Positions 1 through 64,000 of a stretch of DNA of 64,000 bases are shown piece after piece (the stretch's first letter is position 1; the number at the start of each line of letters is the position of its first letter). The notes below the pieces were generated by a model that saw only the letters and a program-made list of their open reading frames with translations, did no database searches and was not told the origin of the DNA. A program made the position numbers and the translations under genes. The stretch comes from an uncultured Thermotogae bacterium (GTDB taxonomy: Bacteria; Thermotogota; Thermotogae; Mesoaciditogales; Mesoaciditogaceae): contig CAJXLN010000005.1 of NCBI GenBank assembly GCA_913056255.1, forward strand, positions 1 through 64,000. The letters are read 5' to 3'.

Positions 1-44
1 ACGCACAAATTAAGGGCATAGTTCAAACTCACTCAACATCTCCA

Positions 45-198
45 CTCGCGGCTACCGGTCGCGTCTACCAACTTGGTCGTAAAAGTCGAAATAACGAGTG
101 CCGAAGGGCACTCTCGGCTCCTCCGCTCGCGGCTACCGCCTTGGTCGTGAAAGCGGAAAAGATGGTGCTAAAGAGCACCTCCGCTCCTATTTTTGTTT
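45..198. repeat. Two tandem degenerate hairpin units with covarying stems
   Basis: Two units each begin with CTCGCGGCTACCG (45 and 126), continue with a CTTGGTCGT block (72 and 140) and end in a two-part hairpin. In unit 1 the outer stem AGTCGA/TCGGCT (84-89/114-119) encloses GAGTGCC-GAAG-GGCACTC (96-113). In unit 2 the outer stem AGCGGA/TCCGCT (152-157/180-185) encloses GGTGCT-AAAG-AGCACC (164-179). The two stems differ in sequence but both still pair, which points to selection on structure. Unit 2 is followed by a T-run (190-194), so on the plus strand it could be the terminator of a gene left of the window. A REP-type repeat or the 3' end of a small RNA is also possible. Confidence 0.55.
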
Positions 199-232
199 AG
201 GGATAAGCTCTAAAAGTTTACAGAATTTTTCG

Positions 233-261
233 TTGACCTAATTGAGAAAATATGATATTAT
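233..261 (+). promoter_or_regulatory. Sigma-70-type promoter of the TetR-family gene
   Basis: TTGACC (233-238) and TATTAT (256-261) are separated by exactly 17 bases, and the start of transcription would fall at about 267-269. The palindrome at 264-281 covers that start point, the usual arrangement for a self-repressing TetR-family gene. Confidence 0.75.
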
Positions 262-263
262 AT

Positions 264-281
264 TGACTGAGTGGTCAGTTA
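264..281. promoter_or_regulatory. Palindromic TetR-type operator
   Basis: ACTGA (266-270) and TCAGT (275-279) are perfect inverted arms around GTGG, directly after the -10 box. Operators of this form are typical of TetR-family repressors. I infer that the neighbouring regulator binds here and represses itself. I saw no second copy upstream of the opp genes, so control of the transporter is not supported. Confidence 0.65.
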
Positions 282-330
282 CTCACAATTTGACTACTCA
301 AAATATCTCAAGAGAGAAGAGGACTTTAAA

Positions 331-873
331 TTGGGAAGCAAAACGAGAGAAATGATACTCAAAGCAGCGCGAAAAGCCTTTTCTGCTCATTCTTATGCCG
401 ATGTGTCAATGGAGGACATAGCGGCCCTCGCTAAGGTTAGAAAATCTTTGATTTATTATTACTTTCCAAGTAAGGAAGACCTCTTTAAAGAAGCTTGGGA
501 TGAAGCTTTTCATGAACTTGAAGATAGGGTTTTTGGAATTTCCGAAGAAGATGGAAAATATATGAAAAAGGTAAAAAGATTTTTAAGATCGTACATAGAT
601 TTTCTGAGAAACGATCGACAATCTCTAAGACTTATAGAGAGGGAAAAAACGCGATTTTATTCTGAAAAAAGTCAAAATTGGCAGCATATTAAAAACAAGT
701 ACGATGTTTTTGTTCAAAAAGTAGCAGGGGTCATATCATCGGAAACTGGAAAACCAGCAGCGGAATACGCAAGGGCCTTGACTGACATTGTTGGTTCATC
801 CGCGCTTTTGCCTGAGGGACAAATGTCTCCTGACACAATCGAACTCATAATAACTAAAAGTATCGAACACTGA
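331..873 (+). CDS. TetR/AcrR-family transcriptional regulator
   Basis: A DNA-binding repressor with an N-terminal helix-turn-helix of the TetR type: the stretch ILKAARKAFSAHSY, then VSMEDIAALAKVRKSLIYYYF, is the family signature. The remainder (about residues 60-180) is the helical ligand-binding and dimerisation part and gives no clue to the ligand. The reading frame is open from a GTG at 271, but that codon lies inside the operator. The TTG at 331 has a GAAGAGG ribosome-binding site eight bases upstream and gives a normal-looking N-terminus (MGSKTREMILKAA), so I start there (180 residues). The gene converges on the opp operon, with a shared terminator between them. Family assignment is firm; target genes are unknown. 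Confidence 0.88.
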   Translation: MGSKTREMILKAARKAFSAHSYADVSMEDIAALAKVRKSLIYYYFPSKEDLFKEAWDEAFHELEDRVFGISEEDGKYMKKVKRFLRSYIDFLRNDRQSLRLIEREKTRFYSEKSQNWQHIKNKYDVFVQKVAGVISSETGKPAAEYARALTDIVGSSALLPEGQMSPDTIELIITKSIEH

Positions 874-894
874 TAACGGTCACCTTTCAAATTC

Positions 895-926
895 AAAGCC
901 ACCCACAAAGGGTGGCTTTGTTCTTT
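895..926. terminator. Bidirectional intrinsic terminator
   Basis: AAAGCCACCC (895-904) and GGGTGGCTTT (910-919) form a 10-bp stem with a 5-base loop, with T-rich sequence on both sides. It lies between the stop of the TetR gene and the stop of oppF, so it can end both transcripts. Confidence 0.85.
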
Positions 927-947
927 ATCCTTATTGATTATCAGTTA

Positions 948-1976
948 TCAGTTTTGTTCAGCCATTTCTTTCCAAAAATGGCACGCAACGTAATGATCGG
1001 GTTGTACCTCGATTAAAGGTGGATCTTCTTGAGAACATATGGGTTTTGCCATCCAGCATCTCGGATGAAATCGACATCCTGACGGAGGATTAGCCGGACT
1101 CGGAACATCTCCACGAAGTATGATGCGATCCTTGCGCTTAACGGTTGGATCTGGTATGGGATTGGCTGAAAGTAAAGCCTTTGTGTATGGATGAAGTGGG
1201 TTGATAAACAGCTCGTGCTTATTGGCAATTTCTACGATTTTCCCAAGGTACATGACTACTATTCTATCACTTATATGTTTAACGACATTGAGATCGTGTG
1301 CTATAAAGAGGTACGTAAGATTGAAATCTTTTTGAAGATCATCGAGCAAATTGAGAATTTGTGCTTGAATTGAAACATCCAAAGCCGACACGGCTTCATC
1401 ACAAACTATCAATTCAGGATTGAGTACAAGTGCACGAGCTATGCCTATTCTTTGTCTCTGTCCACCACTGAACTCATGTGGAAATCTGTTCATGTAAAGG
1501 GGAGAAAGACCAACCCTATCCATGTATTTTTTCACTATATCGTAACGATTTTTACGGGAACCTCCTATATGAGCTGATTTTAAACCTTCCGCTATTATGT
1601 CTTTTACTCTCATTCTTGGATCGAGAGAACTGTAGGGATCCTGAAAGATTATCTGCAGCTTCGATCTGTATTTATTCATTTTTCTCTTTGAAAGGCTTAA
1701 AAGATCGACCCCACCGTAATGTACAGTTCCAGAAGTTGGTTCTATAAGTCTCAATATAGTTTGACCTGTGGTCGTCTTTCCACAACCTGATTCCCCAACC
1801 AATCCAAGAGTTTCTCCCTTTCTAATGTAAAAAGAAACACCATCGACCGCTTTTACCCATCCAACTGTTCTTTTGAAAACACCTGCTTTTATTGGGAAAT
1901 ACTTCTTAAGATTCTTAACTTCCAGCAGAATTTTGGATTTCTTTTCCGTTTTCTTTTGTTCTTCAAGCTTTTCCAA
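948..1976 (-). CDS. oppF: Peptide ABC transporter ATP-binding protein, OppF/DppF type
   Basis: The second ATPase of an oligopeptide/dipeptide-type importer. Walker A (GESGCGKTT), the ABC signature ([15 protein letters not shown]) and Walker B ([14 protein letters not shown]) are all present. The C-terminal oligopeptide-transporter extension contains the cysteine pattern CRFHPRC...C...C seen in Opp/Dpp ATPases, which can hold an iron-sulphur cluster in this family. The frame overlaps oppD; it is open from a TTG at 2006. The TTG at 1976 is about eight bases after an AGGAAGG site and yields the shorter N-terminus MEKLEEQKK, so I prefer it. Last gene of the operon. In Thermotogota such transporters often carry oligosaccharides rather than peptides, so the substrate cannot be read from sequence. 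Confidence 0.9.
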
Positions 1977-2991
1977 CTTTGGCACCACCTTCCTGCTGCT
2001 TAACAAGTTCTTTCAATTCGGAGTATCTCCAGCATCTGCTCCAATGTTTGGGTTCAACTTCAAAAAGTGGTGGTTCCTCTTGGCGACATTTATCCGTCGC
2101 GTATGGGCATCTGTTGTTAAATCTGCATCCTTTTGGCATATGGAATAGATCCGGAACTACTCCCTTTATCGACTCGAGTCTATCCACCTCGATATCAGGA
2201 CGTGGAATGGATTTCATAAGTCCGATCGTGTACGGATGAGAAGGATTTTTAAAAAGTGTTACCACATCCGCGTACTCCACTACCTTTCCAGCGTACATAA
2301 CAGCCACACGTTGCGCCATTTCAGCTATGACACCAAGATCGTGTGTGATCATTATAAGCGAAGAGTTATATTCTTTTAAAAGTTTGCGCATGAGATCAAG
2401 CACTTGTGCTTGAATGGTAACATCGAGCGCCGTTGTTGGCTCGTCTGCTATGAGTAAGCTGGGATTGCAAGACAATGCCATAGCTATCATAACCCTTTGT
2501 CTGAGGCCACCACTTAATTCATGTGGATACTCGTAAATACGCTTTTCTGGCATGGGAATGCCAACTTTTTTGAACATTTCAACTGTGTAGTTAAGGGCTT
2601 CTTTTTTCTTCATTCCAAGGTGAAGTTCCACCATCTCAGCAACTTGATTTCCAGCAGTGAAAACGGGATTGAGAGCTGTCATCGGTTCTTGAAAGATCAT
2701 GGCTATCTCTTTTCCACGAATCTTTCTCATTTCATGTTCTGAAATTTTCAGTAAATCTCTTCCTTTGTATATAACTTCTCCTTGTGGAACCTCTCCTACG
2801 CCCTTCGGTAGAAGTCTCATTATTGAAAGGGAAGTAACACTCTTTCCACAGCCGGATTCTCCAACTATACCAAGAGTTTCTCCCTCATTTATTTCAAAAT
2901 TAACTCCACCAATGGCTTCAACTGTACCATCTTCAGTGTGAAATACAGTATGAAGATTCTTAACTTGCAACAAAGTGTTCATATCTGCCAT
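1963..2991 (-). CDS. oppD: Peptide ABC transporter ATP-binding protein, OppD/DppD type
   Basis: First ATPase of the importer, 342 residues. Walker A (GESGCGKS), the signature [15 protein letters not shown] and Walker B ([14 protein letters not shown]) are intact, followed by the OppD/DppD C-terminal domain with the cysteine set [14 protein letters not shown]. It begins five bases after oppC ends and overlaps the beginning of oppF, so the two ATPases are translationally linked. It works as a heterodimer with OppF on the cytoplasmic face of the OppB/OppC channel. Confidence 0.92.
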
Positions 2992-2996
2992 TCAAA

Positions 2997-3884
2997 TCAC
3001 ATCCCTATAAGCATTCTTGGATCGAGTATATCTCTGAGTGAGTCACCAAGAAGGTTCCATCCCATGGCATAAAGTACTATGGCTACACTTGGAAAGGTAA
3101 TCGTGTACCAATATGAAAGTGGATTCCCGCTGGAAGAGACTATCCAGTTTCTTGAGAACGCAACTAACTGCCCCCAACTTGCATACCCAACAGGAGCTCC
3201 GAGTCCGAGAAATGAAAGTGCGGCAGCCGTTAACGGTATGGTAGCCATATCCATGGAAACCTGGATTATGATTGGAAATATGGCATTGGGCAAGATGTGA
3301 CGGCTTATGATCCTGTATCCCGGAGTTCCAAGTGCTCTGCCTGCCATGACGTATTCGTTCTCCTTAATTTCCAATACGCTTCCTCTTATCAGCCTTGCGT
3401 ATCCCATCCAGTAGAATATTATCAAGGCCAACATAACGTGGCTCAATCCTGGACCGAGCACTGTAACGACAACGATCACTCCAACGAGAAACGGAAATGC
3501 GAGAAATATGTCCGTAATCCTCATGAGAATCTCATCAACCCATCCACCGAAATACGCAGAGATCGTTCCAACGGTCAAGCCTATTATGAGGGAAAGTCCT
3601 ATGACTACAATTCCGATCTTGAATGCAGTTCTCGTTCCCCAAATTATTCCATAGTAAATATCGTACTGACCCTGAGTAGTTCCAAATGGATCTTGCCACG
3701 ACGGCGGTTTTGGAATAGACGACCATCCCATTTGTGGCATCTCATAGGGCGTATCAGGATACGGCGGTTTAGCAATTATCGGTGCAAAAATAGCGATTCC
3801 AACATACAAAAGAACGATAATCAAACCCGCAAAAGAAGTGGGGTTCCTTATCAACTTCTTTGCTATTTTGATGAATTTTTCCAT
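2997..3884 (-). CDS. oppC: Peptide ABC transporter permease, OppC/DppC type
   Basis: Inner-membrane permease of 295 residues. A first membrane segment (about residues 18-36) is followed by a periplasmic loop and then the BPD_transp_1 domain with five further segments. The EAA-type cytoplasmic loop near EYVMAGRALGTPGYRIISRHILPN contacts the ATPases. The N-terminal extension is typical of OppC rather than OppB. It starts six bases after oppB ends. Confidence 0.92.
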   Translation of the reverse strand: MEKFIKIAKKLIRNPTSFAGLIIVLLYVGIAIFAPIIAKPPYPDTPYEMPQMGWSSIPKPPSWQDPFGTTQGQYDIYYGIIWGTRTAFKIGIVVIGLSLIIGLTVGTISAYFGGWVDEILMRITDIFLAFPFLVGVIVVVTVLGPGLSHVMLALIIFYWMGYARLIRGSVLEIKENEYVMAGRALGTPGYRIISRHILPNAIFPIIIQVSMDMATIPLTAAALSFLGLGAPVGYASWGQLVAFSRNWIVSSSGNPLSYWYTITFPSVAIVLYAMGWNLLGDSLRDILDPRMLIGM

Positions 3885-3890
3885 TCTACA

Positions 3891-4970
3891 TCACTCCACC
3901 CGAACTCTTGGATCTATAATAGCATAGGAAATATCCACGATGAGATTTCCTACAACTGTTACAATTCCAAAGATAACTGCAACACCGAGAACACCTGCAT
4001 AATCAAATTGCTCTGCAGCTTGCGCTGCAAAGCTACCGATACCTGGATAGTTGAAGATCGTTTCGGTTATTATAACTCCTCCAAGCAATCCTATGAACAT
4101 CAATCCCGAAACAGTAACAGCTGGAATGAGCGCATTGCGCTTGGCGTGTTTGTTCACGACAACTTTTTCGCTTAATCCCTTGGCACGTGCAGTGCGGATG
4201 TAGTCCTGCCCAAGCGATTCAAGCATTGAAGAGCGCGTGATCCTTAGCAATCCAGCCCAAGACAGGAAAGAAAGGGTAAGTACCGGATCGATGAGATGCT
4301 TGAGAAGATCTAAAAACACAAAAATTCTTCCATTGAGAAGCGCATCTATGGTCGAAATGGTAGTGTAATGGTGAAAATCTTTGGCATAGTAAATCATTTG
4401 TGCCCACTGATCCATTCTACCCGGAGGCAACCAACCAAGCACTCCATAAAGTACGAACAAGAGCAACAATCCAAGAACGAAAGCTGGCACTGAATAGCCC
4501 AGCAAAGCCAACACCCTCAATATCTGATCTATTGCTCCATTGTGGTGAGCTGCAGCTGTAACACCCAACCATATTCCTATGAATATAATCGGGACTATGG
4601 CATAAATGGTGAGCTCAATAGTTGCAGGAAATCTCTGCTGTAAAACCTTTGTAACGGGTTCATTCAGAGAGAGAGACCATCCAAAATTTCCATGAACAAT
4701 TGCATTGAGCCATCTACCGTACCTGAATATGAAGGGTTTGTTTAGACCATACTTTTCGATAATTTTTTCCACATTTCCCGCTTGAAGCTCACGCGGGCTT
4801 GACACGTACGCACTGACCAATTGATAAGGAGACAGAAAAGATATAAAAAAGAATATCAAAAATGTGAGACCCAAAATCGTCACAGGCAACAGAAGCAACC
4901 TCCTGATGATAAAACTTATCAAGTTAGACACCATCCTCTCTTTTTCGTTAAAGAGCCAAAATCTCAGCAA
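3891..4970 (-). CDS. oppB: Peptide ABC transporter permease, OppB/DppB type
   Basis: Inner-membrane permease, 359 residues, with an N-terminal hydrophobic segment (LLLLPVTILGLTFLIFFFI), a large periplasmic loop and the BPD_transp_1 domain. The EAA-type loop reads DYIRTARAKGLSEKVVVNKHAKRNALIPAV. The TTG start at 4970 has an AAGGA site eight bases upstream; an in-frame ATG at 4934 gives a more standard N-terminus and is the alternative. It is first in the oppB-C-D-F run and is separated from the binding-protein gene by a terminator-like hairpin, which would lower permease expression relative to the binding protein. Confidence 0.9.
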   Translation of the reverse strand: MLRFWLFNEKERMVSNLISFIIRRLLLLPVTILGLTFLIFFFISFLSPYQLVSAYVSSPRELQAGNVEKIIEKYGLNKPFIFRYGRWLNAIVHGNFGWSLSLNEPVTKVLQQRFPATIELTIYAIVPIIFIGIWLGVTAAAHHNGAIDQILRVLALLGYSVPAFVLGLLLLFVLYGVLGWLPPGRMDQWAQMIYYAKDFHHYTTISTIDALLNGRIFVFLDLLKHLIDPVLTLSFLSWAGLLRITRSSMLESLGQDYIRTARAKGLSEKVVVNKHAKRNALIPAVTVSGLMFIGLLGGVIITETIFNYPGIGSFAAQAAEQFDYAGVLGVAVIFGIVTVVGNLIVDISYAIIDPRVRVE

Positions 4971-5159
4971 AATACAATTCCTTGACTTATTTTAGCAGAT
5001 ATCCAACTCAAATATCACTATTCATGAATTCTTCCTCCTTCACCAAAATATGATTTTTTCTTTTCTCTTTAAATAACGCAAAATTCATAAAATTATAGAA
5101 CTTCAACTTGTTAAACTTCAAGACTCTACAAATGATAATCACATTGATTTTAACCTAAA

Positions 5160-5198
5160 AAAAATAAAAAAGAAAAGGGCTTGAGACATAGCCCTTTT
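5160..5198 (-). terminator. Terminator or attenuator between binding protein and permeases
   Basis: AAAAGGGCT (5173-5181) pairs with AGCCCTTTT (5190-5198) around an 8-base loop. On the minus strand it is followed by a long T-rich stretch (5160-5172). It lies 25 bases after the stop of the solute-binding protein. The remaining sequence to oppB (4971-5160) is A/T-rich and shows no gene. Confidence 0.8.
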
Positions 5199-5222
5199 CT
5201 TTTCACTAACTTGATATGCTTT

Positions 5223-7082
5223 TTACTTCGAAAGAGAGTAGAAATCCGCTCCTGGTCTCATGGCGTTGTAATACCATCCTTTAACCCAGGATCTTTGAAC
5301 GTGAACCGCGTATGGTTGATCGAGCCACAGGAACAGCGCGTTGTCGTAAGCAAGAACATTTAGCTTTTCGTAAATCTCCGCGCGTTTTTGCGGATCCGTG
5401 GTTCTCATAGATGCGTTAACAAGTGGATCCATATGCGTCTTTGCCCATTTCACGTAATTTGCACCAAGTGTGCTTCCGTATGCTCCCGTGGAAGAGTAGT
5501 AAGGCTGAGCAAAATCGTAAGGATCAGGATAATCGGCGAGCCATCCAAGAGAAAACATTGGAAGTTTTCCTGCAAGGTAGTCATCAAGGAAAGAAGCCCA
5601 TAATTCTGATTTAACGTTTATCACAAACTTCGGATTGATCTTCCTTGCATAAGCCCTTATCATTTCACATGCAGTACGTCTTTGCACATTTCCAGAGTTG
5701 TAAACGATTGTGAACTTGAAGCCTTTCTTCCAAAGTTCACCGTTGTACGCCTTTTTGAAATATTCGGTGGCTTTGGCAAGATCTTGTTTATACGTTGGTG
5801 GAACTTTTGGATTGTATCCAAGCATTCCCTTGGGGATAGCACTGTTTGGAGTTATCGCATGTCCAAGGTTAACCTTATCTATGAATACTTTGTAAGGGAA
5901 AAGGTAATCAAAGGCTTTTCTAACGTTCAAATCGGAGAAGAAATCTGGCGGAATGCCGTTTCCATCGAGTTTGCCCGATCCGATGTACGGATTCCCCTTG
6001 GCTGCAACAGTCCAATTGAAGAACATGTTGATGATCGTCAAAGTTGGAAATCCCTTTCCTGGCGTCACATCGACTCCCTTAATACCCTTTACCTGAGAAA
6101 TGTACTGTATTGGTACGTAAACCAAATCAGCGTTTCCACGAACGAGATCGAGTTTTCTCGTCGTGAATTCGTTCACTCTCTTTACAACTGCGTATTCAAC
6201 CTTCGCAGGTCCTGCCCAGTATTCGTCAAATCTCTTGAAAACGATATCTCGGCCTTTCGTCCATCTATCAAGTGTGAAAGGTCCCGTGCCGTTGGTAATG
6301 GAATAAAGCGGATCCGTTTCGCGAGTCGGGTTGTGATATTTCCACCACGTGTCAGCAGTACCTGGCCACGCACCGTTAGCGACGGCCCATTTTTTGTCTA
6401 TTATCGCACCCCAATTCGCACCGTGTGCAATGATGAAGAGAAGTGGTGGGTAAGGGTGTGGAAGATGAAGTATTACGTCGTTGCCTTTTATCTCGAATAC
6501 TTTGCTAACGAGCTTGAACGTGTCGAGTAACGCCTGCTTGTACTTAGCGTTCTTTGGAGTCTTCGTTCCCTCTACGAAAAGATCACTGAAGGATTTTACC
6601 CCAGCGAGCTTTGTAGCCCACTGCTCAATGCTGTCAACGTAAGCACCATTGATCATGGGAAGCATCGGTTCAGATAGCATCCATGATGGACCACCAGAAC
6701 GATCAAAAATGAGCGTTCTTTCGAAAGAATAGACAACATCTTCTGGCGTGAGAATATCCCCATTGTGGAAATAGACACCTTTGCGAATGTGAAAGATGTA
6801 AGTCTTTCCATTGTCAAGAATCGTTCCGTCTTTCGCGCTGGGAACGTTCGTTGAAAGCATTGGAAGAAAATTCTTGATGGATGTGCCATCATATTGAATA
6901 AGGTTGTCGTAAATCTGCCACATGGCTTCACCTGATGCGGTGTCATAACCCCAAGCCGGATCGAGAGTTGCGATTGTTCCTATAGTCTCTTCGATCATGG
7001 TGTTTGGATTTGATACCTGCGCCATACCAATGACTCCTCCCACAAGGAGCACCGCCATGAGAATTACCAATACCTTTTTCAC
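5223..7082 (-). CDS. ABC transporter substrate-binding protein, family 5
   Basis: An extracytoplasmic binding protein of 619 residues for the adjacent Opp-type permease. The N-terminus is a classic signal peptide (MKKVLVILMAVLLVGGVIG), with no lipobox cysteine, so it is probably released into the periplasm or held there non-covalently. The SBP_bac_5 fold is shown by TLDPAWGYDTASGEAMWQIYDNL near the start, the segment VYFHNGDILTPEDVVYSFER and NVRKAFDYLFPY. The GTG start follows an AAGGGGG site. The promoter at 7207-7235 gives a leader of about 115 bases. The ligand is unknown; peptides or oligosaccharides are both possible in this family. Confidence 0.9.
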   Translation of the reverse strand: MKKVLVILMAVLLVGGVIGMAQVSNPNTMIEETIGTIATLDPAWGYDTASGEAMWQIYDNLIQYDGTSIKNFLPMLSTNVPSAKDGTILDNGKTYIFHIRKGVYFHNGDILTPEDVVYSFERTLIFDRSGGPSWMLSEPMLPMINGAYVDSIEQWATKLAGVKSFSDLFVEGTKTPKNAKYKQALLDTFKLVSKVFEIKGNDVILHLPHPYPPLLFIIAHGANWGAIIDKKWAVANGAWPGTADTWWKYHNPTRETDPLYSITNGTGPFTLDRWTKGRDIVFKRFDEYWAGPAKVEYAVVKRVNEFTTRKLDLVRGNADLVYVPIQYISQVKGIKGVDVTPGKGFPTLTIINMFFNWTVAAKGNPYIGSGKLDGNGIPPDFFSDLNVRKAFDYLFPYKVFIDKVNLGHAITPNSAIPKGMLGYNPKVPPTYKQDLAKATEYFKKAYNGELWKKGFKFTIVYNSGNVQRRTACEMIRAYARKINPKFVINVKSELWASFLDDYLAGKLPMFSLGWLADYPDPYDFAQPYYSSTGAYGSTLGANYVKWAKTHMDPLVNASMRTTDPQKRAEIYEKLNVLAYDNALFLWLDQPYAVHVQRSWVKGWYYNAMRPGADFYSLSK

Positions 7083-7206
7083 TAATATTACCCCCTTCTA
7101 AATACAATTCGTCCCAGGATCTTGTTCAATAAAATACCGGGAAATGAATTTTTAGAAGTTTTAATCTACCTGTAACCCCAGAACAGATCCTGTTGACATG
7201 ATTATA

Positions 7207-7235
7207 ATTATATCCCAAAAAATACCACATGTCAA
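7207..7235 (-). promoter_or_regulatory. Consensus promoter of the substrate-binding protein gene
   Basis: On the minus strand TTGACA (7230-7235) and TATAAT (7207-7212) are separated by exactly 17 bases, a perfect sigma-70 match. Downstream, the palindrome AACAGATCCTGTT (7182-7194) lies just after the expected transcription start. A related GAACAAGATCCTG sequence on the minus strand (about 7113-7127) recurs in the leader. These could be operator sites, but no regulator is identified. Confidence 0.85.
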
Positions 7236-7362
7236 GAAAGATTTAACTTCGAGTTCTTTAGTTCTTAATGTGAAGGGTATTTATTCAAAAGCGTGGTAAA
7301 ATACATTGAGCAATTTGAGCAATTGCTTAAATACTTGAATTTCTGAGAGGAGGAAGTACACA

Positions 7363-8508
7363 ATGATAAAGAAACTCCGAATCATGACTCCAGGACCAAC
7401 ACCTGTCCCGGTTGATGTGCTTCTGGAAGGAGCAAAGGAAACACTTTATCACCGTAATCCCAGGTTCAAAAAAATGCTTACATCTGCTTCAGAAGGACTC
7501 AAAAAGGTTTTTAAGACCAGGGGACAGGTTTTCATACTTGCCTCGTCTGGAACTGGAGCAATGGAAACAGCTGTGGCAAACACAGTAAGCCCTGGTGACA
7601 AGGTTATCACAGTAGTTGGAGGAAAGTTCGGGGAGCGTTGGGCAGAACTCTGTAAAGCTTATGGTGCGAATATGCACAAGATCGATGTTGAGTGGGGAGA
7701 TTATCTTAGAGCCGATCAGATTGAAAAAGCTTTGAAAGAAAATCCAGACATCAAAGTGGTTTTCACAACTCTCAGTGAGACATCCACAGGTGTTGTGAAT
7801 GACATAAAAGCTGTAGCAGAGATCGTTAAAAAGACGAAGGCCATACTCGTTGTCGACGCCGTCAGCGGACTTATTGCAGAACCTCTTGAAATGGACGAAT
7901 GGGGTGTTGACATCGCCATAGCTGGTTCTCAAAAAGCATTTATGATGCCTCCAGGACTCGCTTTTGTGGCAGTAAATGGCGAAAAGGCGTGGAAACGCAT
8001 AGAGGAATCGAAGTCTCCAAGGTACTACTTTGACCTTCGCGCTTACAGGGACAAATACACCGATACTCCATACACAGGGGCCGTCAATCTCGTTTACCAA
8101 CTCAACAAATCCCTTGAAATGATTGAATCCGAAACACTTGAAAAGGTTTGGGAGCGACATGCGATCTTCGCGAATGCGATGAGAAAAGGAATCCAGGCAC
8201 TTGGTCTTGAACTCTTTGCGAAAAAACCTGGAAATGTTTTAACGGCTGTAAAGGTGCCAAACGACATAGATGGTCTCGAATTCTTAAAAGTGTGTCGTGA
8301 AGAGTACGGAATGGTTTTTTCAGGTGGTCAGGCTAAACTCAAGGGAAAGATCTTTAGAGTCTCAAATCTTGGATACGTGGACAAGCTTGACATGATCTCC
8401 GCAATAGTCACGATCGAAATGGCTATGAAGAAAATGGGGAAAGATGTTCTGATTGGATCGGGCGTAAAAGCCGTGGAAGAATCACTTCTGGAGGCTGATG
8501 AAAAATGA
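7363..8508 (+). CDS. Serine-type PLP aminotransferase (alanine-glyoxylate/serine-pyruvate family)
   Basis: A class V aminotransferase of 381 residues. It begins with the family mark MTPGPTPVP and contains ASSGTGAMETAVAN (phosphate-binding region), VVDAVSGL (the aspartate contacting the PLP ring) and AGSQKAFMMPPG, whose lysine is the expected PLP Schiff base. It ends in an ATGA overlap with a phosphoglycerate-dehydrogenase gene. In Thermotoga the same pair is thought to supply serine from 3-phosphoglycerate, with this enzyme acting in place of SerC. Glyoxylate or pyruvate as amino acceptor is equally compatible with the family. A good GAGAGGAGG site precedes the ATG. Confidence 0.88.
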   Translation: MIKKLRIMTPGPTPVPVDVLLEGAKETLYHRNPRFKKMLTSASEGLKKVFKTRGQVFILASSGTGAMETAVANTVSPGDKVITVVGGKFGERWAELCKAYGANMHKIDVEWGDYLRADQIEKALKENPDIKVVFTTLSETSTGVVNDIKAVAEIVKKTKAILVVDAVSGLIAEPLEMDEWGVDIAIAGSQKAFMMPPGLAFVAVNGEKAWKRIEESKSPRYYFDLRAYRDKYTDTPYTGAVNLVYQLNKSLEMIESETLEKVWERHAIFANAMRKGIQALGLELFAKKPGNVLTAVKVPNDIDGLEFLKVCREEYGMVFSGGQAKLKGKIFRVSNLGYVDKLDMISAIVTIEMAMKKMGKDVLIGSGVKAVEESLLEADEK

Positions 8509-9419
8509 AAATTTTGGTTAATGATCCACTCGCTTCCGAAGCGATAGAAATTCTCAAGAACAGTGGTCTGGAAATCGATGAAGTCAAAATATCCAATGAA
8601 GAGCTTCCAAACAAAATAGGTGAATATGATGGAATTATTGTCAGAAGTGCGACAAAAGTCACAAAAGAAGTTGTAGAGGCAGGAAAAAAATTAAAAGTCA
8701 TAGGACGTGCCGGAACTGGTCTTGATAATATAGACCTCGATGCTGCAAAATCGCACAAAATCACGGTCTTGAATACTCCAACTGCCAATTCGATCAGTGT
8801 TGCTGAACTTGTTTTTGGATTCATGCTCTCTCTCAGCCGACACGTGGTTCGGGCCACTAACGGATTGAAAAACGGTAAATGGGAGAAAAAAACGCTCAAA
8901 GGCTTTGAACTTTACGATAAAATTCTTGGCATCATTGGATTTGGACACATTGGAAAAGAAGTGGCAAAGCGTGCTCTCGCTTTTGGAATGAAGGTCGTTG
9001 TCTACGATGTTGTAAAGGATAAGGGGGGCATTGATGTTGAATTCGTGAGTCTCGAGGAACTTCTCAAGACTTCCGATTACATCACGGTGCATCTTCCGTT
9101 GATACCGGCTACCAAACACATGATCTCAGACAAAGAATTCTCACAGATGAAATCCACCAGCTTTTTCATTCATGCAGCACGTGGTGGAATAGTTGATGAC
9201 GAAGCACTCTACAAAGCTCTAAAAGATGAGAAAATAGCGGGTGCGGCACTTGATGTTTTTGAATCAGAACCACCTAACGATACAGAACGAAAAATATTAT
9301 CCATGACAAACGTTATCGCGACTCCGCACCTTGGTGCATCTACAGTTGAAGCTCAGAAGCGAGTTGGTACGCAGATGGCTGAAAAAATCGTGGATTTTTT
9401 TAAAGGGCTCTCTGAATAA
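8505..9419 (+). CDS. serA: D-3-phosphoglycerate dehydrogenase-type 2-hydroxyacid dehydrogenase
   Basis: NAD-dependent dehydrogenase of 304 residues. The Rossmann loop is GIIGFGHIGKEVAKRA. The catalytic set is Arg in HAARGGIVDDEALY, Glu in DVFESEPP and His in ATPHLGAST. There is no C-terminal ACT or ASB regulatory domain, so this is the short form that is not feedback-inhibited through ACT. The four-base overlap with the aminotransferase gene argues that both act in serine formation; other 2-hydroxyacid substrates cannot be excluded. Confidence 0.88.
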   Translation: MKILVNDPLASEAIEILKNSGLEIDEVKISNEELPNKIGEYDGIIVRSATKVTKEVVEAGKKLKVIGRAGTGLDNIDLDAAKSHKITVLNTPTANSISVAELVFGFMLSLSRHVVRATNGLKNGKWEKKTLKGFELYDKILGIIGFGHIGKEVAKRALAFGMKVVVYDVVKDKGGIDVEFVSLEELLKTSDYITVHLPLIPATKHMISDKEFSQMKSTSFFIHAARGGIVDDEALYKALKDEKIAGAALDVFESEPPNDTERKILSMTNVIATPHLGASTVEAQKRVGTQMAEKIVDFFKGLSE

Positions 9420-9426
9420 ATCAATT

Positions 9427-9466
9427 GCCCCCATATAAAAATGTGTCGGGGGCTGTAACTATTCTT
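9427..9466 (+). terminator. Possible weak terminator after serA
   Basis: GCCCCC (9427-9432) pairs with GGGGGC (9448-9453) around a 15-base loop; a short T-run follows at 9465-9469. The loop is long and the T-run distant, so termination may be partial. Confidence 0.4.
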
Positions 9467-9470
9467 TTTG

Positions 9471-9535
9471 AAAGGAGGAGGCGTTAAATTCTCTCCAAAA
9501 TGGATCGGAGAGTTTCCTTGACGCGAATTCTATGA
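9471..9535 (+). promoter_or_regulatory. Translational leader with distant ribosome-binding site and mini-ORF
   Basis: The strong site AAAGGAGGAGG (9471-9481) lies about 50 bases upstream of the S9 peptidase ATG (9532), and no site is near that ATG. Between them is a short frame that opens at ATT 9488 (six bases after GGAGG) or ATG 9500 and ends in TGA 9533-9535, overlapping the peptidase start as ATGA. The same stretch can fold: CTCTCC (9491-9496) with GGAGAG (9507-9512), and GCGT (9481-9484) with ACGC (9521-9524). Either a coupled leader peptide or a hairpin that brings the ribosome site close to the start would explain it. Confidence 0.5.
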
Positions 9536-11445
9536 AAAGAGTTTCTTCAAAGGATCTTTTCAGGTTTAAGTTTTTAGGAGATCCTCAGATAAGTCCACAG
9601 GGAAATCAAATCGTTTTTACGGTAAGCGAGATCGATGGAAAGAAAAACGATTACACACAACGTCTTTACAGATATGATGGCCAGGTCTTAAGAGTGTTCA
9701 CATCTGGTCCTCATGACAGCTCTCCGAGATGGTCACCAGACGGCAACGAGATCGCTTTCATTTCCAAAAGATCGAAAGAAGATGGCAACGATCTCATGGT
9801 CATTAGAACAGATGGCGGTGAAGCTAAGAGATTTGCACATTTCAAAGATGGCATGGCAAGTGCAAAGTGGATCGACAAAAACTCACTTGTGGTACTCGCA
9901 TCTCAAAAAATAACGAAAAAAGATCCAAGAGATGATGTACATGAAATAGAGAGGATCCCGATCTGGTTCAACGGCAGAGGCTTTATTTACGACAAAACCG
10001 AGCAGCTTTTCCTTGTTAAAAGAAATGGAAAGAAGCAGCAAATAACGCACGAAAAGGGTTCGATCTCTGCCTTTGCGCCATCACCAGATGGAAAAAGCAT
10101 CGCATTTGTGGAAACATTGGATACCGAGCACAAGCCTCTAATTTCTGATATATTCGTCTTGAAGATCGGTGAAGAAAAACCACTTAAACTCACAAAATCT
10201 AACATGTCAATTGATAACATAGTCTGGAGTCCCGATTCTAAAAAAATCGCCTTTATGGCATCTGATTTGAAAAATGGAACCTTCACGATCTCTCAAATTT
10301 ACACCATCACCATGAATAAACGAGTAAAGAAGATCTGTGACGTCGATCGTTCCAAGTGGAACTCCGTAAACAGCGATGTCAGAGTATCAAATCCAAATCC
10401 ATTTTATTGGATGGGAGAATGGGTGTATTTCACAATGACAGATGGTCCTAATGCGAAAGCATACCGTGTTCGCAACGGGAAGGTTGAAGAGATCATCGGC
10501 GGGAAAAGGAATATAGACGGTTTCAGCGTTGCCAAAAACGGTAATATAGCGTTCATTTCGATGAATTTCACTTCTCTTGGGGAAATTTACCTGCTGAAAA
10601 ATGGTAAAGAGAAAAAAATCTCACGTTTCAACACGAATATCATGAAAAATTTAAAGCTTTCAACACCAGAACATTTCGATGTCAAAACTTCAGATGGAAG
10701 GCATTTAGACGCGTGGATCATGAAACCCATCGATTTTGATGCAAGAAAGAAATATCCAACGATCCTTGAAATACACGGCGGTCCCAAGACCGCTTACGGA
10801 TATGGCTTTTTCCTTGAATTCCAGCTCTTGGCCTCGAACGGTTACGCTGTGGTTTTTTCCAATCCAATTGGAAGTGATGGGTACGGTGAAGATTTCTCGA
10901 ACATCAAAGGCATGTACGGAAAACGTGACTACCTCGATCTGATGGAAGTCATGGATGAAGCTACAAAGCGTTTTAAATTCATAGATGCAAAGAGTCTCGG
11001 AGTTACGGGTGGCTCTTACGGCGGTTACATGACGAATTGGATTATCACTCAAACGGATAGATTTAAAGCTGCGGTTACCCAAAGATCCATAAGTAACTGG
11101 GTGTCCTTCTTCGGAACTACGGATATAGGTTATTTCTTCACCCCCGATCAGTTAGGTGGAGATCCGTGGTCGAATTTTGATGGGTATGTGTCGATGTCTC
11201 CTATAACTCATGTGAAAAATGTGAAAACGCCGCTTCTTATCATCCACTCAATGGAAGATTATCGCTGCTGGCTTTCAGGAGGCCTTCAATTCTTCACAGC
11301 GTTGAAGTATTTCGGAAAGGAAGTAAAATTGGCGATGTTTCCGTCTGAAAATCATGAACTTTCGAGATCCGGGAAACCTCTTCACAGGGTTAAAAGGCTC
11401 GATCTTATACTTGACTGGTTTGAAGAACACTTAAAGGAGAGATAA
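9532..11445 (+). CDS. S9-family serine peptidase (acylaminoacyl-peptidase/prolyl-oligopeptidase type)
   Basis: Cytoplasmic serine peptidase of 637 residues with no signal peptide. The first 370 residues form a WD40-like beta-propeller (repeats such as DSSPRWSPDGNEIAF and IDNIVWSPDSKKIAF). The last 260 form the alpha/beta-hydrolase domain. The catalytic triad can be placed at Ser495 (GGSYGGYMTN), Asp576 (HSMEDYRCW) and His608 (SENHELS). The C-terminal EDYRC...F..L pattern is the acylaminoacyl-peptidase type that trims short peptides. It probably works in intracellular peptide turnover downstream of uptake. The start region is unusual (see 9471-9535). smpB follows after five bases. Confidence 0.9.
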   Translation: MKRVSSKDLFRFKFLGDPQISPQGNQIVFTVSEIDGKKNDYTQRLYRYDGQVLRVFTSGPHDSSPRWSPDGNEIAFISKRSKEDGNDLMVIRTDGGEAKRFAHFKDGMASAKWIDKNSLVVLASQKITKKDPRDDVHEIERIPIWFNGRGFIYDKTEQLFLVKRNGKKQQITHEKGSISAFAPSPDGKSIAFVETLDTEHKPLISDIFVLKIGEEKPLKLTKSNMSIDNIVWSPDSKKIAFMASDLKNGTFTISQIYTITMNKRVKKICDVDRSKWNSVNSDVRVSNPNPFYWMGEWVYFTMTDGPNAKAYRVRNGKVEEIIGGKRNIDGFSVAKNGNIAFISMNFTSLGEIYLLKNGKEKKISRFNTNIMKNLKLSTPEHFDVKTSDGRHLDAWIMKPIDFDARKKYPTILEIHGGPKTAYGYGFFLEFQLLASNGYAVVFSNPIGSDGYGEDFSNIKGMYGKRDYLDLMEVMDEATKRFKFIDAKSLGVTGGSYGGYMTNWIITQTDRFKAAVTQRSISNWVSFFGTTDIGYFFTPDQLGGDPWSNFDGYVSMSPITHVKNVKTPLLIIHSMEDYRCWLSGGLQFFTALKYFGKEVKLAMFPSENHELSRSGKPLHRVKRLDLILDWFEEHLKER

Positions 11446-11450
11446 AAAAG

Positions 11451-11900
11451 TTGAAGGTCGTCGCAACGAATTCCAAGGCACGCAGGAATTACGATTTGCT
11501 TGATAAATTTGAAAGCGGAATAGAGTTGAAGGGCACAGAGGTTAAATCTCTCCGTGCTGGCAGTGTAAACATAAACGATGCTTATTGTATCGTAAGGCAT
11601 GGAGAGATCTTCGTTGAAAATATGCACATTGCCCCTTACAAATCCGGAAATATCTTCAATCACGATCCATTAAGGAGAAGAAAATTATTGCTCCATAAGC
11701 GGGAGATCATCCGTCTCTCATCTAAAATGGAACAAAAAGGTCTCGCACTTGTACCGCTAAGGGTTTATTTTAACGGCAAGGGGAAAGCAAAACTTGAGAT
11801 AGCGCTTGCAAGGGGAAAACACTCGTACGATAAGCGTGAAGATATTGCGAAAAGAGATCAAGAGCGTGAAATGAAAAAGCAAATGAAGTATCGTTACTAA
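11451..11900 (+). CDS. smpB: SsrA-binding protein SmpB
   Basis: Binds tmRNA and delivers it to stalled ribosomes for trans-translation. 149 residues, normal for the family. Conserved features are ATNSKARRNYDL near the start, GIELKGTEVKSLRAG and the basic C-terminal tail (AKRDQEREMKKQMKYRY), which enters the mRNA channel. TTG start, five bases after the peptidase stop, with AAAGGAGAG in front. No tmRNA gene was recognised in this window. Confidence 0.96.
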   Translation: MKVVATNSKARRNYDLLDKFESGIELKGTEVKSLRAGSVNINDAYCIVRHGEIFVENMHIAPYKSGNIFNHDPLRRRKLLLHKREIIRLSSKMEQKGLALVPLRVYFNGKGKAKLEIALARGKHSYDKREDIAKRDQEREMKKQMKYRY

Positions 11901-11917
11901 AATGGAGGTAATATACG

Positions 11918-12988
11918 ATGAGGTATCCCAGATTGATTGCCAACGGAAAAGCCTTGGAGTACAATGCTAAGACGGTAGTTAAGATGTGCCATGATATGGG
12001 AATCGAGCTCACGGCAGTTGTCAAGGTAACTTGCGGTGAACCTCGACTTGCCAAGATGTACCTGGATCTGGGTGCTGATATGATCGGGGATTCAAGGGTA
12101 GAGAACATCGTAAAGATGCGAAATGCCGATATAAAAGGTCCGTTTGTACTTCTGAGAATTCCGATGATCAGTGAAATTCCAGATGTCATCGAAAATGTGG
12201 ATGTGGTGCTTGTTTCAGAGTTGAGTGTTGTGAGCGCCTTGGGAAAAGAAGCGCTAAGGCGTGGAAAGATTCAGAAGATTTTGTACATGATAGATGTTGG
12301 TGACCTTAGAGAAGGTGTGTGGTACGAAAACGCCGTTGACGAGATAGTGAAAGCTTCGAAGGTTGATGGAGTCAATCTGTATGGGATAGGAACGAATTTG
12401 GGATGCTACGGTGGTGTAATCCCAAATGAAGAAAATATGAACCTTTTGGTGAACATTGCCAAGGCGATAAAGAGTCGCGAAGTGAACTTCAGGATCGTGA
12501 GCGGCGGAAACACGGCTGCCCTCTATCTCTTAGAAAAGAATATCCTTCCAAATGGAATAAATGGCTACAGGCTTGGCGAATCCATAGTTCTTGGAACAGA
12601 TGTGACTAATAACCGCACATTTCCCTTTTTGCATCAGGATACTTTCACGCTTCAATCGGAAATAGTGGAGTTGAAGACAAAACCATCCGTTCCACATGGA
12701 AAAATCGGAAGAGATGCCATGGGCAGGATACCTGTTTTTGAAGATCTTGGAAAGCGACTTAAGGCGATCGTGGCGATTGGAGAACAAGACGTACCATCAG
12801 ATGGGTTAAAACCCATCAATAAAGGCGTAAGAGTGCTTCATGCCTCAAGTGATCACACTGTTTTGGATGTGACGGATTTTAAAGGCTCTCTCAAAGTTGG
12901 AGATGTTCTTGAATTCAGACTCACGTACGGTGCTTTGCTTCGTGCCATGACCTCTTCGTACGTTTATAAGGACTGGTCACAGTTGTAG
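11918..12988 (+). CDS. PLP-dependent amino-acid racemase (ornithine/lysine racemase family)
   Basis: Alanine-racemase-like PLP enzyme of 356 residues. The PLP lysine lies in the N-terminal AVVKVTCG, with GGNTAALYLLE and YRLGESIVLG as phosphate-binding and C-terminal family marks. It matches the ornithine-racemase (Orr) branch rather than Alr, which lacks this arrangement. Related Thermotoga enzymes have been linked to D-lysine, which is part of Thermotoga peptidoglycan, so a cell-wall role is a reasonable inference. The substrate (ornithine, lysine or other) cannot be decided from sequence. It begins 17 bases after smpB with a GGAGG site. Confidence 0.82.
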   Translation: MRYPRLIANGKALEYNAKTVVKMCHDMGIELTAVVKVTCGEPRLAKMYLDLGADMIGDSRVENIVKMRNADIKGPFVLLRIPMISEIPDVIENVDVVLVSELSVVSALGKEALRRGKIQKILYMIDVGDLREGVWYENAVDEIVKASKVDGVNLYGIGTNLGCYGGVIPNEENMNLLVNIAKAIKSREVNFRIVSGGNTAALYLLEKNILPNGINGYRLGESIVLGTDVTNNRTFPFLHQDTFTLQSEIVELKTKPSVPHGKIGRDAMGRIPVFEDLGKRLKAIVAIGEQDVPSDGLKPINKGVRVLHASSDHTVLDVTDFKGSLKVGDVLEFRLTYGALLRAMTSSYVYKDWSQL

Positions 12989-13060
12989 AATAACGAATTA
13001 CGTTGATTCAGGTGATGTTTTTGTACGGCAAATTCTGTTAGCTGATTTGTGGTTTGAGTT

Positions 13061-13089
13061 TTGTTAATTGGAACTTAGGATGATATAAT
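13061..13089 (+). promoter_or_regulatory. Promoter of the rpmH-rnpA-yidD-yidC-jag operon
   Basis: TTGTTA (13061-13066), a 17-base spacer and a perfect TATAAT (13084-13089). rpmH starts about 40 bases after the expected transcription start. The 147-base gap between the racemase and rpmH contains no gene. No DnaA-box cluster was seen, so there is no sign of the origin that accompanies rpmH in some bacteria. Confidence 0.75.
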
Positions 13090-13135
13090 TCGTCGGTATG
13101 ACAATATATCCAAATATTCAGGAGGTGCAATTACC

Positions 13136-13270
13136 GTGAAAAGAACTTACCAACCAAAAAGACGCAAACGTGCGAAGACACATGGATTTCGGGCGAGAAT
13201 GAAAACTCGTGATGGAAGGAAGATCATAAATAAAAGAAGGAGTGCGGGAAGAAAGAAACTCACAGTGTGA
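13136..13270 (+). CDS. rpmH: 50S ribosomal protein L34
   Basis: A 44-residue, very basic protein beginning [18 protein letters not shown] and continuing [24 protein letters not shown], the complete L34 signature. GTG start behind a GGAGG site (13121-13125). Its stop overlaps the GTG of rnpA (GTGA), the conserved arrangement of these two genes in bacteria. Confidence 0.97.
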
Positions 13271-13629
13271 ATTTTTCGTTTGGATCTGAAAGGCGAATAA
13301 AAAGAAATAGGGATTTTCAAAGGATTTTTTCCATCGGGAAAGTCATTGCAAATGATTGGCTGGTTTGCAGATATGTTGAGAATGATTTAGAGTATCCAAG
13401 ACTTGGAATAGTAGTGTCGAGAAAATTCGGAAAAGCGCACATACGTAACAGATTCAAGAGATATGTGCGAGAGATTTTTAGAATGACTTGCATGAAGGAA
13501 AATGTTGACGTTGTGATCTTACCCAAAAAGAAATTGAAAAATGCGTTTAGAGAGATGAGTTTCGACTCTTTTTCAGAGAAACTCGCAGCGCTTTTTGAAG
13601 AACTGAAGGAGAATTTCATTGAAAGCTAG
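13267..13629 (+). CDS. rnpA: Ribonuclease P protein component
   Basis: Protein subunit of RNase P, which matures tRNA 5' ends together with an RNA not found in this window. 120 residues, usual size. The RNR motif region is clear: [21 protein letters not shown], preceded by the YPRLGIV strand. It overlaps rpmH by four bases and the start of yidD by 11, so expression is coupled through the operon. Confidence 0.95.
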
Positions 13630-13864
13630 AACTGTTTTTATAAAGTTGATCAGATTCTATCAGAGATTCATTTCTCCGATGAAGCCGCCTTCTTGCAGAT
13701 TCACTCCAACATGCTCCAGTTACACCATAGAGGCCCTGGAACGTTTTGGTGTTTTCAAGGGCCTGATTCTGTCTGCGTGGAGAATTCTCAGATGTAATCC
13801 TTTTAACAAAGGTGGAGAAGATCCTGTGCCAACGGAATTCACAATTAGGAGGAAAAAAACGTGA
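13619..13864 (+). CDS. yidD: Membrane protein insertion efficiency factor YidD
   Basis: 81 residues with the family hallmark [29 protein letters not shown] and [14 protein letters not shown]. YidD is a small peripheral inner-membrane protein that assists YidC-dependent insertion. The TTG start lies inside the end of rnpA and the stop overlaps the yidC GTG (GTGA), as in many bacteria. Confidence 0.95.
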
Positions 13865-15225
13865 CGGGAAAACTTGTATACGTTACAATATTCGTCTTAT
13901 TAGCGCTTATGGGAACGCTTGCATTCTCGATTCCAAAAGTAAAGGTTACCGTTTCTTCAACGGGTTTGGTAACGATCTCTACCAAGCTATACAAATATAC
14001 AGCAGATACAAAAGCGGGTGTGTTGAAAAGCGGATATTTGGCTTTTGAACATGACAAGAAGTTTTGGATTTACAGTAAAGACGGCTTTGACCTGTACTCA
14101 TCTAGTACCGCTTTGGAGCCAATTGATTGGTCGATAAACGGTAAAAAAAGAAGTTTTGATACGAAATCTAACGTGACGTTGAATTTTTATTACAAATTCA
14201 AGGGCCATAAAGTAGAAAAATCGATCACATTCGTCAATGGGCCAAACTACACACTGTTAATTTCCGTAAAGGGGCCCAATAACCTGAAAATGAGATTAAC
14301 ATTTCCAACATTGATGTCAAGATACAACGAAGTAAACGGCGTGCTTTTTTCAACTTACTCCTCAGCCTCTAAAAGTATAGAAATTGGAATTTCAAACGGC
14401 AAGTTCAGAAATAACGGTTCCGCGGAATTCAACGGAAATCTCGAAGGTAAGATATACTTTGGCCCTGTGAAGAACTCAGAAATATTCGCAGTCTTTCCAA
14501 AATATGAAAATGTGATCTCTAGAATTCTTAAGGGTTATCCTGGCTCAGAACCATGGTATGGATGGTTTCTCTATCTTTTTGTTAGAATACTCAACTGGAT
14601 TTATTCGTGGACGGGAAATTACGGATGGGCGATAATAATTTTCGCCGTTTTCGTTAAATTGGCGTTGTATCCAGTGTCGCACCTTCAAATGAAATCCATG
14701 GTGCAGATGAGAAAAATCCAGCCTAAAATGAAGGAAATTCAAAAAAAATACAAGGATCCAAAAAAGCAGCAATCAGAATTGATGAAACTTTACAAAGAAG
14801 AGGGCATAAACCCGGCAAGTGGATGTTTACTTGCTCTTATTCAACTTCCGATACTTTTTCTGTTGTACTACGTGATCATATACTCTAAGGAAAATTTCGC
14901 CTATAACCCACATTTTTTGCTTTGGACTGATCTTTCAATAGGAGGATTTGGAGCGAATATCGTTTTGATACTTTTGATAGTGCTTCTTTCGTCATGGTCA
15001 ACCTTATGGACAAGTACCAACGCCAAACAGGCGTGGCAAAGTATAGCGATGTTTTCTGTGATGGAGTTCTTCTTCGTCGGATTTCCAGTGGGATTGTTTT
15101 TGTACTACGCGGTGTTTTCGGCTATGCAACTTCTCACCACGTACGTTGTCGCAAAAATGTACCACATCAAGGGTATAAGCTTGAGAGAATTGTTCGGAAT
15201 GAATCCAAAGAGAAGATACGGATAA
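13861..15225 (+). CDS. yidC: Membrane protein insertase YidC
   Basis: Inserts proteins into the inner membrane. 454 residues: an N-terminal membrane segment (about 6-24), a large extracytoplasmic beta-rich domain (about 25-215) and the conserved insertase core ([23 protein letters not shown], then the cytoplasmic coiled region [33 protein letters not shown], followed by four segments). The large periplasmic domain is the version found in bacteria with an outer membrane, which fits the toga of Thermotogota. jag follows after 15 bases. Confidence 0.95.
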
Positions 15226-15240
15226 AGTGGGGGGATTGCC

Positions 15241-15882
15241 GTGGAAAAGGTGTTTGAGGCTAAGAATATAAAAGAGTGCCTCGATAGAGCATGTGAGGAG
15301 CTCAACGTTTCTGAAGAAGAAATCGATTACGAAGTTTTGCAAGAACCGACTCATGGCTTTTTAGGAATGGGCGCAAAGAATGCCCTGATCAAGGTCAAGC
15401 TCAACGATAAATATAACATAAAGGCCGTGAGAAAATTTTTATCAAAGCTTTTGGATTTTTACGGGATCAACGCGAAAGTCACGATTAATGTGATAAAACC
15501 TATGGTGATCTATTCTGTCAACATCAATGGAGAAGATTCGTTGTCCGAACTTATAGGAAAGCACGGTCATACGCTCAGTGCAATTGAACACTTAGTTTCG
15601 GTTTATATGAATAAACACAACGATCATCACGTTTCCATCTTCGTAGATGTGAATGATTACAAAAAGAGAAAAGAAGAGATCGTGAAAAGAATGGCTGAAA
15701 GCGCAGTTGTGGAAATCAAAAGAGGTACCAAAAGAATATCTCTTGAACCAATGAGTTCTCGAGAGCGCAAGATCGTTCACGAAGTACTTTCAAAATACAG
15801 CAATATCCGTTCTTATTCAGTGGGAACTGAACCGTACAGATACGTTGTGATTGAGAAGATAAGGTTAAAAGTCAAAAGATAG
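15241..15882 (+). CDS. jag: RNA-binding protein Jag/KhpB (Jag-N, KH, R3H domains)
   Basis: 213 residues in three parts: Jag_N (about 1-52, with EVLQEPTHGFLGMGAKNA), a KH domain with the GKHGHTLSAIEHLV loop (about 80-150) and an R3H domain with SSRERKIVHEVLSKY (about 155-213). Homologues bind RNA and affect cell division and envelope growth. The gene is regularly found directly after yidC, as here. GTG start. Confidence 0.93.
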   Translation: MEKVFEAKNIKECLDRACEELNVSEEEIDYEVLQEPTHGFLGMGAKNALIKVKLNDKYNIKAVRKFLSKLLDFYGINAKVTINVIKPMVIYSVNINGEDSLSELIGKHGHTLSAIEHLVSVYMNKHNDHHVSIFVDVNDYKKRKEEIVKRMAESAVVEIKRGTKRISLEPMSSRERKIVHEVLSKYSNIRSYSVGTEPYRYVVIEKIRLKVKR

Positions 15883-15894
15883 GAGGTAACTCTT

Positions 15895-16806
15895 TTGAAA
15901 AAACTGATCGAGTGTGTACCGAATTTCAGTGAGGGACGACGTGAAGGTGTGGTAAGAGAAATCGTGAATCAAGCTGAAGAAACTGAAAATGTTTGGGTTT
16001 TTGATTGGTCGATGGATCACGATCACAACAGATCTGTTGTCACCATTGTGGGAGATCCAGATTATGTTGGAAAAGCCGTCTTCAAAATGGCAAAAAAAGC
16101 GGTAGAATTGATAGATCTGCGTCAACACACCGGTGGTCATCCACGAATGGGTGCAGTGGATGTGATACCTTTTGTACCTCTAAAGAACTTCACAGAAAGC
16201 GAATGTGTTGCTCTTTCAAAGAAAATCGGAGAGCAAATCGGGACAGAACTTGGAATTCCGGTCTATCTCTATGAAAAATCAGCTGTTATCAAGGAGCGTT
16301 CCAACCTTTCAAATATACGAAAAGGGCAATTTGAAGGTTTTTTCGAAAAGATAAAATCTCCAAAGTGGAAACCGGATTTTGGACCAAGTGTGGTTCATCC
16401 AACGGCCGGAGTTGTTGCCGTTGGAGCAAGGGAATATTTGATAGCTTTTAATGTGAACTTAGGTACCAAAAATATCGAAATTGCCAACAAGATTGCGCGT
16501 GCCGTTCGATACTCATCTGGAGGTTACAGATTTGTTAAAGCCATGGGAGTGGATCTGAAAGAAAAAGGGATCGTTCAGGTTTCCATGAACATGACAAATT
16601 ACAAAAAAACACCTCTTTTCAGAGTTTTTGATACGATAAAACGAGAGGCTGAAAGATACGGTGTACCCGTGTTGGGTTCAGAGATCATAGGAATGATTCC
16701 CATGGATGCACTCGTCAGAACCGTTAAATATTACCTGAGCGTGGATGATTTGGAAGATGAAAGGGTGATCGAGTATAGACTCCTCGACGAAATTAGCAGA
16801 TCTTGA
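15895..16806 (+). CDS. ftcD: Glutamate formimidoyltransferase
   Basis: Transfers the formimino group of formiminoglutamate, the end of histidine degradation, to tetrahydrofolate. 303 residues, which corresponds to the formiminotransferase part alone; the cyclodeaminase domain of the eukaryotic enzyme is missing. Family marks are IECVPNFSEGR at the start, DHDHNRSVVT, RQHTGGHPRMGAVDVIPF and GPSVVHPTAGVVAVGAREYL. It is followed by hutI, which supplies its substrate chain. No histidase or urocanase is in the window. Confidence 0.93.
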   Translation: MKKLIECVPNFSEGRREGVVREIVNQAEETENVWVFDWSMDHDHNRSVVTIVGDPDYVGKAVFKMAKKAVELIDLRQHTGGHPRMGAVDVIPFVPLKNFTESECVALSKKIGEQIGTELGIPVYLYEKSAVIKERSNLSNIRKGQFEGFFEKIKSPKWKPDFGPSVVHPTAGVVAVGAREYLIAFNVNLGTKNIEIANKIARAVRYSSGGYRFVKAMGVDLKEKGIVQVSMNMTNYKKTPLFRVFDTIKREAERYGVPVLGSEIIGMIPMDALVRTVKYYLSVDDLEDERVIEYRLLDEISRS

Positions 16807-17992
16807 AATTTCGAATCTCAGGATTCTTACTCCTGCCGGAGGAGCTCCAAGCATTGATGGAAAGACTTTAGAACTTGAAGGAAGTATTACCATCAAAGAT
16901 GGACGTATTGTTTCCGTAGGTAAATCTCATGGAGCGCTTAGAACCTGGGATGGAAAAGGTATGTTAGCCATTCCAGGATTTGTAGATCCGCACACCCATA
17001 TACCATTCTATGGAGAGCGTTCCGAAGAATTCGCTTTACGTGCTGCTGGAAAAAGTTATGTGGAAATCCTGAAATCTGGCGGTGGAATATATTCCACTGT
17101 CAAAAAGGTGAGAGGAGTTTCGATCGATGCTCTTGTGATAGAGAACACAAAGTATCTGGAGTGGATGTTGAAATCTGGAGTTACTTCTTTGGAATGCAAA
17201 AGTGGATATGGTCTTGATTTTAAAAATGAATTGAAACAGTTGAGAGCTATCAAAAAATTATCGGAAAAGGTACCCCAAACTTTAATTTCAACGTTTTTAG
17301 GCGCACATGCGGTACCTCCAAAGGGGGAAAAGGCTTACTTCACAGAACTCATCGATATGATGAAAGTCATAAAATCGGAATCACTTGCCGAATTCGTGGA
17401 TGTTTTCTGCGATGAAGGTGCTTTTTCCGTTGAAAGTTCTTTCGAACTGTTGAAACTTGCTAAGAATATGGGATTCAAGATCAGAGCACACGCTGAAGAG
17501 CTGTCTTCTAATGGCTTTGCTTCTAAGGCGGCAGAGTTAGGGGCGGTGAGTGTGGATCACATAATAAAAATAAAGGATGAGGAAATTTCCACACTTAAAA
17601 AGTACGGTACCATAGCTCTTCTCATGCCAACAACCAGCTTCTATTTGAAAACCGCGTACGCTCCCGCTCGAAAACTCATAGACAACGGTGTGCCAGTGGC
17701 TCTTGGATCGGACTTCAATCCGGGTTCCAATACTTTTTATTCCCCACTGTTCGTGTCTCATCTTGCCGTTAATCATCTCGGAATGACACCAACTGAAGCT
17801 CTTACAGCTCAAACTTTGAACGCTGCATGTGTTCTTGGAATTGAAAATGAAGTTGGTACGATCGAAACGGGGAAAAACGCAGACATCGTGATCTTGGACG
17901 CACCCAGATTGGAATACATATCTTACATGCCAACGAATGAGATCGTTAAAGCCGTTTTCAAAAATGGGAAGTTGGTGACAGCTAATGAATAG
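16775..17992 (+). CDS. hutI: Imidazolonepropionase, start codon non-standard
   Basis: Opens the imidazolone ring to give formiminoglutamate. Metal-binding motifs of the amidohydrolase fold are present: DPHTHIPF, KSGYGL, GAHAVPP, AHAEE and the aspartate in GSDFNPGS. The first ATG (16961) would begin in the middle of the fold (MLAIPGFVDPHTH) and lose the N-terminal beta-domain, yet the upstream frame clearly encodes it (DLEISNLRILTPAG, ITIKDGRIVSVGK). That frame is open back to 16769 but contains no ATG, GTG or TTG. ATA 16775, four bases after GGTGATC, or ATT 16808, just after the ftcD stop, are the candidates; I give 16775. The last codons (A-N-E-stop) lie inside a repeated element. Confidence 0.85.
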   Translation: MDSSTKLADLEISNLRILTPAGGAPSIDGKTLELEGSITIKDGRIVSVGKSHGALRTWDGKGMLAIPGFVDPHTHIPFYGERSEEFALRAAGKSYVEILKSGGGIYSTVKKVRGVSIDALVIENTKYLEWMLKSGVTSLECKSGYGLDFKNELKQLRAIKKLSEKVPQTLISTFLGAHAVPPKGEKAYFTELIDMMKVIKSESLAEFVDVFCDEGAFSVESSFELLKLAKNMGFKIRAHAEELSSNGFASKAAELGAVSVDHIIKIKDEEISTLKKYGTIALLMPTTSFYLKTAYAPARKLIDNGVPVALGSDFNPGSNTFYSPLFVSHLAVNHLGMTPTEALTAQTLNAACVLGIENEVGTIETGKNADIVILDAPRLEYISYMPTNEIVKAVFKNGKLVTANE

Positions 17993-18163
17993 TTACCAAG
18001 AACTATCAAAAATAACCAAAAAAGATTTGACTTTTGTTGGATAATGTGTTTTAACATTTTTTGAAGGTTTGGGTTGTAAAATTGAAATTGTAAAAAACGG
18101 AATGTTTAAAAGGTAGAAGAAAGGCTACCTTCGAGATTCACCGTTTTTGGTGGATTTTGTAAA
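17979..18163 (+). repeat. Structured intergenic element, copy A (hutI/rlmH)
   Basis: This copy aligns along nearly its whole length with copy B at 40948-41086 on the other strand. Similarity begins inside the last codons of hutI (CAGCTAATGAATAG against CAGTTAACGAATAG) and runs to TTTGTAAA, 12 bases before the TTG-AAA start of rlmH. It includes a fully identical core of about 24 bases centred on the hairpin GGTAG-AAGAAAGG-CTACC (18112-18129), then a second hairpin ATTCACC-GTTTTT-GGTGGAT (18137-18155). Copy A carries about 45 extra bases (about 18036-18080). Both copies have the same sense relative to their flanking genes. Confidence 0.75.
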
Positions 18164-18175
18164 TTAGGGAGGTTT

Positions 18176-18631
18176 TTGAAAACTGAAATAGTATATCCAG
18201 GTAAGATAAAAAATTCCTTTGCCAAAGAAGGATTTGAAGAGTACGTAAAACGTCTCAAACGATTTTTCAAGTTGAACATCACGAGTATTCAATCATGCCG
18301 ATCGAGCGATCGAAGGAAATGTGTTGAAGAGGAATCAAAAAAACTGTTAAAATACATTGGAAGTAGAGAGTTCATCTTGTTGGATGTTGATGGTGAATTG
18401 TTGAACACTAAGGAATTCTCTCAACTCATTAATGGATACATGACTGGCGCACGAGATTTAACATTTGTGGTAGGTGGGGTTTACGGTGTATCGGACGAGT
18501 TAAGGGAGCGTTCGAGCTTATCTCTTTCGTTGTCGCGTATAACTTTTACTCACTCCATGACTTTGATGATACTCACCGAGCAATTGTATCGTGTCGCAAA
18601 AATTCTTTCAGGCCAACCCTATGATCACTGA
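18176..18631 (+). CDS. rlmH: 23S rRNA (pseudouridine-1915-N3) methyltransferase RlmH
   Basis: SPOUT-class methyltransferase acting on the 70S ribosome at position 1915 of 23S rRNA. 151 residues, near the usual length. The knot region FVVGGVYGVSDELRER binds S-adenosylmethionine, and the C-terminus HSMTLMILTEQLYRVAKILSGQPYDH is the family end with the catalytic tyrosine/histidine. TTG start after GGGAGG. It lies directly downstream of repeat copy A. Confidence 0.94.
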   Translation: MKTEIVYPGKIKNSFAKEGFEEYVKRLKRFFKLNITSIQSCRSSDRRKCVEEESKKLLKYIGSREFILLDVDGELLNTKEFSQLINGYMTGARDLTFVVGGVYGVSDELRERSSLSLSLSRITFTHSMTLMILTEQLYRVAKILSGQPYDH

Positions 18632-18651
18632 CAAAGAGGAGGAATTAAAAG

Positions 18652-19980
18652 GTGGATGTTGATCCGCTGAGTAGTTCTAATGTTTTATGGGAACTCGTTA
18701 TTCTTGTGATCTTGTTGTTCCTTTCTGCGTTTTTTTCCGCTTCGGAAACAGCTATGATGAGTATAAGTCGAAAAAGACTTAAGGATGCCATGAACTTGAA
18801 ATCTTCAGATCTCACGGCTAATTTAAAAACATCCAATCGATATCTCACCGTTATACTCATAATTAACAACGTTGTCAATGTGCTTCTATCTTCAATCGCA
18901 ACCGTTCTTGCTTTTCAACTAATGCCAGGAACATCGAGTTCTAAGTTGGTTGGAATAGTCACCACCATGGTCACGGTTTTGATCGTCATTTTTGGAGAAA
19001 TCACTCCAAAGATTTACGCTCGTGAGAGTTCGCTTAAGTTTTTCAACATTTCCTTTCCCGTGATTAAAATTCTGGATCTGATCTTCAGACCCATTACGTG
19101 GTTTTTTACGGCATTTTCGTCATTTTTAATACGAGTTTTTGTTGGCAAATCAGAAGTAGAACCTTTCATTTCACATGACGAGATCCTTTTTACCTTAGAA
19201 GTTGGAAAGCGTCAAGGGGTGATAGAAGAGCAGGAAAGTGAGCTTGTTCGTGGGGCGCTGACACTAAAGGATACATATGTCAGAGAGATAATGGTTCCTC
19301 GAGTTGAGATCATCGGCATACAGTCCGGAAAAACTTTGAACGAAGCGATAAAGATTTTTGATGAATCGAAGTTCTCAAGATTACCCGTTTATGATAAGAC
19401 TGTAGATCGAATCATGGGTATATGTTATGCCAAAGATGTGTTATCGCTCTTGAATTCCAATGGTGAGGCATTTAACACGATTAAAGTGGAAAACGTAGCA
19501 AAAAGCCCATACTTCGTTCCAGAAACCAAAAAGATCGATGATCTTCTCCAAGAAATGAGGCGCATCAAAGTGCACATCGCCATAGTTGTGGATGAATACG
19601 GTGGTACTGCGGGACTTGTAACTCTTGAAGATGTGCTTGAAGAGATAACAGGTGAGATCTTCGATGAATTCGATGCCGAAGACGAAGAAAACCTCATAAT
19701 CAAAAAAGACAGAAACACGTACATCCTGAGCGCATTGACTCCTTTGAATGATATAGAACGCGAATTGGGAATAAAATTTCCGGAGAGTGAATTCGAAACG
19801 ATAGGTGGGTACCTTTTAAAAGTATTCGAGCGCGTTCCACATCCGGGTGAAACGATGGATACGGAACAGATAACTGTTAAGGTTTTGGAGTCGAATAAAA
19901 AACGAATCATAAAAGTTGAATTGAAGCTGAAAAGGGGGAAGAAAGAAATTGAAGGTAGAAAAACTGATAGAAAGAGCTAA
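18652..19980 (+). CDS. CNNM/CorC-family membrane protein with CBS domains
   Basis: 442 residues. An N-terminal DUF21 domain with about four membrane segments (1-180; PFFSASETAMMS-like region FSASETAMMSISRKRL) is followed by a pair of CBS domains (about 200-325; VREIMVPRVEI, VDEYGGTAGLVTLEDVLEEI) and a C-terminal CorC_HlyC domain (about 340-430; TIGGYLLKVFERVPHPGE). Proteins of this architecture export or regulate divalent cations such as magnesium; old annotations call them hemolysins. GTG start, 20 bases after rlmH; the end overlaps cdd by 32 bases. Confidence 0.9.
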   Translation: MDVDPLSSSNVLWELVILVILLFLSAFFSASETAMMSISRKRLKDAMNLKSSDLTANLKTSNRYLTVILIINNVVNVLLSSIATVLAFQLMPGTSSSKLVGIVTTMVTVLIVIFGEITPKIYARESSLKFFNISFPVIKILDLIFRPITWFFTAFSSFLIRVFVGKSEVEPFISHDEILFTLEVGKRQGVIEEQESELVRGALTLKDTYVREIMVPRVEIIGIQSGKTLNEAIKIFDESKFSRLPVYDKTVDRIMGICYAKDVLSLLNSNGEAFNTIKVENVAKSPYFVPETKKIDDLLQEMRRIKVHIAIVVDEYGGTAGLVTLEDVLEEITGEIFDEFDAEDEENLIIKKDRNTYILSALTPLNDIERELGIKFPESEFETIGGYLLKVFERVPHPGETMDTEQITVKVLESNKKRIIKVELKLKRGKKEIEGRKTDRKS

Positions 19981-20341
19981 AATTGTGAGAGAGAATGCGT
20001 ATGTTCCATACTCTCGGTTCAAGGTGGGAGCAGCGTTGGAAACGGAATCAGGCAAAATCTACACCGGCGTCAATGTTGAAAATTCATCCTTTGGCTTAAG
20101 TATGTGTGCTGAGAGAATAGCTATCTTCAAAGCGGTTAGTGAAGGTGAAACCAAATTCAAAAGATTGGTCATCGTTGCTGACACGAAAGACGTGGTTTCA
20201 CCCTGCGGAGCTTGTAGACAGGTCATGTCAGAATTTGGGAATTTCGAAGTTGTACTCTCCAACATCGAAGGAAAAGTGAAGGTTACAAATGTCGAAGAAC
20301 TTCTCCCAAAGGCCTTTGACTTTAGAAGGGATCCAACGTGA
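19949..20341 (+). CDS. cdd: Cytidine deaminase
   Basis: Homotetrameric-type zinc enzyme for pyrimidine salvage, 130 residues. Zinc and catalytic motifs are CAERIAIF (Cys and the proton-shuttling Glu) and PCGACRQV (two Cys ligands). AYVPYSRFKVGAAL at the N-terminus binds substrate. The TTG start after GGGGAAG lies inside the preceding gene; the stop overlaps the next start (GTGA). Confidence 0.94.
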   Translation: MKVEKLIERAKIVRENAYVPYSRFKVGAALETESGKIYTGVNVENSSFGLSMCAERIAIFKAVSEGETKFKRLVIVADTKDVVSPCGACRQVMSEFGNFEVVLSNIEGKVKVTNVEELLPKAFDFRRDPT

Positions 20342-22380
20342 AACGATACATAATTTCATCGTTCGTACTTCTTGTGATGCTGTTCACGTCACTTTTTTCA
20401 AGAAGTGTCTTTTTTGCTTATCAAAGCGCTAAAAATGTGCAATCAGTTGCCGTGATAGGTACATTCAACGACTGGTCGGCGACTGCCGATATCATGAAAC
20501 GCAGTTTTGATGACATTTGGACTGTTCAGATAGAGATTCCGGATGGTGTTTATCTTTACGATTTTCTTGTCGATGGTCATGTTGTAGCCGATCCCAACAA
20601 TCCCAAAAAGAAACATAATGGTAAGAATGGATACTATTCAATACTGACAGTCGGATCCTTTACTCCTCCTGATGGAACTAAAGGAGACGGTCTAATACAC
20701 AAAAATTACGTTCAATTTGACGATCGTTCGCGCGTGTACGTTGATCCTGCCTCTACGGATACTGTTTACTTTGCGTTGGACACGTTAAAAAACGATGTTC
20801 AATCGGTAAGTATTAAGATCGGGAAAAAGCTTTATCCCATGGTACCTGTTGAAATAAACAAATACACCGATAGATACAAAACTACCGTACATCCCTCCAC
20901 GAAAAAGTTTCACTACAACTTCGTAATCGAAGATGGAAAAACAAAACTCGAATTGGGAAAAACCGGAATTGCTACATCTTCAAAAGCTTTTGTCTTCGAC
21001 TTTGCGAGTCCAACTGTTCCCATACTCAACGCACCTCATTGGGCAAAAGGGGCCATCGTCTACGAGATATTTCCAGACAGGTTCTTCAATGGAAACACTT
21101 CTAATGACCCGATACACACCACGATCTGGGGGGAAAAGCCAACTTATAACAATTTCTTCGGCGGTGATCTTCAAGGAATTATCGATAAGATCGACTATCT
21201 TATAGATCTTGGTATTGACATCCTTTACACCACTCCGATCTTCGAAGCACCATCGAATCACAAATATGATACACAAGATTACATGCACATCGATCCACAT
21301 TTTGGTACGTTGCAAACTTTTAGAACTTTGGCTAACTTACTCCACTATAATGACATGTACTGGGTTATTGACGGTGTGTTCAATCACACAGGTACGAGAT
21401 TTTTTGCATTTCAGGATATACTCAAAAATCAACAGAATTCCGCATACGTTCATTGGTACTTCGTGAACCGTTTTCCGGTACGAATAGAATCTGGAGATTA
21501 TGCGACATTTCAGAACTACCCAAGTCTCCCGAAGCTGAACGTTAGAAACGCGGCAGTTCAGAAATATTTGAAAAAAGCGGTGAACAAATGGACATCCAAC
21601 GGTGCGGATGGGTGGAGAATAGACTCGGCAAACGTCATATCAAATTCTTTCCTTGTCAAACTCTACAAATGGATACACGAGATAAAACCGGATTCCCTTG
21701 ACGTTGCGGAAATATGGACGAATGTCTCCAACTGGTTCGACGAGGGTGCGTTCAACTCGAGTATGAATTATCTTTTCAGAGATGCAGCGTACAGTTATAT
21801 AGTTCACGGATCAAGCGCAAAGACTTTTCTAAACGATACGAATTCTTATCTCAACACCTATCCACCTCAGTTGTGGAATGCTCTGTGGAATTTGATAGAC
21901 AGTCATGACACGCCAAGAGCGTTGACGGTTGTGGGCGGAGATATTCGAAAGATGAAGGCACTCGTTGGGCTTCAGATGACATTTATAGGAGCTCCTATGA
22001 TTTATTATGGAGATGAGATAGGAATGCTTGGTGGTAATGATCCGCTTGACAGGGGTTGCATGAATTGGAATAGATCTCGGTGGAATTCAGAGATCTACGA
22101 ATGGTATAAAAAACTAATAGAAATCCGAAAAGATACCCCCGCCATAAGATTTGGAACTTACACACCTATTTTCGTCGAAAAACAAGTTTTGGGATTCAAG
22201 CGTGATTACAAGGGAAAAGAGGTTTACGTTTTCATAAATGGCGGAAGAAATGTTCAAAATGTGAAAACCACGCTTACAGGAAAGTTTCACGACCTTGTAG
22301 ACGACTCAATTTGGAGTTCTAAAAAGCCTTTATCTCTTGAACTTCAACCGTATGAAGTTTTAATACTCGAGAAAAAGTGA
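20338..22380 (+). CDS. Secreted GH13 alpha-glucan hydrolase (neopullulanase/cyclomaltodextrinase-like)
   Basis: 680 residues. A signal peptide (about 1-23) is followed by an immunoglobulin-like CBM48 module (about 25-105; VIGTFNDWSATADIM), a second beta-sandwich (about 110-220) and a GH13 barrel. Conserved region I is VIDGVFNHTG; the nucleophile is Asp429 (GWRIDSAN), the acid/base Glu458 (DVAEIW) and the transition-state aspartate Asp524 (DSHDTPR). The two N-terminal modules and the barrel resemble neopullulanase or cyclomaltodextrinase more than plain alpha-amylase. The signal peptide places it in the periplasm or outside, which suggests use of external starch or maltodextrin. Exact bond specificity cannot be read from sequence. 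Confidence 0.88.
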   Translation: MKRYIISSFVLLVMLFTSLFSRSVFFAYQSAKNVQSVAVIGTFNDWSATADIMKRSFDDIWTVQIEIPDGVYLYDFLVDGHVVADPNNPKKKHNGKNGYYSILTVGSFTPPDGTKGDGLIHKNYVQFDDRSRVYVDPASTDTVYFALDTLKNDVQSVSIKIGKKLYPMVPVEINKYTDRYKTTVHPSTKKFHYNFVIEDGKTKLELGKTGIATSSKAFVFDFASPTVPILNAPHWAKGAIVYEIFPDRFFNGNTSNDPIHTTIWGEKPTYNNFFGGDLQGIIDKIDYLIDLGIDILYTTPIFEAPSNHKYDTQDYMHIDPHFGTLQTFRTLANLLHYNDMYWVIDGVFNHTGTRFFAFQDILKNQQNSAYVHWYFVNRFPVRIESGDYATFQNYPSLPKLNVRNAAVQKYLKKAVNKWTSNGADGWRIDSANVISNSFLVKLYKWIHEIKPDSLDVAEIWTNVSNWFDEGAFNSSMNYLFRDAAYSYIVHGSSAKTFLNDTNSYLNTYPPQLWNALWNLIDSHDTPRALTVVGGDIRKMKALVGLQMTFIGAPMIYYGDEIGMLGGNDPLDRGCMNWNRSRWNSEIYEWYKKLIEIRKDTPAIRFGTYTPIFVEKQVLGFKRDYKGKEVYVFINGGRNVQNVKTTLTGKFHDLVDDSIWSSKKPLSLELQPYEVLILEKK

Positions 22381-22394
22381 AGGAGATGATCTGC

Positions 22395-23660
22395 GTGAAA
22401 AAGATTTCAATGATTTTCATTTTGTTCACCGTATTTTTGGCTGTGGGAATATTTGCAACAAATTCTCTCGTCGTGTATTCCGATTTCGCAATAATTCAAT
22501 CAAATGTTTTTCAAAGGTCAGGAGATCTCATCGTAATCCCGACAACAAACGCTGTCATTGAGAATTCTCTTGTTGTCTCTCATCCACTGAATTACTACAC
22601 ATTTCACCGCGCTGAAAGGTACTCTTTTGATAAGATTTTGAAAAACTACGTGGGAAAAACACTGCAATTCAAATTCAAAGAGGGTACTCTCAAAAATGTC
22701 AGGGTTATATCATACGATCCAATCATATTGAAAGATGTGCAGACAGGCCAGGTGTATTTCTCGCCTGATGGTGAATATCTTTTCCCATCCATTTCATCTG
22801 TAGACTCGAAGAATTACTTCGCGGTTTCCACAAACGCCACGGAGCTTTCTTACAGTTACATCACTTCGAACATAGGGTGGAAAGGTATTTACAGTCTCGA
22901 TATGGATTCTTCAACGATGATCGGAAACATAAATCTCTGGAACAGAACAGATACGACTTTTAGGAACTTTCATCTCGCTTTTGTTGCCGGAAAGCCTAAC
23001 GTTGAGGTGCAGAGAGAGAAGAACTATGGGAAAGCCATCGGTAATTCGTTGAGGGCAGCCCCCACCAGCTTTACCCATCCAAGTCAGGTTCAAAGTCTTG
23101 GAGGATACAAGGTATACGATTTTAGAAATGTTGATTCTTTGGGTGCCAACTCTTCGCTTTTTATTTCACTCTTTTCAAAAAAAATAATTTTGAAAAAACT
23201 CAACGTGGCTTACAATCCATCGAACGATTTCAAACCCGTTGATCTTGTCGCAAAAATTCAACATGACTTTCCAATACCACAGGGAGTTTTAAGTCTATAT
23301 AAAAAATCACAGGGTGTGGAGTATTTCCTTGGGCAGTCGAATATTCCCGACAGTCCAGCTTCAGCCGTTCTGGAAGTTCCTTACGGTAAAAATTTCGATG
23401 TTGAAGTCAAAAACGTGGAAATGCAAAGGATTACGATTTCAAAAAGAGTCGAACTTTACACTTACGAAACAACCTTAAGAAATTCTTCTAACGAAGTTCA
23501 GAGCGTTTGGGTTTACGAGTACGTTCCCGCTGGATCCATCGTAACTCCTGTGGGAGATCTTCATTTTGAGAGAATCTCTTCTAACGAAGTTCATTTTTAC
23601 GTCGATGTCAAAGCTCATTCCAAGAAAGTCTTCAGCTATCATGTACAAACGAGTTATTGA
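22395..23660 (+). CDS. Secreted DUF4139-like protein
   Basis: 421 residues with a signal peptide (MKKISMIFILFTVFLAVGIFA). The middle part follows the DUF4139 pattern: SYITSNIGWKGIYSLDM, then INLWNRTDTTFRNFHLAFVAGKPNVEV, ending in beta-rich sequence with KKVFSYHVQTSY. This family is found in many secreted or envelope proteins and has no established biochemical role. I start at GTG 22395, nine bases after AAGGAG, rather than at the upstream in-frame GTG 22377. It is tightly linked to the GH13 gene and to the HD gene. Confidence 0.65.
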   Translation: MKKISMIFILFTVFLAVGIFATNSLVVYSDFAIIQSNVFQRSGDLIVIPTTNAVIENSLVVSHPLNYYTFHRAERYSFDKILKNYVGKTLQFKFKEGTLKNVRVISYDPIILKDVQTGQVYFSPDGEYLFPSISSVDSKNYFAVSTNATELSYSYITSNIGWKGIYSLDMDSSTMIGNINLWNRTDTTFRNFHLAFVAGKPNVEVQREKNYGKAIGNSLRAAPTSFTHPSQVQSLGGYKVYDFRNVDSLGANSSLFISLFSKKIILKKLNVAYNPSNDFKPVDLVAKIQHDFPIPQGVLSLYKKSQGVEYFLGQSNIPDSPASAVLEVPYGKNFDVEVKNVEMQRITISKRVELYTYETTLRNSSNEVQSVWVYEYVPAGSIVTPVGDLHFERISSNEVHFYVDVKAHSKKVFSYHVQTSY

Positions 23661-24216
23661 GTATTTGAGAAAAATCAGGCCATTCATGGTGAGCCGCCAA
23701 AGAGCGGCTCACATTCAAAGAATGGAAGAGGACTCCGTGGAATTATTTCCCAAACTCAGTGAGTTTGATGCCGAGAGACTCTTGGTGGCAACATGTGCTC
23801 ATGATCTTTTTAGGGACGTAGAACCGGGAAAACTCGTGAAGATATCCAAAATTTGGAATCTAAAAATCACGAAAGTGGAAGCATTTGCTCCCGTACTTCT
23901 TCATGGTAAAGTTGCAAGTGAATATCTGAAGAGACGTATCAAAATAAATGATGAGGAGATTTTAGATGCGGTATCCTATCACACGTCTGGAATGGCAACT
24001 GATTCTCTTATCGTTAAATCACTTGTGATTTTAGATACGCTGGAACACGGAAGAAAATTCGATGGTGTGGGGAAACTTCGCACGATCGCAAAGCGTTCTG
24101 TAGATGAAGGATACATAGCGGTGATAAAGAATAAGATCGTATACGCTTTGAACAACGCTCTTCTCATTCTTCCACAAACAGTGGAAGCGTGGAATTTTTC
24201 GAGAGGGGTAAGATAA
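23641..24216 (+). CDS. HD-domain protein, YqeK-like
   Basis: 191 residues. Histidine and aspartate residues of an HD metal site are at AAHIQRM, CAHDLFRD, LLHGKVASEYLK and VSYHTSGM, the spacing of the YqeK (Ap4A hydrolase-type) family. The next gene encodes an LCP-like protein, and a yqeK-lytR order is common in other bacteria, which supports the call. Start at ATG 23641, overlapping the previous gene by 20 bases; ATG 23686 is the alternative. A perfect 9-bp hairpin (23689-23712, GTGAGCCGC/GCGGCTCAC) lies inside the coding region next to that second ATG. The substrate is unproven. Confidence 0.7.
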   Translation: MYKRVIEYLRKIRPFMVSRQRAAHIQRMEEDSVELFPKLSEFDAERLLVATCAHDLFRDVEPGKLVKISKIWNLKITKVEAFAPVLLHGKVASEYLKRRIKINDEEILDAVSYHTSGMATDSLIVKSLVILDTLEHGRKFDGVGKLRTIAKRSVDEGYIAVIKNKIVYALNNALLILPQTVEAWNFSRGVR

Positions 24217-25296
24217 GTGAGATATATATTGGTATCTTTGGCTTTTTTTTCGATCGCTTTTGCAGTTCTAGTAATGTCATTGGCATTTTATCCATTCTTG
24301 GAAATGGGTCTTAACAGCTTAACAAACCAATATCCAAATTCGAAAGCTTACATCCTCTCCGTTATGACAAATGACACGGGAGATCCGCTTGGATTTTACA
24401 TCGTTGGCATAGATTTCACAACCGCAAACTCCATAATTGTGGACGTTCCGAAAGAATTAAATGTAAAGGGCACATCTTTGAGTGTCCTTTACACAAATGA
24501 TGGAATAAAATATGTAGAGAATGCTCTGTCCAATATCATGAGATTGAAATTTACAGACTATCTCGTATTTACCTCTTCAAAAGCTGAAGAATTTGAAAAA
24601 AAGCTCCGAATAGGGATTCCTCTTCAGGAAGAAAGAATTCACAAAATCGGGTACTCTAAAACCTCTGAAAGTGAGAAAGTATTGCAAATCGAAAGATTAG
24701 TTGAGGAATTTAAAAACCACGATATGTTTCGTACACTAAGTCTTTATCCCGCATTTTCAGAAAATTTCAAAAGTACGATTAAAATTCCAAAATTCCTCAG
24801 AATAGCGAAATTTTTTGGAAGTGAGCCTCGGATATCTGTGATTTCTTACCCCGTTATGAATTCAGATGGCACATTGAAAACTGACAAAACCGAGCTTAAA
24901 AATCTGTTTATAGAATTGGAAAACTGCACACCCATTCACCAGCTAACTTCAATCAAAGTTACATTTATCAACAATTCTTATCTGACAGGTCGAGTATTTT
25001 CTTACGGTGTTTGGAATAAGTGGTCAAAGAAAGGCTATGATTTCCGCATCATTCCAGTGATATGCTCTTACGATTACTTCTATAAGAACGCAGTTTTAGA
25101 AATAAGCAACGTTGATTGGAAAATAAGCGAAATAAAAAAAGCTCTAAAATCGGTTTATCCAAACAGGGATTTCGCCTTTTTGTCACTGGATGATAGAAAA
25201 AATTTGAAATTGTACTACCAGATCGAAGAGCAAGCTGCAATGAACAGATACTACAACATAGGAAACAGCGATTTTATAGTTCTTGTTGGCCGATGA
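24217..25296 (+). CDS. Membrane-anchored LytR/CpsA/Psr-like protein, divergent
   Basis: 359 residues with one N-terminal membrane segment (about 5-28) and the rest outside. The first part (GFYIVGIDFTTANSIIVDVPKELNV, KYVENALSNIMRLKFTDYLVFTS) follows the LCP pattern of LytR-type glycopolymer ligases, but the usual arginine-rich phosphate-binding residues (PRD) are not seen (VPKE instead). The C-terminal region (ISNVDWKISEIKKAL, FAFLSLDDRKN) could be a LytR_C domain. It may therefore be a non-catalytic or strongly diverged member. GTG start immediately after the HD gene stop. Its end faces the M32 gene eight bases away. Confidence 0.5.
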   Translation: MRYILVSLAFFSIAFAVLVMSLAFYPFLEMGLNSLTNQYPNSKAYILSVMTNDTGDPLGFYIVGIDFTTANSIIVDVPKELNVKGTSLSVLYTNDGIKYVENALSNIMRLKFTDYLVFTSSKAEEFEKKLRIGIPLQEERIHKIGYSKTSESEKVLQIERLVEEFKNHDMFRTLSLYPAFSENFKSTIKIPKFLRIAKFFGSEPRISVISYPVMNSDGTLKTDKTELKNLFIELENCTPIHQLTSIKVTFINNSYLTGRVFSYGVWNKWSKKGYDFRIIPVICSYDYFYKNAVLEISNVDWKISEIKKALKSVYPNRDFAFLSLDDRKNLKLYYQIEEQAAMNRYYNIGNSDFIVLVGR

Positions 25297-25303
25297 GAAC
25301 TCA

Positions 25304-26797
25304 TCAAATTCCGTAAACGTCAGAGAATTTTTCGGTTATGTAGTCCATGAAGTATTTGTGATTCAAAGGCTCACCTGTAACTTTCATCACCAGATCTTTT
25401 GGATCGTAGAGAGAACCGTGTCTGTGTATTTTTTCTCTTTGCCATTCCCTGAAGGTTTTAAGATCTCCCGAAGCTATTCTTTCGTCGAGATCTGGAATTT
25501 CTTTCCTTGCCCTTGCAAAGAATTGAGCCGCGTACAGATTTCCGAGCATGTAAGATGGGAAATATCCCATCTGGCCACCAGCCCAATGTACATCCTGAAG
25601 GACCCCTTCAGCATCGTTGGACGGCTCCATTCCAAGATACTCTTTGATCTTGGAATTCCAAAGTTCAGGAAGATCCGCAACCTTTACACGGTCATTTATG
25701 ATGGCTTCTTCGATCTCAAAGCGAAGTATGATGTGCAGATTGTAAGTAACTTCATCCGCTTCTATTCTTATCAAGGAAGGTCTGACAACATTTATGGCTT
25801 TGTAAAAATCTTCCACTGGAATGTCAGCGTATTGGGGGAAGATCTCAACGAGTTTAGGGTAGAAGAATTTCCAAAATGCTCTGGATCTTCCTATCATATT
25901 TTCCCACGTTCTCGATTGGGATTCGTGAATTCCCATAGACGCGGCAGTGCCTACCATCGTTCTGCGATATTCCTTCGATATTCCTTGCTCGTAAAGCGCA
26001 TGACCACCCTCGTGCATGGTTCCAAAAAAGGAAGGTTTCAAATTTTTAGGATCGTATTTTGTGGTTACACGCACATCTCCCGGTCCGATTCCTATGGTAA
26101 AGGGATGAGCGGTTTCGTCTAATCTTCCACCATCCAAATCGTACGTCATGGCCTTTAAAACTTCAATAGAGAGCTTTTCTTGCAGGGATTTATCGAAATT
26201 ACCGTTCAAAATCGCATCATTCGGTACTTTAGCCTGAGATATCTTTTTGATGAACGGCACAAGATCTGTCTTCAATCCGTCTACGATCTTTTTTATATCA
26301 TTGGTTGTGGTAGATGGCTCATATCCTTCAAGCAATGCATCGTATCTGTTTTCTTCATACCCATAGAGTTCGGTGAATTCTTTGAGGTATTCGACTATTT
26401 CCTCAAGAACAGGTTGAAACTTTGCAAAATTCGATTCGGCCCGTGCCTCTTGCCAAATACTTTCACCTTTTGAACAAATGATCGAGAATTTTTCAATCTT
26501 ATCTGGTGGAATTGACTTTTGTCTGCGGTAATGTTTGCTTGCCAAATCCACTTCCCTTCTATCAACATCGCTAAGAGAATCGTAAATCCTTGGCCTGTTG
26601 AAATATTCCACAAATTCAGCCATTTTGGGGGCCGTGGACATTTCAAATATCATTCTCGACAATTTTCCTATGACTTCAGCCCTGTCTTTAACTCCCTTCG
26701 GTGGGATCTTGGTTCTCATATCCCACTCGAGAAGTGATACAGCATTAGAGAGTTTCGATATTTCCCCTTCATAATCGTAAAATTCTTTCATCTCCAT
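25304..26797 (-). CDS. Thermostable carboxypeptidase, M32 (Taq) family
   Basis: Zinc carboxypeptidase of 497 residues, full family length. The metal site is HEGGH (His262, Glu263, His266) within GTMHEGGHALYEQG, followed by GIHESQSRTWENM, which holds the third ligand. HPFTIGIGPGDVRVTTKY is a further M32 mark. It removes C-terminal amino acids from peptides in the cytoplasm. It is the last gene of the minus-strand operon and starts eight bases after the amidohydrolase; its function has no evident link to purine metabolism. Confidence 0.93.
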   Translation of the reverse strand: MEMKEFYDYEGEISKLSNAVSLLEWDMRTKIPPKGVKDRAEVIGKLSRMIFEMSTAPKMAEFVEYFNRPRIYDSLSDVDRREVDLASKHYRRQKSIPPDKIEKFSIICSKGESIWQEARAESNFAKFQPVLEEIVEYLKEFTELYGYEENRYDALLEGYEPSTTTNDIKKIVDGLKTDLVPFIKKISQAKVPNDAILNGNFDKSLQEKLSIEVLKAMTYDLDGGRLDETAHPFTIGIGPGDVRVTTKYDPKNLKPSFFGTMHEGGHALYEQGISKEYRRTMVGTAASMGIHESQSRTWENMIGRSRAFWKFFYPKLVEIFPQYADIPVEDFYKAINVVRPSLIRIEADEVTYNLHIILRFEIEEAIINDRVKVADLPELWNSKIKEYLGMEPSNDAEGVLQDVHWAGGQMGYFPSYMLGNLYAAQFFARARKEIPDLDERIASGDLKTFREWQREKIHRHGSLYDPKDLVMKVTGEPLNHKYFMDYITEKFSDVYGI

Positions 26798-26805
26798 GAG
26801 CTCTT

Positions 26806-28155
26806 CTACCCCTTTATTAATTTTTTGGATATTTGATTGTGCCTAGTTATCAAATCTTTCAAGTTTTTGACCGACAATTCGCCATTTTCGACGATCACAT
26901 CACCGTTGACCATGTTAAAGTCGACTTGCTTGGCATCACACATGACGATCGCACTCAGTGGATCGTCCAGAGCACCTGCAAATCCTATTTTATCGAGATC
27001 GAACATTATGAGATCCGCTGCTTTTCCGACTTTCAACGTACCGACGTAATCGTCTATTCTCAAAACCTCAGCGCCTCCAACAGTTGCCAATTTCAAAGCT
27101 TCTCTGGACGAAATTGCAGATGCACCGTATTTCACTCTTTGAAGGAGTAGGGCGTTTCTGATTTCCAAAATCATGTTCGATGTGTCATTAGAAGCACTTC
27201 CATCCACGCCAAGGGAAACTCTGAGACCTTTCATCTTAACGATCGGTGCTATTCCAGAACCAAGTCGCATGTTTGAAGAAGGACAATGAGAAACTCCAAC
27301 ATCGTTCTCACGGAGCTTCTCGATATCCTCACCATTAACATGTACAAGATGGGCAAACCACACACGTGGATTTAGCCATCCTATTTTTTCCATGTAATCA
27401 ACAGGCCTCAGACCAAATTTTTCAATACAAAATCTCTCCTCGTCTTTCGTTTCTGCCAAATGAGTGTGAAGTAAAAGATCTTGCTTTTCTGCCAATTCAA
27501 GCGTCTCTTTCATGAGCGATTCCGTTACAGAGAATGGAGAACAAGGGGCAAGTGCAACTCTTACCATTGCAAATTTCGATCTGTCATGGTATTTGAGGAT
27601 GGCACGTTCGTATTCCGAAAGTATTTCGTCTTCATTCTGAACTACTGAATCTGGCGGGAGCCCGCCATCTTTTTTTGACATGGACATGGACCCTCTTGTG
27701 GGATAAAATCTAAGTCCCACAAGAGATACTCCCTTTATTTCCTCGTCAAAAAGTGAGTTCTTTCCGTTAGGATACAGATAGAGCATGTCGCTGGTAGTTG
27801 TTACTCCACTGAGAGCCATTTCAGCAGCGGCCACCGCCGCACTAACGTAAGCTCCTTCTTCATCCAGATTTTTCCAGATTTCGTAAAGATTCACAAGCCA
27901 GTCAAAAAGCTTTGCGTTCTGGACAGCTTTCACATTTCTCGTAAGCGATTGGTAAAGGTGATGATGCGTGTTGATGAAACCTGGAAGCATGATTTTGTTA
28001 GAACAATCAATCACTCGATCGAAATTCCCTTTTGGTTCTTCAGTACCGATGTAAGATATGCGATTACCTTCCACCACGAGATAGGCATTTTCAACTTCAC
28101 CCATCTCGTCAAAAGTTGCAAGGTAAGCGATGTTCTTAAAAAGGTACTTCTTCAT
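26806..28155 (-). CDS. Amidohydrolase, 8-oxoguanine deaminase/SsnA-like
   Basis: 449 residues of the ATZ/TRZ amidohydrolase group. Metal ligands are in GFINTHHHLYQSL, LLLHTHLAETKDE and GVDGSASND, with CPSSNMRLGSG near the active site. The HHHLYQ form of the first motif and the overall size are those of 8-oxoguanine deaminase and SsnA-type proteins. The position between a PLP enzyme, a molybdopterin hydroxylase and adenine deaminase supports action on an oxidised purine. S-adenosylhomocysteine deaminase or another chlorohydrolase-type activity remains possible. It overlaps the upstream gene by four bases. Confidence 0.78.
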   Translation of the reverse strand: MKKYLFKNIAYLATFDEMGEVENAYLVVEGNRISYIGTEEPKGNFDRVIDCSNKIMLPGFINTHHHLYQSLTRNVKAVQNAKLFDWLVNLYEIWKNLDEEGAYVSAAVAAAEMALSGVTTTSDMLYLYPNGKNSLFDEEIKGVSLVGLRFYPTRGSMSMSKKDGGLPPDSVVQNEDEILSEYERAILKYHDRSKFAMVRVALAPCSPFSVTESLMKETLELAEKQDLLLHTHLAETKDEERFCIEKFGLRPVDYMEKIGWLNPRVWFAHLVHVNGEDIEKLRENDVGVSHCPSSNMRLGSGIAPIVKMKGLRVSLGVDGSASNDTSNMILEIRNALLLQRVKYGASAISSREALKLATVGGAEVLRIDDYVGTLKVGKAADLIMFDLDKIGFAGALDDPLSAIVMCDAKQVDFNMVNGDVIVENGELSVKNLKDLITRHNQISKKLIKG

Positions 28156-29543
28156 GCTATCCCTTCTTTTTTTCTGTACTCCAAGATGAGATCGTCCGTC
28201 TCTTTGACGATTTTTTGCTGATTTTCCCAGTATTCATCTTTAAGCTGCTCATTCAATTCTTCGACGTTTTTGCCTTGTTGTTCAACCCACGTGTAGTATT
28301 TGAGATTGTGCCATCTTCTCCTGTTTTCAAGTGTTCCCTCGAAGAACCAGTCTGTCTTCACACCCATGAATATGGACTCGTATCTTGCTTTTGCTTCTGC
28401 CCTATCCATCTTTCCGAATTTTTTATCAAGATCTGCCATAACTGAATGATATCTCTCCACCGTATCAGTCGCGATCGTCAAGATGTTATCGTTTGACCCC
28501 AATCCGTACTTTTTGGCGATCTTTATCGCGCCAAGAATGTTGGCAACACCTGAAATTCCTAAAATAGTAGAGAGCTCTTCCACGTCTTTTTGCGGGATGA
28601 ATTCTTTAAGGAAAGATTTTCCAACCTCATCTGTGAGAAGTTGCAAGCCTTTTTTTGATTCCATATCGTCAACCGCAACGACTGCGTCGCTGTTGGTAAC
28701 GTGATGTATCCACGTAACGTGTTTATCTCCTATTCCCTGTATATCATGTCCACCGTAACCATTCATGGAGATCGTTGGACACTGAATGGGCTCCAACGTT
28801 ACAACTTTGGTTTCTGGAAAGACTTGTTTAACTCGGTCGCCGCAAGCTATTGTTCCAGCGGATCCAACTCCAGAAACTATCGCGGCGATCCTTCCATTTC
28901 CTATCTTTTCTTCTTTAACCATTTCCAACATCGTGTTGCCCGTAACGTAGTAGTGGAAACGATAGTTACCAAACTCGCTGAATTGATTTAGAATTCTCAC
29001 TTTATCTGGATTTTCGCTCTTCAGTTCTTTGGCTTTGTCGTATATCTCTTTCACATTCGATTCGCACCCTGGCGTTGCGATAACGCGAGCTCCGTACGAT
29101 CTTATTATGTCAAATCTCTCTTTGCTCATCTCTTCTGGCAAAATAACAACGGTATCGAATTTCATTCGACATCCGACCCATGCCCCACCAATTCCGTAAT
29201 TTCCAGTTGATGGCCATATGAGCGTGTGATAAGATGGATCCACTTCATTCCTGACGACTTTTTCGGTAAGTATCGAATAAGTTGCTCCAACTTTGTGACT
29301 GCCTGTCGGGAAATCTCTACCGTACATAACGATTATATTCGCGTCCACCCCAGTTATGGCCTTGGGTAAAACAACGTATTTTATCTTGTTGTCCTCTCCG
29401 CGCCACGAAATGTTGAAAAAGTTTATCGGATCGAGCGGATCTTCCTTGAATTTCTTTAACGCCTGCTTTCTTATCTTAGAATCGATTTTATCGGGATGCA
29501 ACATTTCTTCAAATGTTGGTCCAATAACTTTTTTGAAACTCAT
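28152..29543 (-). CDS. TrpB-like PLP-dependent enzyme of unknown substrate
   Basis: 463 residues of fold-type II PLP enzymes. The Schiff-base lysine is in PTGSHKVGATYS, similar to the GAHK motif of tryptophan synthase beta rather than the GSVK of cysteine synthase. VSGVGSAGTIACG is the phosphate-binding loop. Long relatives of this type occur in anaerobes next to xanthine-dehydrogenase and SsnA genes, and a PLP ammonia-lyase (YgeX) takes part in the bacterial anaerobic purine-degradation cluster. Whether this protein plays an equivalent lyase role here is inference. It overlaps both neighbours by four bases, so it is translated with them. Confidence 0.7.
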   Translation of the reverse strand: MSFKKVIGPTFEEMLHPDKIDSKIRKQALKKFKEDPLDPINFFNISWRGEDNKIKYVVLPKAITGVDANIIVMYGRDFPTGSHKVGATYSILTEKVVRNEVDPSYHTLIWPSTGNYGIGGAWVGCRMKFDTVVILPEEMSKERFDIIRSYGARVIATPGCESNVKEIYDKAKELKSENPDKVRILNQFSEFGNYRFHYYVTGNTMLEMVKEEKIGNGRIAAIVSGVGSAGTIACGDRVKQVFPETKVVTLEPIQCPTISMNGYGGHDIQGIGDKHVTWIHHVTNSDAVVAVDDMESKKGLQLLTDEVGKSFLKEFIPQKDVEELSTILGISGVANILGAIKIAKKYGLGSNDNILTIATDTVERYHSVMADLDKKFGKMDRAEAKARYESIFMGVKTDWFFEGTLENRRRWHNLKYYTWVEQQGKNVEELNEQLKDEYWENQQKIVKETDDLILEYRKKEGIA

Positions 29544-31855
29544 TTTATTACCTCCCCTATAAGATTCATGATGTACTCTTGAGTTGCTGGTATACGTTTA
29601 ACTCTCATACCTATAGCATTTGAAATGGCGTTAGCCACAGCCGCGGGTGTCGGCATAAGAGATGGTTCACCTATTCCCTTTGCGCCAAACGGCCCCTTAG
29701 AGTAATCATCTTCCACAAAATCTATCACGAGTTTTTCGGGTATATCATTCACAGTTGGAATGATGTACGTGTTGAAATTATCCGTCGAGATCTTCCCATC
29801 GGATGTTTTTATTTCCTCAAAAAGTCCGTATCCCATTCCCTGAACAAATCCTCCTTGTACCTGTCCTACCAATCCCACAGTATTAAGCTTTTTGCCAACA
29901 TCGTGAGACGTGTAGCCCTCCATTACCTGAGTTCTTCCAGTCAACATGTCCACTTCAACAAGTACGATTTGTGTGGCGTAAGCATACGTTATGTACGCCT
30001 CCCCCAGACCCGTTTCAGGATCCCAACGAAGTTTAGGAGAAACGAACCATCCTCTCTCTAACATTTTAACGTTGGCATCGTAGCATTCAGATGCGAGTTT
30101 TCCGAAGTCTTCTTCTTTTCCATCCAAGGTTTTGATTTTACCATTTTCAACCGTGATTTCATTGAGGGGAACATTTTGCATTTTCGCAAAATGTTCGACC
30201 ATTCTTTTTCTTATACTCTCGCATGCGTTTTTTACGGCGTTGCCACCAAAAACTGTCGCTCTGGATGCCACAGTTGGACCACTGTCTTGGACGTAAGACG
30301 TATCGGGATTGTCAACACGGATCTTGTTCATCTTTTGCCCAAGTACCTCCGCTGCAATCATCGCTATAACGGTTTTTGCTCCCTGTCCCATTTCCGTGTT
30401 TCCAAAATGCACGTTAACCGTTCCATCCTTGTGAACTTGAACGAGAGCTCCCGCGGCATCGAGATGCTGTCCCGCTGCACCAAGAGAGACTCCGTATATT
30501 ATGTGCGAAACGCCTATTCCACGCTTTTTGAATTTGTTCTTATTGTTGAACTCCACAACTCGTTTTTTCAATTCGTCGTAATTTGAAATTTTTACAGCAT
30601 GTTCAATGGTTTCAACGGCACCAACAGATTCAGTTAAGAGTTGATCGGTAGAAGTCCGGCTTCCAACTCTCAGGGCGTTTTTCATACGAATATCGATCGG
30701 ATCCATCCTCAGTCTCTTTGCAGCTTCACTCATCATGGACTCCATTGCAAACAAAACTTGAGGGCTTCCGAATCCTCTAAAAGCACCACATGGTACTTTG
30801 TTGGTGTACACGCCGTCTATGTCAACCTTAACGTTTGGAATGTTGTAAGCACCGGCCGCATGGACAAGGCTCCTGTACATAACAATTGGAGAAAGTGTGG
30901 CGTAAGCTCCCATATCCATATGTGCCGTGATCTCAACGGCCTTCAATTTCCCATCTTTGTCCAATCCAAGTTTGTAATGGGATTTAATGGGATGACGTTT
31001 GCTTGTGGTTTGAATATCAACTTCTCTTGAATAGACGAGTAAAACCGGTCTTTTAGTATGGTATGCCAAAAGAGCGCATTGAGAGGCAACGTAGGATGGA
31101 ACATCTTCTTTTCCACCAAAGGCTCCTCCGGTTTCAGCTTGGATAACACGTACCTGGTTCATTGGGATTCCTAAGATCTTCGGTACAGCCGATTGAACGT
31201 AGTAGGGACACTGCATGGAGCCGTATATGGTTATACCGTAATTGTTATCAAAAGTGGAAAGTATTCCTTGAGGTTCAAGGTAAGCTTGTTCTTGATAATG
31301 AGCGTAAAAATCATCTTCCAATATCAAATCGGAATCGGCGAAACCCGATTGAACATCCCCTTTTCTTATCTTTTTAGAAGTTAAAACGTTCCCATTGGGA
31401 TGTACTTTGTTCTCATTTTTCAAAGCTTCTTCTATTGTGAGAACTGGCATGAGTTCTTCGTATTCGACCTCAACTAACTTCGTCGCATCCTTTGCGATTT
31501 TAAGCGTCTCTGCGGCAATCAGCGCAACAACGTCTCCGTGATATCTAACCTCTTCTCCTTCAGGTACCAAACAAGGCATGTCCGCAACAACCTCACCAAG
31601 TTGGTTTTCACCGGGAATATCTTTGTACGTCAAAACCGCTCTGACGCCTTTTAAGGTTTTTGCCTTCGAAGTGTCTATCCTTTTAACGCGCGCTTTTGCG
31701 TGTTTTGACAAAACCAACGCACCGTACAGCATGCCTTTCATCTCAAAATCAGCCACGAATTTCGCTTGTCCTGTGACTTTTTGAAGAGCATCAACTCTCT
31801 GTATTCTCTTTCCGATTATGGAGTATCCATGTTTTTCGGTAATTCCTTGAATCAT
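29540..31855 (-). CDS. xdhA: Molybdopterin-binding subunit of a xanthine dehydrogenase-family hydroxylase
   Basis: 771 residues, the size of the separate large subunit. The small N-terminal domain starts near KVTGQAKFVADFEMKGMLYG. Cofactor and active-site motifs are ETGGAFGGKED, CGAFRGFGSPQ (the substrate-binding arginine), GNTEMGQGAKT and the catalytic glutamate in AKGIGEPSL. Genes for the FAD and [2Fe-2S] subunits normally needed are absent from the window, so they must be encoded elsewhere. Gene neighbours favour a purine substrate such as xanthine or hypoxanthine. The symbol reflects the family only. Confidence 0.82.
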   Translation of the reverse strand: MIQGITEKHGYSIIGKRIQRVDALQKVTGQAKFVADFEMKGMLYGALVLSKHAKARVKRIDTSKAKTLKGVRAVLTYKDIPGENQLGEVVADMPCLVPEGEEVRYHGDVVALIAAETLKIAKDATKLVEVEYEELMPVLTIEEALKNENKVHPNGNVLTSKKIRKGDVQSGFADSDLILEDDFYAHYQEQAYLEPQGILSTFDNNYGITIYGSMQCPYYVQSAVPKILGIPMNQVRVIQAETGGAFGGKEDVPSYVASQCALLAYHTKRPVLLVYSREVDIQTTSKRHPIKSHYKLGLDKDGKLKAVEITAHMDMGAYATLSPIVMYRSLVHAAGAYNIPNVKVDIDGVYTNKVPCGAFRGFGSPQVLFAMESMMSEAAKRLRMDPIDIRMKNALRVGSRTSTDQLLTESVGAVETIEHAVKISNYDELKKRVVEFNNKNKFKKRGIGVSHIIYGVSLGAAGQHLDAAGALVQVHKDGTVNVHFGNTEMGQGAKTVIAMIAAEVLGQKMNKIRVDNPDTSYVQDSGPTVASRATVFGGNAVKNACESIRKRMVEHFAKMQNVPLNEITVENGKIKTLDGKEEDFGKLASECYDANVKMLERGWFVSPKLRWDPETGLGEAYITYAYATQIVLVEVDMLTGRTQVMEGYTSHDVGKKLNTVGLVGQVQGGFVQGMGYGLFEEIKTSDGKISTDNFNTYIIPTVNDIPEKLVIDFVEDDYSKGPFGAKGIGEPSLMPTPAAVANAISNAIGMRVKRIPATQEYIMNLIGEVIK

Positions 31856-31872
31856 GTATTAACACCTTCTCC

Positions 31873-33594
31873 TTATAGTCCAAGGCTGACAAACTCATGA
31901 GTTTCTACGTCTACAAGACCAAGATTCGTTATTCTGAGTTTTGGTATAACGGCTAATTGAACAAATGAAAGAACCATGAAGGGATCGTCGATAACACATC
32001 CCAGTGAGTGGACACTTTCTTTCAGTTCTTTTATCCGTTGCGCAACTTCTTCCATGGAAAGGTGTGACATCAAACCGGCTACGGGAAGAGCGAGCTCGGA
32101 AATCACCTTCCCGTTATTGACAATAACAATTCCTCCATGAAGATCTATCACGCGATTGATAGCGATTACCATGTCTCGAGAATTTGTACCAACAACCGAC
32201 ATGTTATGAGAATCATGTCCAACGGAAGTAGCCATGGCACCATATTTTAATCCAATGCCAGTTATGGCACCCACCGAGATGGATTTATTCGGATCGTACC
32301 TGCTCACAACTGCAATTTTCAAAAGATCGTGATTTACATCTGGAACTTTTGAGGGTGGAATATCGAATATCTCTTCTTCCGTTACGATACTGTTGTTGAA
32401 AATGCGAATGGCTCTCGTTTTGTTCGATGTACTTGTAATTCTCAAATCGGATTCAGTTATGTATGGAGTTTTGAAATTGCCGTCCATTCTTGAAATGTAT
32501 TTTTCTCTCTTGTTTCCAATTATTTTTGCCTTTATTTTTCCATCCATCGCCACGATTTTCGAATCCTTGATCACGATATGAGGGAAGAAATCTTCAAGAG
32601 AGTGTGTAACGACCATATCGGCTTTGTAAGATGGAGCAATTGCCCCCATACTTCTCAAACCGTAGAAAGAAGCCGTATTTATCGTAGCCATCCTTATGGC
32701 TGTTATAGGATCAATACCCCTGGCTATGCTACGACGTACCATGTTGTCTATGTGCCCTTCTGTTATCATATCATCTGGATGGCGATCGTCGGTGCAAAAT
32801 GAGAAAAACCTTTCGTTTTTCTCGTTCACAGCACCTATCAGATCATCAAGATTCTTGGCGACACTTCCTTCTCTTATAAGAACGTGCATTCCTCTTGATA
32901 TTTTTTCAAGTGCTTCTTTTTGTGTGCTACACTCGTGATCCGAGCGTATGAATGCGGAAATGTAAGCGTTCAGTTCTTTTCCAGACAATCCAGGAGAGTG
33001 GCCATCGATCTTTTTATAAAGATGACGAATGATCTCGATCTTCGTCATCAGATCATGCTCAGTATTCAAAACGCCTGGATAATTCATAACTTCTCCCAGG
33101 CCTAAAACTCGCGGGTATTTTGTAACAAGTCGGATGGTGTCTATTGAGGATATTTCCGCACCGCTTGTTTCCATATCGGTCGCAGGTGCACAAGATGGGA
33201 TCATCATGTAAATGTTCAAAGGAACACCTTCGGTGTACTTTATCATGTATTCTATCCCAGAGATTCCCATAACGTTGGCTATTTCGTGTGGATCGGCTAT
33301 CACGGTTGTGGTACCGCGTGAAAGAACTGCCCTTGAAAATTCAACGGGCTCCACCATAGAACTTTCTATGTGCAAATGTCCATCGATCAAGCCAGGAACA
33401 ACGTAATCACCGTGTAAATCGATTGTCTCTTTCCCGTTCGTGTAATCGCCTATACCGGCGATTCTTTTTTTGTAAAGGGCTATATCTCCCTGTTCTATCT
33501 TATGGGTAAAAACATTTACAATTTTACAGTTTTTAAGTACTATGTCGGCGGGAACTTTGCCCAAGGCAACTGGAATTATGTTTTCGATCTTCAT
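31873..33594 (-). CDS. ade: Adenine deaminase
   Basis: Converts adenine to hypoxanthine, using a metal centre. 573 residues, as expected. Conserved motifs: VPGLIDGHLHIESSMV, DPHEIANVMG, GHSPGLSGKELNAY, EGSVAKNLD and SFCTDDRHPDDM, followed by the C-terminal SVGHDSHNMSVVGTN. It would feed hypoxanthine to the hydroxylase encoded 17 bases downstream. It overlaps the thioesterase gene by four bases. There is no room for a purine riboswitch in front of it; control probably acts at the operon start. Confidence 0.94.
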   Translation of the reverse strand: MKIENIIPVALGKVPADIVLKNCKIVNVFTHKIEQGDIALYKKRIAGIGDYTNGKETIDLHGDYVVPGLIDGHLHIESSMVEPVEFSRAVLSRGTTTVIADPHEIANVMGISGIEYMIKYTEGVPLNIYMMIPSCAPATDMETSGAEISSIDTIRLVTKYPRVLGLGEVMNYPGVLNTEHDLMTKIEIIRHLYKKIDGHSPGLSGKELNAYISAFIRSDHECSTQKEALEKISRGMHVLIREGSVAKNLDDLIGAVNEKNERFFSFCTDDRHPDDMITEGHIDNMVRRSIARGIDPITAIRMATINTASFYGLRSMGAIAPSYKADMVVTHSLEDFFPHIVIKDSKIVAMDGKIKAKIIGNKREKYISRMDGNFKTPYITESDLRITSTSNKTRAIRIFNNSIVTEEEIFDIPPSKVPDVNHDLLKIAVVSRYDPNKSISVGAITGIGLKYGAMATSVGHDSHNMSVVGTNSRDMVIAINRVIDLHGGIVIVNNGKVISELALPVAGLMSHLSMEEVAQRIKELKESVHSLGCVIDDPFMVLSFVQLAVIPKLRITNLGLVDVETHEFVSLGL

Positions 33595-33950
33595 TTTGCA
33601 AACTGCTTTCTGTTTACAACGACACGGACGTGTTTGGCTTTTGCGAGCATTTTTCCATCAAATTTCGCTGCAGTTGCATCGAACACGAATTTTTTCGTTC
33701 CGCGTTCTTTCAATACCGATTTCACTTCAACTTTGTCTCCTACGAAGGCTGGCGCAATATGATCTAATTCAACGTGCACTCCCACTGTTGATTCGTCCGG
33801 TTTCAAAAATCTACGTACCAAATCAGCCGATACTTCTTCCATCCATGCCAAAACCGTTGGCGTGGAAAGCACTTCCAAATCGCCACTTTTCAATGTCAAG
33901 GCACAATCATCACTGCTAACGATTTTTTCCATGGATAAGCTCTCTTCCAT
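33591..33950 (-). CDS. Hotdog-fold thioesterase, FlK-like
   Basis: 119 residues. The FlK-type catalytic set can be recognised: Thr in LSTPTVLAWMEEVSA, the following Glu, and His in VGVHVELDHIAPAFVGD. FlK itself hydrolyses fluoroacetyl-CoA, but many bacterial relatives have unknown acyl-CoA substrates. ATG start nine bases after GGGGAGG. Its place at the head of a purine-type operon is unexplained. Confidence 0.75.
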   Translation of the reverse strand: MEESLSMEKIVSSDDCALTLKSGDLEVLSTPTVLAWMEEVSADLVRRFLKPDESTVGVHVELDHIAPAFVGDKVEVKSVLKERGTKKFVFDATAAKFDGKMLAKAKHVRVVVNRKQFAK

Positions 33951-34015
33951 TGATTTTTACCTCCCCCTTTTTCTACCGATGCGAGTTTTTCCAGAGTAGT
34001 CAAAAGAGCTCGTCC

Positions 34016-34876
34016 CTACGACAAGGCTTCTATTCCAAAACCACACATTCCAAGACCAACATGGGTGGTTATCACCTTTCCTGTCATGTGAAAAGACGCT
34101 TCAACAACATCGTACTTTTCTTTTAACTTTTCAAGAAGCTCCTTTGCTTCGTTTTCTGCATCTGCATGAATCATGGCCAGTCTTACGCGTGTACCAAATG
34201 GAATCTCTTTGCCCACTCTCTCTACTAGAAGATCGCATGCGCGTGATCTTCCACGAGCTTTATCAAATGGTATCATTTCACCGTTGTAATCTATCCAAAG
34301 TCCAACCTTTATCTTGAACATCGTCCCTATAAATCCTTGAAATTTTGAGACTCTCCCGCCTTTCACAAGAAAGTTAAAATCGGAAACGTAAAAAAGAGCT
34401 TGAAAGGCCTTAGATCTTCTCTCAAATTCCAAATTTTCAACGATCTTTTTCGGTGTCATTCCAAGCTCCGCGAGCTCTCGCGCACGTCTTACTACAAGTG
34501 AGTTTACACTTGAAGCAAGCTTTGTGTCAAAAACCTCAACTGGAATCCTGGATTCTTTGGCAGCAGTCATTGCCGCATTTGAAGTGCCAGACATCTTAGA
34601 AGATAGAGTAATCACGATCACGCCTTCGTACCCAGCTTGTTCCGCATTTCTATAACGTTGAAGAAACTCAAAGACGGTTGGCTGAGAGGTTTTTGGGATT
34701 TCAGGAGAATTTTTAAGCTTTTCATAAAAACTCATAAGGGCTTGAGGATCTCTTTCATCATCTTCTGATGTACCATCCGACCAGATAACTTTTAAAGGAA
34801 CAATGTCTGCATCGTATTTTTCAAGCCAATCGGGTTTTATATCCGATGTGCTGTCTACCAATATTTTTATGCGCAT
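34016..34876 (-). CDS. DegV/FakB-family fatty-acid-binding protein
   Basis: 286 residues with the DegV pattern: ILVDSTSDIKPDW at the N-terminus, KTSQPTVFEFL, VITLSSKMSGTSNAA and the C-terminal VITTHVGLGMCGFGIEA. Members bind a single fatty acid; in bacteria with the kinase FakA they present it for phosphorylation. No fakA was seen here. First gene of the minus-strand run; a TGG-TAAAAT extended -10 lies just upstream on that strand (about 34918-34926). Confidence 0.9.
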   Translation of the reverse strand: MRIKILVDSTSDIKPDWLEKYDADIVPLKVIWSDGTSEDDERDPQALMSFYEKLKNSPEIPKTSQPTVFEFLQRYRNAEQAGYEGVIVITLSSKMSGTSNAAMTAAKESRIPVEVFDTKLASSVNSLVVRRARELAELGMTPKKIVENLEFERRSKAFQALFYVSDFNFLVKGGRVSKFQGFIGTMFKIKVGLWIDYNGEMIPFDKARGRSRACDLLVERVGKEIPFGTRVRLAMIHADAENEAKELLEKLKEKYDVVEASFHMTGKVITTHVGLGMCGFGIEALS

Positions 34877-35019
34877 CTGAGTGCCTCCATATACAACCTA
34901 CACATTTCATTTTGCATTTATTTTACCATAAATCATGTGTAACTCCTGAAATCCCCATTTGTGAGGTTGGAAAAGTTCATTACCAATAACACTGATGAAA
35001 TGTATAAAAAACCCAGAAC

Positions 35020-35048
35020 TTGACATTTAATTTTTAATAGTGTACAAT
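35020..35048 (+). promoter_or_regulatory. Consensus promoter of the radical SAM gene
   Basis: TTGACA (35020-35025) and TACAAT (35043-35048) are separated by 17 bases. The leader to the GTG at 35107 is about 50 bases and contains CGGTTTTGACCG, a short inverted repeat (35060-35071). Confidence 0.85.
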
Positions 35049-35106
35049 GATCGTTAGAGCGGTTTTGACCGATTGGTAAATTTTTTAAGATAAGGAAGTG
35101 ATAGAA

Positions 35107-36651
35107 GTGGGCATAGGAAATAATATAAAAGATAAAGCTTTGAAACTTGCAATAACTGCGGCTGTGAATAAGTACGTTAATTACATAACTAAGAACCCAG
35201 AGAATAATTTTGATAAGGCTATAGAGTCTTTGATGAAGCTTGAAAATGGAATAGGTGGTACGAATAATCTGTCCAAATTCGCCGGATGGGTTAAGAAGAA
35301 TCCGGGTTCGAAAAAGTGGCTCATAAGTCTTTTCAAGAAAGACAAGGATATAGTCAAAAAATTCTTTACCAACTTCCTTGTGAATGCAAACCTTGCATGG
35401 ATGCGTTACAACAAAGAAGAAACTGTGAAAAAAAATGGTTTTTCATCACCTTACACTATATTGATAAGTCCCTCTATGAAATGTAATTTAAGTTGCAAGG
35501 GGTGCTATTCCGCGAATTACACAAGAAATGACGACATGCCGATCGAAAAGGTCGATGACATAATAAATCAAGGTAAAGCTATAGGCACGTACTTCTACAC
35601 ATTTCTTGGCGGAGAACCCTTCTTAAGATGGAAAGAACTTTATTCACTCATGAAAAAGCACAACGATTGTCTCTTCCAAATATTCACCAACTCTACATTT
35701 ATAACAGATAAAGTTGCCGATCAGATAAAAGAACTCGGAAATATATATCCAGTTCTCAGTGTGAATGGTTGGGAAAAAGAAACGGACGAAATAAGGGGTA
35801 AAGGTGCTTACAAGAAAATCATCGCCGCTGCTGATAAACTCAAGGAAAGAGGCGTGATATACGGTAATTCTTTCGTTTTCATGAGAACGAATTTTGATTC
35901 TTTAACCTCAGATGAAATTTACGATTTTTGGATAGAGAAAGGCGCTTTCTTCGGATGGCTATTTTTATTCATGCCGGTTGGAAGAGATCCAATTCCTGAG
36001 TTGATGCCGTTACCGGAACAGAGGAGGAAGATGGGAGATTTCGTCAGAGATCTGAGAGCAAGGAAACCTTATTTCCTTATGGATTTCTGGAATGACGCTC
36101 CGAGTGTTGGTGGATGTATAGCTGGTGGAAGAAGATATGTACACATAGACAACAGAGGAAATGTTGAGCCGTGTATATTCGCACACTTCTCCACCGATAA
36201 CATCTATGAAAAGTCTTTGGTGGAGGCTTTGAGTTCTCCGTTCCTGACAGATATAAGATTCCATCAGCCGCATTCCGACAATCTCTTGACACCGTGTATG
36301 ATAATAGACAATCCCTGGATTCTCAGGGAAGTCGTCGACAAACATCACGCAATTGCCACTGATGACAGCGAGGGTAAGATTATAAGGGATCTTGCTCCCG
36401 TTCTGGATCAATACTCTAAAGACATTCACAAAGAGTTAGATCCGGTTTGGGAAACGAAATTCAAAGAGAATATCGAAGAGATAAAAGAAAAAGGCACAAC
36501 TCATGGTGAAGGATTAGATAGACTGTGGTTTAAGAGCCACCCTGATCAAGCGAAAATTTGGGCAAAAAGATATCCATTCTTGCTCGAATACGATTTCTTT
36601 AAAGAAGCGATAAAAGAGGCAGATAAGCTCTCTGCCGTTGAGACGAAGTAA
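35107..36651 (+). CDS. Radical SAM protein of unknown function
   Basis: 514 residues. The cluster motif is CNLSCKGCY (Cys 126, 130 and 133 from this start), followed by FLGGEPFLRW for S-adenosylmethionine. Further cysteines in GGCIAGGRRYVHIDNRGNVEPC and NLLTPC suggest an auxiliary iron-sulphur site of the SPASM type. An all-helical N-terminal extension of about 110 residues precedes the barrel. It is monocistronic, with its own strong promoter and terminator and no obvious peptide substrate gene beside it, so no modification target can be named. GTG 35107 is nine bases after AAGGAAG; GTG 35098 overlaps that site and is less likely. Confidence 0.85.
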   Translation: MGIGNNIKDKALKLAITAAVNKYVNYITKNPENNFDKAIESLMKLENGIGGTNNLSKFAGWVKKNPGSKKWLISLFKKDKDIVKKFFTNFLVNANLAWMRYNKEETVKKNGFSSPYTILISPSMKCNLSCKGCYSANYTRNDDMPIEKVDDIINQGKAIGTYFYTFLGGEPFLRWKELYSLMKKHNDCLFQIFTNSTFITDKVADQIKELGNIYPVLSVNGWEKETDEIRGKGAYKKIIAAADKLKERGVIYGNSFVFMRTNFDSLTSDEIYDFWIEKGAFFGWLFLFMPVGRDPIPELMPLPEQRRKMGDFVRDLRARKPYFLMDFWNDAPSVGGCIAGGRRYVHIDNRGNVEPCIFAHFSTDNIYEKSLVEALSSPFLTDIRFHQPHSDNLLTPCMIIDNPWILREVVDKHHAIATDDSEGKIIRDLAPVLDQYSKDIHKELDPVWETKFKENIEEIKEKGTTHGEGLDRLWFKSHPDQAKIWAKRYPFLLEYDFFKEAIKEADKLSAVETK

Positions 36652-36672
36652 AAATATCGACAATAAAATAAC

Positions 36673-36698
36673 AAAAAAGGGCCGAATGGCCCTTTTTT
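36673..36698. terminator. Bidirectional intrinsic terminator
   Basis: AAAAAAGGGCC (36673-36683), loop GAAT, GGCCCTTTTTT (36688-36698). Textbook stem with T-run on either strand. It separates the convergent radical SAM gene and the fatty-acid operon. Confidence 0.95.
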
Positions 36699-36718
36699 CA
36701 TTTTGAAAGGAGATCGAG

Positions 36719-36967
36719 TTATTTTTTAGAAATCACGTAGTCGACGATACTGTTGACATCCACGAGTTTTCCAACGTCTTCGTCGGGAATTTTCAATCCA
36801 AATTTTTCCTCTAAATCCATTGTCAACTCCACAAGATCCAGAGAATCCGCTCCAAGATCATCAACGATCTTCGAATCTTTCTTTATCGCTTTAGCATCCA
36901 CACCAAGGTGTTCGGCGAGTGTTTTTTTCACCTCTTCAAGTATTTCAGGACTCTGCAATTCTGGCAT
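36719..36967 (-). CDS. acpP: Acyl carrier protein
   Basis: 82 residues, acidic, with the phosphopantetheine serine in GADSLDLVEL. Carries the growing acyl chain in type II fatty-acid synthesis. It overlaps the end of fabD by 23 bases, so its translation is probably coupled to fabD. Last gene of the fab operon. No holo-ACP synthase gene is in the window. Confidence 0.97.
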   Translation of the reverse strand: MPELQSPEILEEVKKTLAEHLGVDAKAIKKDSKIVDDLGADSLDLVELTMDLEEKFGLKIPDEDVGKLVDVNSIVDYVISKK

Positions 36968-37886
36968 TCTTCATCACCTCTTCTAAAGTTTTTTCCATTT
37001 CTTCAACCGTGTCTGTCGAGTGAATTTTTGCCTTTGTAGTTCTTTTTATAAGTCCCCCCAAAACATTTCCTGGTCCAACTTCTATGTAATTCGTGATATC
37101 CATTTTCTCCATACTCTTTACAGAAGATACCCATCTTACAGGTGATGTGAGTTGATCGATGAGCCTTTTCTTTATTTCGTCCACGCTTTTTGCAGGCTTA
37201 CCCGTTACGTTTAGAACAACTGGGACACTCGGGCTCTTGAATTCAAGCGTGTTTAGGAACTTGGAAAATTCTTCTTTTGCCGGTCTCATGAGTGGAGAAT
37301 GAAATGGTCCAGACACATTGAGAAGGATAACTCTTCTGGTCCCCGCAGACTTGAATCTCTCCATTGAATTTAGAAGAGAAGTTATCTCTCCACTCACAAC
37401 GATCTGCTTGGGTGAGTTGTAATTCGCAACGTACACACCATCAAAATTTCTCACAACTTCTTCGACTTTTTCCGGAGAAAGCCCGAGTACTGCCATCATC
37501 GATCCAGCCCCACTCGGTATCGCACTTTCCATAAGAATTCCACGCAATCTCACGGCGCGCAGAGCATCTTCAAAACGCAAAACATCAGCCGCGACAAGCG
37601 CTGAATATTCACCAAGGCTATGGCCGGCAACAGCTGAAAAATTCACTCCTTTCGATTTTAAAACTCTGAATACCATTGTTGATGCAGTTAGCAATGCAGG
37701 TTGAGCATTGTAGGTTTTCGTAATCTCCATATCGTCTTCGCCAAAAACGATAGATTTCAAGTCGAAATTCAAAATCTCACATGCCTTATCCATAACGTCG
37801 CGTGAAATTTGGAATTCTTCGTAAAAGTCTTTCATCATGTTCAACCTTTGAGAACCTTGTCCAGGAAAAACCAGAGCGTTTTTCAT
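36945..37886 (-). CDS. fabD: Malonyl-CoA:ACP transacylase
   Basis: 313 residues. Active-site serine in AGHSLGEYSAL, histidine in SGPFHSPLM, N-terminal FPGQGSQ. Loads malonyl groups on ACP, whose gene overlaps its 3' end. It overlaps fabK by four bases (ATGA). Confidence 0.96.
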   Translation of the reverse strand: MKNALVFPGQGSQRLNMMKDFYEEFQISRDVMDKACEILNFDLKSIVFGEDDMEITKTYNAQPALLTASTMVFRVLKSKGVNFSAVAGHSLGEYSALVAADVLRFEDALRAVRLRGILMESAIPSGAGSMMAVLGLSPEKVEEVVRNFDGVYVANYNSPKQIVVSGEITSLLNSMERFKSAGTRRVILLNVSGPFHSPLMRPAKEEFSKFLNTLEFKSPSVPVVLNVTGKPAKSVDEIKKRLIDQLTSPVRWVSSVKSMEKMDITNYIEVGPGNVLGGLIKRTTKAKIHSTDTVEEMEKTLEEVMKNARIAES

Positions 37887-38839
37887 TTTTTCACCTCCGC
37901 GTCCTCAATTTTAAGATTTTCAATCGTTTCAACGCTTTCTTTCCATAACTTTTTCATAAGATCTTCCACAGGCAAAATATCGTTAATCATCGCCGCGGAT
38001 TGTCCTGCCATGAATGAGCCGTGTTTCAAATCGCCATCAATTGCAGCAGCTCTTAGACTTCCAACGGAAATGCGATCAACGTCCTCTACAGTACCACATC
38101 TTTCATCTATTTTAATCAGTTCGTGGGCCAGAGGGTTTCTCAAGACTCTCACCGGATGACCGGTAACACGTCCTGTTACAACAGCATCACGCGTCGATGC
38201 TTTTAATATTTTCTCTTTGAAATTCGGATGAACCTCACATTCATCAGTTGCTATGAACCTTGTTCCCATTTGAACTCCTTCTGCACCCATGGCAAAAGCA
38301 GCTGCGATTTGCTTACCAGTGGCTATCCCACCAGCGGCAACTACTGGAATTGAAACGGACTTCACGACAGCCGGTACAAGCGTCATGGTAGAAACATTTC
38401 CAATATGCCCTCCAGCTTCATTTCCTTCGGCGATAACGATATCAATCCCGTAAGATTCCATTCTCTGCGCAAAAAATTCAGATGCTACAACGGATATTAC
38501 TTTTATGTCATTTTCTTTGAGAAGATTGACGTACTTCACGGGATTACCGGCGCCGAAGATCACCACATCTACGTGTTCTTCAATCACAACTTTTACGACT
38601 TCTTCCACATTTTGTGAAAGCAGCATCACGTTCACTCCAAATGGCTTCTTGGATACCAATCGCTTTGTTTTGCGTATCTCTTCTCTAAGCCATTCGGCTT
38701 CCCTTCCGCCAGCGGCAATCACACCCAGTCCACCATTTTCAGAGACTGCTGCCGCAAGTTTAGCAGTTGAAACCCAGGCCATTCCTCCCTGAATTATTGG
38801 ATATTCTATATTCAGCTTTTCACATACACGTGATAACAT
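37883..38839 (-). CDS. fabK: FMN-dependent enoyl-ACP reductase II
   Basis: 318 residues of the nitronate monooxygenase/FabK fold. It opens IEYPIIQGGMAWVS and has the flavin-phosphate region VVAAGGIATGKQIAAAFAMGAEGVQMGTRFIATDECEVH, which fits FabK. The operon context (fabH before, fabD after) makes the enoyl reductase call firm over a nitronate monooxygenase. It would be the only enoyl reductase in the cluster. Clear AAGGAGG site before the ATG. Confidence 0.92.
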   Translation of the reverse strand: MLSRVCEKLNIEYPIIQGGMAWVSTAKLAAAVSENGGLGVIAAGGREAEWLREEIRKTKRLVSKKPFGVNVMLLSQNVEEVVKVVIEEHVDVVIFGAGNPVKYVNLLKENDIKVISVVASEFFAQRMESYGIDIVIAEGNEAGGHIGNVSTMTLVPAVVKSVSIPVVAAGGIATGKQIAAAFAMGAEGVQMGTRFIATDECEVHPNFKEKILKASTRDAVVTGRVTGHPVRVLRNPLAHELIKIDERCGTVEDVDRISVGSLRAAAIDGDLKHGSFMAGQSAAMINDILPVEDLMKKLWKESVETIENLKIEDAEVKK

Positions 38840-38861
38840 GAGAATTGCCTCCTTAAATTTC

Positions 38862-39785
38862 TTAAAGTTTTAAGATGTTGGATGCTAAACCAAGACCTGC
38901 ACCGTACGCTACAGTAAGAACAGTGGCAGATTTCCCGATCTTTTTAGAATCTACGGCATCTTTCAAGGCCAAAGCTACAGATGCCGCTGCCGTATTCGCG
39001 TGATCTGCAATAGAAATTTGGAACTTCCCTATCGGTATTCCCATATTCTTCGATACCCTGGAAATTATTCGCGCGTTTGATTGATGCGGCACGATAAGAT
39101 CAACATCTTCGATCTTCATGCTAGATCGTTTAAGCACTTCTTTTATGGCTTCTTCAATTGCGCTTACTGCAAATCTGAACACAGCTTTACCATCCATTTC
39201 AAGATAATCGTTACGATTCTGGATAAGGGATTCCCAACCTTCTTCTTGAATTCTTGAGTAGGAAGCGATAAGACCAGGTTTTTCACTCGAACTCATGATA
39301 ACGGCTCCTGCTCCATCTCCAAAAAGAGCAGCAATTGAAAGATCCTTCCAGTTTACTATCCGAGACAACTTTTCCGTTCCGATAATCGCCACATTTGAGA
39401 AACTACCAGATCTGATCATGGAATCAGCGATCTCCATCGTCTGAATAAATCCGGAACAACCAGCTTGTATGTCAACTCCTCCTACAGGATGACCGATCGA
39501 TTTTTGTATTCTTCCAGCCATGCCTGGTATCAAGGTATCTGCCGAGTTTGAAACCACAAATATGTATTCAATTTCATTACTGGAAAGATTCGATCTCGAG
39601 AGTGCGTCTTTCAACGCTTTAATTCCCATTTCGGTGGCACTTTCTTCGGCTATATGTCTTTTTAGTATTCCTGTTCTCTCAAATATCCAGTCTTTATCAA
39701 TGCCTGCGTCTTTTTCTAATTCTGTGTTTCCAACCGTTTTTGGGGGAAGGTATCCCCCGACAGCCACAATCTTGGAAAATCTCAT
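38862..39785 (-). CDS. fabH: Beta-ketoacyl-ACP synthase III
   Basis: Starts fatty-acid chains by condensing acyl-CoA with malonyl-ACP. 307 residues from the ATG at 39785 (MRFSKIVAVGGYLPP), which overlaps the fabZ stop as ATGA; the frame is open further upstream, but that part lies in fabZ and is not conserved. Catalytic triad: Cys in DIQAGCSGFIQ, His in IVPHQSNARI, Asn in DHANTAAAS. Confidence 0.96.
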   Translation of the reverse strand: MRFSKIVAVGGYLPPKTVGNTELEKDAGIDKDWIFERTGILKRHIAEESATEMGIKALKDALSRSNLSSNEIEYIFVVSNSADTLIPGMAGRIQKSIGHPVGGVDIQAGCSGFIQTMEIADSMIRSGSFSNVAIIGTEKLSRIVNWKDLSIAALFGDGAGAVIMSSSEKPGLIASYSRIQEEGWESLIQNRNDYLEMDGKAVFRFAVSAIEEAIKEVLKRSSMKIEDVDLIVPHQSNARIISRVSKNMGIPIGKFQISIADHANTAAASVALALKDAVDSKKIGKSATVLTVAYGAGLGLASNILKL

Positions 39786-40189
39786 GTTTCTTTCCCCATT
39801 CCAAGAAGCAAAACTGCCTTTGCACATATTTTATCGTTGGTCTTCGCAACGGCATTAACAGTGATCATTCCAAAACGTTTACCAACGATTTCCACATCGT
39901 AAACGATCTTGTCTCCAGGTTTCACTGGATTTTTAAATCTTACCTTATCTGCACCAATGAACAACGGAACTTTTCCAGGTTCAAGAGCTATCAAGCCAGC
40001 TGTTTGTGCCATTCCTTCGAGTATCAAAACTCCCGGCATGATAGGATTATCCGGGAAATGACCTTGAAATTGAGGTTCATTGAAACTGACATTCTTAAAA
40101 GCCGTCACTCTGTTTTCACTTTTATCTATTATTCCGTCTACCATCAAAAACGGGTATCTGTGTGGAAGTATTTTCATCACATCGTCCAT
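39782..40189 (-). CDS. fabZ: 3-hydroxyacyl-ACP dehydratase
   Basis: 135 residues of the hotdog fold. It begins ILPHRYPFLMVD and has the active-site His and Glu in GHFPDNPIMPGVLILEGMAQ. Removes water from 3-hydroxyacyl-ACP. It follows the DegV-like gene after one base. Confidence 0.96.
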   Translation of the reverse strand: MDDVMKILPHRYPFLMVDGIIDKSENRVTAFKNVSFNEPQFQGHFPDNPIMPGVLILEGMAQTAGLIALEPGKVPLFIGADKVRFKNPVKPGDKIVYDVEIVGKRFGMITVNAVAKTNDKICAKAVLLLGMGKET

Positions 40190-40190
40190 G

Positions 40191-40934
40191 TTACACCTCC
40201 GGGATTACACTGACCGTTACTGTATTGTGCCCATATTGGGAAGCCGCCACTGGATTCATCCATCCAAGCGAAACACGATGACCAAAATTAGAAACAAGCA
40301 TGGTCGTTAAAATATTGGCCAGTCGGCTTCTTCCACTGTGTCTTACCACGATCATGAAGTGCTTTTTGGGATTTATCTCCTTCACCATCTCTGAAATTGC
40401 CCCTTTGACACTCCAACTACTTTTCACTTGAACAACGCCGTAATTGAATTTCACAAGATTCACCGATTTTGTTATCACATTTTTAAATCTTTCCTCCGGT
40501 ATCACATCATTTTTTTTCAGAACAGACACATCCGGGAATAAAAGATAAGTTTTGCTGTTTTGTGCGAATTCGTGAAGTTCTTCTAATGATCTTTCGCTCT
40601 TAAGGAAGAATGAGAGAGAGACACTATCCATCTTCGCTTCTCTCAATTTAATTCCTTCAACGATCGAGGAAACGAACATAACGGTGCGTTTCAAAAAAAT
40701 CGTCGGCCATAATGGCAACACCACGTCCACCGTTCCATATTCCGCAACTGCTTTTGTCAACACATCTCTTACTTCTTCGTAATAAGGAAGTTCGACGTAG
40801 GTGCGTTTGTTAGAGAGAAAATAGGACTCCCTCTTTATGGAGGAAACTCGAATTCTCCTTCTCTTCCATTCAACGTATAAAGGCAACTTTTCGACTTCAT
40901 CGATATCCACTGAATCATCAGTGATTATTTTCAA
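40191..40934 (-). CDS. Divergent DegV-like protein in the fatty-acid operon
   Basis: 247 residues with no strong domain match by eye. The start MKIITDDSVDIDEV resembles the ILVDSTSDI opening of DegV proteins, the spacing of predicted strands is similar, and the end (MLVSNFGHRVSLGWMNPVAAS) could correspond to the DegV C-terminal domain. The usual serine/threonine lipid-binding residues are not preserved, so ligand binding would differ. Placement between fabF and fabZ suggests a role in handling fatty acids. TTG start directly after repeat copy B. Functional assignment is tentative. Confidence 0.45.
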   Translation of the reverse strand: MKIITDDSVDIDEVEKLPLYVEWKRRRIRVSSIKRESYFLSNKRTYVELPYYEEVRDVLTKAVAEYGTVDVVLPLWPTIFLKRTVMFVSSIVEGIKLREAKMDSVSLSFFLKSERSLEELHEFAQNSKTYLLFPDVSVLKKNDVIPEERFKNVITKSVNLVKFNYGVVQVKSSWSVKGAISEMVKEINPKKHFMIVVRHSGRSRLANILTTMLVSNFGHRVSLGWMNPVAASQYGHNTVTVSVIPEV

Positions 40935-40947
40935 CCCTTAAACCCGT

Positions 40948-41086
40948 TTTACAAAACCCACCAAAATGGTGAATTTTGAAGGTAGCCTTTCTTCTACCTT
41001 TTAATGTTCCGTTTTCTACCACTTCAATTTCAAAAGACAAATCTTTTTTGGCATTCCTGATAGTTTTGGTAGCTATTCGTTAACTG
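40948..41086 (-). repeat. Structured intergenic element, copy B (fabF/degV-like)
   Basis: Minus-strand partner of the element at 17979-18163. Reading on the minus strand it starts in the last codons of fabF (V-N-E-stop), carries the identical core AAAAGGTAGAAGAAAGGCTA (about 40980-41003) and the hairpin ATTCACC-ATTTT-GGTGGGT (about 40957-40974), and ends 13 bases before the TTG-AAA start of the next gene. Loop lengths and one stem base change between copies while pairing is kept (GGAT in A, GGGT in B, through A-T to G-T). It lies within a transcribed operon. Confidence 0.75.
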
Positions 41087-42323
41087 CTATCGGCTTCCCG
41101 GCGATTATAGAAGCGTTGTGACCACCAAATCCAAAGGAATTGGATAAGAAATTCCTTATTTCGACCTTTAAAGGTTTGTTGGGAACGCAATTCAGATCTA
41201 TCTCCGGATCGTAATTATCAAGGTTAACCGTTGGTGGCACGATGGATTCATTCACGCTGAGTACAGATGCTATGAACTCTACAGCTCCAGCTGCACCAAG
41301 AAGATGCCCTATTTGGGATTTGTTGGAGTTGATAACGAGCTCTTTTGCCCTCTCACCAAAAGTCTTCTTGATCGCACGTATTTCCGCTAAATCTCCAACT
41401 GGTGTGGAAGTTCCGTGCGTGTTTATGTAATCCACATCGTTGACCGATAATTCAGAAGACTCCAATGCCAACTTCATAGAGTTTGCCGCACCTTTTCCCT
41501 CAGGATCCGGTTGAACCATGTGAAATGCATCCGCACTCATTCCGTATCCCTTGACTTCCGCATATATTTTAGCTCCACGCTTCAGCGCAGACTCGAGAGA
41601 TTCAAAAACAAGAACGCCAGAACCTTCACCCATCACAAAACCATCACGGTCTTTGTCGAACGGACGAGAAGCCCTTTCGGGAACATCATTTCGTGCTGAG
41701 AGTGCTTTCATGTTTCCAAATGCGGCAACAGCTATAGGAGAAATAGGCGCCTCGGCACCGCCGGTAATCATCACATCCACTCCCTCGTACTTTATCAAAT
41801 TACAAGCCATTATCATAGCGTGTGTACTTGAGGCACATGCACTCACCGTTCCAAAATTCGGTCCCTTTGCACCATGTAAAGTGGCTATTGTTCCTGAGAG
41901 TGTATCTGCTATCATCATGGGGACGAGAAACGGGCTTACCCTTGAAGGCCCTTTGGAGTTCAAGACTCCTATTTCTCTTTCAAGTGATATTATTCCACCG
42001 ACTCCTGATGCAACAATTACACCAGCCTTTTCGAGAAGTTCTTCGGTGAGCCCAGAATCCTCAATTGCCTCATTTGCGGCGGCCACACCTAATTGTGTGT
42101 ATCGATCGTAGCGCCGCGCGCTTTTAAGGCTCATGTATTTAGAGGGATCAAAATCCCTTATCTCCGCTGCTATTTGAGTTCTGTACTCTTGGGGATCGAA
42201 AGATGTTATACGTGACACGAAACTTTTGGATGAAAGCAATCCATTCCAAAAATTCTCTTTCCCGCTCCCACTCGGAGCAACAACTCCCATTCCAGTTACC
42301 ACAACTCTTCTGTCACTTTTCAA
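41073..42323 (-). CDS. fabF: Beta-ketoacyl-ACP synthase II
   Basis: Elongating condensing enzyme, 416 residues. Cys-His-His active site: Cys in SACASSTHA, His in NTHGTSTPVGD, His in SQIGHLLGAAG, with the C-terminal GFGGHNASI. TTG start preceded by AAAGGGTG. It heads the operon fabF, degV-like, fabZ, fabH, fabK, fabD, acpP; fabG, which is also needed, is not present. The last residues lie inside repeat copy B. Confidence 0.96.
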   Translation of the reverse strand: MKSDRRVVVTGMGVVAPSGSGKENFWNGLLSSKSFVSRITSFDPQEYRTQIAAEIRDFDPSKYMSLKSARRYDRYTQLGVAAANEAIEDSGLTEELLEKAGVIVASGVGGIISLEREIGVLNSKGPSRVSPFLVPMMIADTLSGTIATLHGAKGPNFGTVSACASSTHAMIMACNLIKYEGVDVMITGGAEAPISPIAVAAFGNMKALSARNDVPERASRPFDKDRDGFVMGEGSGVLVFESLESALKRGAKIYAEVKGYGMSADAFHMVQPDPEGKGAANSMKLALESSELSVNDVDYINTHGTSTPVGDLAEIRAIKKTFGERAKELVINSNKSQIGHLLGAAGAVEFIASVLSVNESIVPPTVNLDNYDPEIDLNCVPNKPLKVEIRNFLSNSFGFGGHNASIIAGKPIAVNE

Positions 42324-42435
42324 ACTTTTTCACCCTTTCCTTAGCGAATTAAAAATTTTTCAAATTGTATTAGCAAACTTCGTGCCAAAATCAGAATCGC
42401 CAATTCATAAGGGTTTCAGTCCTTACAATAAACAA

Positions 42436-42460
42436 CTACCATCCAAATTCTGGATGGTAG
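42436..42460. terminator. Perfect hairpin between yigZ and fabF
   Basis: CTACCATCCA (42436-42445), loop AATTC, TGGATGGTAG (42451-42460): a 10-bp perfect stem. On the minus strand it is followed by TTGTTTATT, so it can stop read-through from the yigZ operon before fabF. The rest of 42324-42702 holds the fabF leader with a possible TACAAT -10 box (42364-42369, minus) and A/T-rich sequence without a gene. Confidence 0.6.
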
Positions 42461-42621
42461 CGAAGATTTGATGTACAAAATTTGTGTAGTTGCTTTGATA
42501 ATTAAAAAATCATCTCCAAGTCAAAAGAAGAAAGGGAGCCTATAAAAAGTAAGGTGATTATGGATAAACGAGCGATTTGGTCTTGATAAGACTTCGAAAA
42601 AAAATTCCCCCTCGCTTGCAA

Positions 42622-42704
42622 AGTGAAAAAAGATTTAGATTTCAAAGTTATGTTGATTGAATAATGTTACTGTATGTCCTTGAATTGTTGGACAGTCTAA
42701 ATCT
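42622..42704 (-). terminator. Long-loop terminator overlapping the yigZ stop
   Basis: On the minus strand TCTAAATCT-type arms (42696-42704 and 42631-42639, nine perfect pairs) enclose about 56 bases that hold a second hairpin (TGTCC 42675-42679 with GGACA 42690-42694). A T-run follows (42626-42630). The distal arm contains the yigZ stop codon (42703-42705). The long loop makes simple termination less certain. Confidence 0.45.
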
Positions 42705-43311
42705 AAATACGTATAAGTTCTTCTTCTGAAAACTCGCCCACTCCAAGTTCCTCATGTGGAACGTCAATTTCTGCATTTGTGGGAATGAGTAATTCTAATC
42801 TTATCTTTTCAGTGAATTGCGGAGATTTTATATAAAAATATCCAGCCTTCCTGAATTTGTACGTTAGTTTCTTTAAATCTTGATAACTCGCTTCAACTGC
42901 AATCCTTTTCCCAACAAAGAACTTCATCCTTTTCGTGCCACTGTTCAACGCAAGGTCTGTGACTTCAGAGTACGCATCTATGAGACCTCTAATTCCTAAT
43001 TTTACACCTCCGAAGTACCTTGTTACAACTACGACAACTCTATCTAATTTTGATGACTTGATACTGCCTAAAATTTGAAATCCCGCTGTGCCCGAAGGCT
43101 CTCCCGCATCGGATGAAGCTTCAAGAAACCCTATTTTATACGCCCAGCAATTGTGAGTTGCATCTCTGAATTTTTTAGATATCTTTGCCAAGAATTCTTT
43201 GGCTTCAATTTCTGAATGCACCATGTGAGCACTAGCTATGAATTCAGAGCGCTTGACCTTCAACTGTTTTTGCACATCTTCTGAGATGGAAGTGAAAGTT
43301 TCAAAGATCAT
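42703..43311 (-). CDS. YigZ/IMPACT-family protein
   Basis: 202 residues. N-terminal UPF0029 domain with ATHNCWAYKIG, SDAGEPSGTAGFQIL and VTRYFGGVKLGIRGLIDAYSE, then a C-terminal DUF1949 (ferredoxin-like) part. The bacterial function is not settled; nucleic-acid or ribosome-related roles have been proposed. Last gene of the operon, overlapping the preceding gene by four bases. Confidence 0.9.
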   Translation of the reverse strand: MIFETFTSISEDVQKQLKVKRSEFIASAHMVHSEIEAKEFLAKISKKFRDATHNCWAYKIGFLEASSDAGEPSGTAGFQILGSIKSSKLDRVVVVVTRYFGGVKLGIRGLIDAYSEVTDLALNSGTKRMKFFVGKRIAVEASYQDLKKLTYKFRKAGYFYIKSPQFTEKIRLELLIPTNAEIDVPHEELGVGEFSEEELIRI

Positions 43312-43718
43312 CTGGTTTTTTTGAAATTGGACTCTAACTGATCTATTTCTCTTTTCAATATGCCCGCCAATTCGTAATTTTCATTTTTGATCGCCTTTTT
43401 CATTTTTCTCTTTAAACGGGATAATTTATATCTTACACGTTCTTCGTTACCAAGAACTTTACCAAAAGTCTTTTTAAGACTGTCATTCAGCAAATCGAAG
43501 GAATCGATCTCTGAAAAATCCACTCTCATCTGAAATTTTGGTTTTGAATTGAACAGTGTCCACTTATCGATATCCGGGAAAGATTTTCTTTTCCCCGGGT
43601 CTTGAATGACGTTTCTTAGACAATCTTTGCAATATGCCACGTGTTTTGTAAAACCTAATGAGTGCACATCAACTACCAAACTCGCTTTTCGTCCACATAC
43701 GGAACATTTTTCATCCAT
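43308..43718 (-). CDS. McsA-like protein with zinc motif and UVR domain
   Basis: 136 residues. Two CxxC pairs near the start (CSVCG, CKDC) form a probable zinc site, and the C-terminus has a UVR motif (YELAGILKREIDQLE) of the UvrB/UvrC type in a helical hairpin. This matches a simplified McsA, which in Firmicutes activates the arginine kinase McsB of the Clp stress system. No mcsB or clpC lies nearby, so a stress role is unproven. It begins one base before the pth stop region ends (43718/43719). Confidence 0.75.
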   Translation of the reverse strand: MDEKCSVCGRKASLVVDVHSLGFTKHVAYCKDCLRNVIQDPGKRKSFPDIDKWTLFNSKPKFQMRVDFSEIDSFDLLNDSLKKTFGKVLGNEERVRYKLSRLKRKMKKAIKNENYELAGILKREIDQLESNFKKTR

Positions 43719-44282
43719 TTAAATCACCTTCATAGAAGTTGAGTTGTACTTGTTCATCGCCACTTTTATTCCTTCTTTGGCTATGGTGATCGTTGCTTCA
43801 ATGCATACATTCACAACCTTTTTCACGATATTCAATTCATCGTCTGTGAATTCACCTAACACAAAATCAACTGCATCCATCACTTTTGGCCCAATTCCAA
43901 TTCGAATTCGCGGCACTTCATTTGTTCCAAGCGACTCTATAATGGATTTTACACCCTTATGTCCTCCAGAAGAACCCTTAGATCTTATCCTGATCTTTCC
44001 CAAAGGAAGATCAAGATCATCGTGAACTATCAGAGGGATCGGACGTATCTTAAGAGTACGAAAAATCTGACCGCTCAGATTCATGAAAGTGAGTGGTCTG
44101 ATCAGGCGAAAAACCAATCCTTCAGCTTGAACAACGTATGAAATGTAGTTTTCTTTTTTTACGATTTGAGTCGAGTGATATTTTTTCAGAAATTCGTCGA
44201 GAAAAAGAAATCCAACGTTGTGTCTGGTAAAAGTGTACTGTGAACCGGGATTTCCCAAGCCTACGACGACGAATTCATCCAC
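43719..44282 (-). CDS. pth: Peptidyl-tRNA hydrolase
   Basis: Releases tRNA from peptidyl-tRNA that has dropped off ribosomes. 187 residues, usual size. Motifs VVGLGNPGSQYTFTRHNVGF (catalytic His), RPLTFMNLSG, HDDLDLPLGKIRIRSKGSSGGHKGVKSI. The order rplY-pth is widely conserved. GTG start two bases after rplY. Confidence 0.96.
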   Translation of the reverse strand: MDEFVVVGLGNPGSQYTFTRHNVGFLFLDEFLKKYHSTQIVKKENYISYVVQAEGLVFRLIRPLTFMNLSGQIFRTLKIRPIPLIVHDDLDLPLGKIRIRSKGSSGGHKGVKSIIESLGTNEVPRIRIGIGPKVMDAVDFVLGEFTDDELNIVKKVVNVCIEATITIAKEGIKVAMNKYNSTSMKVI

Positions 44283-44284
44283 TG

Positions 44285-44926
44285 TTATTCCTCTTTGGGT
44301 TTTTCCTCTGATTTTTCTTTTATAGCCTCTGGTTCCACTTCTTCCTCTTCTACAGACGGTGTTACAACTTCTTCAGCTCTTGGAGCTTTTATTGCCACTA
44401 CAACTTCATCTGGATCTTCAAAGACCTTCATCGTTTCCGGAATATCGATATCACTGATTCTGATAGCTTCTCCGACTTGAAGGTTTGATGTGTCTACGAC
44501 GATCTCTTCGATCAAATTTTTGGGAAGAACTTCTACTTCAAGTTCTCTTATAATCTCTTCAAATGTTCCACCTGCTTTAACACCGACTGGTTCTCCAACG
44601 AATTTAAGTGGGACTTTGAAATGCATGACCTTTCCGGGTTCAGGCTCATAAAAATCCACGTGAATGATCTTATCGGTCAGTTTGTGAAGTTGTACGCTTT
44701 TTATAAAAACATCTTTCTCAACTTCGTTACTTTTCCCCTTAATGACAAGATGAATTGGTGTGGTTTCTTTTGCTTTGTACAGCATAGAGACGATTTCTCT
44801 TTCTGGAATCTGAACCTCCACGTTCTCATGACCAGGTCCATACACTATTCCTGGTACGAGTTTTCTTTTCAACAATCTTTTGGCTTTATCCTTTTCTCTA
44901 ATTGTTGTTTCCAATTTCAAAGCCAT
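44285..44926 (-). CDS. rplY: 50S ribosomal protein L25/general stress protein Ctc
   Basis: 213 residues: an N-terminal L25 domain (about 1-93) that binds 5S rRNA, the C-terminal TL5 beta domain (about 94-185; IIRELEVEVLPKNLIEEIVVD) and a strongly acidic tail rich in glutamate. This is the long Ctc form. GGAGGAA lies in front of the ATG. Confidence 0.93.
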   Translation of the reverse strand: MALKLETTIREKDKAKRLLKRKLVPGIVYGPGHENVEVQIPEREIVSMLYKAKETTPIHLVIKGKSNEVEKDVFIKSVQLHKLTDKIIHVDFYEPEPGKVMHFKVPLKFVGEPVGVKAGGTFEEIIRELEVEVLPKNLIEEIVVDTSNLQVGEAIRISDIDIPETMKVFEDPDEVVVAIKAPRAEEVVTPSVEEEEVEPEAIKEKSEEKPKEE

Positions 44927-44941
44927 TGAAATTCCTCCTTT

Positions 44942-45886
44942 TTATCTAAACAATATACTCACGGAAAGATTTCTCCTGATTCTCATTATCGCTTCTCCCA
45001 AAAGAGGAGCTATAGACACCACTTTTATCTTATCGGGCAAACTTTCATGTGCAATGGTATCCGTTACATAGACTCGATCAATAGGTGATTCATCTATTAT
45101 ATTCAGTGCTTTACCTGAGAAAACGGCGTGCGTTGCACACGCTATTATCTTCTTTGCACCGTGCGTTTTTAAGATATCCGCTCCAGCTACTAAAGTGCGA
45201 GCAGTATCGATTATATCATCAAACATGACGGCCGTCTTACCTTTAACTTCTCCTATAACGTTTAGAACTTCAGCCACGTTGTCTTTGGGACGTCGCTTAT
45301 CGAGAATGGCCAGTGGCATTCCGAGTTTTTCGGCGATTTTTCTCGCTCGCTTCACCGCCCCCACATCTGGGGAAACTACAACGGTTTTTTCTTCATCAAG
45401 ATGTTCGTATTTTTTGAGTGCTTCGACAAACACCGGAAATGATTGCAAGTTATCCACAGGAATGTCAAAAAAACCCTGTATTTGTTCTGCGTGGAGATCA
45501 ACAGTGAGAATTCTCGTTGTTCCCGCTACTGTGAGAAGATTGGCAACTAATTTCGCCGTAATTGGGTCTCGCCCCTTTGCTTTTCTGTCTTGACGCGCGT
45601 AACCGTAGTAAGGCATGACAACGGTAATGATGTTGGCTGATGCCCGCTTGAGTGCATCTACAATGATCAGAAGTTCCATAAGGTTTTCGTTAACGGGAGT
45701 GGATGTGGATTGAATGATGAAGACATCGTGACCACGTACCGTTTCCGCTATTCTGAGGCTTATTTCGCCATCGGAAAATCTCGAAATCTCTACAGATGCC
45801 GGTAATACATTCACATAGGCACATATTCTTTCAAGAAGTTGACGATTTGAAGAACCTCCAAGGATCTTCAATTCATTTCTCATCAT
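44942..45886 (-). CDS. prs: Ribose-phosphate pyrophosphokinase
   Basis: Makes PRPP for nucleotide, histidine and tryptophan synthesis. 314 residues. Motifs: GSSNRQLLERIC, FSDGEISL, PYYGYARQDRKAKGRDPITAKL, VVSPDVGAVKRAR and the PRPP loop VMFDDIIDTARTL. It overlaps glmU by 14 bases. ATG 45883 is spaced better from GGAGG than ATG 45886, so the protein may be one residue shorter. Confidence 0.96.
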   Translation of the reverse strand: MMRNELKILGGSSNRQLLERICAYVNVLPASVEISRFSDGEISLRIAETVRGHDVFIIQSTSTPVNENLMELLIIVDALKRASANIITVVMPYYGYARQDRKAKGRDPITAKLVANLLTVAGTTRILTVDLHAEQIQGFFDIPVDNLQSFPVFVEALKKYEHLDEEKTVVVSPDVGAVKRARKIAEKLGMPLAILDKRRPKDNVAEVLNVIGEVKGKTAVMFDDIIDTARTLVAGADILKTHGAKKIIACATHAVFSGKALNIIDESPIDRVYVTDTIAHESLPDKIKVVSIAPLLGEAIMRIRRNLSVSILFR

Positions 45887-47225
45887 TTGCCTCCATTTTC
45901 TTAAGTACCCAGCCTTCTTTGTTTATTTGCCTTGCCCTTCCAAGTGTGAGCGCGTAAGATGGGACATCATTTGTGATAACAGATCCTGCACCGATCATGG
46001 CATTATCACCGATTTCGACGGGGGCAACTAAGGCGCTATTCGATCCTATAAAAACACGCCTTCCAATAGTCGTTCTGCTCTTTTTCTTACCATCGTAATT
46101 ACACGTTATCGTACCTGCACCCACGTTTGTTTCGGCTCCAACGGTGGCGTCTCCGAGGTAAGTAAGATGCTGGGCTTTTACACTTTCAAAAAGATGGGAA
46201 TTTTTAACCTCCACGTAATTTCCAACTTTGACACCATCATCCAAAATCGCACCGGGTCGCAGACGTGAAAAGGGACCGACTGAACATCTCTTTCCAACCT
46301 TCGCACCGTTACATTCTGACCTGTATACAAGACTTTTCTCACCAACGGTCGTATCGATAAGCGTTGTCTCTGGTCCTACAATTGACTCAGATGCGATAAA
46401 ACTACTTCCATAAACAAATGTGAATGGCTTCAAAACAGCACCGGGTTCAACGCGCACGTCTGGGCCGATAAATGTGCTCGTTGGATCCTCTACGGTAACT
46501 CCAGAATCCATTAAAGAAATGAGTATTCTCTCACGAGCGATCTTGAAAAGTAAAGACAATTCTTCTTGTGTGTTCATTCCCAATATTTCCAATTCACTTT
46601 CTATCTTAACAGCATCAACACTTTTACCCGCTTTTAACAATATATCCACAGCGTCGGTCAGGTAGTACTCACCTTTTTGATTGTTAGGAGTGATGTGTTT
46701 CAACGCATATCTCAAGGCGTCAGCATTAAAGGCATATATCCCACTGTTTACCTCGTGTATTTTCAATTCCTCAACGCTTGCCTCAACATCTTCGACTATT
46801 TTGAGAATTTCTCCATCTTTTCTTACTATTCTGCCGTATCCATCTGGTTTCTTTACATCAGCCGTTAGTACGGTCATGTCTGCTTCGGATTCCATGAGCT
46901 TTTTTACAGTAGACGGCTTGACAAGTGGCGCATCCCCATAAAGCACCACAACACGCCCGTCTAAAAATTCCAGGGCGCATTTCACAGCATCGGCAGTTCC
47001 TAATTGTTTAGGCTGAAAGTAAACCTTCACATCATCGCCAACCACATTCCTAACAGCTTCACCATTATGTCCAACAACTACGGCAACATCATCAATACCT
47101 GCTTTTTTTGCAACATCTATAACCCACTTGATAACGGGTTTCCCAAGTATCTCATGAATAACCTTTGGCCTTGGTGAGTGCATTCTCTTTCCAAGACCGC
47201 CAGCAAGAATCAAAGCCCTTTTCAC
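45873..47225 (-). CDS. glmU: Bifunctional GlmU (UDP-GlcNAc pyrophosphorylase/GlcN-1-P acetyltransferase)
   Basis: Makes UDP-GlcNAc for peptidoglycan. 450 residues: uridyltransferase domain with LILAGGLGKRM and the lysine of SPRPKVIHEILGKP (about 1-225), then a left-handed beta-helix acetyltransferase domain (KNSHLFESVKAQHLTYLGDATVGAETNVGAGTITCNYDG). The glmU-prs pair is common in bacteria. Confidence 0.96.
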   Translation of the reverse strand: MKRALILAGGLGKRMHSPRPKVIHEILGKPVIKWVIDVAKKAGIDDVAVVVGHNGEAVRNVVGDDVKVYFQPKQLGTADAVKCALEFLDGRVVVLYGDAPLVKPSTVKKLMESEADMTVLTADVKKPDGYGRIVRKDGEILKIVEDVEASVEELKIHEVNSGIYAFNADALRYALKHITPNNQKGEYYLTDAVDILLKAGKSVDAVKIESELEILGMNTQEELSLLFKIARERILISLMDSGVTVEDPTSTFIGPDVRVEPGAVLKPFTFVYGSSFIASESIVGPETTLIDTTVGEKSLVYRSECNGAKVGKRCSVGPFSRLRPGAILDDGVKVGNYVEVKNSHLFESVKAQHLTYLGDATVGAETNVGAGTITCNYDGKKKSRTTIGRRVFIGSNSALVAPVEIGDNAMIGAGSVITNDVPSYALTLGRARQINKEGWVLKKMEANDEK

Positions 47226-47270
47226 ATTTCATCACCCTCGAAATTATACACGAATTTTCTCAAAAAATGG

Positions 47271-47837
47271 TTAATTCTTTTTTATGGAGGAGAGCGCTGA
47301 CTTGACGATTTCTTCCAGTCCTTCGGCACCACTTTCCACAGCATTTTTAACTGCTTCGAAAGCCTCATTGCGAGAAAAACCTAAAGCCATCATCGTTTCC
47401 ACCGATTCCCCAATGTGATCGTCCGTATTAGCGGTAAAATGAAACTTTCCAGAAAGTTCTAAGATAATGCGCTCCGCCGTTTTAGTTCCTATACCAGGAA
47501 GTGATTTAAGAAAAAGAGTATCTTTTGATTCCACAGCTCTTACAAATGCATCAAGATCGGTCACATCCAAGATCTTCAGCGCATTCTTCGGACCAATTCC
47601 GTTTATTTTTATCAACGCATCGTAAAGTGTGCGTTCATCTTCATTCACAAAGCCGATAAGTTCAACTGGAGCATTTTCTCGAACCGCTTCACGAATGTAA
47701 AGAAATACCTCTTCACCTGTGTGAAAAGTCACAGAGTACTTGGTGCAGAGAAATACTTCGTAAAACACATTGTTAACTTCTAAAATAACTGCATTATCCG
47801 TTTTGGAATGTACAACACCTCTGAAGCCCCAGATCAC
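47271..47837 (-). CDS. ruvA: Holliday junction DNA helicase subunit RuvA
   Basis: 188 residues: OB-fold domain I (about 1-64), tandem helix-hairpin-helix domain II (KINGIGPKNALKIL, LPGIGTKTAERIILEL) and a C-terminal UBA-like domain III (MMALGFSRNEAFEAVKNAV) that contacts RuvB. ruvB and ruvC are not in the window. It starts six bases after folC. Confidence 0.96.
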   Translation of the reverse strand: MIWGFRGVVHSKTDNAVILEVNNVFYEVFLCTKYSVTFHTGEEVFLYIREAVRENAPVELIGFVNEDERTLYDALIKINGIGPKNALKILDVTDLDAFVRAVESKDTLFLKSLPGIGTKTAERIILELSGKFHFTANTDDHIGESVETMMALGFSRNEAFEAVKNAVESGAEGLEEIVKSALSSIKKN

Positions 47838-47843
47838 TTTTCA

Positions 47844-49163
47844 TTACTCCTTATCGGAATCGACGTTGCCTGTAAGAAAGGTACGAGCCACACCAACCGT
47901 GTAAAATGAACCACTTACCATCATGACGGAGTTCTCTCTTTTACACATATCAAGGCACGAATTCACAGCATCTTCTATATTTTTCATGAAACCGATGTTG
48001 TTGTACTTTTGAACTGCCCAAGAATATATCTCAAAGGGATCGGTCGCACGCGGATTGTTAGGTGTCGTTATGTAAAGCCTTTCAACAACGGGGACTATCG
48101 AATCTATCATCCCTTTGTAATCCTTATCGTTTAAAATGCCAACTATAGCGTTGATCTTTCTTTTTGGAAAGTACGTACTCAAATTCTTGCTTAATGCCTT
48201 CATGGCAGGAGTGTTATGAGCAACATCCAATATTATCGTGACATCTGACGGAAGCCACTCAAATCTACCTTCCCAAGCTATTGTGAAAATCGTTTCGTAC
48301 AATTTTTTTCCGTCGGATTTGAATATTCCAAGCTTTTCAAGAATTTCAAGCGTTGCAAGTGAAATTGATAAATTCTTTATGGCATGTAAACCGTTCATTC
48401 GCGTTTCAAGAGAAAGGCTCCATCGATCTCCAACAAAATCGAAAGCGTTTTTTCCCAATTCGGTTCTTTTCACTTTGTATTTGAAATCCTTACCCAAAAT
48501 TTTTAAATCGCAGTTCAATTCTTTTGCCTTTGAGATAATCATCTTCAATGGATCTGCTTCAATCTCTCCAACGACGACTGGCACATTCGGCTTGATTATC
48601 CCTGCTTTTTCAAATGCTATCTGAGAAAGAGATGAGCCAAGAGTCTCCATATGATCGTAATCTATCGATGTTATAACAGAGCAAAGGGGCTTTTCCACAA
48701 CGTTAGTGGCATCAAAACGCCCTCCAAGTCCCACTTCTGAAACTACCACGTCAACGTTCTTAGATTTAAAATACAAAAAAGCCATGGCAGTAACAATTTC
48801 AAAAAACGTTGGAGCCATATCCGGTGATTTCGTCATAGCCTCAGCTTCCTTCGAAACCATTTCAAACATTTTAACGGCGTCTTCTTTAGATATGTAAATA
48901 TCGTTCAACCGAATACGTTCTCTGAATGTCTCGAGATGAGGGGAAAAATAAGTGCCAACTTTGAGACCATGTACACTGAGAATTTTCCCGATAGTCCTTG
49001 TGACGGTACCTTTTCCGTTAGTTCCAGCAACATGAATGTACTCGAAAGAATCTTGCGGATTCCCCAATCTTCTAAGTAGCTCTTTTATTCTGACAAGTCC
49101 GAGTCTTATCTTGATTTCAGGATGCACTGAGTAAAGTGTTTTCAACATTTCGTCGTATCTCAT
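47844..49163 (-). CDS. folC: Folylpolyglutamate/dihydrofolate synthase
   Basis: 439 residues of the Mur-ligase fold: P-loop HVAGTNGKGTVTR, YFSPHLETFRERI, SEVGLGGRFDATNVV, SIDYDHMETLG and DVAHNTPAMKAL. Adds glutamates to folate and possibly glutamate to dihydropteroate. Between valS (six bases upstream) and ruvA. folC next to valS is also seen in other bacteria. Confidence 0.95.
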   Translation of the reverse strand: MRYDEMLKTLYSVHPEIKIRLGLVRIKELLRRLGNPQDSFEYIHVAGTNGKGTVTRTIGKILSVHGLKVGTYFSPHLETFRERIRLNDIYISKEDAVKMFEMVSKEAEAMTKSPDMAPTFFEIVTAMAFLYFKSKNVDVVVSEVGLGGRFDATNVVEKPLCSVITSIDYDHMETLGSSLSQIAFEKAGIIKPNVPVVVGEIEADPLKMIISKAKELNCDLKILGKDFKYKVKRTELGKNAFDFVGDRWSLSLETRMNGLHAIKNLSISLATLEILEKLGIFKSDGKKLYETIFTIAWEGRFEWLPSDVTIILDVAHNTPAMKALSKNLSTYFPKRKINAIVGILNDKDYKGMIDSIVPVVERLYITTPNNPRATDPFEIYSWAVQKYNNIGFMKNIEDAVNSCLDMCKRENSVMMVSGSFYTVGVARTFLTGNVDSDKE

Positions 49164-49169
49164 ATCAAA

Positions 49170-51758
49170 TCAATCCTCGAGTGCTCTTATCATTTTGGAA
49201 AGTCTTTCAAATGTCTTTTTCAATTCTTCTCTCTCACTTCTTACCTTGTTCACTATTTTTTCAGGAGCTTTCTTCAAAAATTCCTCGTTTGAAAGCTTTG
49301 AATCTGCTCTTTTTATATCTTTTTCAATTTTCGACGCTTTTGAATGGAGTCGCTTCAGTTCCAATCCAGAATCAAAATTCTCATTTGCCACGACGAGGAC
49401 TTCGGTGTCTGAATTAACTGCTGCCGACATGGAGTGCTTTGGCTTTGCAGTTAAGAATTCGACTTCTGATACGTTTGCAAGTTTTGCCAGGTATTTATCC
49501 ACAATTGCATCTTTTAACAACTCATTTTTTCCAACGAAGACCACATTTATCTTTGTAGATGGTGTGATCTCAAGATCGGCCCTGACTCTCCTTACTCCCT
49601 TTATCGTTTCTATTATGAAATCGAATCCTTCATCTTCGTAATCGAACGCTTCATTTTTCTTTGGCCACTCAGAACTTGCAACAAATCCATCGAAGAAGTT
49701 AGACCAAACTTCTTCTGTTATGAAAGGCATGAAAGGATGGAGCAATTTCATGCTGTTTTTCAAAACAGTTAGAAGGACCTGTTTGGTATTTTCACGAAGT
49801 TCCTCAACACTCAATTGAACTTTTGATATCTCGATGTACCAGTCGCAGAAAGTACCCCAAAAGAAATCGTAGGCACGGTGTGAAGCCTGATTGAAATCGT
49901 AAGATTCTATCGCCTTCGTGACTTTGTCTATCGTTTCGTTCATTCTTGAAAGTATCCATCTATCGGCTACGGTCAAACCCCTTGGTTTTGAGAGTACAGT
50001 ACCTTCAGTATTCATTTCTACAAAACGACTCGCATTCCATATCTTGTTCGAAAAATGCATGGAAGATTCAAAAGCTCTCTCATCCAAATTTATGTCACGT
50101 CCCTGAGCTGCTAACATGGATAAAGTTATGCGCATCGCGTCTGCACCATATTTTTCAACAACATCAAGAGGATTTATTCCGTTCCCAAGTGATTTTGACA
50201 TCTTCCGCCCATACTTATCACAAACCAATTGGTGAATGTAAACATCGTGGAAAGGAATCTCATCCATGAATTCCAGCCCCATAACGATCATTCGTGCAAC
50301 CCAAAAGAATATTATGTCAAAACCGGTTACAAGCAGATCGGTTGGATAGTACTTTTTCAGATCTTCGGTTTCTTCCGGCCACCCCCATGTGGAAAAAGGC
50401 CAAAGCGCAGAAGAGAACCACGTGTCAAGTACGTCCGGATCCTGAATGATATTTTCAGATCCACATGCCTCACACTTTTCAGGATCTTCTTCTGAAACTG
50501 TTAAGTGCCCACAATCTTTACAATACCACACGGGTATTCTGTGTCCCCACCAAAGCTGACGAGATATACACCAATCTCGAACATTTTCCATCCAATTCAA
50601 ATAAACTTTTTTCCAGCGATCAGGATGGAATTTCACCTCTCCATCTTTTACAACTTCTATTGCACGTTTTGCCAACGGTTTCATCTTGACAAACCACTGA
50701 TCTGAAAGCTTCGGTTCAACCGTAGTGTGGCATCTGTAACAATGTCCAACGGAGTGTGTGTAATCTTCAACTTTAAGAAGATAACCTTCCCTTTCGAGAT
50801 CTGACACTACAGCTTCACGAGCTTTCTCCCTATCCATACCCTTATAAGGAGAATCGAATTTCACACGCGCCTCATCATCAAAGATATCCACTGTCTCAAG
50901 TGAATGTCTTCTTCCAATTTCAAAATCATTTGGATCGTGTGCGGGTGTGATTTTCAAAGCGCCAGTTCCAAATGTTACATCTACGTACTCATCTGCTATG
51001 ATCGGAAGACGTCTTCCTACAAGTGGTAAGATGGCGTGCTTTCCGACGACGTTTTTATATCTTTCATCGTTGGGATTAACAGCTATCGCCGTGTCGCCCA
51101 GCATCGTTTCGGGACGCGTTGTAGCGATCACGATCTCTCCGCCTTCTTCTATGTGATATTTAATGTAATAAAGTTTTCCCTTATCGTCTTCATACTCCAC
51201 TTCTTCGTTTGAAAGTACGGTACCACATTTTGGACACCAATTCACCATGTACTTTCCCCGATAAACAAGGCCTTTCTTGTACAAAGAAACGAAGACCTTT
51301 CTAACGGCTACGTTCAAGCCCTTATCAAGCGTGAAGCGTTCTCGCGTCCAATCGCACGATGCCCCCATAGCTTCTATTTGTTTACGGATCTTTTTGCGAT
51401 ATTCGTTGGCCCATTTCCAGACGAGATTGGTGAATCCTTCCCTTCCAACATCTTCTTTACTTCTTCCCTCTTTCGCCAATTTTTTCACCACAACATTTTG
51501 GGTAGCGATCCCCGCATGATCTTGTCCGGGAAGCCACACTGTTTCTTTACCTTTCATTCTGTTGAAACGGATCACGATATCTTGAATAATCACGTTCAAA
51601 GCATGGCCCATGTGCAAATCTCCTGTGATGTTAGCAGGAGGTATAACCATGGAAAACTTCCCATTTCCACTTTCTGTTTTTGGCGAAAAGATGCCTGAGG
51701 ATTTCCACACTTTATACCACTTTTGCTCAACATTTTTCGGAGAATAAGATTTGTCCAA
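49170..51758 (-). CDS. valS: Valyl-tRNA synthetase
   Basis: Class I synthetase with a CP1 editing domain. Motifs: HMGHALN (HIGH) and KMSKSLG (KMSKS); zinc-type cysteines CPKCGTVLS and CKDCG...CEACG; C-terminal coiled-coil tRNA-binding arm (about the last 65 residues). The frame is open from GTG 51782, but that codon has no ribosome site and lies only about 13 bases after the expected transcription start. TTG 51758 (MDKSYSPKNVEQKWY) follows AAGGGGG and is preferred. No T-box structure fits in the short leader. Confidence 0.94.
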   Translation of the reverse strand: MDKSYSPKNVEQKWYKVWKSSGIFSPKTESGNGKFSMVIPPANITGDLHMGHALNVIIQDIVIRFNRMKGKETVWLPGQDHAGIATQNVVVKKLAKEGRSKEDVGREGFTNLVWKWANEYRKKIRKQIEAMGASCDWTRERFTLDKGLNVAVRKVFVSLYKKGLVYRGKYMVNWCPKCGTVLSNEEVEYEDDKGKLYYIKYHIEEGGEIVIATTRPETMLGDTAIAVNPNDERYKNVVGKHAILPLVGRRLPIIADEYVDVTFGTGALKITPAHDPNDFEIGRRHSLETVDIFDDEARVKFDSPYKGMDREKAREAVVSDLEREGYLLKVEDYTHSVGHCYRCHTTVEPKLSDQWFVKMKPLAKRAIEVVKDGEVKFHPDRWKKVYLNWMENVRDWCISRQLWWGHRIPVWYCKDCGHLTVSEEDPEKCEACGSENIIQDPDVLDTWFSSALWPFSTWGWPEETEDLKKYYPTDLLVTGFDIIFFWVARMIVMGLEFMDEIPFHDVYIHQLVCDKYGRKMSKSLGNGINPLDVVEKYGADAMRITLSMLAAQGRDINLDERAFESSMHFSNKIWNASRFVEMNTEGTVLSKPRGLTVADRWILSRMNETIDKVTKAIESYDFNQASHRAYDFFWGTFCDWYIEISKVQLSVEELRENTKQVLLTVLKNSMKLLHPFMPFITEEVWSNFFDGFVASSEWPKKNEAFDYEDEGFDFIIETIKGVRRVRADLEITPSTKINVVFVGKNELLKDAIVDKYLAKLANVSEVEFLTAKPKHSMSAAVNSDTEVLVVANENFDSGLELKRLHSKASKIEKDIKRADSKLSNEEFLKKAPEKIVNKVRSEREELKKTFERLSKMIRALED

Positions 51759-51800
51759 AATGTACTTTTCCCCCTTTTCCACATAAAATATTCACGCTGA

Positions 51801-51809
51801 ATTATATCA
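51801..51809 (-). promoter_or_regulatory. Extended -10 promoter of the valS operon
   Basis: On the minus strand TGA-TATAAT (51801-51809) is a full extended -10 element. No convincing -35 box lies 16-18 bases further up. It probably drives valS, folC and ruvA and, by read-through, the genes beyond. Confidence 0.55.
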
Positions 51810-51896
51810 CAAGACAGCATCACTTACCGTATCTCTAAAATTTTCTAATTTTCCGCAAAGCATAATGGATTCTTAAATGTCTCGGATTTTTTGTAC

Positions 51897-51902
51897 TATA
51901 AT
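51897..51902 (+). promoter_or_regulatory. -10 box of the small membrane protein gene
   Basis: TATAAT at 51897-51902 is 22 bases upstream of the TTG start; the -35 region is poor. The AAAGGAGCG ribosome site follows at about 51911-51919. Confidence 0.45.
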
Positions 51903-51924
51903 AAGGTAAGAAAGGAGCGCTAAA

Positions 51925-52263
51925 TTGAAAATTTTCTACATTGTCGTAATATCAATTGGCATATTCTTGGGTTTTCTTTCGTTATTCTACCAGCCACATT
52001 CCATTTTCATTCCATTTAACTGGTGGGGGTTAGCGATCTTCATCACAGCCATTTTCTTTTTGATCGCATCTTTGAAGTATCAGAAGATCTTCTCTTATTT
52101 TCTGTTTGTGCTTGGAATTTTGGCCATGCTGAACACGTATTTTTACTTCAAGCAGTGTTCGTACATAAAAGGTTTTGAGGTCTTTGGAGGATTTTTCATC
52201 TCGCTTGCACCGCTTTTTGTGAAAAGAAGTGAGAAAAAGAATGCGAAAAGAAAAGTATTTTAA
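51925..52263 (+). CDS. Small membrane protein of unknown function
   Basis: 112 residues with three to four predicted membrane segments (about 3-22, 30-48, 53-72, 80-98) and a basic cytoplasmic tail (KRSEKKNAKRKVF). No family recognised. TTG start with an AAAGGAG site and an upstream TATAAT support that it is a real gene. The following flavoprotein gene begins 84 bases later. Confidence 0.65.
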   Translation: MKIFYIVVISIGIFLGFLSLFYQPHSIFIPFNWWGLAIFITAIFFLIASLKYQKIFSYFLFVLGILAMLNTYFYFKQCSYIKGFEVFGGFFISLAPLFVKRSEKKNAKRKVF

Positions 52264-52347
52264 TGGTAGAATAGCTTTAAGAGTGTCGATGATGAGATTT
52301 TAGGGATTTTCAAAGAATTCGCGCAACCAAATGAGGGAGGGATCTAC

Positions 52348-53538
52348 GTGAAAGTGGTTATAGCTGGCAACGGAGTGAGTTCTATAACTTTGGTTAAAGA
52401 GTTGAAAAAGATATCTGACGATGCTGATATTGAAATTTTCACCGACGAAAACAGGCCGTTTTATTGGAGGCCGAGACTCATTGAAGTTTTGGCAAATGAA
52501 GCTTCTATAGACGAAATAACGCCTTACGATGAAAAGTGGTATGCAGCTCACAATGTGAAACTTCATATTTCCGATCCTGTGGTAAAAATAAACTCTAATG
52601 AGAAAGAAGCAATCTCAAAGTCAGGATTAAAAGTAAAATACGATGCTTTCGTCTTTGCCAATGGATGTGATCCTTTTATCTTGCCGATTCCCGGCAAAGA
52701 TCTCAAAAATGTTTACACCATAAGAACGTACGAAGATGTTGTCGAGGTCAAAAAGCATTACGGCGCATCAAAAAAATTCGTGATCATTGGAGGTGGCATA
52801 CTTGGAATAGAAGTGGCTGCCGCCTTGAATCGCGCAGGTGAAGAGAATGTCACAATTGTGGAATATTTCCCATATCTTCTTCCGCGTCAACTTGATAAAC
52901 CCGGTGCCGCGATTTTGAAAACGTATTTGGAAAAGAGATATCATCTCAAATTCTTGCTTGGAAAAGCCACGTCTGAGTTGGAAGGAAATGAAAATGTAGA
53001 AAAAGTCGTATTTTCGGATAAGAGTTCTGTTGAAGCAGATGTTGTCTTGTTTTCAGCTGGTGTACGACCAAGAATATCGATAGCCAGGGAAACAGGAGTG
53101 GAATTTGAACGAGGTATAGTTGTGAACGATCGTTTACAAACGAGTGTGAATGACATTTACGCAATTGGGGATGTTGCACAGCATCGAAAAAAGCTTTACG
53201 GTACAGTCCCGCCAGCGGTTGAGCAAGCCAAAGTTCTTGCAAATGTCTTGAGCTCACATGATAAAAAATACACTGGAAGCATCATGTCGAACATGCTTAA
53301 AGTTGCCGGCGTAGATATGCTTTCCGTTGGAATGGTCGATCCTGACAGTGGAGATTACACTTTTGTGTCTAGAGGAGACATGAACAAAGGTTTTTACAAA
53401 AAAATCGTTACAGAAGGAAATAAATTTGCCGGAGCAATCACCATAGGCGTGAAAAAAGCGAATGCTTTGAAGTTGAAAAAACTCGTTGATGAAGGCTCTC
53501 CGGCGAACTCGCCACTAACGAAATACGTCGAATTTTGA
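52348..53538 (+). CDS. NAD(P)H-dependent flavoprotein, NADH:rubredoxin oxidoreductase-like
   Basis: 396 residues of the pyridine nucleotide-disulphide oxidoreductase fold. The FAD-binding GxGxxG is VVIAGNGVSSITL, the NAD-binding motif VIIGGGILGIEVAAAL and the second FAD motif VNDIYAIGDVAQH. No redox-active CxxC is present, which excludes thioredoxin-reductase types and fits NADH:rubredoxin reductase or nitrite-reductase-type FAD subunits. The next gene encodes a ferritin-like di-iron protein, so the pair may remove oxygen or peroxide. No rubredoxin gene is in the window. Confidence 0.82.
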   Translation: MKVVIAGNGVSSITLVKELKKISDDADIEIFTDENRPFYWRPRLIEVLANEASIDEITPYDEKWYAAHNVKLHISDPVVKINSNEKEAISKSGLKVKYDAFVFANGCDPFILPIPGKDLKNVYTIRTYEDVVEVKKHYGASKKFVIIGGGILGIEVAAALNRAGEENVTIVEYFPYLLPRQLDKPGAAILKTYLEKRYHLKFLLGKATSELEGNENVEKVVFSDKSSVEADVVLFSAGVRPRISIARETGVEFERGIVVNDRLQTSVNDIYAIGDVAQHRKKLYGTVPPAVEQAKVLANVLSSHDKKYTGSIMSNMLKVAGVDMLSVGMVDPDSGDYTFVSRGDMNKGFYKKIVTEGNKFAGAITIGVKKANALKLKKLVDEGSPANSPLTKYVEF

Positions 53539-53551
53539 GGAGGAAATGACC

Positions 53552-54022
53552 ATGAAAGATTACATTTATTCTCCGAATGAGTTGCTTGAGATGGCTCTGA
53601 AGATCGAAAAAGATGGAGTAACTTTTTACTCTTATTTATCGAAAAATTCCAAGGACTCTAAAAGGAAGGAGTTTTTTTCGTACCTTGCTTCTCAAGAAGA
53701 GCAGCATATTAAAGATTTTAAGGCTATTTCTTCGGGACTTATTGATGACGTAGAGCCGGAGTTCTGGGATGAAGCATCAAAATACATTCAGAGCTTGGTA
53801 GAGGGGAAAATATTTCCGAGTGCCGAAGATATGATAGAAAAATCAAAGGGAATGAATGTCGACCAAATATTGGATTCAGCAATCGGGGTAGAAAAAGAAA
53901 CCGTCATCTTCTATGAAGAGTTGTTCGATCTTGTTCGTGCAAAAAAATCCAAAGAAATTCTTTCAAAGATAATACGTGAAGAAGTAGGACACGTAAGAAA
54001 ACTTTCTATGTTGAAGGAATGA
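53552..54022 (+). CDS. Rubrerythrin-like di-iron protein lacking the rubredoxin domain
   Basis: 156 residues of ferritin-like four-helix bundle. Metal ligands are the Glu of KIEKDGVTFY, EEQHIKDF (ExxH), the Glu of GVEKETVIFYEEL and EEVGHVRKL (ExxH). The C-terminal rubredoxin module of classical rubrerythrin is missing. Start: ATG 53552 is eight bases after GGAGG, whereas ATG 53546 is only two bases away. It follows the flavoprotein gene after 13 bases and probably serves oxygen or peroxide detoxification. Confidence 0.85.
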   Translation: MKDYIYSPNELLEMALKIEKDGVTFYSYLSKNSKDSKRKEFFSYLASQEEQHIKDFKAISSGLIDDVEPEFWDEASKYIQSLVEGKIFPSAEDMIEKSKGMNVDQILDSAIGVEKETVIFYEELFDLVRAKKSKEILSKIIREEVGHVRKLSMLKE

Positions 54023-54037
54023 AGGGAGAGGATTCAC

Positions 54038-55420
54038 ATGTTAAAGAAATTTTCTTTAATTCTGTTAATTTTAGTCATTTCCACCTTAGCATTAGCACAA
54101 GGGGTCATGAATTTTGCACCCAAAAGCGCTAATGTCGTAGCCGTCTTCGAAAACAACAGTCAAAATTACAGTGCTTTGAAAAAGGCACCGTTATTTTCTT
54201 TCCTGTTAGACGATCTTGGAATAGAGAGTCTGATTAAATCCTCAGTCAGTCAAACTGCACTTTCTATTAACACTAAAACCTCCCAAATATGGAATGCAAT
54301 TCAAAATGATTTCGTCATATTTGGAAAGAGAGATATGAATTCAAAATCTGAATTTAGCGTTGCTGCAGTATTCAAAAGCAATTCAAACATGGTTATGAAT
54401 TTGCTTTCTTCATTCATTGGAGGGAATCTTGGAACTCAAAAAATCAACGACGTTACTTTCAAAACATTTGAAGCGAACGGCCTGACCATTTACGCTCTGG
54501 ATCACGATGAATACGTCTTGTTATCGAATTCTCCAAACTTGATAATCGATTCTGTGAATTCTTATGATGGGAAAAGCCCATCTTTCAAAGCATTTGGAAA
54601 TGTTCCAAGTGATTCCTGGTTCTCGATTTACTTCAAAGATGAATTTTCAAAAGACTCCACGAGCGATGCAATACCAAAAGACACGGTCGCCTACGGGGAA
54701 GTAAAGGGAAATTCTTTATCCATAACGGGAGTGTCTGAATTTGAATACAAGAACAAAACTCTCAAGTCGAAGATACTTTCTTTCAAATCAAATGCGAAAT
54801 CGCTTGAAACGACTCCCGCAACAGGAGATTTTTGGGTTGCTGCGGATGTTGCCGATCCAGTTGAGCTTTACAAATTGGTGAAAAATTACGCAAAAGGTTG
54901 GAAAACCGATAAATTACCTGTATTGAATGAGAAAGAGGTACTTGACTTGGTTGGCCATATGAACGGCAAAGTTTTCATGTACGCGAATGCAGGTTCGAGC
55001 AAAGAAGATTACGTTGCATCTGTCTACCTTTCTAAAGACATATCAAAGTACATACCAAATATTTCAAAAACAGCATCTGCCACTTTCAAATGGCAAGGTC
55101 ATACAGTACTTCGTAACGATACCGTTGAGGGAACAAGGACAACATCTGACTACACTATCTTTTATCACGATAAAGTTATTTTTTCCAATATGGCGCCTGA
55201 GGATGTTTCGAAGTATCTAAAAGTTCCAACCAAGGCGGAAGATGTGGGAAATTACTCGAGTTTCTCAAATCAGGTTTGGAACAACGCCTTCGTGATCGGA
55301 TATGTGGACATCGGAAATATAATAGAAAACGCACTTCAATACACTCTCAAATCAGGCGCGATTTTCCAGGCAAAAACTGATAGCAACGCTGATTTTGTGT
55401 GGCAGTTAATATTAAGGTGA
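54038..55420 (+). CDS. Secreted protein of unknown function (DUF3352-like pattern)
   Basis: 460 residues with a clear signal peptide (MLKKFSLILLILVISTLALAQ) and no further membrane segment. It begins mature sequence with FAPKSANVVAVFENNSQNYSALKKAPLF and contains SDSWFSIYFKDEF, an arrangement like DUF3352 proteins. Rich in Ser, Lys and Asn with alternating beta-type segments; likely periplasmic or toga-associated. No enzyme motif seen. It lies 15 bases after the ferritin-like gene. Confidence 0.6.
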   Translation: MLKKFSLILLILVISTLALAQGVMNFAPKSANVVAVFENNSQNYSALKKAPLFSFLLDDLGIESLIKSSVSQTALSINTKTSQIWNAIQNDFVIFGKRDMNSKSEFSVAAVFKSNSNMVMNLLSSFIGGNLGTQKINDVTFKTFEANGLTIYALDHDEYVLLSNSPNLIIDSVNSYDGKSPSFKAFGNVPSDSWFSIYFKDEFSKDSTSDAIPKDTVAYGEVKGNSLSITGVSEFEYKNKTLKSKILSFKSNAKSLETTPATGDFWVAADVADPVELYKLVKNYAKGWKTDKLPVLNEKEVLDLVGHMNGKVFMYANAGSSKEDYVASVYLSKDISKYIPNISKTASATFKWQGHTVLRNDTVEGTRTTSDYTIFYHDKVIFSNMAPEDVSKYLKVPTKAEDVGNYSSFSNQVWNNAFVIGYVDIGNIIENALQYTLKSGAIFQAKTDSNADFVWQLILR

Positions 55421-55427
55421 TTTGCTG

Positions 55428-56576
55428 ATGCGCAAACTTTCCAAGGCTGTTGAATCTGTAGAATCATCTGTAACTTTGAGGATAAACTCAAAGGCTCAAG
55501 CTCTGAAAAAATCCGGAAAGGACATTGTGATTTTTACGGCAGGGGAGCCCGATTTTGCAACACCCGATGAGGTAAAAAATGCCGCTGTAGATGCGATAAA
55601 TGCGAATTTTACCAAATACACAAAATCAAGTGGCATCGTTGAATTGCGAGAGAGAATATGTAGAAAGTTAAAAGATGACAACGGCCTCGAATATTCTCCT
55701 GATGAGATCGTTGTTTCTAACGGTGGTAAACAGGCGCTTTTTAACATATTTGGAGCGATTTTAAATCCAGATGATGAGGTGATGATCTTCACGCCTGCGT
55801 GGGTAAGTTATGCCCCTCAAATAATAATGTGGAAAGCCAAAGCAGTAGAAGTTTCAACCTCGTCCGAAGAAGGATATTTGCCAAAACGCGAATCACTTGA
55901 ATCCAATCTAACAGATCGAACAAAGGCCATACTTTTGAATTCTCCAAACAATCCAACTGGTGCCGTATACGATAGAAAAACTCTGAAAATGATAGCTGAT
56001 TTCGCAACGGAGCACGATCTTTACGTGGTTGCAGATGAAGTCTATGAAAAGATGGTCTACGATCTTGAACACATATCCATCGCTTCCATAAATGGAATGC
56101 GCAATCGCACTTTGATCGTTAACGGTTTTTCAAAAAGCCACGCCATGACAGGTTGGCGTGTGGGATACTCGGTTGCCCCTTTAGAAATCTCAAAAGAGAT
56201 CGCCAAGATCCAATCTCACACAACATCGAACATAAACTCCATTGCTCAGATGGCAGCCCTTAAAGCTTTAGATGTCGACACCTCGTATATGATGATAGAA
56301 TATCGAAAAAGAAGGGATTTGATCGTTGATCTACTCGATAGAGCGAATTTCAAGTTTTCAAAACCTGCCGGGGCTTTCTACACTATGATCGACGTAAGAG
56401 ATTTTTTGCACGGCAAGACAACCGAAGAGCTTTGCATGGATCTTATGGAAAACGCTGGCGTTGCGGTAATACCAGGTGATGGATTTGGAGCACCAGGATT
56501 TGTCAGAATATCCTTTGCGACATCTCAAGAACAAATAAAAAAAGGGATTGAAAGATTGACGAACTACTTGAATTGA
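55428..56576 (+). CDS. Class I aminotransferase (aspartate aminotransferase type)
   Basis: 382 residues of fold-type I, group I-gamma-like. Motifs: FTAGEPDFATPDEV, NGGKQALFNIF, LNSPNNPTGAVYDR, VADEVYEKMVYD and NGFSKSHAMTGWRVGY with the PLP lysine in FSKSHAMTG. Likely transfers amino groups between aspartate and 2-oxoglutarate, but related enzymes accept other amino acids. ATG 55428 follows AAGGTGA; the in-frame TTG 55422 is too close to that site. Confidence 0.9.
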   Translation: MRKLSKAVESVESSVTLRINSKAQALKKSGKDIVIFTAGEPDFATPDEVKNAAVDAINANFTKYTKSSGIVELRERICRKLKDDNGLEYSPDEIVVSNGGKQALFNIFGAILNPDDEVMIFTPAWVSYAPQIIMWKAKAVEVSTSSEEGYLPKRESLESNLTDRTKAILLNSPNNPTGAVYDRKTLKMIADFATEHDLYVVADEVYEKMVYDLEHISIASINGMRNRTLIVNGFSKSHAMTGWRVGYSVAPLEISKEIAKIQSHTTSNINSIAQMAALKALDVDTSYMMIEYRKRRDLIVDLLDRANFKFSKPAGAFYTMIDVRDFLHGKTTEELCMDLMENAGVAVIPGDGFGAPGFVRISFATSQEQIKKGIERLTNYLN

Positions 56577-56605
56577 CATAAAGAGTAGTGATATACGATT
56601 CAAGA

Positions 56606-56634
56606 AAGTGGGATCTTTTTCAAAGATCCCACTT
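56606..56634 (+). terminator. Intrinsic terminator after the aminotransferase
   Basis: AAGTGGGATCTTT (56606-56618), loop TTC, AAAGATCCCACTT (56622-56634): a perfect 13-bp stem. The downstream sequence is only moderately T-rich on the plus strand. Confidence 0.7.
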
Positions 56635-56639
56635 CTAAA

Positions 56640-56888
56640 ATTTCACCGTATCCATCTTCTTTAGATGAATTCATTTATTAGAAATTCAAATGAGAAGTGT
56701 TGTCGCCATGAATTGACCATCTATTTCAAGAATAACAAAATACATTTTTGGAAAATTCTTTAAGAGTGTTTAATGATTCTATTTTAGTTGAAGGTGAATT
56801 CATCCTGTTCGGAGATGAAATTCAATTCCAATTCATGATATAATTCACAGGCCTTTTCACAGACAAATTCTATTGAAAGGAATAAGAT
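56640..56888 (+). other. Non-coding stretch before the WecA/TagO-type gene
   Basis: A/T-rich sequence without a convincing gene. GATGAATTCAT (56664-56674) and GTGAATTCATCC (56801-56812) are repeated palindromic words. TATAAT at 56839-56844 is a probable -10 box for the next gene (no good -35). GAAAGGAAT is its ribosome site. Confidence 0.5.
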
Positions 56889-57914
56889 TTGGACAAATTC
56901 ATTGTGGCCATTGTAGCGTTTCTTACAACTTTGACAACGACTCCTGTTGCGATTTTTTTTGCAAAATCAAAGGGATGGGTGGACCTTCCAAATGAGAGGA
57001 AGGTCCATAAGGTTCCAATGCCAAGAGTGGGTGGCTTGGGAATATTTGCCGGCATAGTTGTGGGAGTCGTATCGACTGGATTTTTGAAAGATCAAATGTG
57101 GCCTTTTTTACTTCTTATACCTTTCACACTGATCTCAATGATGGGTTTTGTAGATGATGTAAAAGGGCTATCTTTCAAAATAAAATTCGCAATTCAAATA
57201 TTGGCTTCAATTCTCGCTGTGCTTCTCATTGGAGCAAATGTACCGTACATTACCAACCCCTTTAGTCACTCCAGAATAGCTTTCGGGATCTTCGGGCCTG
57301 TGATCGCGGTTATCTGGATGGTTGGAATAACAAATGCCATAAATCTTTCAGACGGACTTGACGGTCTTGCAGCTGGAATAAGCGCGATAGCAGCATTGGC
57401 ATTGGCGTTTACTTCAGCAAGAGTGGATATCACAACGGCTCTCATCGCCGTGAGCGTTTTTGCGTCGGCTGTTGCCTTTCTAAGATACAATTTTCATCCA
57501 GCTAAAACATTCATGGGAGACACGGGAAGTCAATTACTTGGATTTGCCCTCGCTGTGATCTCCATAAAGGGATCCTCACTTTCGGCTTCTACCCTTTCAC
57601 TGGCTGTTCCAATACTTGTCCTGGGAATTCCAATTTTAGACACCACGTATGCATTTATTCGAAGAATGGTCAAAGGAGGAAATCCTTTTTTGCCAGACAA
57701 AATGCACATTCATCATCAACTTCTGAGTATAGGATTCTCTCATGTTGGTGCAGTGGTTTTTATATACGCAATTAGTTTTGCACTTGCCATGATCGCAATG
57801 GCCTTCAGAGGCCAACATGAATTGACATTTTTTGCTTTTTATGCGGTTATAGCGATTGCTCTTTTCGCTTTCTTAAAAGTTATGCGTGATAAAAATAAAA
57901 AAAGGGGTGAATAG
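56889..57914 (+). CDS. WecA/TagO-type undecaprenyl-phosphate sugar-phosphate transferase
   Basis: Integral membrane enzyme of about 341 residues with some ten segments. Catalytic motifs: DLPNERKVHKVPMPRVGGLGI, GFVDDVKGLSFK (DDxxD-like), NLSDGLDGLAAG, MGDTGSQLLG and the C-terminal HIHHQLLSIGFSH. The HIHH loop is the WecA/TagO type (UDP-GlcNAc as donor) rather than MraY. It would start a lipid-linked glycopolymer, which may be transferred by LCP-type proteins such as the one at 24217. TTG start. The kinase gene follows after one base. Confidence 0.85.
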   Translation: MDKFIVAIVAFLTTLTTTPVAIFFAKSKGWVDLPNERKVHKVPMPRVGGLGIFAGIVVGVVSTGFLKDQMWPFLLLIPFTLISMMGFVDDVKGLSFKIKFAIQILASILAVLLIGANVPYITNPFSHSRIAFGIFGPVIAVIWMVGITNAINLSDGLDGLAAGISAIAALALAFTSARVDITTALIAVSVFASAVAFLRYNFHPAKTFMGDTGSQLLGFALAVISIKGSSLSASTLSLAVPILVLGIPILDTTYAFIRRMVKGGNPFLPDKMHIHHQLLSIGFSHVGAVVFIYAISFALAMIAMAFRGQHELTFFAFYAVIAIALFAFLKVMRDKNKKRGE

Positions 57915-57915
57915 C

Positions 57916-59574
57916 GTGCCTGATATCTTGAAAATCAAATTGCTCAAAACCGGTAAAATACTTGAATATCCAGAAGGGATCACTCTTGAAGCGATTGCAA
58001 AAGAACATCAGAAATTGTACGATTCTGAAATCGTTGCCGTTCGAGTTAACAACGACATCAAAGAGCTTTTCAAAACTTTGGACAAGGATTCCGAGATCGA
58101 TTTTATCGATCTCACGGACGAAGACGGTGTGAAAATCTATCAAAGAGGTTTGACGTTTTTAACGTATGTCGCATCATTGGAGGTTTTTCCTGACAAAGTC
58201 TTAAAAGTGCGTCATTCACTTGGAAAGGGACTTTACTGCGAATTCGACGGTTGGACACCTTCAAAAGAAGACATTGATAAGATAAAAGAAAAAATGCGCG
58301 ACCTTGTTGAAGAAGACATACCGTTCGTCAAGAAAGAACTTTACAAGTTCGATGCGCTTGAACTTTTCAAAAAGCATGGTATGTACGATAAGATAGAGCT
58401 TTTGAAATATCGAACGAAATCAACGATAAATGTTTATTGGTGCGGTAAGTACTTCAATTATTATTACGGATATATGGTTCCATCCACTTCGTACATAAAA
58501 CTTTTCGATCTGATCAAAGTCAACAACGGCTTCGTCTTAGTGCATCCTGACATAACCTCTCCAAATGCTTTACCTGCATACGTACCTCAGCCTAAAATGT
58601 CAAAGGCCTATGAAGATCGCGAACGATGGGCAAAGATCGTTGATATGGAAAATGTTGGAGATCTGAACAAGCTCGTTTCAAGTGGCAGAGCAAGGGAATT
58701 GATCATGATGTGTGAATTACTTCATGAAAAAGAAATTTCACGCATTGCTGACGATATAACGTCGCGTGATAATGTAAAATTAGTACTCATATCCGGACCA
58801 TCATCGTCAGGAAAAACCACTTTCTCAAAAAGGCTTGCACTTCAATTAAGAGTAAATGGATTTAAACCGTACCCAATGTCACTTGACGATTACTTCGTTG
58901 AAAGAGACAAAACGCCTGTAGGCCCAGATGGAAAACCCGATTTCGAGTCTTTAAAAGCTCTTGATCTGGAATTGTTTAACCACGTTTTGAATTCTGTATT
59001 TGAAGGCAAAGAGGTTGAAATTCCCAAGTTCAACTTCAAAACCGGAAAGCGTGAATACAAGGGAAATGTGATAAAGCCAACTGATAGAACGATACTGATC
59101 GTTGAGGGAATTCATGGGCTTAATCCAGAACTTACAAACGAAGACGATTCTTTGAAATACCGCATATACGTGAGTGCTCTCACACAGATGGATTTGGACA
59201 ACGATAACAGAATACCAACAACCGATGTAAGAATAGTTAGGCGTATGGTTAGAGATTACAAATTTCGTGGGCACAGCGCTTTGAAAACCTTGCAAATGTG
59301 GCCATCTGTTAGGTTGGGAGAAGAACGAAACATATTTCCTTATCAAGAAAATGCAAACGTAATGTTCAACTCTGCACTTCCTTACGAACTCGCCATTTTG
59401 AAAAACTTCGTTACCCCCTTACTTCTTCAAGTGGATAATTCCACTTCTGTGTACAGTCAAGCTCGAAGACTCATAAGATTCCTCGATTACTTTTTACCAA
59501 TTGTTGATTTCGATGTTATTCCATCAACATCTATAATTAGAGAATTCATTGGAGGAAGTTATTTCCATTACTGA
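57916..59574 (+). CDS. TGS/ThrRS-like fused uridine kinase-family protein
   Basis: 552 residues. The first part (about 1-65) is a TGS domain; the next (about 66-200; VLKVRHSLGKGLYCEFDG) resembles the second additional domain of threonyl-tRNA synthetase. The C-terminal half is a phosphoribulokinase/uridine kinase domain with P-loop ISGPSSSGKTTFSKRL, SLDDYFVERDKTP and VEGIHGLNP. Thermotoga species have the same fusion. Nucleoside phosphorylation is likely, but the role of the synthetase-like part is unknown. GTG 57916 follows GGGGTG by seven bases; the earlier in-frame GTG 57886 lies inside the preceding gene. Confidence 0.82.
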   Translation: MPDILKIKLLKTGKILEYPEGITLEAIAKEHQKLYDSEIVAVRVNNDIKELFKTLDKDSEIDFIDLTDEDGVKIYQRGLTFLTYVASLEVFPDKVLKVRHSLGKGLYCEFDGWTPSKEDIDKIKEKMRDLVEEDIPFVKKELYKFDALELFKKHGMYDKIELLKYRTKSTINVYWCGKYFNYYYGYMVPSTSYIKLFDLIKVNNGFVLVHPDITSPNALPAYVPQPKMSKAYEDRERWAKIVDMENVGDLNKLVSSGRARELIMMCELLHEKEISRIADDITSRDNVKLVLISGPSSSGKTTFSKRLALQLRVNGFKPYPMSLDDYFVERDKTPVGPDGKPDFESLKALDLELFNHVLNSVFEGKEVEIPKFNFKTGKREYKGNVIKPTDRTILIVEGIHGLNPELTNEDDSLKYRIYVSALTQMDLDNDNRIPTTDVRIVRRMVRDYKFRGHSALKTLQMWPSVRLGEERNIFPYQENANVMFNSALPYELAILKNFVTPLLLQVDNSTSVYSQARRLIRFLDYFLPIVDFDVIPSTSIIREFIGGSYFHY

Positions 59575-59590
59575 TCCACTTTTTTAAAAA

Positions 59591-59646
59591 TCGAAACGAT
59601 AACGCTACATATAGTATGATAATGAAATGTTATACTATATGTAGCG
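59591..59646 (+). promoter_or_regulatory. nrdJ promoter with NrdR-like palindromic operator
   Basis: CGCTACATATAGTAT (59603-59617) and ATACTATATGTAGCG (59632-59646) are perfect 15-base inverted arms 14 bases apart. Each half, TACATATAGTA and its complement, is itself nearly palindromic and resembles NrdR boxes (consensus built on ACTATAT). A -10 box TATGAT (59615-59620) with TCGAAA (59591-59596, 18-base spacer) lies across the first arm, so binding would block transcription. Centre-to-centre distance is 27 bases, shorter than the usual 31-32 of NrdR pairs, hence some doubt. The ATG of nrdJ is at 59673 behind AAGGAGG. Confidence 0.6.
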
Positions 59647-59672
59647 CTATGGCTTAAGGAGGTATTTTATAG

Positions 59673-62600
59673 ATGTTGTCTCAAGTAATAGAAAGATTTA
59701 TCGACACTGATCCAAGTCAAAACTCAATGAGAATACTAAAAGAGAGGTATCTTTGGAAGAACCAAGATGGTGAGTTCGCGGAAACAAACTGGGACGACGT
59801 GTCAAGAAGAGTGGCACGAGTCATCGCAACAGCGGAACTAATGAACCCAAAAATGAAAGAAAAATCGAACGAAGAGAGACTTGAAGATGTAAAGAAATGG
59901 GAAAGAAAGTTTTTCGAAATTCTAAAAGCACGACTCTTCATTCCGAATAGTCCCACACTTTTCAATGCCGGCAGTGGAATAAGCATCGAGCTTTTGCAGA
60001 AAAATCTAAACGAAATGACCCTTAAAGATTACGAAGCGATTTACTCCGGTAGAAATTACCTTCACATGTTGAGTGCCTGTTTTGTCGTACCAGTTGAAGA
60101 TAGCATTGATGGGATATTCAACGCGGTTAAAAATTACGCGCTTATTACCAAATCTGGAGGTGGCGTTGGATCCAATTTCTCAAATTTGAGACCAAAAGGC
60201 GCATTTGTTGCTGGAACTTCTGGACGTTCATCCGGACCCGTGAGTTTTATGCACGTTTTTAACTCTGCCATAAGTGTTGTGGAACAAGGGTATAAGCGCC
60301 GTGGAGCGCTTATGGGAATACTCGATATTACACATCCCGACATAGAAGATTTCATAAAAGCAAAAAAACACAACACGGGTGATTCTGTTCTTAATTTTTT
60401 CAACATGTCCGTTGCGATAAAGAACAAAGTGGATATTTTAAAAGCTTATGAAGAAGATGGAGAAATCGAGCTTTCTCATCCTAAAGAAAGTAAAAAGAAA
60501 TTCGTCAAGATCAGAGAACTTCTTGGGAAAATAGCAGAAAATGCTTGGAAAACAGGTGATCCTGGATTAGTCATTCTTGATGAGATGAACAAATACAACG
60601 CCCTTTATCCCATAAGAGTGATAGAATCCACCAATCCTTGCGTTACAGGCGATACCTTCGTTCAAACCTCAGAAGGCCCAAAACAAGTTTCGGATCTGAT
60701 AGGGAAAAAGGTGAATCTCGTCGTAAACGGATCCGAATACGAGATGATATCTGAAGGTTTTTTCAGTACTGGAAGGAAAGATGTGCTTAACCTCAAAACA
60801 CAAGAAGGATATTCACTGAAACTCACGAAAAACCATCTTGTATCCAAAGTCAAGGCGCAAACGAAATATTCGCTTGAGACGGAATGGATCAGTGTCGAAG
60901 ATATCAAAGCGGGAGACAAGATAATCGTTAACAACCATAGGGGAGCGAAAGGTTGGTCTGGGAAATACGGTGAAAAAGAAGGGTACATGATTGGAATTCT
61001 CATTGGAGACGGAAGCTTCTCTCCCAAAAATTCCATTCTAAATGTCTTGGCTTCGAAAAAGGATGAAGTAGCAGAATACGCAATGGACGTGCCATACGGA
61101 TCTGATTTCAAAGATTGGAGATCCGTAAAAAGTTCAGCCGCTCGCAGTCTGATCACAGAGCGCGTGAAAAAGCTTGCCAACGAAATGGGCATAGTCAGAG
61201 GACGAAAAACTATAACAGACGATGTTGAAAAAACGTCTTTCGATTTTTATAAAGGATTCCTCAGAGCTCTTTTCGACTTGTACGGAACTGTCCAGGTAAA
61301 CGCGGGAAATGATGTATCCGTAAGACTCGTACAAAGTAACATCGAGCTTCTTGAAAGAGTCCAGAGAATGCTTTTGAGGATGGGAATATTCAGCAAAATT
61401 CACAGAAATGGAAAAAGTACTGAACGAAGTTTCCTACCAGACGACACGGATAAAACGAAATACCATGCGATCAAATCTCAGCACGAATTGATCATTTCAA
61501 AGGACAATCTGATCGTTTTCAACGAGCTAATAGGATTTGAAGACACGACCAAACAGGGGAAACTCGATGAAATATTGGCGGACTACGCCCAAAAGATGAA
61601 CAGAGAAAGCTTCGTGGCCACGGTGGATTCGGTAGAGGAAATCGGAATACGGGATGTTTATGACGTTTCTGTCGAAAAGGTTCACGCCTTCGATGCCAAC
61701 GGACTCATGGCTCACAACTGCGGTGAAATCGGGCTTCCTCCTTTTGAAGCTTGCAATCTTGGTTCCATCGATGTGGCGAAATTTTATAACGATGGAGAAT
61801 TCGATCATGAAGGATTCAAAGAGTTAGGAAAAATAGCCACGAGATTTTTGGACGATGTTATCGATGTGAATGTTTTCCCATTACCGGAAATAGACGAAGC
61901 GGTGAGAAATTCAAGACGTCTTGGCCTTGGCATCATGGGTTTTGCCGATCTTCTGTACATGATGGAGATCCCATACGATTCCGAAGAAGGTAGAAAGTTC
62001 GCATCTAATCTCATGGCAGAATTGGCACTTGAAGCGCATCAAACGTCGTATGAATTGGGTCTCGAGAAAGGCAATTTCCCTCTTTACGATCAGAGCCGTT
62101 ATGCGACAGAACGCGGTTTCATTCCTTTCGCGATGGGATCCTCCGACTTTGATGAAGAAATAAGGACAAGATTTGACGAGATCTCAAAAGCCCACAGAAA
62201 CGTAGCCGTTCTCACAGTTGCTCCAACTGGTTCGATATCCAACATCGCCGATACCTCTTCTGGACTTGAGCCCAACTTTTTGCTCGCATATACTCGATAT
62301 ATGAACGGTTCTGATGGCTCAAAGAAAGCCCTCATTTACGTGAATCGTGTTTTTATGAATCGTCTTGAAAACACGCTAAAGGAAGAAGACATAGAAGGCA
62401 TAAAGGAGAGAATTCTAAAAGATGGAACTCTCAGAAATATAGAAAATATTCCACCGGAGATCAAGAGAATATTCGTTGTAAGTCATGATATATCACCGGA
62501 TGATCATTTGCTCATGCAGGAAGCATTTCAGAAATACGTGGACAACAACATATCCAAAACCATCAATTTGCCGAATTCCGCAACTGTTGAAGACGTGTTA

Positions 62601-63284
62601 GATGTATACATAAAGGCTTTGAAATCCGATGTTAGGGGAGTTACCATATATCGAGACGGTTCTCTTCAGAAGCAGGTTCTCAATTCCAACAAGAAGATCA
62701 AAACAAAAAATGCTCCAAAAGTTGACTTCTTCATACTTGACGATCACCATAAATTGAGGGCAAGGCCAAGAAAAAACACGCTAAGATCTGTCACCAGAAA
62801 GTACCGACGTGATTCTGGAACGACTTACATAACTGTCAGTTTCGATGATTCTGGAGAAGCCATCGAAGTTTTCGTGTCCAATGGAGGAGAAACTGCAGAA
62901 ATAATAGGAAGACTTTCTTCCGTGGCACTCAGATCAGGGGTTTCAATAGATGAAATTCTTGAACAGCTTCAGAAAGTTAAAGGTGATTATTCAAAGGGTG
63001 TGGCCAAAGAAATCAAAAAATCGATAGACGATTTCTCAGAGCTTTGGACATCTACATACGAGGAAGGCAGAAACGAAATTATCCATGTGGATGGTAGCAA
63101 AAGGACACCAGAAGAAATAGAGAAATTCGTAGTTGCCAACGATCTTGAGTGGTACAACGACTATTACATCGATGGTGATGGGAATACGTATTGTCCCGTA
63201 TGTCTTTCAAAGAATTCATTAGTGAATCAGGAAGGATGCGTTACTTGCATGAATTGTAATTGGTCCAAATGCTCGGTAGGGTAA
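59673..63284 (+). CDS. nrdJ: Adenosylcobalamin-dependent ribonucleotide reductase, intein-containing
   Basis: Class II enzyme that makes deoxynucleotides using coenzyme B12. The precursor has 1203 residues; after removal of the 360-residue intein (323-682) the host protein has 843. N-terminal part includes RLFIPNSPTLFNAG and HMLSACFVVPVEDS (redox cysteine); KSGGGVGSNFSNLRPKGA and the radical-cysteine motif NPCGEIGLPPFEACNLGSID are split by the intein. Substrate motif LTVAPTGSISNIADTSSG and the zinc-type C-terminal tail YCPVCLSK...CVTCMNC...C are present. It is monocistronic, under a palindromic operator and followed by a strong terminator. Confidence 0.96.
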   Translation: MLSQVIERFIDTDPSQNSMRILKERYLWKNQDGEFAETNWDDVSRRVARVIATAELMNPKMKEKSNEERLEDVKKWERKFFEILKARLFIPNSPTLFNAGSGISIELLQKNLNEMTLKDYEAIYSGRNYLHMLSACFVVPVEDSIDGIFNAVKNYALITKSGGGVGSNFSNLRPKGAFVAGTSGRSSGPVSFMHVFNSAISVVEQGYKRRGALMGILDITHPDIEDFIKAKKHNTGDSVLNFFNMSVAIKNKVDILKAYEEDGEIELSHPKESKKKFVKIRELLGKIAENAWKTGDPGLVILDEMNKYNALYPIRVIESTNPCVTGDTFVQTSEGPKQVSDLIGKKVNLVVNGSEYEMISEGFFSTGRKDVLNLKTQEGYSLKLTKNHLVSKVKAQTKYSLETEWISVEDIKAGDKIIVNNHRGAKGWSGKYGEKEGYMIGILIGDGSFSPKNSILNVLASKKDEVAEYAMDVPYGSDFKDWRSVKSSAARSLITERVKKLANEMGIVRGRKTITDDVEKTSFDFYKGFLRALFDLYGTVQVNAGNDVSVRLVQSNIELLERVQRMLLRMGIFSKIHRNGKSTERSFLPDDTDKTKYHAIKSQHELIISKDNLIVFNELIGFEDTTKQGKLDEILADYAQKMNRESFVATVDSVEEIGIRDVYDVSVEKVHAFDANGLMAHNCGEIGLPPFEACNLGSIDVAKFYNDGEFDHEGFKELGKIATRFLDDVIDVNVFPLPEIDEAVRNSRRLGLGIMGFADLLYMMEIPYDSEEGRKFASNLMAELALEAHQTSYELGLEKGNFPLYDQSRYATERGFIPFAMGSSDFDEEIRTRFDEISKAHRNVAVLTVAPTGSISNIADTSSGLEPNFLLAYTRYMNGSDGSKKALIYVNRVFMNRLENTLKEEDIEGIKERILKDGTLRNIENIPPEIKRIFVVSHDISPDDHLLMQEAFQKYVDNNISKTINLPNSATVEDVLDVYIKALKSDVRGVTIYRDGSLQKQVLNSNKKIKTKNAPKVDFFILDDHHKLRARPRKNTLRSVTRKYRRDSGTTYITVSFDDSGEAIEVFVSNGGETAEIIGRLSSVALRSGVSIDEILEQLQKVKGDYSKGVAKEIKKSIDDFSELWTSTYEEGRNEIIHVDGSKRTPEEIEKFVVANDLEWYNDYYIDGDGNTYCPVCLSKNSLVNQEGCVTCMNCNWSKCSVG
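60639..61718 (+). other. Intein in NrdJ (LAGLIDADG type, probably decayed endonuclease)
   Basis: 360 residues from Cys323 to Asn682 of the precursor. Splicing block A is CVTGDTFVQTSEG, block B LKLTKNHLVSK (T-x-x-H), block F VYDVSVEKVHAFDANG and block G LMAHN followed by Cys683, so standard Cys1/His-Asn/Cys+1 chemistry is intact. The endonuclease region holds GYMIGILIGDGSF (first LAGLIDADG helix, aspartate kept) and FLRALFDLYGTV (second helix), where the catalytic acidic position is Tyr. Homing cleavage is therefore probably lost. The insertion point directly precedes the thiyl-radical cysteine of NPCGE, a known intein site in NrdJ proteins. Confidence 0.93.
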
Positions 63285-63288
63285 ACGT

Positions 63289-63312
63289 AGCGGCGGTACA
63301 CGCCGCTTTTTT
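63289..63312 (+). terminator. Intrinsic terminator of nrdJ
   Basis: AGCGGCG (63289-63295), loop GTACA, CGCCGCT (63301-63307) followed by TTTTT. The stop codon is at 63282-63284. Confidence 0.95.
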
Positions 63313-63410
63313 CTACATGTGCACTAAAATTCGCTTTTTTGTCCAGATCATGAAATGAAAAATAGCGCATGATGATGTCCGAATTTTATGCGATCTGTTT
63401 TTTAAATTTC

Positions 63411-64000
63411 TCACTTGAACACGGATTCCGTTTTCTTCTTTTTTTCGAGGTACATCTTTTTATCAGCTTCGGAAATGAACTCATCAGAAGAGAATTGGTA
63501 ATCGTATTGTACGCAACCATGGCTAACGATTATTTTATACATTTTTTTGTCACTTGAATTCATCTTGTCTAAGGTTTTTTTCACTTTTTGCCAAATCGAA
63601 TCGGCATTTTCCACACTACATTCTGGAAGGATGATCAAAAATTCATCTCCGCCCATTCGACAGATCACATCTGATTCTCTTGTATTTTCTTTTACAGTGT
63701 TGGTTAACGTCTTCAAAAGATCATCTCCCGCCTGATGACCGAAGGTATCGTTTACCAATTTCAAATCGTTCACGTCTATAAAACATATCGACAACGGCTC
63801 TTTTTTTCTCTTTGCGATCTTCATCTTTTCTTCGAGTATCGTCATCGCAATTCGTCGGTTGTAAGCACCTGTAAGTTCGTCATAAGTGGCATACCTTCTG
63901 AGTTGTTCCTCCATCCTTTTTCTTTTGTCTATTATCTTTATCAATCCAAGTACTTTAACTGGTTCTCTGTTTACATCCCACTCCATTATCTTTCCATCTT
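63411..64000 (-). CDS. GGDEF diguanylate cyclase, 5' part outside the window
   Basis: At least 196 residues are visible. An N-terminal fragment looks like the end of a PAS/PAC sensor (DGKIMEWDVNREPVKVLGLIKIIDKRK), then a coiled linker and a GGDEF domain: YDELTGAYNRR, CFIDVNDLKLVNDTFGHQAGDDLL and the intact active site RMGGDEFLIILPE. It should make cyclic di-GMP; an inhibitory RxxD site is not obvious. The frame stays open upstream of the ATG at 63986 to the window edge, so the gene surely continues beyond 64000. Confidence 0.88.
   Translation of the reverse strand, partial: DGKIMEWDVNREPVKVLGLIKIIDKRKRMEEQLRRYATYDELTGAYNRRIAMTILEEKMKIAKRKKEPLSICFIDVNDLKLVNDTFGHQAGDDLLKTLTNTVKENTRESDVICRMGGDEFLIILPECSVENADSIWQKVKKTLDKMNSSDKKMYKIIVSHGCVQYDYQFSSDEFISEADKKMYLEKKKKTESVFK

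Follow-up and report, generated by a model that had tools for sequence, protein, structure and literature searches.

Probable miniature relatives of phage-borne IsrB elements inserted into Shine–Dalgarno sequences of a Thermotogota bacterium

The short repeats described here are probably miniature, non-autonomous elements of the IS200/IS605 superfamily that are related to phage-borne IsrB (ISC-type, OMEGA) and were inserted into Shine–Dalgarno sequences (SDs). They are multicopy, relatives lack them, their junctions lie in SDs and their ends are shared with isrB elements of phages. The single parts (IsrB/ISC elements, MITEs) are known, but in the openly licensed literature neither their combination with SD insertion nor any SD-targeted or SD-centred element insertion was found described. 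In gene-dense genomes insertions often break genes or control sites. An element that inserts at ribosome-binding sites, with the genes on either side still usable, has an unusual lifestyle. It alters the C-termini of proteins and uncouples overlapping genes of operons. Additionally, a Thermotogota repeat is hereby tied to the IsrB of phages, which is related to the ancestor of Cas9, and its sites are ready-made tests of target choice by such elements.

Two copies in the window

The window is the whole analysed stretch of 64,000 nucleotides. It contains two copies, A and B, with the following features:

16961..17992, + strand: hutI-type amidohydrolase gene, upstream of copy A (Pfam Amidohydro_1, 98.6 bits)
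17966..17971, + strand: left target remnant GGGAAG of copy A, SD-derived; GGGAGG in relatives; the empty sites of genomes G001 and G002 read AAAAATGGGAGGAAGGTTTTTG
17972..18165, + strand: copy A of the miniature element, in the gap between the hutI-type gene and rlmH; aligned with copy B and nine more copies
17972..18031, + strand: left end (LE) of copy A, containing the hutI stop codon TAG (17990-17992)
18112..18129, + strand: right-end hairpin 1 of copy A, GGTAG-AAGAAAGG-CTACC
18132..18159, + strand: right-end hairpin 2 of copy A, 12-bp stem with T-rich loop
18160..18168, + strand: right-end tip TAAATT of copy A plus AGG (junction on the SD side), followed by the rlmH start codon TTG at 18176
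18176..18631, + strand: rlmH, downstream of copy A (Pfam SPOUT_MTase, 141.6 bits)
40191..40934, - strand: degV-like gene, downstream of copy B; name taken from the original prediction, without Pfam match
40946..41093, - strand: copy B of the miniature element, in the gap between fabF and the degV-like gene; source of the fabF stop codon TAG
40981..40998, - strand: hairpin 1 of copy B
41073..42323, - strand: fabF, upstream of copy B (Pfam ketoacyl-synt, 184 bits)
41094..41099, - strand: left target remnant GGGAAG of copy B; GGGAGG in relatives; empty sites GGGAGGTTTGATAATTG (G002) and GGGAGGTTTGAGAGTTG (G001)

The original prediction had declared the two gaps (17979-18175 on the + strand, 40935-41086 on the - strand) homologous, and this holds at these positions: the copies align with 78% identity, and their best aligned piece, 100 nt long, reaches 84% (E = 6e-25, from a search of a small set). 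The predicted core of 24 bases with the GGTAG/CTACC hairpin is indeed identical in both copies, both run in the same direction with respect to transcription, and the single extra block in copy A, predicted with about 45 bases, measures about 42 nt. The homology had been said to start at the last three codons of the upstream gene; it actually begins directly after GGGAAG (17966-17971; 41099-41094), about seven codons ahead of the stop of the upstream gene, since this stop is itself part of the element's left end. The final codons of the hutI-type gene are element-derived and its C-terminus is unlike that of its relatives (...KLVTANE-stop in the host versus ...RKVFEN-stop); for fabF the corresponding ends are ...GKPIAVNE-stop and ...GRFDN-stop. 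Elsewhere in the window (59594-59655) an inverted repeat of 24 nt, 88% complementary and with a 14-nt loop, is located between two genes.

Copy number and distribution

Only two copies had been described, but the host genome (G000; assembly of 1.63 Mb in 54 contigs, 89% complete) has 11. Gene content and gene order point to a Thermotogota as host. The copies were found with the 24-nt core and with a covariance model of the right end, and they lie at varied gene junctions. The two-hairpin model returns the same 11 host loci and no others at E up to 1. Outside the host a clear homolog was detected in one genome only (G019) among the other 102 of the class's 103 genomes searched, and the element is absent from two genomes of the same genus. 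Weak matches within the class (L047-L049) are terminators or coding sequence, and two matches in the collection (L030, L032) miss the TTTTGTAAA tail and are regarded as chance.

All 11 host copies are in sense orientation and show TTTTGTAAA, with a start codon on the same strand 8-15 nt further on; by our estimate well under 1% of random positions lie this near to such a start. Among all copies with this right end (18 in total: the 11 of the host, L012, L033, L034, L161, L162, L169 and L181) each one has a same-strand start codon about 8-25 nt downstream, and TTTTGTAAA is invariant in the 16 copies aligned. The downstream genes of the host are rlmH, the degV-like gene, birA, rpe, trkA and the beta-glucosidase gene (bgl), together with those of a 2Fe-2S protein, a TPR protein, V-ATPase subunit B (atpB), an asparaginase-type and a ferritin-like protein. 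As was predicted from the first two, they are unrelated, and the 11 have no pathway in common.

Two arrangements can be mentioned here. The birA and rpe genes are convergent (G000:C17:14536-16059) and each has its own copy before the start codon (L003, L004). Copies L007 (end of contig G000:C50) and L011 (start of G000:C23) are different but are preceded by an identical stretch of 54 nt, apparently the end of a gene (...ELPDGELICLDEDFEEPRE/V), and it was probably at this repeat that the assembly broke.

Empty orthologous sites and insertion into Shine–Dalgarno sequences

Alignment of orthologous loci in close relatives, suggested earlier as a possible refutation, reveals that the element is absent and that an SD is found at the insertion point. 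Orthologous junctions without element occur in G001, G002, G004, G005 and G013, those for copy A being the ones in G001 and G002. At 12 of 13 junctions compared the empty ortholog has a purine-rich SD at the position of the element's right end, and where synteny is kept the upstream gene overlaps or adjoins this SD. In most cases the spacing between AGG and the start codon differs from that of the empty ortholog by no more than about 1 nt. Four junctions read as follows:

rlmH: empty AAAAATGGGAGGAAGGTTTTTG; host AAAAATGGGAAG-element-AGGGAGGTTTTTG
fabF/degV: empty GCTGGGAGGTTTGATAATTG; host GCCGGGAAG-element-GGGTTTAAGGGTTG
trkA: empty GGATGAAGGAGGTTCTTATG; host GGATGATG-element-AGGCTCTTATG
atpB: empty GTAAAGGAGGCGTAATGC; host GTAAAAGAGG-element-AGGTGTAATAC

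A similar right junction is present at the birA, rpe, asparaginase, bgl, fes, TPR and ferritin-like genes and at the G019 gene, with a few spacing differences of 1 nt and with some AGGs decayed. At some of them (e.g., the TPR gene) the upstream context varies among genomes, and therefore the right junction alone is informative. Among the relatives an overlap of the upstream gene with the SD is frequent; the host gene instead terminates at the stop codon in the left end of the element. Phage copies occupy comparable sites: at the kind of place taken by L033, a plain SD-like AAGGAA is found in the related phage L157, and L169 is flanked by AAGGAGG on the left and by AGGATCGAGATG on the right, again an SD.

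The empty sites reveal an insertion with no or very short duplication, leaving a left-hand GGRG and a right-hand AGG; this AGG may be a short duplication or may belong to the element, and both fit. According to a crude gene call, SDs make up 24% of the GGAGG and 42% of the RGGAGG sites in the window. The restriction to SDs could partly be due to the loss of insertions within genes, and a GGAGG target of 5-6 nt combined with such loss could mimic genuine SD recognition.

As the repeat is multicopy, absent in relatives and replaced there by an SD, it is to be regarded as a mobile element inserted into SDs. The original prediction had listed a mobile MITE/BOX-like element that gives a stop codon and a new C-terminus among its readings, and this one is sustained by the empty orthologous sites and the isrB-bearing phage relatives, although the SD as insertion point and the affiliation with IsrB/IS605 had been missed. 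Its other two readings, a shared RNA regulator and a processing site, find no support: the downstream genes have no common pathway and relatives lack the element at these sites.

A mobile cassette could also provide a promoter or regulatory signal and be retained because it drives the downstream gene, comparable with putative mobile promoters or the promoter-stem-loop cassettes of T4-type phages. The invariable location upstream of genes would fit, as would a TTGACT-N17-TGTAAT-like sequence seen by eye in several full-length copies. A promoter scan, however, performed no better than on shuffled sequences, the copies L004, L008, L010 and L034 occupy the same type of site without this region, and both the exact SD junction and isrB are left unexplained, which makes such a cassette quite improbable.

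Relationship to phage-borne isrB

The phage contig IMGVR_UViG_3300033148_007689 (IMG/VR) carries three right ends, one of which (L161) directly closes an intact isrB ORF of 317 aa (NCBIfam guided_IscB 184.3 bits, cutoff 175; Pfam RRXRR 158.8 bits). This ORF is without the HNH insert seen in L168 and is therefore IsrB-like. The miniature copies share both terminal sequences with this IsrB-encoding element. At the right end the covariance model matches L161 with E 1.8e-11 and L181 with E 3.4e-11; the left end of L161 aligns in register with copy A (L001; score 48, maximum of 1000 shuffles 39.5) and with L033 (score 47, maximum of 1000 shuffles 38). This left-end similarity is clear for L001, L002 and L033 and weak for L009; that to L167 is weak as well. 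Moreover, GGAGGTGCTTAAATG of the element resembles GGAGTGCTTAAATG, the stretch with SD and start codon before isrB of L161; in known IsrB systems the SD of isrB is located within the last omegaRNA hairpin (PMC9581776). On a second phage contig most of isrB has been deleted internally with both ends kept (L181), apparently an intermediate. Finally, the interior of the phage copy L169 matches that of the host copy L011, a similarity that suggests exchange between phage and bacterium.

The ends are asymmetric with a subterminal hairpin on the right, and terminal inverted repeats were not seen by eye. None of the 11 host copies contains a nuclease ORF. Miniature interiors show no similarity to the omegaRNA region of L161, L167 or L181, and the omegaRNA core is unrecognisable in the copies. 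Peptides from the L169 and L007 interiors have no Pfam or NCBIfam match, that of L169 also no phage or plasmid match. The host genome also contains a decayed fragment from the N-terminal part of a gene of the IscB family (RRXRR; L165, G000:C8:9610-9744). A complete Y1 (HUH) TnpA is missing from the host assembly (89% complete), which has one partial Y1_Tnp without shown link to the element.

An origin from TnpB was considered and rejected: L162 follows a TnpB fragment, but the right end is missing at 79 other TnpB loci, and an apparently intact TnpB gene of the host (L163, G000:C4:68668) has ends unlike those of the element by eye. A second repeat (GGAATTTTTTCCGAAGCCTTATCAAGACCGAATCGCTC...) is common to the region upstream of copy L006 and the flank of the partial Y1 transposase gene (L130, G000:C3:62316).

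Variable left parts next to a conserved right end are also what insertion by a reverse transcriptase would leave, with 5'-truncated copies, a conserved 3' hairpin and a target duplication of 3 nt. But copies with complete left ends and shared ends exist, RVT_1 is absent from the host genome and the phage relatives encode IsrB rather than a reverse transcriptase, so that a retroelement-like origin is extremely improbable. Group I or II introns were rejected likewise (no Rfam match in the copies scanned, no RVT_1 in the host genome).

Structure of the right end

In 14 sequences about 97.5% of the cells in hairpins 1 and 2 are paired, compared with 35-49% in slid controls, and three pairs are changed on both sides. 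The stem of hairpin 1 is GGATG/CGTCC in L161 and GGATG/CATCC in L162, and the consensus right end folds with -20.1 kcal/mol (z = -3.7). Judged from the alignment, the two-hairpin right end is kept via compensatory changes; they had been predicted for the second hairpin and are found in both. About 6 nt separate hairpin 2 from the junction. The mini-ORF MFDHLTGRRKATFKIHHF is rejected as a real peptide, with start codons lost and frames shifted in several copies, and is explained as the start region of isrB fused to its end.

A structured RNA directly before genes might be a leader or riboswitch-like element acting in cis across a regulon, with downstream genes controlled by binding of a ligand, a protein or the ribosome. 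Such a function is in line with copies that are always sense and immediately 5' of a start codon, with G-U pairs in the sense-strand structure and with a loop AGAAAGG that could pair with the 3' end of 16S rRNA. It is nevertheless improbable: the downstream genes share no pathway, congeners have the same genes without the element and phage copies are attached to isrB. An Rfam scan of the element copies gave no match, in agreement with the original failure to recognise a riboswitch, and for lack of a curated-family match a known riboswitch or known cis-regulatory RNA was rejected.

Proposed mechanism and meaning

For the IsrB-related mobile element the following course can be proposed. The miniature form retains the two-hairpin right end, the left end and, probably as a relic, the segment of isrB with ribosome-binding site and start codon. 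It is inserted in a single orientation into a GGAGG-like SD, so that GGRG precedes the element and AGG follows it. Owing to stop codons in the left end, an upstream gene overlapping the SD is cut off cleanly, while the right-end AGG would keep the downstream gene translatable. As no full TnpA was found and the omegaRNA core is unrecognisable, the mobilising machinery is inferred: a Y1 (HUH) TnpA presumably acts in trans on single-stranded DNA with a GGAG-like target, which may also be the basis of the SD specificity. The copies would persist through tolerance, their insertion being harmless.

A wider and more tentative idea, to which we give somewhat less than an even chance, is that an entire family of IsrB elements, from autonomous phage elements to miniature bacterial copies, uses the SD as integration address, i.e. 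as TnpA target and/or as target-adjacent motif of IsrB. If this were true, the family would have a built-in safe harbour before most genes, its left end would have evolved to provide the stop codon and its right end to provide the SD, and each copy would have the terminal part of the upstream gene as its junction guide.

Comparison with known systems

Like BOX, RUP and ERIC-type repeats the copies are small, interspersed and located between genes; to our knowledge, however, those repeats are not SD-specific. With IsrB/IscB (ISC, OMEGA) elements the copies share the same right end, a similar left end and the same segment of SD and start codon, and in the phage contigs isrB is situated between these ends. 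They differ in that the host copies have neither a nuclease gene nor a recognisable omegaRNA core, and no TnpA was seen. HEARO RNA (Rfam RF02033) is the 5' omegaRNA of IscB-type elements (PMC9755519), but neither the miniature copies scanned nor L161 give a HEARO match. With MITEs and palindrome-associated elements derived from IS200/IS605 the copies have in common that they are short, non-coding and multicopy, with asymmetric ends and a hairpin near the right end. In contrast to those, the target here is the Shine–Dalgarno sequence, and for this reason all copies lie in sense orientation between a stop and a start codon.
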